Shown here one piece after another: positions 1 through 39,392 of a DNA stretch of 39,392 nt. The stretch is from a virus: positions 1-39,392 of IMG/VR virus record IMGVR_UViG_3300047548_001851, one strand, 5' to 3'. A program made the position numbers and the translations under genes. The notes under the pieces were generated by a model. The model was not told the DNA's origin, made no database searches, and saw only the letters and a program-made list of their open reading frames with translations. Position 1 is the first letter of the stretch, and each line of letters begins with the position of its first letter.

Positions 1-16
1 GCAGTTAATTACATCT

Positions 17-51
17 GTCCTTTCGTTTGATGTGATGGTGTGTAAAATTTG
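17..51 (+). promoter_or_regulatory. Candidate late promoter, copy 1 (PL-A)
   Basis: GTCCTTTC begins at 17 and AAAATTTG lies at 44-51. The two boxes are 27 bases apart start to start, the same as in four other intergenic sites (4739, 12436, 29821, 32707). The second box resembles the Bacteroidota -7 element TAnnTTTG, and the first sits where the -33 element should be. The ATG of the first gene is at 56, so a transcript from here would be leaderless or nearly so. It would drive the portal-lysis genes. Promoter function is inferred from geometry and position. Confidence 0.6.
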
Positions 52-55
52 CTTC

Positions 56-316
56 ATGACGCTCGATAAGGCATTGGAAACAGTACGCAAGTGCGTGAAG
101 AATTCACCTTTTCGATTTGATATTGAGTTTGTGACGTTGGATGTAAAGCGCAAAACAGGAGGTTCACTGAAGGTTTTGAAAAATTGTCGAGTTGCAAGTT
201 CATCTCACAATCCCTTCGAGCATGGTACCATCAATGTTTTAGCTGCTGGACAGACACACGAGAACACCATTCACATAAAACTTATAATGAAGCTTAACGG
301 TGAGTTTGTCCGATAA
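56..316 (+). CDS. Small head-region protein, function unknown
   Basis: A protein of 86 residues if translation starts at the ATG at 56. In-frame ATGs at 32 and 35 exist, but they lie inside the candidate promoter PL-A, so 56 is preferred. The protein is basic and soluble, with no signal peptide or membrane segment, and alternates charged and beta-prone stretches. Its 3' end overlaps the start of the portal-like gene, which implies translational coupling. On a circular map it would be the first gene after the large terminase, which suggests a head-assembly role. I do not recognise the family. Confidence 0.6.
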   Translation: MTLDKALETVRKCVKNSPFRFDIEFVTLDVKRKTGGSLKVLKNCRVASSSHNPFEHGTINVLAAGQTHENTIHIKLIMKLNGEFVR

Positions 317-1649
317 AATACAATTCGAAAACTACATCATTGCATACTCTAATGAAGGTGTGTCAATGTTTAATTTCAATCCAGCCAAGCAATCTATTGT
401 AGCTACTCCTTCGAAAAATGAGGACAAGGCAGTTGAGAGGAAATGGATCACCAGTGGCACAAGCGATAAGGTTCTCAATGAGTACAAAAATTTCGCGGAA
501 AAGTCGACTGTGATTATGCCTGGGCTTCGATTTAATGCAGCGATGCGTTTCGGAGGTGGTATTGATTATGGCAAAATTGAAATAGTCGATGGAGAAAAGC
601 GATTTGTGCCGGTTGTGATTGATGAAATAGAGGATTTTTTTGAGCGAAACAAAATTGATGAGCAATTCTTTACATCATTGCTTGATCTTGAGACATTCTT
701 CTTCTCCGTAACACAGCTTGGAAAGAATCTCAAAGGAGATAAAATAGTAAGATTGACAAATCAGTTTACGCGTGCGAGCTGGTGCAGATTTGGGAGAAGA
801 GACGCACAAGGGAATATCCCAAATATTTTCGTGAATGCGGACTTTGGTACAGGTGATTTCCAAGAATCTAATACCAAGCAAATCACTTGTGCTCCTGAAT
901 ATATTGAAGAGGATTGGTTTGATAAAATCAAGAAAGGAAAAGAAAAAGAATTTGCGGTGGTATGTCGCAATCCAGACCTTGGGCGCAACTATTATCCTGT
1001 TCCTGACTGGTACACCTCAATAGAGAGCGGATGGTATGACATTGCTAAATTGATTGCGGAGGCGAAGAAATTCATGTTCAAGAACCAATTCGCAATCAAG
1101 TATCACATCAAGATCAATCCTCGTTATTGGGAAGCTATCTACGGTAAAGAGGCATGGGCTAAATTTTCTGATAAAGAGAGATCAGATCAGAAAAAAAAGG
1201 AGCTCGATAGAATAAGTGAATTTTGCCAGGGTACTGAAAATTTCGGTGCTACATTCTATACAGAGACGATGTTTGCTCATGAAACGCAAAAGTTTGAAGG
1301 ACTCATAGAATTTGTTGAACTAAAAAATGATTTCTCTGCATCTGGAGCATTCATGAAGGAAAGCAATGAATCGTCAGATCATATGCTATCCTCACTTTTG
1401 ATTCATCCTGATATCATAGGTAACGCTCCTGGTAGCACACTCGGAAGTGGTAGCGGAAGCGGCAATAGGGTTGCATTCAATCAACGTGTCGCATTGTCGC
1501 TTATAAATCAAATGATTGCACTTGAACCCTTGAGGGTGGCATCTCGCTATAATAAATGGGGTGTGAAATTCATGGTGCGGAATTCATTGATTACAACTCT
1601 TGACACGGGAGCAAGCGCAACTAAACCTCAAGCCAACATTCCAACATGA
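300..1649 (+). CDS. Portal-like protein
   Basis: 449 residues from a GTG start at 300, overlapping the previous gene by 17 bases; a later in-frame ATG is at 366. Size, an acidic and aromatic-rich middle, a Gly/Ser linker (LGSGSGSGNR) near residue 385, and a position right after the terminase on a circular map all fit the portal, the dodecameric ring through which DNA enters the head. The segment after the linker (VAFNQRVALSLINQMI) resembles the C-terminal helical region of Bacteroidota phage portals. I assign it by size and context more than by a diagnostic motif. Another head/neck structural protein is possible. Confidence 0.55.
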   Translation: MSLSDKIQFENYIIAYSNEGVSMFNFNPAKQSIVATPSKNEDKAVERKWITSGTSDKVLNEYKNFAEKSTVIMPGLRFNAAMRFGGGIDYGKIEIVDGEKRFVPVVIDEIEDFFERNKIDEQFFTSLLDLETFFFSVTQLGKNLKGDKIVRLTNQFTRASWCRFGRRDAQGNIPNIFVNADFGTGDFQESNTKQITCAPEYIEEDWFDKIKKGKEKEFAVVCRNPDLGRNYYPVPDWYTSIESGWYDIAKLIAEAKKFMFKNQFAIKYHIKINPRYWEAIYGKEAWAKFSDKERSDQKKKELDRISEFCQGTENFGATFYTETMFAHETQKFEGLIEFVELKNDFSASGAFMKESNESSDHMLSSLLIHPDIIGNAPGSTLGSGSGSGNRVAFNQRVALSLINQMIALEPLRVASRYNKWGVKFMVRNSLITTLDTGASATKPQANIPT

Positions 1650-2632
1650 TGAAGCTAATTTTCTCCAACATAGAAGAAATTAACGAGGTATTACCCGTTC
1701 CATTATCAGTGGATTTCAATGCCCTTAAGCCTTCGATTGAGCCTATTCAGAACAAGTGGCTAAAGACACTCATTGGAAATGATCAGCTTGCTAAAATTAT
1801 CGAATGGTTGACTGGACCAGAAGTATTAACGGACAAGCAAAATGAATTGATTCGATTGTGTCGATATCCGCTTTCGCAGATTATTCTGCGCGAGAGTAGT
1901 GATATCATCAACATCATGATTACTCAGGGTGGGTTCCAAGTTGCTAAAACAGAAAATACAGAAATAGCATCAGCGAATAGAGTCCTGCTTTTCAAAGAAC
2001 AGTTGACATTGAATAGTCAAATGGGCTTCGACCAGCTCATAGATTTTTTAGAAAATAATGCGGAAGATTTTGCTGAGTACAAAAATTCTGTTGAGCGCAA
2101 GACGCGCAAGAAATTATTAATACCGTCAGCCCGTGAATTCAATACTGGATTGATAGGAATAGAAATTAATCATTTCGTTTTTGAGAAACTACGCGCAGTA
2201 TTAGAAACATATGAAGCGAGATTCCTAATTAAAGTTCTAGGACCTGAGCTTTTTGCTCATATCAAGGAGAAGACTTCCAATTCTGAATCTCTCGGTGTTT
2301 ATGCTCCATTACTGCCTCTTATTCAGAAGGCTCTTCCGGGCGTAGTACTTGCAGACACAATTACAGCTCTCAACTTAAAAGTTGATGAGCGTGGTGTATA
2401 TATCAGCATCATCCGCAATGCGAATGAAGCACAGCAAACTGAAAAGAGTGGAGTTTCGTCTGTGATAGAAAGTCATAGAAAGTACTCGAGTGAAAGATTT
2501 GAAGATTTGGCGGCACACTTGATTGAGAATGCAATAAACTATCCGCTCTTTTCCGCATCGCAAGCATACACAGACCGTGGTGCTGAGCGAATTGAATCAG
2601 GAAAAAAAGGGGTATTCTATGGAATCAATTAA
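1646..2632 (+). CDS. Phage structural protein, DUF6712-like (tentative)
   Basis: 328 residues, ATG overlapping the stop of the portal-like gene by 4 bases (ATGA). It is mostly helical, with no signal peptide or membrane segment. It has the size and position of a structural protein that follows the portal in Bacteroidota phages, for which I recall the DUF6712 label; this assignment is from memory and weak. Tight coupling with the portal-like gene suggests a head or head-tail joining role. The 3' end overlaps the translational region of the next small membrane protein gene. Confidence 0.5.
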   Translation: MMKLIFSNIEEINEVLPVPLSVDFNALKPSIEPIQNKWLKTLIGNDQLAKIIEWLTGPEVLTDKQNELIRLCRYPLSQIILRESSDIINIMITQGGFQVAKTENTEIASANRVLLFKEQLTLNSQMGFDQLIDFLENNAEDFAEYKNSVERKTRKKLLIPSAREFNTGLIGIEINHFVFEKLRAVLETYEARFLIKVLGPELFAHIKEKTSNSESLGVYAPLLPLIQKALPGVVLADTITALNLKVDERGVYISIIRNANEAQQTEKSGVSSVIESHRKYSSERFEDLAAHLIENAINYPLFSASQAYTDRGAERIESGKKGVFYGIN

Positions 2633-2879
2633 AAAGCTTAACGTGGATCACTTTGTCACTTTGAAAGAAACTATTATCACGGGTGTGGTAATGATCATCA
2701 TCTCCATTGGAAGTAAATGGGTGTGGCTTATTAGCAATGATGTTATTGTCAAAAGCCTGTCTGTAATAAGCATTGCTCTGATCATTATCGTTAATCTATT
2801 CAAGATTATCGACTATATCCAAAAGAAACTCAAATCAAAAAACACCAGCCATGAGCGAAAAGAAGAAGAAGCCATTTAA
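2619..2879 (+). CDS. Small two-TM membrane protein, candidate holin
   Basis: 86 residues starting at the ATG at 2619, which is preceded by a purine-rich GGAAAAAAAGGGG tract. Two hydrophobic segments are visible, about residues 19-38 and 46-64, followed by a highly charged lysine/glutamate tail. Size, topology and charged tail match class II holins, which form holes in the inner membrane and let the endolysin out. It is followed, with a 29-base overlap, by a second holin-like gene and then the endolysin, so this is probably a lysis cassette. It could instead be an antiholin. Confidence 0.55.
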   Translation: MESIKKLNVDHFVTLKETIITGVVMIIISIGSKWVWLISNDVIVKSLSVISIALIIIVNLFKIIDYIQKKLKSKNTSHERKEEEAI

Positions 2880-3420
2880 CGAAACGAAACTGGGCAAATT
2901 CCTAAAGGATAAGGTTAAGCCAGTTGCCGGCACGTTGCTGCAGTTAGGTGGTGATATCACAGGTATTGATGCTCTTGAAAAAGTGGGTTCATTCCTTCAA
3001 GATAAAGCTCAGGAGGACAATGAAGAGGCTTTGCGCTACAAGGCCCTCCTTATTGAGTTTGAAGAGAAAAAGCTTGAATATGAATTGGAATTTGCTCGTC
3101 TAGATATGGAGCAATTCAAGTTAGAAGTTCAAGATAGAGAATCAGCAAGAAATCGAGAGGTGGATTTCATGCGTGCTAATGGAGGCAAGCGTGATTGGCT
3201 TATGGGAACTGCTGTTATTGTAGCACTTGTGATGTACGTGGCTGGCTTTGCTTTTCTAGCTTTTGGGCCAACGGTACCTCCCGAGAAGAAGGACCTGTTT
3301 AACATGGGAGTCGGTCAGGTGTTCACCTTTGCTGGAATGGTGTTCGCTTATTATCTCGGAACCACTCGTAGTTCTCGTCAGAAGGATAATATGATTCAAC
3401 AGGCAGTGACAATGCGATGA
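2851..3420 (+). CDS. Holin-like protein (GTA/3TM holin type)
   Basis: 189 residues. The N-terminal half is charged and coiled-coil-like. The motif RESARNREV near residue 97 is typical of the phage/GTA 3TM holin family, which has a similar ESAR.RE signature just before the membrane part. Two hydrophobic segments follow, about residues 117-139 and 151-168. It overlaps the upstream small membrane protein gene and touches the endolysin gene (ATGA overlap at 3417). It probably works with the endolysin in host lysis. Family assignment is by motif and topology. Confidence 0.6.
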   Translation: MSEKKKKPFNETKLGKFLKDKVKPVAGTLLQLGGDITGIDALEKVGSFLQDKAQEDNEEALRYKALLIEFEEKKLEYELEFARLDMEQFKLEVQDRESARNREVDFMRANGGKRDWLMGTAVIVALVMYVAGFAFLAFGPTVPPEKKDLFNMGVGQVFTFAGMVFAYYLGTTRSSRQKDNMIQQAVTMR

Positions 3421-3854
3421 AAAGAATTCAGGTCTCAAAGAATTTCTTTTTGGACGAATTTATCGATCCCCAGACTTATGCTGCTCGTGGGGCTCGTTCA
3501 ATTGAGTTAATTGATATGCGTTGTGTAGATGGGATCCAATTCGCAAGAGATCATGTTGGACCATTGTTTTGCAACACATGGGCAACAGGAGGATCCAGAA
3601 GATTGAGCGGTTTGAGACCACATAATACAACAGTGGGCGCCAAGTGGAGTCAGCACAAATACGGAAACGGATTTGACGTAATTTCTAAGCTGATAAGCCC
3701 CGCTGAGCTTCATGCTTTTATTTTAGAGCATGAGGATTTATACATAGGCAAAGGATGGGTGACAACTTTGGAAGATTTGCGCGATACTCCGACATGGACG
3801 CACATGGATAATCGATATACAGGTATGGATAAAATAAGAATTGTCCGCGCATGA
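3417..3854 (+). CDS. Endolysin, M15-family peptidase
   Basis: 145 residues. The zinc-peptidase signature SxHxxGxxxD is present as SQHKYGNGFD (His80, Asp87), and the third ligand is His129 in WTHMD. These residues define the M15 / Hedgehog-DD-peptidase fold, whose phage members cut peptide cross-links in peptidoglycan. There is no signal peptide, so export must rely on the holin-like proteins encoded directly upstream. Its start overlaps the stop of the holin-like gene by 4 bases and its own stop overlaps the next gene. The length is normal for a single-domain M15 endolysin. Confidence 0.85.
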   Translation: MKRIQVSKNFFLDEFIDPQTYAARGARSIELIDMRCVDGIQFARDHVGPLFCNTWATGGSRRLSGLRPHNTTVGAKWSQHKYGNGFDVISKLISPAELHAFILEHEDLYIGKGWVTTLEDLRDTPTWTHMDNRYTGMDKIRIVRA

Positions 3855-4651
3855 TCATTGAAATTAAAGAAAATGATAATGCAGTTCACACCATGGAGTG
3901 GGCAGCGCCTACTGATTGGCTTTCGATACAACGAAAAGATTGGAAGCTTTATCTTCAGCTTCGCTTTGCCTGCGCAGTTCGAGAAGAGAAATCAGATAAT
4001 CAATTGATCTATTTTCGCTTGATACTTGTGGATTTTCTCTCCGCGAGAAAGGCTATTCAGAAGATCATTCCTTCCATTCCGGAAATATATCTGATACCAG
4101 AAGTTATTGAATCAATAGTGAATGAGATTGAATGGCTAAAAGAACTTCCATACAATCAGAAATCCATGCGTAAGCGAATTGGTTTGTTTTTCGGCCCAAA
4201 GGATATGCTCATGGATTGGACTTGGGGAAGATATAGTTTAGCTGAGGAGACTTTCCGAAAGTACGTTGAATCGCTTGCCTTGGATAATAAGAAACTCGAG
4301 AGTCTTGCGCTATCTCAATTATTTGCTGTGCTTTATTCGCCATTTGGGTTATGGAACCCGAGAATTGCCGACTTCTATGTGAAACTCTCGTTTTTTGTGA
4401 GTCGGAAAAAGATGCTAGAAGCCGTGGAAAATTACAGAGGGTTGCGCCATTGGGTACAACAAGTGTACTCTCCTGCTTTTCCAGAACAATCAGGTAATGG
4501 AGAATCCAGTACCGATACTATGCGCTCATTAACAGTGGCTATGGCAGGACCTAAATTTGGAACTTTTAAACAAGTTCTCGCTGAGAATATGCACAACATT
4601 TTAATCTATCAATGTCAGTTGCATGAAGAAATTGAACGTTCAAAAAAATAA
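3851..4651 (+). CDS. Unknown protein upstream of the tape measure
   Basis: 266 residues, ATGA overlap with the endolysin gene. Soluble, helical, Trp-rich, with no signal peptide. It is the last gene before a terminator and the tape measure gene. In siphophages this slot usually holds tail assembly chaperones, and I suggest that role by position only. There is no second overlapping ORF of the kind made by a programmed -1 frameshift, so it is not a classic G/GT pair. The transcript probably ends at the hairpin 50 bases downstream. Confidence 0.5.
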   Translation: MIIEIKENDNAVHTMEWAAPTDWLSIQRKDWKLYLQLRFACAVREEKSDNQLIYFRLILVDFLSARKAIQKIIPSIPEIYLIPEVIESIVNEIEWLKELPYNQKSMRKRIGLFFGPKDMLMDWTWGRYSLAEETFRKYVESLALDNKKLESLALSQLFAVLYSPFGLWNPRIADFYVKLSFFVSRKKMLEAVENYRGLRHWVQQVYSPAFPEQSGNGESSTDTMRSLTVAMAGPKFGTFKQVLAENMHNILIYQCQLHEEIERSKK

Positions 4652-4700
4652 TATATTTGAACCTGATCATTTAAGGTAATAATTAGATCACAATTGAAAT

Positions 4701-4735
4701 ATCCTTAGGCAACGGCTTAGGGATTTTCGCTTTTT
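4701..4735 (+). terminator. Intrinsic terminator after the portal-lysis genes
   Basis: ATCCTTAGGC at 4701-4710 pairs with GCTTAGGGAT at 4715-4724 (10 bp, two G-U pairs, loop AACG). It is followed by TTTTCGCTTTTTATT. It lies just before the next candidate late promoter, so it separates two late transcription units. Confidence 0.65.
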
Positions 4736-4738
4736 ATT

Positions 4739-4773
4739 GTCCTTTCAGTTGCATTAAATCCTTTGAATTTTTG
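4739..4773 (+). promoter_or_regulatory. Candidate late promoter, copy 2 (PL-B)
   Basis: GTCCTTTC at 4739 and AATTTTTG at 4766-4773, with the same 27-base register as the other copies. It directly follows a terminator. The tape measure ATG at 4778 is 5 bases past the last G of the second box, so the predicted start of transcription falls at or beside the start codon. Confidence 0.65.
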
Positions 4774-4777
4774 GAGC

Positions 4778-7426
4778 ATGTCGAATACTCCAGAAAACAG
4801 AAGAATCACCATTTACATCAATGGGAAAGAAGTTGAGTTTTCACTCAAGGGTATATCATCTGAAATTGCTAAAACACGAAATCAGATTCGATCATTGACG
4901 ATTGGAACAGATGAGTATAATGCTGCAGTTAAGGATTTAAAGGGCCTTGAAGCTGTTTACAAAAAGCACGCTGATGAAATTAAAGGAGCAACTAAACAGC
5001 AAACGCAACATGCTGAGGCCATTAAAAATTCTGCGAATCAACAATCGTTTTACAAAAAAGCTATCGGGGAGATTAAATCTACATTCAGTGGATTTATAAG
5101 TCCTGTTACTTTGGCCGCTGGTGCTATTGCAGGGATTGGTGCTGCTGTTTCTGATGGCATAGGTATTATGCGAAGGTTCGAGGTGGCCATGGACGACTTA
5201 CAAGCAATTGTTGGATTGTCCGCCGAACAAATGGGCTATTTCCGTGATCAGTCTGTTGAGTTTGCTAAGCGATTTGGTGAAACTCCAGAGGCGATCATTG
5301 AAGCATTCAAACTTGCAGGCTCCGCTAAGCCAGAGCTCTTAGAGAGTCAGGAAGCATTGGCAGCATTCACTGAGCAGGCGCTGACTTTATCCAAAGCCGC
5401 AAAAATGGACTTAGGAGAGACCATTAGCTCTCTCACTACCATCATGAATGCTAATGGTGCATCTGCTGATGAAACTGCGAGGTACATCAATGTTTTGGCT
5501 GCTGGTTCTCAAAAGGGTGCTAAAGAAGTAGACTTTCTTGCAAAAGCTTTTGAAAAAATTGGACCTGTTGGAGCCACTGCAGGAGTATCAATAGAACAGC
5601 AAACTGCTGTACTTGAATTGCTCGGTGAAAAAGGGTTTAACTCGGCAGAGACTGCTGGTACCAACTTCCGTAACATACTCCTTATCCTTCAGGAGGATAC
5701 GCGAAATCTCACGAACGGAAAGTTAGACCTGAATAAGGTTTTTGAAAACTATTCTGGTATTGCAAGTAATGCATCGGAGCTCACCGCAATATTTGGCCGT
5801 GAAAACGTAAGTGCTGCGCAAGCGGTGCTTCTCAATAGAGAGCGTGTTGATCAGCTTACAGAAGCCGTAACAGGAACGAACACAGCAAATGAACAAGCGA
5901 TTGTCCAAATGGATAATCTGGACACTAGAGTCGCGCAGTTAAATGCAACATGGGAAGGCTTCTGGGCTTCCATGGAGGAAGGTCCTTCAATTATCAGCTA
6001 CGCAGTAGACGCCATAATTTACTATATCGAGGAAGCAGAGAAAAGTTTAAAAGTCGTGGGCGCAGGTGTAGAAGCGGCATCAAGAGCGATTTATGGATTA
6101 ACGGGTGGCATACTTGGTAGTTCTGGAGCAATTGATAAAGCTAATCGCACAATGGAAGATTCTATTGCTGTGCAGAAACAATTAGTATCAGAAGAAAATA
6201 AAGCATTCGCAGAAAAACTCCAAGCTCAGGGAAAGCTCAATGATTACATTCTTAAGCAGCAAGCTGAGCTTGCAAAATTGAATCAAGAATCTGCACAGTA
6301 TCGCAAGATTCAAAGTGAGATCATCGATTTAAAGGCTGTTGCCAATAAAGAAATAGAAGCCCAGATTCAAAAAGAACAGAAGCTTCGTGAAGAATCTGAT
6401 GCGGCAGCAGAGAAAGCAAAGCAAGCAGCAAAGGCGAAAAAAGATGCTGAAAAAACAGCACAAGCGAACGTTAAAACCAAGCAAGATGCAAGTGAAACGT
6501 ATAACAGAGACAATAAAGTAGGTCCATTAACTGCGCGTGGAACAGAAGAAGTGGAGCTTCAAATGACGCGAGATCTTGAAGCTAAGAAGCAGCAGATTGT
6601 TATAGACGCCTACGCATCTACGCAGGATCAAAAACGTGCATTAGATGACGAACAATTTCAGGAGAATGTTCGTCGCGCTGAGGTTCAAGAACAAGCTATC
6701 GCGGAAGCACGTCAAAGTATTTCCCAAAGTCTTACTAATACCGCAGAGGCATTGGCTAACATGGCAATGCAAAACAGATACAAAAAGGAAGTTAAAGCGC
6801 TGGACGAAAAGAAAAAACGAGGCCTTATATCTGAGCAGGAGTACGACAAAAAAATGGAGCAGCTGGAAAAGGCTGCATTTGAGAGAAAGAAGAGATTGGA
6901 CATTATGGCCGCGCTTATCAATGGAGCTCTTGCAGCAACAAAAGCTACAGCAACACTAGGTGGTCCAGTTAACCCTGCTTGGCTTCCTACTCTTGCGGCA
7001 ATAGCGGCACAAACGGGAGGGCAAATAGCACTGATAGCAGCACAACAATTTGGGGATGGAGGTATGGTTTTCGGACCATCGCACAGCAATGGTGGAGTAC
7101 CTGCTGTGATGGAAGGAGGAGAATATGTTGTGAGAAAGCGTGAGGTGACTCCGATGACCTTACCCATCCTCGAATCAATCAATTCAGGAAAAATTAGATA
7201 TCTGAATGCAGCGGCAGCAGTTGCCAATACACGAATGGATAATGGTCAGCTTTCGTCTACTAGATCTATTGAAAGAAGCACCGCAGAAAAATCTAACAGT
7301 GATCGCGAAATGTTTGATCGAATCGATTCCTGGACACGTGAATTCAAAGTTGTGAATTCTCTCCGAGATCAGGAGGATGCCATTGACAGAAAACGTCGCG
7401 TAGAAAACCTTGCAAACGTTGCATAA
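4778..7426 (+). CDS. Tape measure protein
   Basis: 882 residues from the ATG at 4778; an in-frame TTG at 4763 lies inside the promoter and is rejected. The N-terminal part is followed by a hydrophobic stretch around residues 100-125 and a TP901-type core (EVAMDDLQAIVGLSAEQM, then FGETPEAIIEAF), as in phage tail tape measure proteins. Long Ala/Lys/Glu/Gln coiled coil covers about residues 480-680. A second Ala-rich hydrophobic stretch near 715-760 is followed by a Gly-rich segment (GGMVFGPSHSNGGVPAV) seen in many tape measures. It sets tail length and helps DNA entry. The size suggests a tail of roughly 130 nm, using about 1.5 angstrom per residue. Confidence 0.9.
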   Translation: MSNTPENRRITIYINGKEVEFSLKGISSEIAKTRNQIRSLTIGTDEYNAAVKDLKGLEAVYKKHADEIKGATKQQTQHAEAIKNSANQQSFYKKAIGEIKSTFSGFISPVTLAAGAIAGIGAAVSDGIGIMRRFEVAMDDLQAIVGLSAEQMGYFRDQSVEFAKRFGETPEAIIEAFKLAGSAKPELLESQEALAAFTEQALTLSKAAKMDLGETISSLTTIMNANGASADETARYINVLAAGSQKGAKEVDFLAKAFEKIGPVGATAGVSIEQQTAVLELLGEKGFNSAETAGTNFRNILLILQEDTRNLTNGKLDLNKVFENYSGIASNASELTAIFGRENVSAAQAVLLNRERVDQLTEAVTGTNTANEQAIVQMDNLDTRVAQLNATWEGFWASMEEGPSIISYAVDAIIYYIEEAEKSLKVVGAGVEAASRAIYGLTGGILGSSGAIDKANRTMEDSIAVQKQLVSEENKAFAEKLQAQGKLNDYILKQQAELAKLNQESAQYRKIQSEIIDLKAVANKEIEAQIQKEQKLREESDAAAEKAKQAAKAKKDAEKTAQANVKTKQDASETYNRDNKVGPLTARGTEEVELQMTRDLEAKKQQIVIDAYASTQDQKRALDDEQFQENVRRAEVQEQAIAEARQSISQSLTNTAEALANMAMQNRYKKEVKALDEKKKRGLISEQEYDKKMEQLEKAAFERKKRLDIMAALINGALAATKATATLGGPVNPAWLPTLAAIAAQTGGQIALIAAQQFGDGGMVFGPSHSNGGVPAVMEGGEYVVRKREVTPMTLPILESINSGKIRYLNAAAAVANTRMDNGQLSSTRSIERSTAEKSNSDREMFDRIDSWTREFKVVNSLRDQEDAIDRKRRVENLANVA

Positions 7427-7926
7427 TGAAGCACATCGATTTTATCAATTACTTTGAAAAGCTCGCAACTGAGCACAGGTTGATTAACCATCAACCAAAG
7501 ATCAACGAGAGATTTGTCGTGTGGCCACAGGCCGATTTACATACAAAATTCTCCAAGATGAAAGAAACATTCATAGTCCTCAATGAAGGCAGTGGATCGT
7601 TTCAAAAACTAGGCGAAGGCTATATCGACGTTAAGAGAGTTTCCTTTGAAATTCATTGCCAATTCAAGCCGTCTAATGATGCTATGGACAAGGTGCGCGC
7701 CGCAGATCAAGCAGAGCAAATCGCCAAGAATATTATTGCGAGAATTATTGATGATAGCGAGAATTTCGAAGACGGAGTTTGTCCGAGATTCATGAGAATG
7801 TTTCGCGCTGAAACTGTGGTGTACGAACATTTTGAAAGCATGGCTCCCAACTTCGTTACCTGCTTATGCTCTTTTAGTTTGGAAGATGACAATTACCTTG
7901 AAAACGATCCATCAGTATGGCAATAA
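7426..7926 (+). CDS. Tail protein following the tape measure, unknown
   Basis: 166 residues, its ATG overlapping the tape measure stop (TAATG). Soluble, mixed alpha/beta, no signal peptide. It sits between the tape measure and large tail-tip proteins, a slot often used by distal tail or tail-completion proteins. I do not recognise the family. Its 3' end overlaps the next gene by 10 bases, consistent with a tightly coupled tail operon. Confidence 0.55.
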   Translation: MKHIDFINYFEKLATEHRLINHQPKINERFVVWPQADLHTKFSKMKETFIVLNEGSGSFQKLGEGYIDVKRVSFEIHCQFKPSNDAMDKVRAADQAEQIAKNIIARIIDDSENFEDGVCPRFMRMFRAETVVYEHFESMAPNFVTCLCSFSLEDDNYLENDPSVWQ

Positions 7927-9509
7927 TCATATCACAGGAACCAAGTTCTTTTTCTCCGATCCACGCAACAAAGGAGCCCATAATAATTAATGCTAGGGGC
8001 ACAGAGTATATTTTGACTGCACCAGTTGTTCCTAGGCTAATATTCACATTTAACACTTTCCCTTCTATTGGAAATACATTCACTTGGAATGATGGTTCAG
8101 AAGGTGGAGATATAACTTTCATCGCAACCGGAGCCACTAGATCTCCAGGTATAGAGTGCTTCGTTCCTAGTAGTGGTCAAACGATGGTTGATTGGGTGAA
8201 TAATGTTTTCGTTCCTGTTCTCAGAGAGATTCCAAATTTTGAAAACTACCAAATTTCAGTCGGTGGCCCATCAAGCACAATCACATTAACAGGTCTATCT
8301 GCTTTTGATGCTGGGCCATTTGCAACAGGATCTGGATATACGTTTACTTCAACTAATACAGCAGGAAACGCTGGGGCATTTCGTGAGGATTATTTTATCC
8401 GTTTACGCATTGCCATGAACGCAAATCAGCAGAACCCTATCTATCCAATTCGATCAAGATGGTATTACTTCAAGCCCTTGATCAATGATCTGGGACAAGC
8501 ATATATTGAGCAGGACATTGGAAGATTGGTTGAAGAATTGATGGAAGAGAATGACCTGTGGCCAGTGGATGATGAGAACTTTGCTACTGTTTTTTTTGAC
8601 GCCAGAAAATTCTATGTGTCTATTCAGGAGTTCTACAGCGATAGCTTAGGAACAAGTCCTTACTTGAACACGTCAGTCGTTCGAGCGCTGCGAGGAGGAC
8701 GAGAGGTTTTTGCAAGGACATTCAATATCCCAGGTCACTTCAACGAGAAGTTCATCACCAACAGAAGGATCGTTTACACTGACAGAAGACTTCCAGACTG
8801 GTGCTATTTTATTGAGCCTGCGGTTGGCACAACCAATAAGATAGTAATGTTTGTTGATGTTGTAGATGAAGAAGGAGCTCCACACTTCTTTACGAAATTC
8901 ACAATTCCAAAAGTGGAACAGGGACGAATAGTTAAAGTGCCATGTGGATACGATCAACTCGAACTTACAACACCTATTCCGGCAAAGAAGTACAGCATTC
9001 GAATTGAAGAGCTTACTGCTACGAATGAGTTTGTCAGGAGCATTGCTAAAGGATTGACTTTCGTTTTGCTTCCTGAGTCTGATTACGTTTCAGGCCTTCA
9101 GTACTACAATAGTTTTGGCCTCCTAGAAAGTGTGCTTTTGAACGGGAGCATTGAGGCGGTAGTGGAATGGAGCCGAAGCTTTGAGAATGTTGATTTACCA
9201 ATTGAACCAAAGATTGAGAACCATAACGAAATCGCGTATGAGGTTGAAAAGCAACTTATATTTTCTTGTACAACTGGACCAATTTCTAAGGAGTCCTGGA
9301 GTGCGGCTAATGATATTCTTCTCAGTAAAAAACACTATTGGGTTGATGTCGTAGGAAAAAGAATTAGACACGCAGTGAAGTTAGAGAAAGGGAAATCAAG
9401 CATACCTGCATTTAATCCAGATGGAGTATCAACGGTACAAATGCCACTTAAGATTGCTTTCCCTTCTTCAAAAACATCTTCTACAGCAAACGGAATACTA
9501 GATCTATGA
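7917..9509 (+). CDS. Tail tip / distal tail structural protein
   Basis: 530 residues, overlapping the gene before. Beta-rich sequence with many Thr, Ser and Gly residues in the first 180 residues, then a larger mixed domain. No signal peptide or membrane segment. The position, second after the tape measure, and the size fit a distal tail or baseplate component; in many Bacteroidota siphophages two large proteins follow the tape measure. Family not identified. It overlaps the next gene by 4 bases. Confidence 0.55.
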   Translation: MAIIISQEPSSFSPIHATKEPIIINARGTEYILTAPVVPRLIFTFNTFPSIGNTFTWNDGSEGGDITFIATGATRSPGIECFVPSSGQTMVDWVNNVFVPVLREIPNFENYQISVGGPSSTITLTGLSAFDAGPFATGSGYTFTSTNTAGNAGAFREDYFIRLRIAMNANQQNPIYPIRSRWYYFKPLINDLGQAYIEQDIGRLVEELMEENDLWPVDDENFATVFFDARKFYVSIQEFYSDSLGTSPYLNTSVVRALRGGREVFARTFNIPGHFNEKFITNRRIVYTDRRLPDWCYFIEPAVGTTNKIVMFVDVVDEEGAPHFFTKFTIPKVEQGRIVKVPCGYDQLELTTPIPAKKYSIRIEELTATNEFVRSIAKGLTFVLLPESDYVSGLQYYNSFGLLESVLLNGSIEAVVEWSRSFENVDLPIEPKIENHNEIAYEVEKQLIFSCTTGPISKESWSAANDILLSKKHYWVDVVGKRIRHAVKLEKGKSSIPAFNPDGVSTVQMPLKIAFPSSKTSSTANGILDL

Positions 9510-11671
9510 TAGGTATCAGCGTTATTAAGAATCATAAAGAATTGCCTCTTAAGCTAGGCAATCTATCTCGCACTACCATTGAGGAATTTGAGGCCATATT
9601 TGACCTTGAAAGAGCATTCAAGGGAGGTTTTTCCATGAATGTGAAAATACCTGTTGAAGGCAATGAAACAATATTAGATCACTCACATTCCATTGCTGTA
9701 CGTGATGGAGCCAATCTGTTCAACATCATCATATATGATAGAGGAGTTGCGACATATAGAGCCACACTGCTCATTGACAAGAGTAATTACTATCGCAACA
9801 ATGAGTTCTATGATACTGACATTGTTTTTACCTCATTCAGTGTATTGAGCAAAGGAAAAATGCTTAAGGATGTGTTGACGAAAGAAATCAATTTTGCAAA
9901 TAGTGTTGATGACGTCTTCGCGGATATTAGTGACTACTTTTTAACTCAGTTTTGGCCAGACGCTCCATGTGCTTTTCCTGAAATTCGCCTTGTTGATTCG
10001 GAAGGAGTTGATGTTGTTGGTAATCGATATGATGTAACGAATGAAGTATTGGTTGACGCGGGCAGTGGAAACAATAACTTCTCTAATCCTACTATTCCAC
10101 AACCATTCTATGCGGAAGTCCTTCGCGAAACTTTCCGTGAATTTGGATATAATGTACAAGGTCCGATATTCGAAAACGAAAGATTTACAAGACTTTTAAT
10201 GCCTAACTATAAACCGCTGTATGATTACAGAAGGCATAACGAGATAGAGCTCAAAACGACAGAGGATAGATTGATCACTACACGAACCAACATTATATGG
10301 GATGAGGTAGTATGGAATTCAACAGCTTATACTGTCACTTCTCCTGGTACAATTTTCTATGTTTCCCAACCAGGTGTCGGCTGTCAGCAAATTACCGTTC
10401 GCTTGAAAGTAAAGTCAATTTCATCTGGTGGAAAAGTCCGGATATATAGAAGAGAGTATGATACTTGGACTTCTGGATATCAGCTTCTATCTTGGGTTGA
10501 TTTCTGGGCGGTTGATGGAGATGTAATCGAGCACACATTCAAGACTGCTCAGTTCTCTGCTTCACTTATGACGCAAATTGAAATTGATTGTGTCGACGAT
10601 GTTTACGATGACTTCCTTGAACTGGCAAGTGATAACTATGTGAACGAAGACGATGTGGAGTTTATTCTTGGAGAAGGCTCATCAATCACCGTGGTCAATA
10701 TGCCTAATACCGCCACTTTGCCTGAGTATAGAAGGTATATGAGAACCTCAATGCGACTGGGAGAAATGGTGCCGCCAACATATACTGTAGATGAGTTCCT
10801 CTTGGCCGTTAAAAAGAGCTTTGGCTTGAAGATAGATATCGATGAATTTACGAGTACCGTGCATATTTCATCATTTGAGGATATGCGGAAGTATCCAGTC
10901 GAAGAGCTTGATCACACTTTGGACGGCTACGAAAAAGAAGAAGGAGATTCGTTTCGGTATAAAATAAGATGGGGTAATGACATCGAATCAATTGAAAATC
11001 TAGCACTACTGGGATCTGTTCCTGATCGCAGGTTTATGCCTGACAATAGTATTCCGAACACTGTCGTTGACGGTAATGGTATTTTCGTAATTTCTGAAAA
11101 TGCCTATTACCATTGGAAGGATGATAAATGGCAGTACCACAGCCTGAAAGTGAATGAGCTTGAATTTGGAGAAGGGGAAAATGTGATTGATTTCGTCCTA
11201 CCAATGAAACTCATAGAGATGCGAAGCGATGTGAACTGGGGAATGAGTCCTATTGGAGTGCTTCCATGTTTGAAATATGAATATGCTGGATCCTATTATG
11301 GTGTTGGTGATGAAGAGTGGGAGCTTATGGTAATGTTGTGGATGGGCATCTACGAGAATGGCGATGAAATATTTAAGCCATGGGCCACAAGCACAGCTTA
11401 TGAATGGGATGGAAAACTTATTGAAGCATTTTCTTTACAGATATCAGATCGAGAGGGCAAGTACTTTGATTATTTTCAAAAAGGTTTGTTGACAATGCTC
11501 ACAAAACCTACGATAGTGACAGTTCGCGTGATGAAAAACTACAGTACTTTGCGCAATCAAATTCTAAGGAAAAAGATCTATTTTCGAGGCAATCACTTCC
11601 TAGAAAAAGCAAGAGTTGGACAAATAGGCGCCGACGAAACAACCACCAAATTAGAACTATACAGACTATGA
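9506..11671 (+). CDS. Large tail-tip protein (baseplate hub-like)
   Basis: 721 residues, ATGA overlap with the gene before. The opening (ISVIKNHKELPLKLGNLSRT) and long beta-rich body suggest a tail-tip hub protein, comparable in place to Tal / gp27-like proteins. There is no visible peptidase or glycosidase motif, so no tail-associated lysin activity can be claimed. It would sit at the end of the tail tube and contact the baseplate proteins encoded at 29860-31558. Function is inferred from size and neighbours. Confidence 0.55.
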   Translation: MIGISVIKNHKELPLKLGNLSRTTIEEFEAIFDLERAFKGGFSMNVKIPVEGNETILDHSHSIAVRDGANLFNIIIYDRGVATYRATLLIDKSNYYRNNEFYDTDIVFTSFSVLSKGKMLKDVLTKEINFANSVDDVFADISDYFLTQFWPDAPCAFPEIRLVDSEGVDVVGNRYDVTNEVLVDAGSGNNNFSNPTIPQPFYAEVLRETFREFGYNVQGPIFENERFTRLLMPNYKPLYDYRRHNEIELKTTEDRLITTRTNIIWDEVVWNSTAYTVTSPGTIFYVSQPGVGCQQITVRLKVKSISSGGKVRIYRREYDTWTSGYQLLSWVDFWAVDGDVIEHTFKTAQFSASLMTQIEIDCVDDVYDDFLELASDNYVNEDDVEFILGEGSSITVVNMPNTATLPEYRRYMRTSMRLGEMVPPTYTVDEFLLAVKKSFGLKIDIDEFTSTVHISSFEDMRKYPVEELDHTLDGYEKEEGDSFRYKIRWGNDIESIENLALLGSVPDRRFMPDNSIPNTVVDGNGIFVISENAYYHWKDDKWQYHSLKVNELEFGEGENVIDFVLPMKLIEMRSDVNWGMSPIGVLPCLKYEYAGSYYGVGDEEWELMVMLWMGIYENGDEIFKPWATSTAYEWDGKLIEAFSLQISDREGKYFDYFQKGLLTMLTKPTIVTVRVMKNYSTLRNQILRKKIYFRGNHFLEKARVGQIGADETTTKLELYRL

Positions 11672-12063
11672 GCAATATGAAATTGAGCGAAGCACTTCAT
11701 ACGATTGTGCCGATCTATTTTAAACCAAACCATTCCTTTCTTGGCATTGTGAATCACTTCAATCTATTCAAAAGAATTATTGGAGTAATTTCAATAATGT
11801 GCATTTTGATTTTTCTGTTGACATGGTTATTCTTCACTTGGAAGATTGCTTTGATCGTGTGGTTTGTCATTTACTGTGGGCCGTGGGCTTTTTACACTTG
11901 GATGTCCAGAAATAAAAACAAGTACGATAAGCAAATGGATGAGGTAATTCTTATTGCTTCTCTATCAACTGGGATTGAACTGAAACGAGATAAGCAACTT
12001 GAAGATTTGGTTTTGTCGTATTACATTGATTACGTTGTAAAAAACAATATCGCATGGCTTTAA
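11668..12063 (+). CDS. Small two-TM membrane protein in the tail operon
   Basis: 131 residues, ATGA overlap with the hub-like gene. Two hydrophobic segments, about residues 36-56 and 58-78, are followed by a charged, soluble C-terminal half. A membrane protein inside a tail operon is unusual. It might be an accessory lysis factor, a superinfection-exclusion protein made late, or a virion protein that contacts the host membrane. None of these is shown by sequence alone. Its stop overlaps the next gene. Confidence 0.55.
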   Translation: MSNMKLSEALHTIVPIYFKPNHSFLGIVNHFNLFKRIIGVISIMCILIFLLTWLFFTWKIALIVWFVIYCGPWAFYTWMSRNKNKYDKQMDEVILIASLSTGIELKRDKQLEDLVLSYYIDYVVKNNIAWL

Positions 12064-12428
12064 CGAACGTGGAGTTGTCTGCTCTCTTATTGGTGCATGG
12101 TAAATCAATGAGCTCTGAGTTTAAGGTGACCTCGCTGCAGGGATTTCAGAAACGATCAGGATTGCTTAGAAGGAGCTTCAAGGAGAAACTTGTCATACAA
12201 GGGGGAGACATTGTGGGTTTGTCTTTCAATATACCTCGTTACGGCTATATCCTGAATCACGGCGTAAAATCACAGTCAGTTAAGAGAAAAGACAAGTCAT
12301 ACACAACCAAAGGATTCAGTGGAAATGCATTCATTGGTAAAGTACTAGATAATCACGCGGAGAAAATCAGCGACACAGTAAGTAAGCTGTATGGAAAGCG
12401 AGTTGAAGCGGCCATTCGATTTAGATAA
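12054..12428 (+). CDS. Head-tail / tail completion protein, HK97 gp10-like (tentative)
   Basis: 124 residues, basic. The pattern of an N-terminal helix, RRSFKEKL, a beta segment, then YGYILNHGVK and a C-terminal amphipathic helix (AEKISDTVSKLYG) resembles the gp10 / minor tail family that binds the head-tail interface. The assignment rests on this pattern and on being in a structural operon. It is the last gene of the tape-measure unit, ahead of the next candidate late promoter. Confidence 0.45.
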   Translation: MALTNVELSALLLVHGKSMSSEFKVTSLQGFQKRSGLLRRSFKEKLVIQGGDIVGLSFNIPRYGYILNHGVKSQSVKRKDKSYTTKGFSGNAFIGKVLDNHAEKISDTVSKLYGKRVEAAIRFR

Positions 12429-12435
12429 AATCTGT

Positions 12436-12470
12436 GTCCTTTCGCTTCATCATGTAGAAGTCAATATTTG
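12436..12470 (+). promoter_or_regulatory. Candidate late promoter, copy 3 (PL-C)
   Basis: GTCCTTTCG starts at 12436 and AATATTTG lies at 12463-12470, in the shared 27-base register. The start codon of the lipoprotein gene is at 12513, which leaves a leader of about 40 bases. It would serve a single gene, because a strong terminator follows that gene. Confidence 0.6.
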
Positions 12471-12512
12471 GGTTCCAATTTTTATTCATAATAAATTAAA
12501 CCCATTTTCAAG

Positions 12513-13361
12513 ATGAAAAATTTACTTTATCTGTTTGCGATGGTGCTTGTCTCGGTAAGCGCATGTAGCAAGAATTCCATGTCGGAAAATTCTCGGCCTC
12601 TGACAGCATCACCATTCGATGTTGAGGAGAAAATTCTTTCCGATGTTCAAAAAGCTTCTGTTCAAAACGGAGATGCATTTGAACAGTCTATTATTTTCAC
12701 TCGTGCTGAATTTGATTCAATCTGCGAATTGGAAGATGCGACGCTCAACCTATGGAGCGACGAATTACTTCTTTCTGTTATGCCTGTTGAATCTCCATGT
12801 ACACTATCTTATAAGGAGCGATACCGATTACTCAAAGATGCTGCAGGAGGCAGTCGATTTATTGGGGAGGGCAATACTGTAGAAACTTTTATGCTCCGTT
12901 CCTCTGGACCTGCAAGATTTGATGCAACTCCAGATGTAGTGGCACAAGTGATTGCAGCAAGCGGAACAACAGTTGGTGTGCATAGTTCTCTTAATTTTTG
13001 GAGGCCAACATTCCCAAGTGATGCAGGTACAGTTACCGCATTTGATATTACAAGAGCGATGTCAGGGGTCAGTCAATCCAGTTGGCTAGATACTTCGATT
13101 GAATATGATCCCGAATCTGTAGAGTTCGATTTTCAAGTTTCCGGAGGGAATTGGTTGATTTCGGCGGACATTATAGTAACCGATAATGCTGGTCAAAGCA
13201 CGATCGTTAGCTATGGTTTCAATTCTCCGAATGGCCCGTTGATTTGGAATCCAACATTGAATAGTCCTGCAGATGATGACTTGATACAAGGACCTCTTCC
13301 AAATGGAATAGTGAGTATATCCGCTAACGGATTAATACCTCCAATTCCTGCGGAATCATAG
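12513..13361 (+). CDS. Phage-encoded lipoprotein, late-expressed (unknown function)
   Basis: 282 residues with a lipoprotein signal peptide: KNLLYLFAMVLV, then lipobox VSAC with Cys18. The mature part is soluble, with no second membrane segment and a beta-rich C-terminal half (residues about 140-270) that may be an immunoglobulin-like domain. It is a one-gene unit between a candidate late promoter and a terminator. That makes it likely to be produced during lytic growth, not mainly in the lysogen. Possible roles are receptor masking against superinfection, or outer-membrane disruption at lysis. It is not a typical spanin. No family recognised. Confidence 0.75.
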   Translation: MKNLLYLFAMVLVSVSACSKNSMSENSRPLTASPFDVEEKILSDVQKASVQNGDAFEQSIIFTRAEFDSICELEDATLNLWSDELLLSVMPVESPCTLSYKERYRLLKDAAGGSRFIGEGNTVETFMLRSSGPARFDATPDVVAQVIAASGTTVGVHSSLNFWRPTFPSDAGTVTAFDITRAMSGVSQSSWLDTSIEYDPESVEFDFQVSGGNWLISADIIVTDNAGQSTIVSYGFNSPNGPLIWNPTLNSPADDDLIQGPLPNGIVSISANGLIPPIPAES

Positions 13362-13396
13362 AGGATTTGATTTGGTTTTTAAAATAAGGTAGCAAG

Positions 13397-13429
13397 AATC
13401 TCCTGGTGAACGCATCGGGAGATTTTTTT
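13397..13429 (+). terminator. Intrinsic terminator after the lipoprotein gene
   Basis: AATCTCC at 13397-13403 pairs with GGAGATT at 13418-13424, extended by a T-G and a G-C pair, and is followed by a run of T to 13429. It lies only 20 bases before the methylase start codon. Confidence 0.75.
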
Positions 13430-13448
13430 AAGATAAAGAGAGAGAGAT

Positions 13449-14228
13449 ATGAAGGGACCGATTAGTTACTATGGAGGTAAAGCCATGCTTGCCTCTAAAA
13501 TTGTGGACATGATACCACAACACATCACATATGTTGAACCATTCTGTGGCGGAGCTGCAATATTCTGGGCAAAGGAGCCTAGTGGAGTTGAAATCCTCAA
13601 CGATACCAATAAAGAACTTGTCAATTTCTACATTCAGTGCAAGGTCAACAGTACTGAACTAGACAAGCTCATAAAATCATCATTACATTCAAGAGATCTA
13701 CATCGTGATGCATGGGTGGTGTATAATCATCCTCACCTATTTACCGAGGTCAAACGAGCTTGGGCTGTGTGGGTATTGTCGGCCATGGGATTCAGCTCAC
13801 AGTTGAGTGTGAGCTTTGGCGTGAGCATCAAGAATGATTGCCAATCCAAGAAAATCATGAATAAACGTGAGAGCTTCGGCGCGAGCTTCGCTCAGAGATT
13901 GGAAAAAGTGACAGCAGAAAGCAGGGATGCGCTTGAAGTCATCCAGCAGTATGACACACCAGAGAGCTTTCACTATTGTGATCCGCCGTATTTCAATTCT
14001 GATTGTGCGCATTACAAAGGATATTCCAAGGAAGACTTCCGGAAGCTTCTGGGAGTGCTTTCTAAAGTCCAAGGAAAGTTTCTTTTGAGCAGCTATCCAA
14101 GTGATTTGCTGGATGAGTATATCGAAAAGCACGGATGGAAGCATGAGCGCATCGATGGCCGCGTGAGCGTTGCCCGTAAAAAGGACGTAAGGAAGGCCAA
14201 GGTGGAGTGTTTGACTTGGAATTATTAA
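13449..14228 (+). CDS. DNA adenine N6-methyltransferase (Dam / D12 class)
   Basis: 259 residues. The N-terminus carries GPISYYGGK, the form of motif X / SAM-contact start typical of D12-class adenine methylases; YVEPFCGGAAIFWAK is motif I; CDPPYF (Asp178) is the catalytic motif IV. It transfers a methyl group from SAM to adenine N6, likely to protect phage DNA from host restriction or to influence replication timing. No restriction endonuclease gene is adjacent, so it is an orphan methylase. A purine-rich GAGAGAGAGAT site precedes the ATG. Its promoter is unclear because a terminator lies just upstream, so leaky readthrough from the late region is possible. Confidence 0.92.
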   Translation: MKGPISYYGGKAMLASKIVDMIPQHITYVEPFCGGAAIFWAKEPSGVEILNDTNKELVNFYIQCKVNSTELDKLIKSSLHSRDLHRDAWVVYNHPHLFTEVKRAWAVWVLSAMGFSSQLSVSFGVSIKNDCQSKKIMNKRESFGASFAQRLEKVTAESRDALEVIQQYDTPESFHYCDPPYFNSDCAHYKGYSKEDFRKLLGVLSKVQGKFLLSSYPSDLLDEYIEKHGWKHERIDGRVSVARKKDVRKAKVECLTWNY

Positions 14229-14238
14229 GACACACAAT

Positions 14239-14394
14239 AGTTGCGTACTATTATGCAAACTAGTTCGCATACTAAGTTTGCAAAGATTAAATACATGCTG
14301 ATTGTAACTTACTGACACTGATGCATATAAAAGTTTGAATTGTTAATTTATTTTCATACCAACGATTAGTTCGCAAGTTTGCATAAGTTTGCAC
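14239..14394 (+). repeat. Cluster of AGTTYGCA repeats with a 20-bp imperfect palindrome
   Basis: The octamer AGTTYGCA occurs at 14262, 14275, 14368, 14376 and 14386, with an inverted copy TGCAAACT at 14254 and a weaker AGTTGCGT at 14239. The bases at 14252-14271 form TATGCAAACTAGTTCGCATA, a palindrome with one mismatched pair. The copies at 14376 and 14386 are spaced one helical turn. This non-coding stretch after the methylase gene may be an operator or origin-like site. The nearby ribbon-helix-helix protein is a possible binder. Confidence 0.6.
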
Positions 14395-14407
14395 TGAAGG
14401 GAAAAGA

Positions 14408-14429
14408 AAACCCCTCCTGAGAGGGGTTT
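14408..14429. terminator. Bidirectional intrinsic terminator
   Basis: AAACCCCTC and GAGGGGTTT (9 bp) with loop CTGA. On the plus strand it would end methylase transcripts. On the minus strand it lies 5 bases past the stop of a small ORF and is followed by a T-rich stretch. Confidence 0.7.
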
Positions 14430-14433
14430 CTTA

Positions 14434-14577
14434 CTAGGCAGCAGATTCATTTTCTTCTGCTTGGTCATCATCCACTAAAAAGCGAAAAAATTTCGCAGTT
14501 TTTGGATATTGCTTCTCGCCGTTTACGACACGGTAAGCGCAATAAATGACCTTCTTGCCAAAAGGAATATTTTCCAT
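14434..14577 (-). CDS. Small ORF of 47 residues, possibly the C-terminal part of a decayed gene
   Basis: Minus strand, ATG at 14577 and TAG at 14434-14436. The product is charged with an acidic tail (VDDDQAEENESAA) and contains FGKKVIYCAYRV. The upstream minus-strand frame from 14719 reads MEKMKETKALKK and later KPSDKFTFTNGK. Joined by a one-base shift near 14570, the two parts would make a continuous protein (KFTFTNGK leading into PFGKKVIYC). I suspect a frameshifted gene, but the 47-residue ORF could also be intact by itself. A terminator follows immediately. Confidence 0.4.
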   Translation of the reverse strand: MENIPFGKKVIYCAYRVVNGEKQYPKTAKFFRFLVDDDQAEENESAA

Positions 14578-14654
14578 TGGTAAAAGTGAATTTATCCGAA
14601 GGCTTTAAGAGCAGGTGCTTCGGAACAACCATCGGTGGATCATTTCCACCTAGT

Positions 14655-14690
14655 ATCCCGATAGTTCGAGCTATCGGGATGCTTTTTTTT
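14655..14690 (+). terminator. Strong hairpin with T-tract on the plus strand
   Basis: ATCCCGATAG and CTATCGGGAT form a perfect 10-bp stem with a 6-base loop, followed by GCTTTTTTTT. Hairpins of this ATCCCGATAG type are familiar to me from Cytophagales-like genomes (recollection, not checked). It lies inside the suspected decayed minus-strand gene. Confidence 0.65.
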
Positions 14691-14725
14691 AAGGCTTTTG
14701 TTTCTTTCATTTTTTCCATAAAAAT

Positions 14726-14750
14726 GGGGGCTGTTATGCGCCCCCTTAAT
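14726..14750 (-). terminator. Terminator of the integrase-RHH unit
   Basis: GGGGGC at 14726-14731 and GCCCCC at 14740-14745 form a GC-rich stem. Read on the minus strand it lies 10 bases past the RHH stop codon and is followed by ATTTTTA. Confidence 0.6.
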
Positions 14751-14755
14751 AAATT

Positions 14756-14932
14756 TTAAACGTTCACTCTATTATCTTTTGATCGCAGATGATTGAGTAG
14801 TATTGTCTCAATCATGTTCGATACATTTCTGTTTTCTTTTAGAGCCAAGGTATTTACTTCTTCAGCAATACTTGACTTGAGTCTAATACTCAAAGAAACT
14901 TTGGATTCAGTGTTGCTAAGGGCAGCTTTCAT
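14756..14932 (-). CDS. Ribbon-helix-helix DNA-binding protein (Arc-like)
   Basis: 58 residues from the ATG at 14932; an upstream in-frame start at 14983 would add a hydrophobic stretch of 17 residues that does not belong to the fold. The core KVSLSIRLKSSIAEEVN is a beta strand and first helix, and NRNVSNMIETILLNHL is the second helix, which together make an RHH dimer that inserts a beta ribbon into the major groove. It is downstream of the integrase on the same strand, with a terminator after it. It may regulate integration or excision, or bind the repeat cluster at 14239-14394. Target sites are not known. Confidence 0.75.
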   Translation of the reverse strand: MKAALSNTESKVSLSIRLKSSIAEEVNTLALKENRNVSNMIETILLNHLRSKDNRVNV

Positions 14933-15032
14933 TTTTTTTGTGTTTTGGTTATGTTGCACAAAAATAAAAACGATGAAATACATTGTAATAATTTTCTATT
15001 CACAACATACCGTAGTTTTTAACAACCTTTCT

Positions 15033-16139
15033 TCACCATTCTTCCTTCATATTCATAATATTTACGTTGGCCACGGGCTTCGCTTTGCGGATGTAGATGG
15101 ATGTGGTGTCTAGGGATGAATGCCGGAATTGATCTTTCAATTCAATCGGTGAATCAATGTTCTTGGCAAGCGCCAGTGCTCCTGAATCTTTGAGCGAATA
15201 CATTTGGTAGCTCTTGTCTAGTTTTAGAGCTTCACGCATGAAATTCCACTTGTTAGCCATTATTCGCGTATTGAACTTATATCTTCCTGGTTTCATCCCA
15301 TTGCCAGAAAACAAGTATTCTTCTGGACCTGCATCACCGAGATGCGCGGCCAAATCGTGAATGATGTGTATTGGTAAAGAAATAGGTGCGTCCTCGTGAT
15401 CCTTGGCCTGATCGGCGTGGATGTATATCAATCCTTTTTCCAACAGAATATTTTCAACTCTCAGCCTGCTCAGCTCTGTGGGGCGTATTCCACAATAATA
15501 GATGAGCTTCATTGGAAGAATCAATTCGGGATATTCTTGGGCCATGTACTCTTTGATTTTTGTGAGAACTGGTGTGGGAATAACCTTGCGGTTTTTTTCC
15601 TTCGGACGTTTGGCGCTGATGCCGGTGAATGGGTTTTCCTTGATGTATTGGTGCTCAACCAATCGGTTGAAAACAGTCTTAAGAACGCGCAGATAATTAT
15701 TGTAGGTACGAGCGGACAACTGCTTGGCCATCGTCATTTCAGCAAGGAATTCTAACACCACTTTTTTCGTGATTAAATGACAGTTTTGATGCAGCAGTTT
15801 TCTTTTCTCGCACCAATCAGCAAAAATGTGAATCATGCTTTTGTAGGTGCGGATAGAATCTTCTCTCTCAGGAAGGAAGTTTCCCTGAAAGAATTCCAGA
15901 GCCTTACGCAATGATCTAGCATCTGCATTATCCAATGCAGGAGTCCAACCAGCATAAAGCTTGTCATTAATTGTCTTCACCATCGTCAGAGCATACTGCC
16001 GTTGCTGCTTGACATCTGCGACGTGATTTACTCGGATGCGTTTACGGATGTATTTGTCGCCTTCCATGTAGTAGAACTCGACACGGGCATCCTTACCCGG
16101 ATAATATTGAGCAGGTTTAAAGTTTAGAATGTTTTGCAT
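15033..16139 (-). CDS. int: Tyrosine recombinase (phage integrase)
   Basis: 368 residues. The N-terminal half has an AP2-like arm-binding region and a SAM-like core-binding domain (about 85-175). The catalytic domain shows Arg219 (CGIRPTELSRL), Lys246 (ADQAKD), His340 (QFRHSS) and Tyr349 (TSIYIR). Box II, normally HxxR, reads Y314-S-L-K317. The conservative K is common in Bacteroidota recombinases as I recall them, but Y for H is notable. The protein would integrate and excise the phage at attP, which probably lies in the gap just upstream of its start (16140-16450). The RHH gene follows on the same strand. Confidence 0.92.
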   Translation of the reverse strand: MQNILNFKPAQYYPGKDARVEFYYMEGDKYIRKRIRVNHVADVKQQRQYALTMVKTINDKLYAGWTPALDNADARSLRKALEFFQGNFLPEREDSIRTYKSMIHIFADWCEKRKLLHQNCHLITKKVVLEFLAEMTMAKQLSARTYNNYLRVLKTVFNRLVEHQYIKENPFTGISAKRPKEKNRKVIPTPVLTKIKEYMAQEYPELILPMKLIYYCGIRPTELSRLRVENILLEKGLIYIHADQAKDHEDAPISLPIHIIHDLAAHLGDAGPEEYLFSGNGMKPGRYKFNTRIMANKWNFMREALKLDKSYQMYSLKDSGALALAKNIDSPIELKDQFRHSSLDTTSIYIRKAKPVANVNIMNMKEEW

Positions 16140-16450
16140 GTGATTGATTTTGAAATCACAGCTTAACCAATCATGAACTCAATCAGGGGTGCCGTCCTGA
16201 TTTCGTCCACCTTACGCATTAGAAACTCTGAACCCGTTGATGCATCTCGCGTTGAGATACTTTTGGTGGAGATAATCGGACTTTCTTGAATGGTTTTTTG
16301 CGTCATTCGAAACGTGAATGTGTTGATTGTCAAGCTGATTTGATTGTGGGGGTTTTTGGATTTTGATATGCTTCGTCCGGATTTCGTCCGGGGTGAATTG
16401 TCCTATATTCTAATTGTTCAATTGATTAGCTTCGTATAAAATTCAAAGTC
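16140..16450. other. Probable attP region between the integrase and a membrane protein gene
   Basis: This 311-base gap holds a 16-base direct repeat with one mismatch, CGTCCTGATTTCGTCC at 16193-16208 and CGTCCGGATTTCGTCC at 16374-16389. Each unit contains two CGTCC half-sites 11 bases apart. The second copy is inside a CCGGA-TTTCG-TCCGG inverted repeat. Paired repeats beside an integrase gene fit integrase arm-binding sites flanking a core. The core itself cannot be named without the host junctions. The promoters of the two divergent genes must also lie here. Confidence 0.55.
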
Positions 16451-16930
16451 ATGTCAAAAACAAGTCTCGAACATCGCCTCAATGAGGACACAGCGAGTTG
16501 GAAGTATGCTTCTAATGAATTGGATAAGTACATATTCATTATTAATGCAGGTATCATTTATGTTGTATTGCACCTTTTGCAACTTCATTCTTCTGGAGAG
16601 CTTGTGTTGAATAATAATCTTAAAATCTTCATTTCGTCTATCGGTTTTGCTTCCTTAATTACGATCGCGGTATTCCTTTATTCTTTTCGGCTTGCGGTTG
16701 AGGTCACTCGAGATTCAATCATCTCGTTGGACTGGGCTCTCGAGCTGGAAGAAATCAAGCTTTCTGAAACTGACTTTCAAAAAATCGAACACTGTAAGAG
16801 GAAAGCGGAGCACTTTGAGGCTTTGTCTGATAAAACCAGTACTAAGCTAAAACGCATTAACAACCTTATTTACATGGCTACTATTGCTATTTTAATTCTG
16901 ACGGGTATTGCAGTCTTATTGATTGTATAA
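16451..16930 (+). CDS. Three-TM membrane protein, likely accessory (moron)
   Basis: 159 residues with hydrophobic segments at about 27-45, 57-79 and 138-158 and a charged cytosolic-type helix between the second and third. It is transcribed away from the integrase, across the probable attP, so in the prophage it would lie near one end. It converges on the membrane-anchored winged-helix gene with two bases between the stops. Position and topology suggest a superinfection-exclusion or other host-interaction role. No family recognised. Confidence 0.6.
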   Translation: MSKTSLEHRLNEDTASWKYASNELDKYIFIINAGIIYVVLHLLQLHSSGELVLNNNLKIFISSIGFASLITIAVFLYSFRLAVEVTRDSIISLDWALELEEIKLSETDFQKIEHCKRKAEHFEALSDKTSTKLKRINNLIYMATIAILILTGIAVLLIV

Positions 16931-16931
16931 A

Positions 16932-17543
16932 TTATTTTTTGGGCCTGCTGCCAGTACCTTCCGATCTTTCGCCTGCTCCTGGATCAGGAGTGCTAGGTGT
17001 TGTGCTAGGTAAAGTGCTTGGTTGAACAGATGGTGATGATGGATTCTCTTTTGGGTCTGGCTGTGTGCTCATATTAATACTACTTTGGTTTTTAGAAGAT
17101 TCTTGTTTTGTACTATTGGAAAAAATTAAGGTAGCACCTGAAATAATAAGAGATGCCAAAGAAATCCACCTGCTTATTTTTGACTCCCTAGCGCTATTTT
17201 CTGAGCTAGTCGCGCTTGCTTTTGCTGCTTTTAAGAATTCTAATTCTATTTCTTCGTTTCTCTGAATTTGCTTTAATTGCAAATCCACTTTTGACGTATA
17301 ACCACCTTCTGCGTAGAATTTGTATGTTCTATCAGTACAGGAAACAGTCTTTATACCTCCTGCTTCATGGTATTGAATCAGATTATCATCCTTCAGGACA
17401 TTAATTAAACCAAGCACGTCGTCAAAATTCAATTTAAGATCCTTTGCAATACCTGATGCGTTGGTATGAATCTTATTATTCTCTTTTTTTTTAAGAATAT
17501 AAGCAAGTATATTGTCTAGTTTAGAAGCCTCTTTCTGCGTCAT
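16932..17543 (-). CDS. Membrane-anchored winged-helix protein
   Basis: 203 residues. Residues 5-80 form a winged-helix-like domain (helix, ASGIAKDLKLNFDDVLGLINVL as the recognition part split around 30-50, then a wing). A short coiled coil follows (85-120), then one membrane segment at about 124-143, and a Pro/Ser/Thr-rich low-complexity tail. The order suggests a cytosolic DNA-binding part and an outward tail. Its ATG overlaps the repressor gene stop (ATGA), so the two are probably made together in the lysogen. An immunity, exclusion or signal-sensing role is inferred. Confidence 0.65.
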   Translation of the reverse strand: MTQKEASKLDNILAYILKKKENNKIHTNASGIAKDLKLNFDDVLGLINVLKDDNLIQYHEAGGIKTVSCTDRTYKFYAEGGYTSKVDLQLKQIQRNEEIELEFLKAAKASATSSENSARESKISRWISLASLIISGATLIFSNSTKQESSKNQSSINMSTQPDPKENPSSPSVQPSTLPSTTPSTPDPGAGERSEGTGSRPKK

Positions 17544-18031
17544 TTTAATTTCTTTTTGAACTCGGCTCTTTCCTCTAGTAACATATTGATCAGTTCCTCT
17601 TGGCGGCGTGATTTTTCGAGGTCATGCTGGATCCATGTCTTCACCTGTGCAACGAGCTGATGAAACTCTTCTTTCAACTCTTCCTGGTCGCGTTTCGCAT
17701 TTAATAATACTTCCTTCACTTCTTCCGGAGAAAGTTCAAGTTCGATGGATTCTATTGGTCTAGAATCTGCATTCTTCATTATAGAATCTAATGACTCTCC
17801 ATTCTGGTATCGATCAACCATTGATAGTAGATCAATCTCCAATACTCTGTTAATCTCGATAATCATATCAGAACGCATGCTTCCTGCGATTACGCGCTTA
17901 TTGAAATTAGCAGGTTTACTCCCAATCATTTCCGCAATTCTTCTTTGAGACAAACCTTTATAGTCCATGTAAGCCAAAAGCACAGTTCTAAGGGCCTCCT
18001 TGCGTTTTTCTTTTTGCAACTCTGAATCCAT
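17540..18031 (-). CDS. CI-like phage repressor (XRE-type HTH)
   Basis: 163 residues from the ATG at 18031; the frame stays open further upstream, but those codons cross the operator region. An HTH lies at about residues 28-60 (KGLSQRRIAEMIGSKPANFN then KRVIAG). Instead of a LexA/CI peptidase domain the C-terminal half is a long charged coiled coil, so induction by self-cleavage is unlikely. It is divergent from the early operon and is the natural candidate for the lysogeny repressor. It is co-transcribed with the membrane-anchored winged-helix gene. Confidence 0.75.
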   Translation of the reverse strand: MDSELQKEKRKEALRTVLLAYMDYKGLSQRRIAEMIGSKPANFNKRVIAGSMRSDMIIEINRVLEIDLLSMVDRYQNGESLDSIMKNADSRPIESIELELSPEEVKEVLLNAKRDQEELKEEFHQLVAQVKTWIQHDLEKSRRQEELINMLLEERAEFKKKLK

Positions 18032-18188
18032 ATCGCAAAAATCACTGCACTTAAGTATTTGATTTGTAGACAAATGGATATTTATTGAGTACTTTTTATA
18101 CTTTTTTCTTGGTTTCGTATACTTTTTATATACATATTTGCCTCGTGTTGTAGACAAAAAAGATACAACCCTAGCTAAAAAGTATGCC
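18032..18188. promoter_or_regulatory. Divergent repressor/early operator region
   Basis: Two copies of the palindrome TTGTAGACAA lie at 18064-18073 and 18148-18157, 84 bases apart (about eight helical turns), which would allow a looped repressor complex. Between them ACTTTTTATA occurs at 18091 and 18121, 30 bases apart, each within an imperfect inverted repeat (AGTAC..ATACT and GTATA..TATAC). An inverted copy (TAAAAAGTATG) lies just before the early ATG. Two site classes beside two divergent HTH genes resemble a CI/Cro switch. No clear TAnnTTTG box was found. Confidence 0.6.
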
Positions 18189-18431
18189 ATGACGAAAAGA
18201 GACTTAATAAAACTCAGAAATAGACTGCCAAAAAAGTATACAGAAGAAATCATATCTGAGCTGCCATCAGGAATGAAATTCAGCCCTGTATACATCAAGA
18301 AGGTATTAAGCGGAGAGAGAAGTAACGAGCATATTCTAAGAGCTGCAATCATCGTAGCTGAACGAAACGATAAAGTCAGAAAACAACTCAAACTGGCTGC
18401 TCAAGGAAAAATTTCAATTGCGAAAATTTAA
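18189..18431 (+). CDS. Cro-like small HTH regulator, first early gene
   Basis: 80 residues from the ATG at 18189; a TTG at 18138 would run through the operators. The pattern LPKKYTEEIISEL followed by SPVYIKKVLSGERSNEHIL matches small Bacteroidota HTH regulators in which an LP..Y start is followed by a turn and a recognition helix ending in VL.G.R. It is divergent from the repressor gene and heads the early operon, the usual place of Cro. Likely it shuts off repressor synthesis during lytic growth. Confidence 0.65.
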   Translation: MTKRDLIKLRNRLPKKYTEEIISELPSGMKFSPVYIKKVLSGERSNEHILRAAIIVAERNDKVRKQLKLAAQGKISIAKI

Positions 18432-18435
18432 TCTT

Positions 18436-18765
18436 ATGAATACTGAGTCTTACCAAATAATCCTAGCCAAAAGAGACCTTCATCATCTCTTTCATTCTAA
18501 GGGATATGTGTTGAGCACCGATACGTCTCGATTGAACTTTTTGACATTTAAAGTAAAGGGTAAAGAAGTAAATGACGAGCTCGTAAACACTATGATTTTG
18601 GCAATTCGAGTTGTTCAGAATCATAAATTAAATCTAAACTCAATATGGATAAGGTCAGCGTATTGTGGATTCACAATAAGAAACCCCTTCAGTTGCAATC
18701 CAATTGATAAAGCACCACAAGAATTCGACAAACTAAAGTTCAATCTTCAAACTGAGCAGCCATGA
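18436..18765 (+). CDS. Early protein, unknown
   Basis: 109 residues from the ATG at 18436; an earlier in-frame TTG at 18418 overlaps the previous gene. Soluble, mixed alpha/beta, basic, no recognised domain. Second gene of the early operon and overlapping the next gene by 4 bases. Early phage genes here often encode host-takeover factors, but nothing in this sequence supports a specific one. Confidence 0.5.
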   Translation: MNTESYQIILAKRDLHHLFHSKGYVLSTDTSRLNFLTFKVKGKEVNDELVNTMILAIRVVQNHKLNLNSIWIRSAYCGFTIRNPFSCNPIDKAPQEFDKLKFNLQTEQP

Positions 18766-19124
18766 AACACACACCAACACCGTGGGTAACTCGGGATTAC
18801 GGAGCTGAAGTGCTAATTCTGAACGAAAATCTAGATGACCGTGTTGCCGATGTTTTTGAAACAGGAGACGCCGAGCGCATCGTCGCTTGCGTGAATGCGA
18901 TGGCGGGTATTGACAATCCAGAGCAGTGGATAGCCGTGGCAAAAACTCACATGAATGCTAGTGAAGCTCAGGCAAAACAAAATAAGCGATTACAAGACCA
19001 ACTCGATCAGCTCGGAAAAATCGCGCTTGCGATAGCTAATTACGTGCGTCCGCTTGAGGAGCAGGTAAATATGAAAAGAACCATCAATGCTATCCTAGGC
19101 AATAAAGCAGGAGGTAGCAAATGA
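18762..19124 (+). CDS. Conserved early phage protein (PTPW / DAERIVACVNA type)
   Basis: 120 residues. The opening KHTPTPWVTRDYG and the later DAERIVACVNAMAGI are a pattern shared by many small phage early proteins of unknown function. The C-terminal half is a coiled coil (NKRLQDQLDQLGK). Its start overlaps the previous stop by 4 bases and its stop overlaps the next start, so translation is coupled. Function unknown, though the family is widespread in replication-region neighbourhoods. Confidence 0.6.
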   Translation: MKHTPTPWVTRDYGAEVLILNENLDDRVADVFETGDAERIVACVNAMAGIDNPEQWIAVAKTHMNASEAQAKQNKRLQDQLDQLGKIALAIANYVRPLEEQVNMKRTINAILGNKAGGSK

Positions 19125-19459
19125 TAAGCGTTCCATCTTCATTCAGATCTCTTCCTGATTACATTCCATCACAAACTGGAGTAAGCGCAAAAAAATTCAT
19201 CGAAAAGACATTGCGCGTTCGTGCAAGACTGATTGCAGAGAATAAAGGCAATATGCACCAATCAGTGCTATCAGCTTACGATAACGTGCTCAATTGGTAC
19301 CGCTTCTGGAAGCCAACAGAAGAGCAATGTGCGGCATACGTTCATCGTCATCGCGATCTATTCGATTTGATCATTCCTGGCATGCATTCTAAATGCCACA
19401 AAGCTTTCCTCAACGAACTAAACCTTATCACCAATGGAATCACCTGTACGACCATCTAA
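19121..19459 (+). CDS. Early protein, unknown
   Basis: 112 residues, ATGA overlap with the preceding gene. Basic and helical, with several Trp, His and Cys residues in the second half (HRHRDLFDLIIPGMHSKCH) that might bind a metal, though no known finger pattern is met. Part of a run of small overlapping early genes. Confidence 0.45.
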   Translation: MISVPSSFRSLPDYIPSQTGVSAKKFIEKTLRVRARLIAENKGNMHQSVLSAYDNVLNWYRFWKPTEEQCAAYVHRHRDLFDLIIPGMHSKCHKAFLNELNLITNGITCTTI

Positions 19460-19703
19460 TTCACCTTGGATCTCCGCGCTTTCTGGACCAACGGACAGAT
19501 GCAGAAAAAATGCGAAAAATATCCTTCTGAAGCAAGCCACGGAAACATTGGAGCTGTATGCAAAAGATCTCTCTGATCGCATCGAAAATGAAATGATTCA
19601 ATCATCCATGCCACAAGGGTTACTATACACAGAAATGATGCGTGATGTGGCCATAGAAATCATTGAAGAGAGAAAATCAAATCAACCATATCATGAAAAT
19701 TAA
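19434..19703 (+). CDS. Early protein, unknown
   Basis: 89 residues, overlapping the previous gene by 26 bases in another frame. A Pro/Ser-rich start is followed by a helical body (KQATETLELYAKDLSDRIE). An alternative shorter start is possible, because the first 25 residues lie in the overlap and look unstructured. No family recognised. Confidence 0.4.
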   Translation: MESPVRPSNSPWISALSGPTDRCRKNAKNILLKQATETLELYAKDLSDRIENEMIQSSMPQGLLYTEMMRDVAIEIIEERKSNQPYHEN

Positions 19704-19803
19704 AATCGTTTCTGGGCTTCGATTGCTGCTGACAACAGCAGGTATTGGAGCTCTTGTAATGCACTTCACATTTCAACTCATTTCAAACTCACTTATAGCA
19801 TGA
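19693..19803 (+). CDS. 36-residue membrane peptide
   Basis: A very short ORF with ATG at 19693 and TGA at 19801-19803. The product has a basic start (MKIKIVSGLR) and one hydrophobic helix through residues 11-30. Its start overlaps the gene before by 11 bases and its stop overlaps the next ATG (ATGA), which argues for real coupled translation. Small phage membrane peptides can affect host membrane proteins or lysis timing; no specific role can be assigned. Confidence 0.4.
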   Translation: MKIKIVSGLRLLLTTAGIGALVMHFTFQLISNSLIA

Positions 19804-20195
19804 AAAAAATGGTTCTCATAACAGGAAATCTGAGCAGCTCTAAGCATTTGGTAGAACTGCGAAAAATGCAATTCAAACTCCGCGAAAACAAGGTGCCTGT
19901 TTGCAGCATTCTTGATTTTGCGAGAGAGGGAGAAAATGCCCCAAACTTTCATCAGATGCTAGACATTCAGAGCTTCTTCGCGCTAAATGTAAAATATCTA
20001 GTCATTGGAGATCTGAGCGATGAAAACCCGATCAACGTCCGACTGCTAGAAATCGCGAAGCGGTTCAATGTACAAGTGATCAACTATCGCGACATCGTAC
20101 TTACAGGAAAGAACCCCTTTAAAAAATCATTCATCGAACGATTTGATGAGATTTTGAAACCATGGTTCACCAATCCAATGAAGCGCTTATCGTGA
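19800..20195 (+). CDS. Early protein with a Rossmann-like look
   Basis: 131 residues. VLITGNLSSSKHLVELRKMQF at the start and KYLVIGDLSDENPINVRLLE later give alternating beta strands and helices, similar to small nucleotide-binding or deoxyribosyltransferase-like folds. The catalytic residues of those families are not evident, so no activity is claimed. Overlaps the 36-residue peptide gene at its start and the next gene by 34 bases. Confidence 0.45.
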   Translation: MKKMVLITGNLSSSKHLVELRKMQFKLRENKVPVCSILDFAREGENAPNFHQMLDIQSFFALNVKYLVIGDLSDENPINVRLLEIAKRFNVQVINYRDIVLTGKNPFKKSFIERFDEILKPWFTNPMKRLS

Positions 20196-20437
20196 GATTG
20201 TCGCAAGCATACATGATTAATGCGATTGGCACCAATGGTAGCCTATGCGCAATGTATGTGACTAAGGAGCGATTCGATCAAGAAGAAGAAGAAATGTTAC
20301 GCTCCTACGTATCTAAAGAGCTCAATGGTTTGATCAATTATAGTATTAATCACTTATCACAATGGGAAGTTGAACAGATGGAAAAGCCGGTGCCGAAAGT
20401 GAAGTACATCAAGCAATTCAACTTGTCTCATAAATAG
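20162..20437 (+). CDS. Early protein, unknown
   Basis: 91 residues, overlapping the previous gene by 34 bases. The first 15 residues fall in the overlap; a start at a later Met (MINAIGTNG) is also possible. Acidic centre (DQEEEEM) and a helical body, soluble. No recognised domain. Confidence 0.4.
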   Translation: MVHQSNEALIVRLSQAYMINAIGTNGSLCAMYVTKERFDQEEEEMLRSYVSKELNGLINYSINHLSQWEVEQMEKPVPKVKYIKQFNLSHK

Positions 20438-20455
20438 CTTAACCAATCAACGTAT

Positions 20456-20863
20456 ATGCAACTCAACCGTGCAAGGGTTATCGTTCAAGAGGTAACCGAG
20501 TGGGTGAACTACCACTTTAAAAAAGGACCACAACCTGCAAATCGTATTAACTACACACTATTCGAAATTTCGAAGGCGGCAGAAACAGTAAAACTCAACA
20601 ATCTGGTGCTGGCCAACAGCAAGCACAAAGGCAAAATCATGGCGGTGCCAAAAGACGAAATGATTGCTGGTGCATTTCTCGCACATGCACTCATTGGAAT
20701 GGAAGAAGGAAGCAGGCTAGAGATTGCCAGTAATGGAGTCAATCGAGTAGTTGTTTACGGACCAGAAAAAAAGCAAGTGATTGTTTCTTCAAATCAATTG
20801 CGTTTGGATGATGCAATCAAGGCAGCTACCAGTGGACAAGGACTTGTAATTGTGAGGGGGTAA
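20456..20863 (+). CDS. Early protein before the primase, unknown
   Basis: 135 residues, starting at the ATG at 20456. Basic N-terminal helix and a beta-rich C-terminal half (SRLEIASNGVNRVVVYGPEKK). It lies directly ahead of the primase-helicase, with a GAGGGGG ribosome site for that gene at its 3' end. It may be a replication accessory such as an ssDNA-binding or loader protein, but this rests only on position. Confidence 0.45.
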   Translation: MQLNRARVIVQEVTEWVNYHFKKGPQPANRINYTLFEISKAAETVKLNNLVLANSKHKGKIMAVPKDEMIAGAFLAHALIGMEEGSRLEIASNGVNRVVVYGPEKKQVIVSSNQLRLDDAIKAATSGQGLVIVRG

Positions 20864-20864
20864 T

Positions 20865-23800
20865 ATGATTGATGCCTCATCCATTCAAGAAGTCCGGGAT
20901 AAAATGGACATCGTTGAGATTGGACTAAAGCTCGTAAGCGGCCTAAAGAAATCAGGTGCCTCATACAAAGCGAAGAGTCCATTTGTCAACGAAAAATCTG
21001 CAAGCTTTTTCATCAATGAATCCAAGCAAATATTCAAGTGCTTCTCTTCTGGAAAAGGTGGTGATGCCATAAAGCTTGTGATGGAAGTTGAGAAGCTTGA
21101 TTTCATCGACGCTGTTCGATGGATTGCTGAATTTCAAAAAATAGAACTGCGCGATACAAGCACAGCGGAAGCGCCAGAGGTAACTCAAGAGCGTAAGGAT
21201 AAATTCGCTCGGGCGCATAAACTATTATTGGCCACACTTGGAAAGTGGACGACACACGCTAAGGATTCAAAAGTGTTTGCCGAATGGTGCGCGGCTCGAA
21301 AAATCACTCGTGATGATGTGATTCAATGGGGAATTGCACAAGCTCCTGATGAGTTTCAATTCATCACGCCGCTCGTTGTGAATTCTGACAATCGTGAACT
21401 GGCATTGGAGCTTGGCATCATTAAGGAGAAAAACGCGAAGGCTTACGATACGTACCGCAATCGAATCATATTTCCTATCCATGGCAAGAAAGGATCTCTG
21501 ATTGGATTTGGCGGCAGACTTATATCGTCGGACAAAGAGCAGCCCAAGTATATCAATCCATCTGAAAGTTTCCTGTATGATAAAAGCGATGTGCTTTACG
21601 GTTGGCACTTCGCGGAAAGATCGATTAGACAAACTGGGCGAGTGTTAGTAGTTGAGGGGTACGTTGATACCATCGCTTTGCATCGCGTGTCGCTTACCAA
21701 TGTGGTGGCGACATGCGGCACGGCGATCACCGAAAAACAGGCGCGAATTTTAAGCCGTTCCGCTTCGGAGGCAGTAATTCTCATGGATGGTGATTCCGCA
21801 GGAATTAAAGCCGCAAGACGCGCAATTGAAGTATTACTTCCAACAGGAATGGAAGTAAAGGTTTGCACCATACCTGATGGAAGAGATCCCGATGACATTG
21901 TTAGAGCGTTGATGCCAGATGCGGATGATTCCGGTGATTACTCCATCAGCGAGGACATGCTGAAGGCAATCAGTGATCAAGTCCAAAAGGAAATTGATCT
22001 GCACACGAGAAGTGCATTTGAATGGCTGTGGTTGCAGCATGGCGTACACGCTACTGCACCAAAAACAAGAGCTGAATTTTTAAAAGAAACAGGAAGATTG
22101 CTATCGCTCATTCCAGATGAAGTAATCCGCGAAGAATACACCAAGGCCACAGCTTCATTCATAGGTGAAACCGTGCGCAATCTCACCAAGATTGTGGACA
22201 AGGAAATCAATGTGGCGCTTTCCAAAGATCTTGCGAAGAAGCAAGTGAAAAAGCAGGTGGCTGCTGATGAAGATTTTGGAATCGAAGAAGGTGAATTCCT
22301 ACCAGATTGGGCCATGCCACATGCGAAAATTCTCAAGCGCCAACTGTTCTTACAAAAGGAGAATCATGAAGCACGCTGGCCAATAGGAATATACTTTCCT
22401 CCAGTTAAGGGAAATGCACCTGTATTCATGGGATTGGAGCGCGCCACGAACTTTTGCATGAAGCCACTCTATCAGATCAAGGATGAACGCAATGGGCGCT
22501 GGCTTGTGAATCTTCGTACCAACGATGGAGAGAGTTACATCGAAATTCCAGATGGAGCATTGGTGGAGCAAAACACATTCTTAAAAGTACTGGTACCGAG
22601 AAGATGTCACCCCTATCCAGTCTTCGGAAAATTCCACTATACATATCTGGTGGCATCGCTCATGCAAGATTCACAAGAATGCTTTGAGCTAAATACACTA
22701 GGGCATCAACCGGAAGACTTCTTTGCCTATTCGAATGCAGTGATGTACGTCGAAGATGGTGGCATCCAACTGCGAGAGTACGATACACTGGGCGTCGTGA
22801 AGATTAAGAATAAGAACTACATGTCTCCTGGTGTAAGTGCTGCAAGAATCGGCGGACGTGAGGAGAATAATGTATATGAGAATGATTTGTACCTGAAGTA
22901 TGTGAACACGCAGGTTTCATTCTCAGAATGGGCAGCGATATTTAATCGTGTGTATGATGATCACGGAATGTTTGGAATTGCATTCGTTTTCCTGAGCATC
23001 TACAAGGACATGATTTATCGCATTGGTGCGAAATGTCCGCTGCTCTATTTATATGGGCCCAAAGGATCGGGAAAGAGCGCCATGGGTGAATCAATCATGT
23101 TCCTCTTCTTCTCGGGAAAGAATGCCGAAGGTCGATTGATACAGGCGGTGAATATGTCCGGTGGTATGATCACAGACTTTGCACTAGCGTCCGCGCTGCA
23201 GCGCTTTCGTAATTGTCCGCGACTATTCAACGAGTATGATCCTGCAATGACGGACATCAAGTATCGCGGATGGTTCAAGGCGGCATTTGATGGAGAAGGC
23301 CGTGAGCGTGGCTCCGGTGATAGTGGAAGCAAGCGAAAAACAGAAGTAATGAAGGTGCAGGGCACGATCATGATTGCTGGGCAGTATATGGATTCTGGTG
23401 ACGATGGAGCGGTAATGACGCGATCGATAAATCTTCAATTTTCAGAAGAGAAAAACAAAAATCGCAGTCAGCAGCAAAAGGATGATTATATGCGCCTTCA
23501 TGAACTTGAATCCAATGGACTTGCTGGATGTTTGAAAGAGCTGATCAGTATTAGGAGCTATGTGTGGGAGCATTTGAAATCTCGCTTTTACGAGGTGAAA
23601 AAGAAAATGACCGCTGATGCCAAAAGCAAGCGCGGAGCATCAGTAGAAGAGCGCCTTCTTAACAACTATGCGCTGTGTTATTCATTCAGCGAAATAGTGA
23701 ATGAGAAGATTCAACTGCCATACACTATGCGCGAGCTGTATGATGATTGTATTCGAAGAATGGTTGAGCTCAGCTCGTTAATCAGTGATGGATCGGTGAT

Positions 23801-24242
23801 CAATCGATTCTGGGAGGTGATTGAATTCTGCGTCGATTCTGGACAATTAGCGGCGGATAAGGAATTCGATGTACAGCACAGGATGGAAGTGACTATTCGC
23901 ACATCCGCAGGCAACATCGAAAAGAAATTCCCTGTGCGCAAGAGGCTGCTCTTTATCCGACTTAGCCCGATGTATGCGGCATATTCCAAGGAAGTGCGCC
24001 TGCGCTCACAGAAGCCATACGACGAAACTACAATCGAAACCTATCTGAAAGATACACCCTACTACATCGGAAGTTGCCCTAGGCACTACTTCACATCGAA
24101 GGAGACATCAGCATACGTTTTCGACTTGGAAATGATGGAGGGCTATGGAATTAGACTCTTCGCGCAGTCAAAACCTACTCAAGAAAAAGACACAACGCAG
24201 CTCAGTTTGAGCGAAAATCAATCAGACGATTTACCATTTTAA
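20865..24242 (+). CDS. Primase-helicase with degenerate zinc finger
   Basis: 1125 residues, with a GAGGGGG ribosome site 4 bases before the ATG. Residues 1-90 match the DnaG CHC2 zinc-binding domain, but KSPFV replaces CPFH and KCFSSG replaces CFGCG, so three of four zinc ligands are lost. A DnaG-type RNA polymerase core follows. The TOPRIM part is intact, with VLVVEGYVD near 264 (Glu) and VILMDGDSAG near 310 (Asp-x-Asp). The C-terminal half has Walker A GPKGSGKS near 730 and a Walker-B-like RLFNEYD near 790. It would prime and unwind phage DNA in one polypeptide. It is by far the largest early gene and the centre of the replication module. Confidence 0.85.
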   Translation: MIDASSIQEVRDKMDIVEIGLKLVSGLKKSGASYKAKSPFVNEKSASFFINESKQIFKCFSSGKGGDAIKLVMEVEKLDFIDAVRWIAEFQKIELRDTSTAEAPEVTQERKDKFARAHKLLLATLGKWTTHAKDSKVFAEWCAARKITRDDVIQWGIAQAPDEFQFITPLVVNSDNRELALELGIIKEKNAKAYDTYRNRIIFPIHGKKGSLIGFGGRLISSDKEQPKYINPSESFLYDKSDVLYGWHFAERSIRQTGRVLVVEGYVDTIALHRVSLTNVVATCGTAITEKQARILSRSASEAVILMDGDSAGIKAARRAIEVLLPTGMEVKVCTIPDGRDPDDIVRALMPDADDSGDYSISEDMLKAISDQVQKEIDLHTRSAFEWLWLQHGVHATAPKTRAEFLKETGRLLSLIPDEVIREEYTKATASFIGETVRNLTKIVDKEINVALSKDLAKKQVKKQVAADEDFGIEEGEFLPDWAMPHAKILKRQLFLQKENHEARWPIGIYFPPVKGNAPVFMGLERATNFCMKPLYQIKDERNGRWLVNLRTNDGESYIEIPDGALVEQNTFLKVLVPRRCHPYPVFGKFHYTYLVASLMQDSQECFELNTLGHQPEDFFAYSNAVMYVEDGGIQLREYDTLGVVKIKNKNYMSPGVSAARIGGREENNVYENDLYLKYVNTQVSFSEWAAIFNRVYDDHGMFGIAFVFLSIYKDMIYRIGAKCPLLYLYGPKGSGKSAMGESIMFLFFSGKNAEGRLIQAVNMSGGMITDFALASALQRFRNCPRLFNEYDPAMTDIKYRGWFKAAFDGEGRERGSGDSGSKRKTEVMKVQGTIMIAGQYMDSGDDGAVMTRSINLQFSEEKNKNRSQQQKDDYMRLHELESNGLAGCLKELISIRSYVWEHLKSRFYEVKKKMTADAKSKRGASVEERLLNNYALCYSFSEIVNEKIQLPYTMRELYDDCIRRMVELSSLISDGSVINRFWEVIEFCVDSGQLAADKEFDVQHRMEVTIRTSAGNIEKKFPVRKRLLFIRLSPMYAAYSKEVRLRSQKPYDETTIETYLKDTPYYIGSCPRHYFTSKETSAYVFDLEMMEGYGIRLFAQSKPTQEKDTTQLSLSENQSDDLPF

Positions 24243-24256
24243 ACCCTTATACCCTT

Positions 24257-24667
24257 ATGAAACAAAAAGTATCATTCGACTATGATGGCACCTTAACTCG
24301 TGATGAGGTAAAGCAGTATGCCATAGAACTATTGCAGCGTGGAATAAGCATCGACATCCACAGCAGACGATCACAAGATGATCACTTTCCAACCCAGCAT
24401 GATGACATTCTCCACTTCGGAGGCAGCTTAATGCAATATTCCAGAAAGCAAGCCATGGTAGAGGTGCACTTATGCGGCATGGACAAGGTGCGCATGATCA
24501 ACGAAAGCGGCGCAATATGGCACCTTGATGATGAAGCTTGGGAGATTGATATGATCAATCGAAAATCGAATTATGGAACTGTTGGAATCCATTATCGTGT
24601 TGCCGATGATTTTAGATCCATCTGCGAATTATTCATCCAAAAAAAACTTCAAGGCCATGCCGGATAA
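24257..24667 (+). CDS. HAD-superfamily phosphatase-like protein
   Basis: 136 residues. SFDYDGTLT at residues 5-13 is HAD motif I (DxDGT, nucleophile Asp7). A later LDDEAWEIDMI could supply motif IV acids. The size fits a capless HAD such as a 5'-nucleotidase or the phosphatase half of polynucleotide kinase. A role in nucleotide or DNA-end metabolism is likely, given the adjacent primase-helicase. The exact substrate is unknown. Confidence 0.7.
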   Translation: MKQKVSFDYDGTLTRDEVKQYAIELLQRGISIDIHSRRSQDDHFPTQHDDILHFGGSLMQYSRKQAMVEVHLCGMDKVRMINESGAIWHLDDEAWEIDMINRKSNYGTVGIHYRVADDFRSICELFIQKKLQGHAG

Positions 24668-24962
24668 AGCATACTTCGAAAAGAATAAGATTGCTATTCG
24701 CTTTGAAAGTTTCGATGAGTACAAGCAAATCTGCGAAAGGATTGAAGGTAAAAAATACTGTGACAATCCTCGTATTGAATGGAAAAACGGATGGACATCA
24801 TTCTATCACGAGAAAAGGCCAAACGGCGTAACCTGGGTAGGATGGACACAAGAATCTGAAGACGCTCGAATTCAAGAATATCAAGTAATAACATTCGATG
24901 AGTTTTTATTCCTCACCTCAGATGATTCTGTCGAAAACATACTTAACACGCAAATGAAATGA
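24657..24962 (+). CDS. Early protein, unknown
   Basis: 101 residues from the ATG at 24657, overlapping the HAD gene by 11 bases; an earlier in-frame start at 24573 lies within that gene. Aromatic-rich, acidic C-terminus (DDSVENILN), soluble. Overlaps the next gene by 4 bases. No recognised domain. Confidence 0.5.
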   Translation: MPDKAYFEKNKIAIRFESFDEYKQICERIEGKKYCDNPRIEWKNGWTSFYHEKRPNGVTWVGWTQESEDARIQEYQVITFDEFLFLTSDDSVENILNTQMK

Positions 24963-25570
24963 AAGCACATCCAATATTATTCAACACCGAAATGGTGCAA
25001 GCGATTCTCGACGGGAGAAAAACGCAGACGAGACGTATTTGTAAACATCAATATTGGTCACACTCAGAGCTTACGGATGTAAATCGTAACGGCATATTTC
25101 AAAAGGTGGATAGAAGGGTGTCCTGCCCATACGGCAATGTAGGTGACGTGCTCTGGGTGAGGGAGACTTGGTGCCTTACAACTCCATATGGACCAGAGGA
25201 ATATTATTTTGGTTACAAAACATCAAGCCAGACTGAAATCAAAGCTTCTGAAAAGTACAATTACTACTCACCCGATGAATGGAAACCTTCCATCCATATG
25301 CCAAAAGAAGCATGTAGGATTTTTCTTCGAATCACGAATATTCGAGTGGAGCGGTTGCAGGATATCTCAGAGGATGATGCTATAAAGGAAGGAGTCCAAA
25401 AAATAGCTTATGGATACAAGCATTATACATTTAAGGGAGCATCTGCAGAGCATGCAAGACATAGCTTTCTAACATTGTGGAAATCCATCAACGGATCTGA
25501 ATCATGGGAGGCCAATCCTTGGGTGTGGGTGATAGAGTTTGAGCGCACGGTTAAACCTGAAAACTTTTAA
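24959..25570 (+). CDS. ASCH-domain-like phage protein
   Basis: 203 residues. The start HPILFNTEMVQAILDGRKTQTRR, the central GDVLWVRETW and the later IRVERLQDISEDDAIKEG are the hallmark segments of a large family of phage proteins often called phage morphogenetic or ASCH-like proteins. The ASCH fold is a beta barrel that binds RNA or modified nucleotides. WEANPWVWVIEFE closes the barrel. It overlaps the previous gene (ATGA). The role in the phage is not established. It is common in early regions, so it may act on nucleic acids and not in assembly. Confidence 0.75.
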   Translation: MKAHPILFNTEMVQAILDGRKTQTRRICKHQYWSHSELTDVNRNGIFQKVDRRVSCPYGNVGDVLWVRETWCLTTPYGPEEYYFGYKTSSQTEIKASEKYNYYSPDEWKPSIHMPKEACRIFLRITNIRVERLQDISEDDAIKEGVQKIAYGYKHYTFKGASAEHARHSFLTLWKSINGSESWEANPWVWVIEFERTVKPENF

Positions 25571-25573
25571 GCC

Positions 25574-25801
25574 ATGTCAGCGACTATCTCAGATGTATCG
25601 CGCCTTGATATTACAAAGGGCAGCAAGTGGAAGAGCGTCACCGGTGAAGTGGCGGTGGTGATCAATCGCTATCACGACTGGGATACGAAACAAGCCACTT
25701 CATTTGAATTGTACCTGTGGAATAAAGGCACATTCATCACCATCGAAGCAAATAAATTCTGCGAAGCAATCAAATCAAATAATTATTCACGAATTCAATA
25801 A
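25574..25801 (+). CDS. Small early protein, unknown
   Basis: 75 residues. The sequence GSKWKSVTGEVAVVINRYHD suggests a small beta barrel or SH3-like fold. Soluble, basic. Three bases after the ASCH gene stop. No known family. Confidence 0.45.
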   Translation: MSATISDVSRLDITKGSKWKSVTGEVAVVINRYHDWDTKQATSFELYLWNKGTFITIEANKFCEAIKSNNYSRIQ

Positions 25802-25808
25802 TACCCTA

Positions 25809-26144
25809 ATGAAATTTCATTTTGACGCAATGTTGAGTCTTCACTTGGAAAAGTATCCCAATAAGACTAAACCAACAATCAAACAGACCAAGTTTAGGCT
25901 TGAACCTTCTGATGTTTTAGACAAAAAAATGTACGTTCAAGAAGACGGCTTATTAACTGAGGCAGGCACTAAAGCATTGACGCATGTGCTCGTTCAAGGT
26001 CTGATTGGTAATATTCACCAATCGCACCAGAGAGGGTTGATAGATTCAGCAGAGCACTTGCGACATATCATCGCGGAGTTGGAGCGTGGATTTGTAGCAC
26101 AGGTTGATTATTCAATTGGGAGGATGGGTGATGGCGAAGAGTAA
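25809..26144 (+). CDS. Early protein, unknown
   Basis: 111 residues from the ATG at 25809; an in-frame start at 25704 would overlap the previous gene heavily. The C-terminal half is helical (GLIDSAEHLRHIIAELERGF). Soluble, no motifs. Overlaps the HNH gene by 14 bases. Confidence 0.5.
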   Translation: MKFHFDAMLSLHLEKYPNKTKPTIKQTKFRLEPSDVLDKKMYVQEDGLLTEAGTKALTHVLVQGLIGNIHQSHQRGLIDSAEHLRHIIAELERGFVAQVDYSIGRMGDGEE

Positions 26145-26784
26145 ACCGATTTCAGAGGAAATCAAAAATCGAATACTGGAGCTCTATCCAAATGAAAGGG
26201 CCCAAGATATTGCGGACATGCTCGGTATAAGTGTAAGCAAAGTATATAAAGTGGCCAACTATGCTGGGGTAAAAAAAAGTGAAAGCTTTTTAAGTTCTGA
26301 GAAATCTGGGAGGCTACACCCAGAAGGTGTGCGCGGATTAAATACGAGATTTAAGAAAGGTCAGCAGCCTTGGAACAAAGGCATTTCTACACCCATTACG
26401 GAAGGCATGAGAAAGACATTTTTTAAACCAGGGAACAAGCCTCATAACACAAAGAATATTGGCGATGAATGGACCAATACGGATGGATATGTAGTAGTAA
26501 AGCTCGGAGAAAAAAATATACAGTTCAAACATCGCGTCATTTGGGAAGAGGCAAACGGACCTATTCCAAAAGGAATGTCTGTAGTATTCAAGGATAAGAA
26601 CAAACAGAATGTGCAGCTATCCAATCTGGAATTGGTGGATAGAACAGAATTGATGCACAGGAACTCAATCATGAATTATCATCCTGAATTGAGACCAATC
26701 ATAAAAACCATAGCAAAACTCAAAACCAAGATCAATGAAAAACAAGATGGAAGATCTAAGAAATCATCTCTTCGCTCAGCTTGA
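26131..26784 (+). CDS. HNH endonuclease-like protein with N-terminal HTH
   Basis: 217 residues from the ATG at 26131; an earlier TTG at 26104 is less likely. Residues 5-45 form an HTH (RAQDIADMLGISVSKVYKVAN). The C-terminal module FKHRVIWEEANGPIPKGMSV then FKDKNKQNVQLSNLELVDR matches phage HNH proteins of the type in which the second His of the core is naturally replaced (VVFKD). It has the make-up of a mobile HNH endonuclease, possibly a free-standing homing enzyme in the early operon. Whether it still cuts DNA is uncertain. Overlaps the next gene by 50 bases. Confidence 0.75.
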   Translation: MAKSKPISEEIKNRILELYPNERAQDIADMLGISVSKVYKVANYAGVKKSESFLSSEKSGRLHPEGVRGLNTRFKKGQQPWNKGISTPITEGMRKTFFKPGNKPHNTKNIGDEWTNTDGYVVVKLGEKNIQFKHRVIWEEANGPIPKGMSVVFKDKNKQNVQLSNLELVDRTELMHRNSIMNYHPELRPIIKTIAKLKTKINEKQDGRSKKSSLRSA

Positions 26785-26989
26785 GCGATTGGGAGATGAG
26801 GATTTGAAAGGCGAATCCTTAAAAGAAGAAACCAAGCGCGCCGATGCCATCGCGAAGGTGGCCACTGAGATTGTGAAAGCGGCAGACATAGAACTGCGAT
26901 TTATAACTGAAGTAAAAGGAATCTCTAGTGTGTTTTTTGAAGGTCGTGCGCTGCCAGAAGGAAAAGAGCATCCGAAAGAATTAACCTGA
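26735..26989 (+). CDS. Small conserved phage protein following HNH genes
   Basis: 84 residues, overlapping the HNH gene by 50 bases in another frame. MKNKMEDLRNHLFAQLERL and a helical body typify a small phage protein often found just after HNH genes in many phages. Highly charged and helical, possibly a dimer. Function unknown. The overlap means it is translated from inside the HNH coding end. Confidence 0.65.
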   Translation: MKNKMEDLRNHLFAQLERLGDEDLKGESLKEETKRADAIAKVATEIVKAADIELRFITEVKGISSVFFEGRALPEGKEHPKELT

Positions 26990-26994
26990 AGCTA

Positions 26995-27411
26995 ATGAAC
27001 GCAAATGAAGTGGTACACTACTATCACATCAAAGTGATAGATAAGAATCGGGATCCGGTGGAAATTTTGTCCTGGAAGGGATTGCGCTTTGAACTTCGAC
27101 GTAAGTACGATTGGTATTTTAAATACCGGGCTGCTTTACTTCAAGTGAAGTATCCAAAGCTTGAAGTACAAGTGTGGTGGGGCAACGATCCAGCAACTGG
27201 AAAAACACTCGAGCAAATTCGAAAGGATAAGATCAAAGCGAAGAAAGCGAAGATCACGGAGTATAAAAATAAAATACAGAAAGCTCGTGAAAGCTGGAAC
27301 CGCATTTTCCCTATCGAGGATGATGTATTTTACAAAAGAGCATTAGCTAAAATCAGTCAACACGAATGTGAACTGAGAAATATGGAAATTGAATTTAGAA
27401 ATGAGGTATAA
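26995..27411 (+). CDS. Early protein, unknown; coiled-coil C-terminus
   Basis: 138 residues. An N-terminal mixed part contains YYHIKVIDKNRDPVEILSW, followed by a strongly basic helix (KDKIKAKKAKITEYKNKIQK). Its stop codon (TAA in GTATAAC) falls inside the left arm of the first attC-like element. The gene therefore abuts the cassette-like region, and its end may have been made by cassette insertion. No family recognised. Confidence 0.5.
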   Translation: MNANEVVHYYHIKVIDKNRDPVEILSWKGLRFELRRKYDWYFKYRAALLQVKYPKLEVQVWWGNDPATGKTLEQIRKDKIKAKKAKITEYKNKIQKARESWNRIFPIEDDVFYKRALAKISQHECELRNMEIEFRNEV

Positions 27412-27541
27412 CGGTTCGGGGCTTGTTTTTCGCCACCGCAATAGAATTACAAAACTGTCAAAACTTGATACAGATGAATAGAAATACAAATGCCAATGTT
27501 ACCACGTCAAGCGGTGGTGAGAACAAGCCCTTGTTAGCGGC
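27406..27541 (+). repeat. attC-like element 1 (integron cassette-type recombination site)
   Basis: The left arm runs GTATAAC (27406), GGGCTTGTT (27419-27427), CCACCGC (27433-27439). The right arm is the mirror image: GCGGTGG (27511-27517), AACAAGCCC (27522-27530), GTTAGCGGC (27533-27541). The paired outer TAAC/GTTA, two inner stems and a central loop of about 70 bases are the layout of an integron attC site (R''-L''-loop-L'-R'). No integron integrase is in the window, so origin by an outside integrase is inferred. Confidence 0.55.
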
Positions 27542-27776
27542 TGGGCTTCGTTTCAGAGTGCCAAAGCTGACTAAAGAACAAAACCGCATTCTTGAAAAAA
27601 TAATTGAAGGTGCGGAAATACAAGTTGATTGGGAGAATGAGCAGTATGTTTATACGCTTTGTGAAGATAGCGGAGATAGCTCCACTGTCCGAAAAGATAC
27701 ATTTGATAGACTTAAAGAAAGCGGTTTGATTAAATTGAAATGGAGACCGTCTATTGATGTCGAGCGGTGGGGTTAG
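27474..27776 (+). CDS. Small cassette-borne protein, unknown
   Basis: 100 residues if it starts at the ATG at 27474, which lies within the loop of attC-like element 1. A GTG at 27558, just after the element, would give 72 residues (PKLTKEQNRILEKII onward) and may be the real start. The shorter form has a helix, a beta hairpin and a helical end (VRKDTFDRLKESGLIK), a small HTH-like layout seen in many cassette genes. Its TAG stop is part of the GTTAGCATTG junction. A DNA-binding role is possible but not shown. Confidence 0.5.
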   Translation: MNRNTNANVTTSSGGENKPLLAAGLRFRVPKLTKEQNRILEKIIEGAEIQVDWENEQYVYTLCEDSGDSSTVRKDTFDRLKESGLIKLKWRPSIDVERWG

Positions 27777-27824
27777 CATTGCCGCTAACGGCCGGCAGCT
27801 ACCCGCAGGCGGGGACTTTAACCA
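27773..27824 (+). repeat. Cassette-junction element 2
   Basis: GTTAGC at 27773 pairs with GCTAAC across the junction. GCCGCTAAC (27781-27789) is the reverse complement of the GTTAGCGGC that ends element 1, so the small gene between them is bracketed as in an integron cassette. A hairpin (CCCGC-AG-GCGGG) follows. The right-hand boundary before the DUF1643 gene is not clear. Confidence 0.5.
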
Positions 27825-27842
27825 CAAAACTCAATTAGAAAG

Positions 27843-28397
27843 ATGAATGAACAATTAACCATAGAACTGTCAGACGAAGCACTGAACTCCCGCTTGAGGG
27901 TAGGTGCTGTTATAGCCAGTGCTTTCTTGTCCGAATGCAAAAAGTATCGCTATTCTCTGACCCGAATTTGGGATGAAAGCAAGCCCAAAGTAATGTTTGT
28001 TATGCTCAACCCATCCACCGCTGATGGCACACAAGACGACCCAACGATTAGGCGTTGCATTGGCTTTGCTAAATCTTGGGGATATGGTGGAATGCACGTC
28101 TGCAATTTGTTTGCATATAGAGCAACCGACCCAAAAGAATTACTCAAAGTTGATAATCCTTTTGGCGACCAAAATATATGGGTTACACGCAAGCTCGTTG
28201 ATGAAGTTGAAATTGTAGTATGCGCTTGGGGTAATAAGTCAATACTTGACAAATTTGAAAACCTGAGCACTTTCTTATTGCTTCATTATTGCCACGATAA
28301 GCAGCACTATATTGAGTTGTCAAAGGATGGTGTTCCTAAGCATCCACTTTACTTGAAGTCAAACCTAAAGCCTGTTAAGATGTATGATGTCTCTTAG
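27843..28397 (+). CDS. DUF1643 family protein
   Basis: 184 residues. VMLNPSTADGTQDDPTIRRC and the following FAKSWGYGGMHVCNLFAYRA are the signature segments of DUF1643, a family common in integron cassettes, phages and mobile elements and of unproven function. WVTRKLVDEVEIVVCAWGN completes the domain. It is preceded by junction element 2 and its TAG stop overlaps the CTTAGCATTGGC of element 3, which mirrors the junction of the previous gene. Likely an accessory gene acquired as a cassette. Confidence 0.85.
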   Translation: MNEQLTIELSDEALNSRLRVGAVIASAFLSECKKYRYSLTRIWDESKPKVMFVMLNPSTADGTQDDPTIRRCIGFAKSWGYGGMHVCNLFAYRATDPKELLKVDNPFGDQNIWVTRKLVDEVEIVVCAWGNKSILDKFENLSTFLLLHYCHDKQHYIELSKDGVPKHPLYLKSNLKPVKMYDVS

Positions 28398-28430
28398 CAT
28401 TGGCTATAACTCGGGGATAACCGCACCTCC
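28391..28430 (+). repeat. Cassette-junction element 3
   Basis: TTAGCATTGGC followed by TATAACTCGGGG. The first part matches the stop-codon junction of element 2 (TTAGCATTG) and the second matches the left arm of element 1 (TATAAC...TCGGGG). It ends the DUF1643 unit. The right half of a full attC-like structure is not seen here. Confidence 0.45.
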
Positions 28431-28442
28431 ATCATTCATCAG

Positions 28443-28492
28443 AGGTTGCAACCTTTTCAAAAAACAAACCTGAAAAAGTTGCAACCTTTTTT
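28443..28492. terminator. Bidirectional terminator between converging genes
   Basis: AGGTTGCAACCTTTTCA pairs with TGAAAAAGTTGCAACCT (17 bp, one mismatch) with an 11-base loop and a T-run after it. It ends the plus-strand early operon and the minus-strand lipoprotein gene that meets it. Confidence 0.8.
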
Positions 28493-28811
28493 ATTCTTCA
28501 AACTTCAGCTCAACAAGTTCCCAAGTTTTACCAGACACATATTTTACCTGGCAGGTAAAATTGTTTCTAATTTTAGCTCCAAAGCTATTTGTAGCGTCAA
28601 CATAACATTTGGTTTTGTAATTAACAGAGTCCAATTTTTCAACTGGACAGAAACCAAAATCAGCATCAGCAGGATTTTTCAAACGTCTTTGAATGAATTC
28701 TCTCATCATCATTCTTGCATCAGCGGCGGTATTGTAGTTAGTAGGCCCACAAGAAAATAATGAGATTGCGATTAACGAAGAGATGGTAAAAGTGATTTTT
28801 TTTGTTTTCAT
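28491..28811 (-). CDS. Small lipoprotein, likely accessory
   Basis: 106 residues. A signal peptide (KKITFTISSLIAIS) ends in lipobox LFSC with Cys21. The mature part has LKNPADADFGF and YVDATNSFGAK, matching small prophage lipoproteins that carry N-P-x-S/A-A-x-F and N-S-F/Y-G segments. Minus strand, between the early operon and the late region. A TATATTTT box lies a short way upstream. Probably expressed on its own as a moron, perhaps in exclusion of other phages at the cell surface. That role is inferred. Confidence 0.7.
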   Translation of the reverse strand: MKTKKITFTISSLIAISLFSCGPTNYNTAADARMMMREFIQRRLKNPADADFGFCPVEKLDSVNYKTKCYVDATNSFGAKIRNNFTCQVKYVSGKTWELVELKFEE

Positions 28812-28847
28812 TTTTCTATTTTATTGAAAATATAGTTTTTTATGTTT

Positions 28848-29468
28848 TCAGGAGGCAGCATTTTTAACTTTTTCCTGCAAAGTGTGTAAGTGCATATTAA
28901 GTTCGACAAGCACTTTATCCGAATACTCTTTTCTGAGTCGATTTGCTTCATCTTGATCGGCATAAAAATTAGACTTTTCCCATTTTTTGAAGTCGTAATT
29001 TATTTCCTGAGCTAGTACTTGAATGCATTTCAAAAGATCATTTAACTCATTCAATTTAGACTGAAAAGGATAAATCATACTAGCGATGCTGCGCATTTCT
29101 GCATGATAGTTATGACACTTTAACTTGATGTCCTGCTCCCTGATCATGTAATCATGCATTAACTTTTTGAAATTGTCTTTGTCGTTAAGAATAGAGTAAT
29201 CTGCTAGTATTTTGTAAGTTTTAATTAAAGAAAGGCATTGTTCTCTTTCAATTCTGAATAAAAAGTAATTTTCTGCAACAGCTCGAAGCTTCATTCTAAG
29301 ATTGTAATCTTCTTTCAACTGACTTTCTCTCTTTTCTCTTTTTGAAAAAAAAATATTTGAAGACAACCCCAGAAGAAAAGCAACTAATGCCGCAATAAAC
29401 TCGGGAAGTATATCCATCCAAATAGATTGATCAGCCTCGATCTTAAAGACAATCTGTGGTAGTATCAT
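28848..29468 (-). CDS. Membrane-anchored coiled-coil protein, accessory
   Basis: 206 residues. One membrane segment lies at about 20-41, followed by KREKR and a long charged coiled-coil domain. It is on the minus strand, 36 bases upstream of the small lipoprotein start, and may be co-transcribed with it. A single-TM anchor with a cytosolic coiled coil is a common layout for accessory and defence-type phage proteins. No family recognised. Confidence 0.55.
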   Translation of the reverse strand: MILPQIVFKIEADQSIWMDILPEFIAALVAFLLGLSSNIFFSKREKRESQLKEDYNLRMKLRAVAENYFLFRIEREQCLSLIKTYKILADYSILNDKDNFKKLMHDYMIREQDIKLKCHNYHAEMRSIASMIYPFQSKLNELNDLLKCIQVLAQEINYDFKKWEKSNFYADQDEANRLRKEYSDKVLVELNMHLHTLQEKVKNAAS

Positions 29469-29606
29469 AGACTTTCATTCAGTTCCGCTAAAATAATTCA
29501 AAAAGCGACACACTATTATTGGATTCCTATTTTTTGAAACCCTTGTAAACATCATTCAATCAGATAGTTGCAAAAAATATTAAGGGTTTCAGAAGCCGAA
29601 AGTGAA

Positions 29607-29649
29607 AAAAAACACACGAATTTCATTTTTTGAGAAAAAAGTGTTTTTT
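29607..29649. terminator. A/T hairpin bordering the origin-like region
   Basis: AAAAAACAC (29607-29615) and GTGTTTTTT (29641-29649) make a perfect 9-bp A/T-rich stem with a 25-base loop. It may act as a weak terminator. It directly precedes the iteron region. Confidence 0.3.
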
Positions 29650-29650
29650 C

Positions 29651-29790
29651 CTGCTCGGTCACGGTTTTACTACTTAATATATTATAAATCAATAATATAA
29701 CTATACGAGCAGAACCGAGCAGAACCGTGCGCAACCGAGCAGTAAAACAGGGGTAAAATCGATGTTTTTCCCAACGACGAGCAAAAACGA
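29651..29790. repeat. Iteron-like repeats flanking an AT-rich core
   Basis: Four 10-base units in tandem: CGAGCAGAAC (29706), CGAGCAGAAC (29716), CGTGCGCAAC (29726), CGAGCAGTAA (29736). An inverted set is at 29651-29666 (CTGCTCGGT, CACGGTT; on the other strand AACCGTG then ACCGAGCAG). Between them lies an AT-rich stretch of about 35 bases (29671-29705). Degenerate ACGAGCA copies continue to 29790. The design fits a replication origin or large operator; the 10-base period is one helical turn. Confidence 0.6.
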
Positions 29791-29820
29791 GTTTTTTTTT
29801 CCAAAAATGGGTGTCCGTTC

Positions 29821-29855
29821 GTCCTTCGTTTTTTGATTTCTAACGTCAATTTTTG
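29821..29855 (+). promoter_or_regulatory. Candidate late promoter, copy 4 (PL-D)
   Basis: GTCCTTCG at 29821 and AATTTTTG at 29848-29855, in the 27-base register of the other copies, with GTCC slightly different downstream. The ATG at 29860 is 5 bases past the last G. It heads the fibre/baseplate genes. Confidence 0.6.
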
Positions 29856-29859
29856 GGGA

Positions 29860-30246
29860 ATGAAAGCGCAAGTTCTCCAGGGTAATGATGCCCCTTTGAA
29901 TATTCAGCTCCGAGATGCTGCTGGCTCCCCGATCAATCCCAATAGTCTCACCGGATTATTGGTCATTCTATATTATAAGGTTGGTGGACAAGTATTGTCC
30001 AAATTCAGCAAGAATACCCTTGCAGGTTTCGAACCGATCACAGTAGTTGACGGTTCTGCCGGCCTCATCCAGTGTAAGGTTCAACGAGAAGTAACAGCCA
30101 ATGCCCAATTGGGTGATGTTATGATCGAGATTAAGATGAAGGCCTCCTCGTCTGAATGGAGCAATGAAGATCTAGAGATCGGCACCAATGGAATACTTGC
30201 ATTTGAATTAACCTCAAGCAGATTGAAGAATGTCACAAACTATTGA
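29860..30246 (+). CDS. Baseplate upper protein-like (BppU type)
   Basis: 128 residues from the ATG at 29860; an earlier TTG is in the promoter. KAQVLQGNDAPLNIQLRDA with a following beta-rich body resembles the N-terminal Ig-like domain of siphophage baseplate upper proteins, whose first strands read as an extended, polar V..GD..l.i.l.d pattern. It could anchor the fibre protein encoded next, which overlaps its stop by 17 bases. Confidence 0.5.
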   Translation: MKAQVLQGNDAPLNIQLRDAAGSPINPNSLTGLLVILYYKVGGQVLSKFSKNTLAGFEPITVVDGSAGLIQCKVQREVTANAQLGDVMIEIKMKASSSEWSNEDLEIGTNGILAFELTSSRLKNVTNY

Positions 30247-31558
30247 TATCGTCGTTCAGCTCACTGGGCTATCCGCAATCGTGACGGTACCAGCGGTGCA
30301 ACTTCCATCAAGTGCAGAAGGTGGACCTGTGATCTGGGAGCAGGTGACTGGAAAACCTTCAACTTTTCCTCCATCATCGCATCAACATGTAATGGATGAT
30401 GTGCAGGGATTGATCAGTGCGCTGGCTGCAAAAGCATCATCGGTTCACACACATGAGATTGCCGATATTATTGGTCTCGCTTTGGCGTTGGCCGATAAAG
30501 CCAACGTGACGGACTTGCAAAACAAAGCTGACTTGGTGGGTGGAGTAATTCCAACCAGTCAAATACCAGCGGCGGCTATTACTGAATTCTTAGGAGCAGT
30601 GAATAGTGAAGCTCCAATGCTTGCATTAACAGGACAAAAAGGTGACTGGTGTATTCGCACTGATCAGAATAGGACCTACTTCATAGTTGGAGATAATGGT
30701 AGCGTTCTTTCGAATTGGCGATTCATTGAAACTCCTGCATCACCTGTTGCCTCCGTAAATGGTCAAGTAGGTGTGGTTGTACTTGGAAAAAGTGATATTG
30801 GATTATCAAACGTTGAAAACACCAGCGACATGGCGAAGCCCGTCAGCACAGCTCAAGCTGCTGCCTTGGCTGGTAAGGCGAACACCTCACACAATCACGT
30901 TGCAAGCGACATCACTGACTTTCCAGACGCCGTTCTCGCAACGATATTAAAACCGTTTATTGCGGGTGGTGATACTCCAATAGTGACAGATGACAGCATT
31001 GCCAAAGCATTTCAGAAAGCGCAAGGCCAGATAGACGCGCGTGCGACTATTGCGCAGCTTGCGGCTATTGCAGCACTGAATAAAAGAATAGTCCTTGTTG
31101 CAGACTCAACTACTACCGTAACAGGAACGACTACCAACACGCTCATTCGTGCCGTTCCGATTCCTCCAGGATGGGCATCGGCAGGTGGTGTAATTCGTGT
31201 GCGTTCAAGAACAAGAAAAACTGGTTCTGGAGGTACATACACTCAACGATTGTATATCAATACAGCGGCGGATTTGACGGGTGCTAATCATGTCGGAACG
31301 CATACTTCTGCCTCTGCCGGACAGCTCTATAATCAGATTCGTCGCGACCTAGTGATTAAGTCGGCAACTGTTACTGAAGTTCCGCCACCGACACCTTCGA
31401 TGTCTGTGGATGAAGCTCAGCAGGCAGGAGCAGTAGCTACTTACAATATCGATTGGTCAATTCAGCAATTCCTCATAGTAGCGATTCAACTTGGCAATGG
31501 TGTAGATGTTGGGATAAGCAGTTATGTGTCTCTAGATTTTGAATGTCCGACTTCTTAA
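30230..31558 (+). CDS. Tail fibre / receptor-binding protein
   Basis: 442 residues. Three H-x-H-type segments (SSHQHVMDD, SVHTHEIAD, SHNHVASD) precede helical repeat parts, as in trimeric tail fibres whose His residues bind metal. The stretch VASVNGQVGVVVLGKSDIGL and LSNVENTSDMAKPVSTAQ is a known fibre repeat unit. The C-terminal third is beta-rich and would hold the receptor-binding tip. It overlaps the BppU-like gene and probably determines host range. Confidence 0.8.
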   Translation: MSQTIDIVVQLTGLSAIVTVPAVQLPSSAEGGPVIWEQVTGKPSTFPPSSHQHVMDDVQGLISALAAKASSVHTHEIADIIGLALALADKANVTDLQNKADLVGGVIPTSQIPAAAITEFLGAVNSEAPMLALTGQKGDWCIRTDQNRTYFIVGDNGSVLSNWRFIETPASPVASVNGQVGVVVLGKSDIGLSNVENTSDMAKPVSTAQAAALAGKANTSHNHVASDITDFPDAVLATILKPFIAGGDTPIVTDDSIAKAFQKAQGQIDARATIAQLAAIAALNKRIVLVADSTTTVTGTTTNTLIRAVPIPPGWASAGGVIRVRSRTRKTGSGGTYTQRLYINTAADLTGANHVGTHTSASAGQLYNQIRRDLVIKSATVTEVPPPTPSMSVDEAQQAGAVATYNIDWSIQQFLIVAIQLGNGVDVGISSYVSLDFECPTS

Positions 31559-31677
31559 TATTTTAATTGATAAAGAATGCTTTTGTTTCATGAAATAAAA
31601 TGTTCAATATGTGTGTACAATTTATTCGTGGCTCACTTCGTTCACACCCCACTTTTCTCTGAAATTCACCCTAACAT

Positions 31678-32139
31678 ATGACTAAGATTATACTACAACT
31701 GGAACCTGCGGCCGCTAAGTTTTTTAAGTATCATCACGATGAAGCCTACAACAGGCCATCACTATTAAGAGGTCATTTCAAGCGACTCATTCTCATGAAT
31801 GCGGAGCCACATCCCACAGGAGTTTTCGCTCGTTCAGAATCACTAGTTGCTGTTGAAACTACTGTAGCCTCTGAAATCAAGTCCTACAAATTTGACGCTA
31901 GAACGAAAGCTATATACATTCCTGATGCAAAAATGAAAATGCTCAATGATGCGTTCATCGCATTATTGGAAGATGAGATCAATACTACTGTTGAATTATT
32001 CGAGTCAATTGGACGTCAGCACAAGCATGCGTTTGAATACATCATTTCAAAATACGACTTGGACAGCAGTGATTATTCATTCGATCGGATGAAGAAAATG
32101 AATTATCGTCACCGGATGCGCGTGATTTCTACAAAATAA
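31678..32139 (+). CDS. Unknown protein between fibre and head genes
   Basis: 153 residues. A basic N-terminal part and a helical C-terminal end (EYIISKYDLDSSDYSFDRMKKM then RHRMR) that could bind DNA. It lies in the gap between two late units, with a degenerate TCACTTCGTT site upstream. A late transcription regulator would fit here, but no HTH is clearly visible. No family recognised. Confidence 0.45.
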   Translation: MTKIILQLEPAAAKFFKYHHDEAYNRPSLLRGHFKRLILMNAEPHPTGVFARSESLVAVETTVASEIKSYKFDARTKAIYIPDAKMKMLNDAFIALLEDEINTTVELFESIGRQHKHAFEYIISKYDLDSSDYSFDRMKKMNYRHRMRVISTK

Positions 32140-32155
32140 AATTTTGCGACGTTTT

Positions 32156-32203
32156 GTCCTCTCGTTTTCGATAGCATTATTTGAAATTCACCGAATATTT
32201 TTG
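32156..32203 (+). promoter_or_regulatory. Divergent member of the late promoter family (PL-E)
   Basis: GTCCTCTCG at 32156 matches the first box with one change. No AAnnTTTG lies at the expected place, but TATTTTTG, a canonical TAnnTTTG box, lies at 32196-32203, 13 bases too far. The start codon of the next gene is at 32234. It could be weak or differently controlled. Confidence 0.35.
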
Positions 32204-32233
32204 AATGAAATCACATAAATAATTTGCGTCAAT

Positions 32234-32707
32234 ATGTCCCTCGATAAATACACTAAAAAATCACATGGTGGTTTTTGTAAAGAGTCCATTGAACTTTTCA
32301 AACCGAATGCAGCCAGAGACTCAATGATCGCGGCAGGTAAATACGTTTATGAAATTCACGAGGATGATTTTGTAGAGAACTTTTTTTTCGTCAAGAGTAC
32401 AGCGACATTCACTGAGACGCCTGTTATAGTTGATGGAGCAGAAATGTACAAGGCGGAGATTACTATGGTTATAGCTGGTGACGATGAAACGCGCATTAGA
32501 GAATTGGAACGTATTCGCCGAAAAAAATGGTTGATAAGATTCGAGGATGCATCCCATACAAAGAAAATAATCGGGCATCCTGATGGACATTACGCGAGCT
32601 TGATGGTTGTATCTAGAGAAGGTAAAACGTCTCGTCCAGAACGCAGGGAAATCGCGGTAATATGGTCCGCTACTCTTCCAGAACCTGTGGCAACATACGG
32701 TTTTTAG
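32234..32707 (+). CDS. Structural-region protein, unknown
   Basis: 157 residues, basic, beta-rich, no membrane segment. It has its own promoter-like site in front and the next candidate late promoter starts at its stop codon. Single-gene units at the head of a capsid operon often encode head-decoration or neck proteins; I infer this from place only. Confidence 0.45.
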   Translation: MSLDKYTKKSHGGFCKESIELFKPNAARDSMIAAGKYVYEIHEDDFVENFFFVKSTATFTETPVIVDGAEMYKAEITMVIAGDDETRIRELERIRRKKWLIRFEDASHTKKIIGHPDGHYASLMVVSREGKTSRPERREIAVIWSATLPEPVATYGF

Positions 32708-32741
32708 TCCTTTCATAACGGCCCTAATACTCAAACTTTTG
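32707..32741 (+). promoter_or_regulatory. Candidate late promoter, copy 5 (PL-F)
   Basis: GTCCTTTC at 32707 and AACTTTTG at 32734-32741, with the same 27-base register. The GTG start of the head protease is at 32760. It begins inside the end of the previous gene and would drive the capsid genes. Confidence 0.6.
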
Positions 32742-32759
32742 CGGAAATAAGAAGCAGAA

Positions 32760-34160
32760 GTGAGTAAAAAGGCTTTCAATTTTGTTCGATCAATTCAATC
32801 CGAGCGCTGGATGATAACCAGAGCTGCGGCGAATTCTCATTTGCCTTTAGTTCACGCAATCTTAACTGGCAACTACAAGTCCTATCATGATGACAGTGAA
32901 GACAGAGAGAGAGAAGAAGTAGAAGATGAAAACACTGTGCGTTACGCAGTTCATTCATCCGCTGGTTATGAACTGCATTCTGAAAAAAAGCTTTCAAAAA
33001 TATCCGCATATAATAACGAACCTGTAATAGCTATTATTCCTTATAAGGCCGCCGTACAGAAGTATGGTGGCTGGTGTGCAATGGGTACTGAAGAGCTCGC
33101 GGAGCGCATTAAGGTGGAAGCGGATAATCCGAGAGTGAGTGCAATTATCTTAGATATGGATTCTCCCGGTGGCGCTGCTGATGCAGTCGCACATCCGTCA
33201 GCGGCGATCAATTACGCAAAAGAGCGTAAACCTGTTGTTGGATATGCTGGTAATGGAATGACTGCGAGTGCAGCATACTGGATTATATCTCATTCCCATG
33301 AGATTTATGCAACTTATGAGACTGACGAAATTGGATCCATTGGAACGTATATCACTCTGGTGAATTATGAGCAGTTTCTGTCCAACTATTACAACGCAGA
33401 TGTTCACCAAGTCTATGCATCTGCTTCAACCGAAAAGAACAAAGGCTATCGCGACGTTACCGCAGAAAAATCTAGTACTGATTGGCTCCTAGAAAAAGAG
33501 CTTGATCCATTCAATGATATTTTCATTAAAACGGTAAGAGAAAATCGTCCAAGCATCAATGAAGATGTTTTTAAAGGTCGCCTGTACATGGCGAAAGATG
33601 CATTAGAAATGGGCCTTATTGATGGTATGATGTCATTTGAAGAGGTGCTGAATCGTGCTTCTGAATTATCCGAGAATTTCAATTCTAAATCCACAAATAC
33701 GATGTTTGGTAAGAACAAAAAAGTGAATGCACTCATCAGTGCATCCGAGAGAACACCTGAGATGTTCACCGAAGCAAATGAAGAGTTGGCGTCAGTCAAT
33801 TTGGAGATTGTTTCTTCTGAAGAAATCAATGCGCTTCGCAGCAATCAGGTTGACAAAGAGAAAGAGTCCGCCCACAATACTTTCGTTACATCAATCGCCA
33901 CTGCGCTTGGTTTGAAAACCAATGATGCAGGGCAAATAACCAATGAGGCAGGTGAAGCTGTAGATGTATCTGCACTCATTACTGATCTCAATTCTCAAGT
34001 GAATGCATTGACCACAGAGAATGCTGATTTGAAGAAAAAGGCACAGCCTATCACAACCTCAATCACTGGTGCTGCATCAGAAGGTCCAACTGAATCAGAA
34101 GATGCTCCGGAGGTTGCTGCTATGTACGCAGGTATTGAAGAGAAACTCAACAATTATTAA
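32760..34160 (+). CDS. S49-type head maturation protease with scaffold-like tail
   Basis: 466 residues from a GTG start preceded by AGAAG. SppA-like features are clear: SAIILDMDSPGGAADA near 130, GMTASAAYWI with Ser170 as nucleophile, then DEIGSIGTYITLV and a Lys-rich segment for the general base. Residues beyond about 315 are a helical, Glu-rich region resembling a scaffold. The protease-scaffold fusion just before the capsid gene is the layout of lambda-C type head assembly. An internal ATG at 33702 could give a separate scaffold. Confidence 0.85.
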   Translation: MSKKAFNFVRSIQSERWMITRAAANSHLPLVHAILTGNYKSYHDDSEDREREEVEDENTVRYAVHSSAGYELHSEKKLSKISAYNNEPVIAIIPYKAAVQKYGGWCAMGTEELAERIKVEADNPRVSAIILDMDSPGGAADAVAHPSAAINYAKERKPVVGYAGNGMTASAAYWIISHSHEIYATYETDEIGSIGTYITLVNYEQFLSNYYNADVHQVYASASTEKNKGYRDVTAEKSSTDWLLEKELDPFNDIFIKTVRENRPSINEDVFKGRLYMAKDALEMGLIDGMMSFEEVLNRASELSENFNSKSTNTMFGKNKKVNALISASERTPEMFTEANEELASVNLEIVSSEEINALRSNQVDKEKESAHNTFVTSIATALGLKTNDAGQITNEAGEAVDVSALITDLNSQVNALTTENADLKKKAQPITTSITGAASEGPTESEDAPEVAAMYAGIEEKLNNY

Positions 34161-34171
34161 AATAAACAGAA

Positions 34172-35128
34172 ATGGCAGCGATTACTATTGCCGCTTTACT
34201 CTCTGAGTACGGCGCATTTTACCAAAAGGGCTCTCAGAATGAGCGCAATCTTTTGGCTAAGCTCTACAAGGATGCTGAGTTCGATACGCTATTCACATAC
34301 ACGCCAACTACGGATACTATCATCCGTAACGTGAAGGTGACAAGCAATCCTGTGCTCCAAGCATTCCAAAAGCAATTCACACCTGCGGGTGGCATTGGCT
34401 TCCTTCCTCAACCAATTGATTTGTTCCAAATCAAAGCGGATGATGATCTTTATCCAGACGAAGTTGAAAAATCCTATATCGGATTTTTGGCTGGTTCAGG
34501 TCTTGACCGTAAGGAGTGGCCAATCGTTCGTTGGTGGATTGAAAATGTTTTCATGAAGCAATTCATTGAAGACATTGACAACAATGCTTTCAGCGCAGTT
34601 TTGGTCACCCCTACCGCTGGTACTGCTGGTACTCCAGCAGGATCTATGAATGGTTTCAAAAAAATCATTCAAGACTTAGTTGCTGGTGGTCACACAACTC
34701 CAATTGCAACTGGTGCTTTATCTACAACAGCTACAACTTTTGTAGATCAAATTGAAGCTTTTGTCGCTGCGATTCCTGCGCATCTTCGTAAACGTCTTCC
34801 AATGACCATTGCAATGAGCGATGTGCTTGAGACTCGCTACCGCAATGGTATGAGAGCAAAGTACAACAGTCAGTACATGCAAACTGAGCAGTTGTTGACT
34901 CACATTGACTATCCGAACATCAAGATCAAAGGCTTCAATGCAATGGCTGGTAGCAATAAGATTTTTGCTTCTACTCCAGCGAATATGATCCTTGGTGTTA
35001 AGCGTCCAAGCACCATGGTGCAGTTGGACAGCGACGTTCGATTGATCAAAGCAGCTCACGATCACTGGAGAGGTTATGGTGTGGCAGATCCACGTTACTT
35101 CTGGACCAACGATTTGGAGAACACATAA
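34172..35128 (+). CDS. Major capsid protein (HK97-like)
   Basis: 318 residues directly after the protease gene. Beta-rich with a helix-and-loop body, an opening AALLSEYGAFYQKGSQN, no signal peptide and few Cys. Position after the protease-scaffold gene and size match HK97-fold capsid subunits. No cleavage site can be located from sequence. It should be among the most abundant virion proteins. Confidence 0.8.
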   Translation: MAAITIAALLSEYGAFYQKGSQNERNLLAKLYKDAEFDTLFTYTPTTDTIIRNVKVTSNPVLQAFQKQFTPAGGIGFLPQPIDLFQIKADDDLYPDEVEKSYIGFLAGSGLDRKEWPIVRWWIENVFMKQFIEDIDNNAFSAVLVTPTAGTAGTPAGSMNGFKKIIQDLVAGGHTTPIATGALSTTATTFVDQIEAFVAAIPAHLRKRLPMTIAMSDVLETRYRNGMRAKYNSQYMQTEQLLTHIDYPNIKIKGFNAMAGSNKIFASTPANMILGVKRPSTMVQLDSDVRLIKAAHDHWRGYGVADPRYFWTNDLENT

Positions 35129-35202
35129 GAACATAGGGTGGAGCTCGGGCTGATCTTCTTTGGAAGTGACGCCCGATAACTCTTTCCATTATACGCACGA
35201 AA

Positions 35203-35634
35203 ATGAATAAAGCAGAACTTATCGAAGCAATCAAGGCCAAAGGCTTTGTTGCTATTGTGGTAAATGAGGACGCAAAGAACGCGGAACTCGAGGCTCTACT
35301 CGATGCCTTAGAAGCAAGCAGTCATGTTGACGAACTTACTTCTAAAGTTGTAGATCTTGAAGCAACTATCACTAAAAAAGAAGAAGAGGCCGCCGAATTG
35401 GTTAAGAGCCTTGAAGAATTGAATGCGCAGCTTGCTGAATCAGAAAAAACTCCAGTCTCATCCAAAGATGTGATTGCGATTTTTGAGAAGAAGAAGTATG
35501 TGGTTCAATCAGGAGCCGTGATTCTCATCGAAGGCGAAGCAAAGAACTTCACTAAAGAAGAGATTGCTCAAAGCAAAGAAGCTATCGCTATTTTGCTTAA
35601 AACGGAATCATCAATTTTAAAACCTGTCGAATAA
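35203..35634 (+). CDS. Small head protein with HeH-like N-terminus
   Basis: 143 residues. Residues 1-38 (MNKAELIEAIKAKGF with AELEALLDALE) resemble a HeH/LEM-type helix-extension-helix module. A coiled coil (about 45-85) follows, then a beta-type C-terminal part. It lies between the capsid and tail-tube-like genes. Perhaps a head-tail connector or capsid accessory. Confidence 0.5.
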   Translation: MNKAELIEAIKAKGFVAIVVNEDAKNAELEALLDALEASSHVDELTSKVVDLEATITKKEEEAAELVKSLEELNAQLAESEKTPVSSKDVIAIFEKKKYVVQSGAVILIEGEAKNFTKEEIAQSKEAIAILLKTESSILKPVE

Positions 35635-35635
35635 C

Positions 35636-36166
35636 ATGGACTTGAACATTGCAATCCGTTCCAAAAAGAAGCCAGGGCTTACTCAGGTGCTTTATGCGAC
35701 TGAGGAAATCTTGACTACAATTGCTGAACCAACAGCAACACCAACCACGCAAGCGCAAAAGGTAACCATCTCTGGAGATCACGTTTTTGTAACTGGTGAA
35801 GGATTTAGAAAAATGTTTGTGAATCTAGACAAGAGTAATTTTAATCTTGAAGGTTCAGGAGATCGTTTTTCTAAAACCAATAAAGCCATGCTTAAGTGCT
35901 TTATTCCAGGTGATCAAAAGGAAGTTGCTGCCATGATCAAAGATGATCCAAGCTTCTTAATTCTCATGCAGCAAAATCCATGTCAATCGGGATCTTATTG
36001 GCAACTTGGCACCAAGTGTGACCTTGCTACCATTGATGCTGCATCGACAAAATGGACTTCTGGTACCATTGACGGTTCTACTGTCATGGGATGGGAATTC
36101 GACTTGATGTGCTATCAAGACACCGTCTATTACTACGAAGGTGAAGTGACATTGCCAACTCCGTAA
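35636..36166 (+). CDS. Probable major tail (tube) protein
   Basis: 176 residues, starting 1 base after the previous stop. Beta-rich with short loops, ISGDHVFVTGEGFRKM, DQKEVAAMIK and a C-terminal WEFDLMCYQD. The size and position after the capsid gene fit a siphophage tail tube. No sheath, gpW or gp25-like genes were found, supporting a non-contractile tail. Confidence 0.55.
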   Translation: MDLNIAIRSKKKPGLTQVLYATEEILTTIAEPTATPTTQAQKVTISGDHVFVTGEGFRKMFVNLDKSNFNLEGSGDRFSKTNKAMLKCFIPGDQKEVAAMIKDDPSFLILMQQNPCQSGSYWQLGTKCDLATIDAASTKWTSGTIDGSTVMGWEFDLMCYQDTVYYYEGEVTLPTP

Positions 36167-36177
36167 TCCCTATAACA

Positions 36178-36405
36178 ATGGCAAAAAAATCATTCGAGAA
36201 CCAAGTAGAAACAACAAAGCCAGTGGCGCCTGCTGGTTTTGTTGAATCCGATCTGATTCCATCAGGTTGGAAGCAAGTGAAGCGTCTTCCAGATAATTTC
36301 CTGTATCGCGGCGATAAGTACAAGCTAAGCGAAATCACGAAAAAGCAATTGGAACGCATTCTGAGCTACAGAAAGAATCCTTGGTTTGTAAGACAGACGA
36401 ACTAA
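36178..36405 (+). CDS. Small structural-region protein, unknown
   Basis: 75 residues, very basic, with a disordered start (MAKKSFENQVETTKP) and a helical end (LSEITKKQLERILSYRKNPW). It is the last gene before a strong terminator. Could be a head-tail completion or DNA-contacting protein. No family recognised. Confidence 0.5.
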   Translation: MAKKSFENQVETTKPVAPAGFVESDLIPSGWKQVKRLPDNFLYRGDKYKLSEITKKQLERILSYRKNPWFVRQTN

Positions 36406-36423
36406 AGTACACCTACATTTTTA

Positions 36424-36457
36424 ACAAGGGCAAATGGAAACGTTTGCCCTTGTTTTT
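36424..36457 (+). terminator. Strong intrinsic terminator with GAAA tetraloop
   Basis: ACAAGGGCAAATG (36424-36436) pairs with CGTTTGCCCTTGT (36441-36453) around a GAAA loop, 13 bp with one T-G wobble, then TTTT. It lies between the capsid unit and the terminase genes, with no late-type promoter after it. Confidence 0.8.
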
Positions 36458-36462
36458 ACCCT

Positions 36463-37137
36463 ATGATATCACAAGCAGACATCTTACAATGGAAACGTAC
36501 CGGTGAAGATTACGACACTGGTATTCGCATATTAGAGCATGCTATTTCTCAAGGCTTCAAATGCGCTCTATTTCCAGTCATCGCTCGAGCGAAATCCTCA
36601 TTCTCTGAAAAGCTTCTAATACAAGAAATTGACAAGGCGTTTTCCACTATAATACCAGCAACTCTTGTAATATCAAATGCGGCAAAGAAAGTAGGAGCAA
36701 TTGATGTAAGTAATTTCCCAATTGACCTTCAGGAACTCTATCGAAAAACGATAGAGAACTTGAAAGAAATGGATGCATTGAAAGGCTCACTGGTTGAATT
36801 GTTCTATGATGAAAATGGAAATCCAAAACGCTTTGCTGATGAACGAAGAGCTCATCATGTAGCAACACAGATTCACCGTCTTTGGATGAAGAATCAAGAG
36901 AATTGGGCGCGGCTAGACTATTATAGAGATGAGGGTAAATATCTTCCAGGTACCGAGCCCAAAGAATTGTCTGTGGAGCGGTTGATTTACTTACTGCAGC
37001 ATGTGGTTAAGATGACAGACTATTTATCCAAAGCGCGCCGTAAAATCAAAAAAGGCGAAAAAGTCAATATCAAAACATATAAAGAATACGAGGAGATGGA
37101 GCACGAAATCAAGACGATTATCAATGGGAAAGTTTGA
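36463..37137 (+). CDS. Unknown protein before the terminase genes
   Basis: 224 residues, helical, rich in Lys and Glu at the C-terminus (SKARRKIKKGEKVNIKT). No signal or membrane segment. ATG 6 bases after the terminator; it overlaps the small terminase gene by 14 bases. It may act in packaging or DNA maturation. No family recognised. Confidence 0.5.
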   Translation: MISQADILQWKRTGEDYDTGIRILEHAISQGFKCALFPVIARAKSSFSEKLLIQEIDKAFSTIIPATLVISNAAKKVGAIDVSNFPIDLQELYRKTIENLKEMDALKGSLVELFYDENGNPKRFADERRAHHVATQIHRLWMKNQENWARLDYYRDEGKYLPGTEPKELSVERLIYLLQHVVKMTDYLSKARRKIKKGEKVNIKTYKEYEEMEHEIKTIINGKV

Positions 37138-37705
37138 TCCTACAACTAAGGTTGGCGCGGCCATCAAGATGATTACAGATGGCACGCCAGAGCTGCTCAC
37201 TGATGAGCAAAGGCAATTCATCACCAATTTGAATATTGTTGATGATATTCTTCGTTTGTATGGCCCAGGTAAAAAAGCCAAAGCGCTAATACAGGAGAAA
37301 CTTGATTGTGCGCCATCAACTGCTCAACGTTGGATTGTCGATGCACAAACGTTTTTAGGCTCTACAGCCATGTTTGAAAAGAACTACTGGAAAACTTTTG
37401 CCGTTGATACTCTGGTGCGAGTAATCAGCGCAGCGCGCGAAAGCTTCTTTATTGAGAAGAATGGCGAAACTACTTTTAAAGCGGACGGTAAAGAACTCAG
37501 AGCTCTTGCTGCACTAATGAAAGAATTACGCGAAACAATCGGCTACGATAAAGATGATGTTGAATTGGAGGAAGTAAAAATGCCAGATGTTTTAATTCTC
37601 AACACGGATATTTCTACACTCGGCCTTAAGCCAACGGGCCTTACGCGTGATCAGATTATTGATAAATTCTACAAAGAAACAACTGAATCCGATGGAGAAG
37701 ATTGA
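37124..37705 (+). CDS. Small terminase subunit-like protein
   Basis: 193 residues. Residues 20-80 hold a helical HTH-like part (DDILRLYGPGKKAKALIQEK followed by APSTAQRWIVDA) that would recognise the packaging site. The C-terminal part is helical with acidic ends. It precedes and overlaps the large terminase gene (ATG at 37692). Together they cut and load DNA into the prohead. The assignment rests mainly on position and HTH. Confidence 0.65.
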   Translation: MGKFDPTTKVGAAIKMITDGTPELLTDEQRQFITNLNIVDDILRLYGPGKKAKALIQEKLDCAPSTAQRWIVDAQTFLGSTAMFEKNYWKTFAVDTLVRVISAARESFFIEKNGETTFKADGKELRALAALMKELRETIGYDKDDVELEEVKMPDVLILNTDISTLGLKPTGLTRDQIIDKFYKETTESDGED

Positions 37706-39359
37706 GCAGCCCCTATATCTCAATCCTGTTCAGATGCGCAGCTACCTGGCGTATGCCAATCATGAAATACTTATTGCAGGGCGCGGAATGGGCAAATCTG
37801 AGGGCATTATTGCCCCTAGAATCATTCGTTGGGCTATGGATATGCCTCAAGCATTAATTATTGGCGAGGCGGCCACATATCAGCAGCATTTTAACAGAAC
37901 ATTGCCCGGAATATTCGCAGGTATGGAGCGTTTCGGATGGAAACGCGATCGCGATTACTGGCTCGGGCATTATGCCCCTGAGCGCCTGAAAATCCCCAAG
38001 CCATTATTCAAACCCATTCGTCCAGAATATATGATTCATCTGCGCACCGGTGCCGCGATAGTCTTGGTTAGTCATGATCGACCTGGTTCAGCCAATGGAT
38101 TGTCTGGTGCTGCTGTATTTGGCGATGAGGCGAAATATTTGAAGCAGGAAAAGCACAAGGATGAAGTAATGCCTGCGATTCGTGGTAATGCACACTTATT
38201 TGGCAATGCTCCATGTTATGGAGGTCTTTTGCTCACCAGTGATATGCCTGTGGCATCATCTGCACAATGGTTACTTGATTATGGGGATGAGAATAAAAAC
38301 GAAGAGCTCATTACTTCAATTATTGAACTACAAGTCTATATTAATGGAAAATACAATGAGCTTCTGAAAGCAGTTGCTGGCACTCAAAACCATAAGTATC
38401 TCAAGGATGAGATAAGTAAATACACAAAGATTATCAATACAATGAGGCTAGGTAATCCAGATAATAACATACCTCCTTCATTTTACTTTCATGAGGCTTC
38501 ATCACTGGAGAATATTGAACTGCTTCGACCATCCTACTTCGCTAGGATGAAGAAGGATTTATCTCCTCTTGAATATAATACCAGCATCTTGAACAAAAGG
38601 GTAAAGCAAGTAAAGGATGGCTTCTATCCACACCTTAGTGATGAGCGTCATGGGTACGATATGTTTGACAATGCCTACCTAGAATTGGTTGGATGGGATA
38701 TGAACAAGCATGTGGATATGGACTGCAGACAGGATCTAGATCTAGATAAGGATGCACCACTAGATATATCAATAGACTATGGAGGTAACTTCAATTGTAT
38801 GGTAGTCGGCCAGCGCCACATATTCGAATATCGATTCCTCAACTCCCTACATTGTGAAGCGCCTAAGAAGTTGAGAGATCTAGTGCTGATGTTCAAGAAG
38901 TACTATGCCTCACATCGAGACAAGACAGTTCGATTCTATTATGATCACACAGCCAAACAGAACAATGCAAGCAATGACTACCTATACTTCACCGAGGTGA
39001 TTGAGGTATTGCAGTCTATGGAGCATGGAAGATGGACTGTCATAGACAATTACATTGGTGCAACGCCATCACCTCACAAACGCTATGAGATATGGAATCG
39101 GATTCTCTCAAGCAATCAATCTTTCAAGTTCAAGTACAATCGTATTCATTGTGAAGATTGGTCAATTAGCTGCATGCTCGCACCGATCAAGGTTGGAAGC
39201 AAAGGATATGAGAAAGATAAGTCAAGTGAACGCGACAAGAAGCTCATAGGTAAACGCCAACGAGCAACACACTACAGCGACGCAGGTGATACCCTTGCTG
39301 TTGCTGCAATCTATCCTATTATCGACACAGACATCGCTTCAAACACAGGAATTCGCTAA
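37692..39359 (+). CDS. Terminase large subunit
   Basis: 555 residues from the ATG at 37692, which overlaps the small subunit gene by 14 bases. ILIAGRGMGKS (about residues 25-35) is Walker A, AAVFGDEAKYL with Asp145-Glu146 is Walker B, so this is the packaging ATPase. The nuclease part has LDISIDYGGNFNC, FYYDHTAKQ and HYSDAGDTLAVAA, the three acidic motifs of the RNase H-like fold. It converts concatemers or circles to genome lengths and pumps DNA through the portal. It is the last gene of the window and probably continues on the circular map to the gene at 56. Confidence 0.92.
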   Translation: MEKIEQPLYLNPVQMRSYLAYANHEILIAGRGMGKSEGIIAPRIIRWAMDMPQALIIGEAATYQQHFNRTLPGIFAGMERFGWKRDRDYWLGHYAPERLKIPKPLFKPIRPEYMIHLRTGAAIVLVSHDRPGSANGLSGAAVFGDEAKYLKQEKHKDEVMPAIRGNAHLFGNAPCYGGLLLTSDMPVASSAQWLLDYGDENKNEELITSIIELQVYINGKYNELLKAVAGTQNHKYLKDEISKYTKIINTMRLGNPDNNIPPSFYFHEASSLENIELLRPSYFARMKKDLSPLEYNTSILNKRVKQVKDGFYPHLSDERHGYDMFDNAYLELVGWDMNKHVDMDCRQDLDLDKDAPLDISIDYGGNFNCMVVGQRHIFEYRFLNSLHCEAPKKLRDLVLMFKKYYASHRDKTVRFYYDHTAKQNNASNDYLYFTEVIEVLQSMEHGRWTVIDNYIGATPSPHKRYEIWNRILSSNQSFKFKYNRIHCEDWSISCMLAPIKVGSKGYEKDKSSERDKKLIGKRQRATHYSDAGDTLAVAAIYPIIDTDIASNTGIR

Positions 39360-39392
39360 TTCATATATCGTTGATTTTCAACTGTCCTAGCG

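Follow-up and report, generated by a model that had tools for sequence, protein, structure and literature searches.

A two-cassette cluster with attC-like hairpins in a viral genome and a probable integron-like cassette system in Bacteroidota phages

Positions 27412-28409 of the viral genome analysed here very probably form a two-cassette cluster belonging to a site-specific cassette system that resembles integrons and circulates among Bacteroidota phages. The cluster is recognised by its anatomy and by the boxes that bracket each gene, and the system by the linkage of similar arrays to an integrase gene and an attI-like site and by exact cassette moves in cultured phages.

Results

Two hairpins and two bracketed genes in the window

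The stretch analysed (the window) is a 39,392-base IMG/VR virus record whose genes include those for a tape measure protein, a primase, a head maturation protease and an ordinary phage integrase. Its cassette region contains the following features.

27409-27412, plus strand: TAAC core, left end of cassette 1, where the preceding phage gene ends; crossover predicted at TAA^C from Flavobacterium phage breakpoints
27413-27536, plus strand: attC-like hairpin 1, with spacer GGTTC, 5' arm 27418-27439, loop, 3' arm 27511-27531 and GTTA core 27533-27536
27474-27776, plus strand: cassette gene 1, 100 aa (MNRNTNANVTTSSGGENKPLLAAGLRF...), ATG inside hairpin 1, TAG stop in TTAGCATTG
27533-27541, plus strand: R'-like box GTTAGCGGC, 5' bracket of gene 1
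27773-27789, plus strand: junction TTAGCATTGCCGCTAAC, gene 1 stop codon plus R''-like box, pairing with 27533-27541
27786-27912, plus strand: attC-like hairpin 2, TAAC, spacer GGCC, GGCAGCTACCCGCAGGCGGG ... CCCGCTTGAGGGTAGGTGCT, GTTA
27843-28397, plus strand: cassette gene 2, DUF1643 (PF07799, 2.8e-45), ATG inside hairpin 2, TAG stop in TTAGCATTG
27909-27923, plus strand: R'-like box GTTATAGCCAGTGCT, 5' bracket of the DUF1643 gene, with its mate AGCATTGGCTATAAC at the gene end
28394-28410, plus strand: junction TTAGCATTGGCTATAAC, stop codon plus R''-like box, mate of 27909-27923
27412-27788, plus strand: predicted mobile unit 1 (hairpin 1, gene 1 and R''), 377 bp assuming a cut at TAA^C
27789-28409, plus strand: predicted mobile unit 2 (hairpin 2, DUF1643 and R''), 621 bp assuming a cut at TAA^C
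28411-28440, plus strand: right flank without a hairpin (TCGGGGATAACCGCACCTCC), an array end at the expected polarity, with a poor match to the attI consensus

Both hairpins share one layout, namely a TAAC core, a short spacer, the 5' arm, a loop of about 60-70 nt, the 3' arm, 0-1 nt and a GTTA core. The arms of hairpin 1 (27409-27536 including the TAAC core) are GGGGCTTGTTTTTCGCCACCGC and GCGGTGGTGAGAACAAGCCC; its arms, TAAC/GTTA cores and boxes all lie where a preliminary description, made from the sequence alone, had placed them. That description recognised a single attC-shaped element and missed the second complete hairpin at 27786-27912. Hairpins were called with a custom scoring script based on box-plus-stem geometry, which at a score of at least 40 returned exactly two elements in the window and none in 150 dinucleotide shuffles. 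The significance of hairpin 1 derives from this geometry and not from folding energy, which taken alone is unremarkable (z of -2.0 sense and -1.2 antisense); hairpin 2 folds better on the sense strand (-21.4 vs -15.3 kcal/mol antisense). A search of Rfam returned no match.

Measured by the CALIN criterion, the window holds two attC-like sites (as called by our script, recognition by published attC models being a separate matter) and no matching integrase. Its only tyrosine recombinase, encoded at 15033-16139 on the minus strand, is the ordinary phage integrase, in agreement with the earlier remark that an integron integrase is absent; acquisition of the cassettes would therefore have needed an enzyme supplied in trans or in the past.

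Each gene is enclosed by its own pair of boxes. The mate of GTTAGCGGC is GCCGCTAAC at 27781-27789, at the end of gene 1, and the small gene is thus bracketed like a cassette, as originally proposed; overlooked at that stage was the DUF1643 gene's own bracket, in which GTTATAGCCA (27909-27918) pairs with TGGCTATAAC (28401-28410) as part of a 15-nt inverted repeat (93%). Both stop codons had been placed within a shared junction, and the TTAGCATTG junctions at 27773 and 28394 do each contain the TAG stop of their gene. The 17-mer TTAGCATTGNCNNTAAC has two copies in the window and 0 in 100 shuffles. Beyond the cluster, between DUF1643 and the convergent gene, an inverted repeat (AGGTTGCAACCTTTTCA / TGAAAAAGTTGCAACCT) followed by a T run occupies 28443-28487 and is probably a bidirectional terminator.

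Both genes start in hairpin loops (ATG at 27474 and 27843), with frames that read through the 3' arm and the R' box. The second gene matches PF07799 with 154.1 bits (cut-off 22.5) and has its own hairpin and R'/R'' bracket; its earlier designation as a cassette gene is upheld. Gene 1 had no Pfam or PADLOC match and no relative among the viral contigs searched, and the libraries searched assigned no function to either gene. A DUF1643 gene of 67% identity in another viral contig (L124, 7860-8470) is accompanied by a hairpin together with the boxes GTTGGA / TTCCAAC; by eye, this is the same cassette layout with a CAAC core.

The same locus in related contigs

Comparison with related phages lacking these genes, a check suggested in the preliminary description, was possible through homologues of the gene upstream of the cluster (26995-27411). 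Two contigs with such a homologue (L125, L128) hold other cassettes at the same locus, and four (L126, L127, L129, L130) have no obvious cassette there by eye, so the cassette genes of the window are not vertically conserved. The pattern taken from L125 led to further viral contigs with such cassettes, some of them as arrays.

In L125 (7860-8380), the homologue of the upstream phage gene itself starts inside such a hairpin and has a damaged R'' at its end; judging from this layout, the apparently fixed upstream gene may once have been a cassette. The same hairpin type occurs at 3826-3953 and 4280-4409 in the well-known F. psychrophilum phage Flavobacterium phage 6H (L159).

The in-depth searches covered collections of viruses, phages and plasmids. 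Matches to a loosely defined 17-mer in viral contigs were mostly due to chance, only the L075 contig being real, and a DUF1643 scan of genome contigs returned no Bacteroidota genome among its matches.

Arrays linked to a XerA-like integrase and an attI-like site

A tyrosine recombinase adjoining an array was first met in two contigs, and both sequences were then used as search queries, giving 34 viral contigs with a relative, some of them duplicates (about 30 integrase-bearing contigs). The array-linked integrase has about 276 aa and is XerA-like (NF040815). Compared with VchIntIA (2a3v), the linked integrases have about 21 residues against about 64, about 43 of the IntI additional domain being missing, and against TIGR02249 they reach 195 bits, below the cut-off of 265.

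The common layout runs from hairpin-gene units through the attI-like TAACTACTATATGTATT to the integrase. Within the 34-contig set, 70 hairpins share the strand of the integrase and, with a single exception, lie upstream of it, with 0 in shuffles, and the array ends on the integrase side in an R'' without a hairpin. In 24 of 28 loci, an attI-like TAAC..TATATGTA precedes the integrase start by about 51-54 bp. The exact attI-like 17-mer was matched in 17 contigs, with the integrase directly after it in seven. One integrase-bearing contig (G008) has TerL (terminase), portal and capsid genes, and hence represents a true phage. Linkage to the arrays suggests that this integrase is the catalyst of the cassette reaction.

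Several further sequences bear on the attachment site and the enzyme. Three contigs (L222, L230, L237) carry the exact attI-like 17-mer with neither hairpins nor integrase alongside, possibly as empty attachment sites. In L203 (68-1524), a cytosine methyltransferase (N-terminal part) and the array integrase (C-terminal part) are continuous in a single open frame, either a real fusion or an assembly chimera. A Chryseobacterium plasmid (NZ_CP041688.1, 7000-17100) encodes a 347-aa XerA-like integrase with an extra N-terminal domain; the spacer polarity of its hairpins relative to the genes is opposite to that of the phage hairpins, and they possibly belong to ordinary-facing Bacteroidota integron cassettes. 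The argument makes no use of the 142-nt repeats in the Chryseobacterium plasmid, since these may represent a different repeat family.

Bracketing recurs across the arrays collected in this analysis. Pairing of 8 bp or more links R' to the following hairpin's R'' in 54 of 83 cases and to its own R'' in 4 of 118; among random pairs, 3.8% reach this length. On sequence grounds, such pairing of R' with the next R'' is the signature of gene units that recombination has linked through a short core. Leader ORFs run out of 40 of the 101 non-redundant hairpins vs 4 of 101 antisense; a hairpin-borne gene start is common and not universal (about 40% of hairpins). The stop codon of integrase-linked cassettes lies mostly inside the TAAC core or 13 nt before AAC, in TAGCATT, the latter being the placement found in the TTAGCATTG junction of the window. 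Methyltransferases are recurrent in the Flavobacterium and integrase-linked arrays, and many of the cassettes that move in the cultured phages described below carry genes guarding phage DNA against restriction.

Cassette movement in cultured Flavobacterium phages

Eight cultured Baltic Flavobacterium phages, representing three genera, share one conserved attI-like site, TATAACTACAATATTACATG, next to which their cassette series differ. When pairs of these phages were aligned, breaks at cassette boundaries fell at TAAC, and other breaks fell inside divergent homologous genes or flanking phage genes. One methyltransferase cassette is accompanied by its upstream hairpin in several phages that differ in the R'' before it and in the hairpin after it.

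The phages lillamy9-1 and lillamy9-3 (both 38,268 bp) share an identical 439-bp cassette that is located in the distal array in 9-1 and at the attI-like site in 9-3; over the 5.5 kb compared, the other 5,062 bases show 0 differences. An exact 342-bp cassette has been gained or lost at the attI-like site between snork6-1 and snork6-2, with 4,464 identical bases on one side and, on the other, about 700 bases that agree followed by 14 differing positions. Read from the genomes, these two comparisons amount to excision and reinsertion, preferentially at attI. A cassette is also common to the lytic phage hemulen6-1 and the integrase-bearing contig L194, with homology running exactly from TAAC to TAAC and an identity of 95-96% in its two aligned pieces.

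The shuffling phages are lytic and encode no tyrosine recombinase in their genomes, so the enzyme would act in trans. These are the Baltic Sea phages of Nilsson et al. 2020 (PMC7077304), who associated poorer plating on LMO6 with the lack of a methyltransferase; an integron or cassette mechanism is unmentioned there.

Polarity and proposed mechanism

In the related cultured phages, the unit is hairpin-gene-R'' with the gene reading toward attI, the hairpin travelling with the downstream gene and the crossover lying at the upstream TAAC. Under symmetric scoring, sense-strand G.T wobbles outnumber A.C in 69 elements vs 5 the other way, and this excess indicates that the gene-sense strand is probably the folded substrate.

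In the mechanism that we propose, the mobile unit would comprise an attC-like hairpin, whose loop often holds the start codon and a short N-terminal leader, then the gene, a stop codon and an R''-like box with TAAC at its end. Once the unit is excised as a circle, R'' and R' would pair over 9-15 bp, lengthening the hairpin. The gene-sense strand would fold, and the XerA-like tyrosine recombinase would join TAA^C to the attI-like site (TAACTACTATATGTA) beside the integrase gene, or to other hairpins. Cassettes would stack against attI with their genes facing it, as the mirror image of classical integrons. In the phage of the window, whose cassettes would have moved in like manner, the absent integrase would have acted in trans or earlier. 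Bulges favour the 5' arm (50 vs 24); this is the classical polarity when read on the gene strand, and the mirror model leaves it unexplained.

Discussion

Alternative explanations

In a classical integron cassette, the gene is followed by attC, the crossover G^TT lies on the far side, and the gene reads away from attI. The window could be seen as an ordinary CALIN of such cassettes, cut by IntI at G^TT and carried in a phage, and the TAAC/GTTA outer boxes, two long arms and bulges mostly in the 5' arm would fit, as would the presence of DUF1643 on small plasmids and the known phage CALINs (PMC9892861). We regard this as very unlikely, since in the Flavobacterium phages the hairpins move with the downstream gene and breakpoints fall at TAAC, contradicting the classical-cassette model, which the lillamy9-1/9-3 move refutes for these phages; moreover, the integrase-proximal end of the arrays is an R'' that lacks a hairpin, and the linked integrases have no IntI additional domain. 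We give even less credence, next to none, to the idea that the hairpins are terminators or translation-control elements and that the mosaic of genes reflects ordinary homologous or illegitimate phage recombination. Phage mosaicism is common and the hairpins do lie between genes and near start codons, but exact junctions at a 4-bp core recur in many pairs and one cassette was relocated with zero other change, the R'/R'' brackets match per gene and not per hairpin, and linkage to the integrase and attI-like site is fixed.

The integron-like origin itself is shared by a reading that differs on present activity, in which the window cassettes are a fossil, acquired long ago through such a system and now immobile. 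This has a real chance of being correct, somewhat short of even. The window has no matching integrase, the stems are imperfect, and the right flank TAACTCGGGGATAACC matches the attI consensus poorly, no attI-like site being found in the window; against this, both hairpins and both R'/R'' pairs are intact, both reading frames are open, and integrase-free Flavobacterium phages still shuffle cassettes. Given the poor match of the right flank, the cluster in the window may have been inserted at a secondary site or be an array in decay; for the window itself, we give equal odds to present mobility and to earlier acquisition at a secondary site.

Implications

It is likely that Bacteroidota phages encode and use a separate integron branch, with a XerA-like integrase without the IntI domain, genes facing attI, the start codon in the attC loop, and enzyme-less lytic phages that trade anti-restriction cassettes by means of a host- or phage-supplied integrase. 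If so, gene-capture platforms would be common in Bacteroidota phages, cassette polarity would not be a fixed property of integrons, and capture of hairpin cassettes would be possible without the IntI additional domain. The recombination site would also double as a translation start, fusing a leader to interchangeable genes. For lytic phages, the cassette system would provide a mechanism for rapid methyltransferase turnover, which has already been tied to plating efficiency. All these points are open to testing in cultured phage-host pairs.

Comparison with known systems

Known Xer enzymes resolve dimers at dif-like sites. XerA/XerC-like recombinases (NF040815; PDB 4a8e, 5hxy) are the best family and structure matches of the array-linked integrase, whose gene differs from them in being tied to cassette arrays.

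Clusters of attC sites without an integrase (CALINs) are known from phages such as Polaribacter phage P12002L, with methyltransferase cargo; Qi et al. 2023 (PMC9892861) describe their sites as classical attC on which IntI1 is active. As far as the available text of that article extends, it reports neither a phage integrase/attI set of the present kind nor reversed units. Our hairpin scan of P12002L gave only weak elements, not strong ones as here. Complete integrons are nearly absent in Bacteroidetes according to IntegronFinder 2.0, with one in Salinibacter (PMC9024848), probably as a result of requiring IntI and classical attC. A literature search, with preprints and most subscription journals outside its range, brought up no account of either reversed cassettes or an integrase of this type.

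Classical integrons have in common with the present system their arrays of single-gene cassettes, hairpin sites with R and L boxes, R'/R'' pairing within the cassette, and insertion at an attI-like site beside a tyrosine recombinase gene; here attI lies next to the integrase in 24 of the 28 loci, and the attC-like hairpins have R''/L''/L'/R' boxes. The differences are that genes face attI, that the hairpin precedes the gene and often holds its start codon, that the crossover lies at the upstream TAAC, and that the integrase is XerA-like. The system is integron-like in its working, and two defining features of classical integrons that were tested, the IntI additional domain around patch III and a gene-then-attC unit reading away from attI, do not apply to it. 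Of the integron interpretation in the preliminary description, the cassette nature and the integrase in trans stand, whereas membership of the classical attC/IntI system fails on the TAAC breakpoints and the missing IntI additional domain. Viewed on the other strand, the system is an integron with attI beside the integrase, attC after each cassette and the gene flipped, and its gene-sense strand corresponds to the classical bottom strand.
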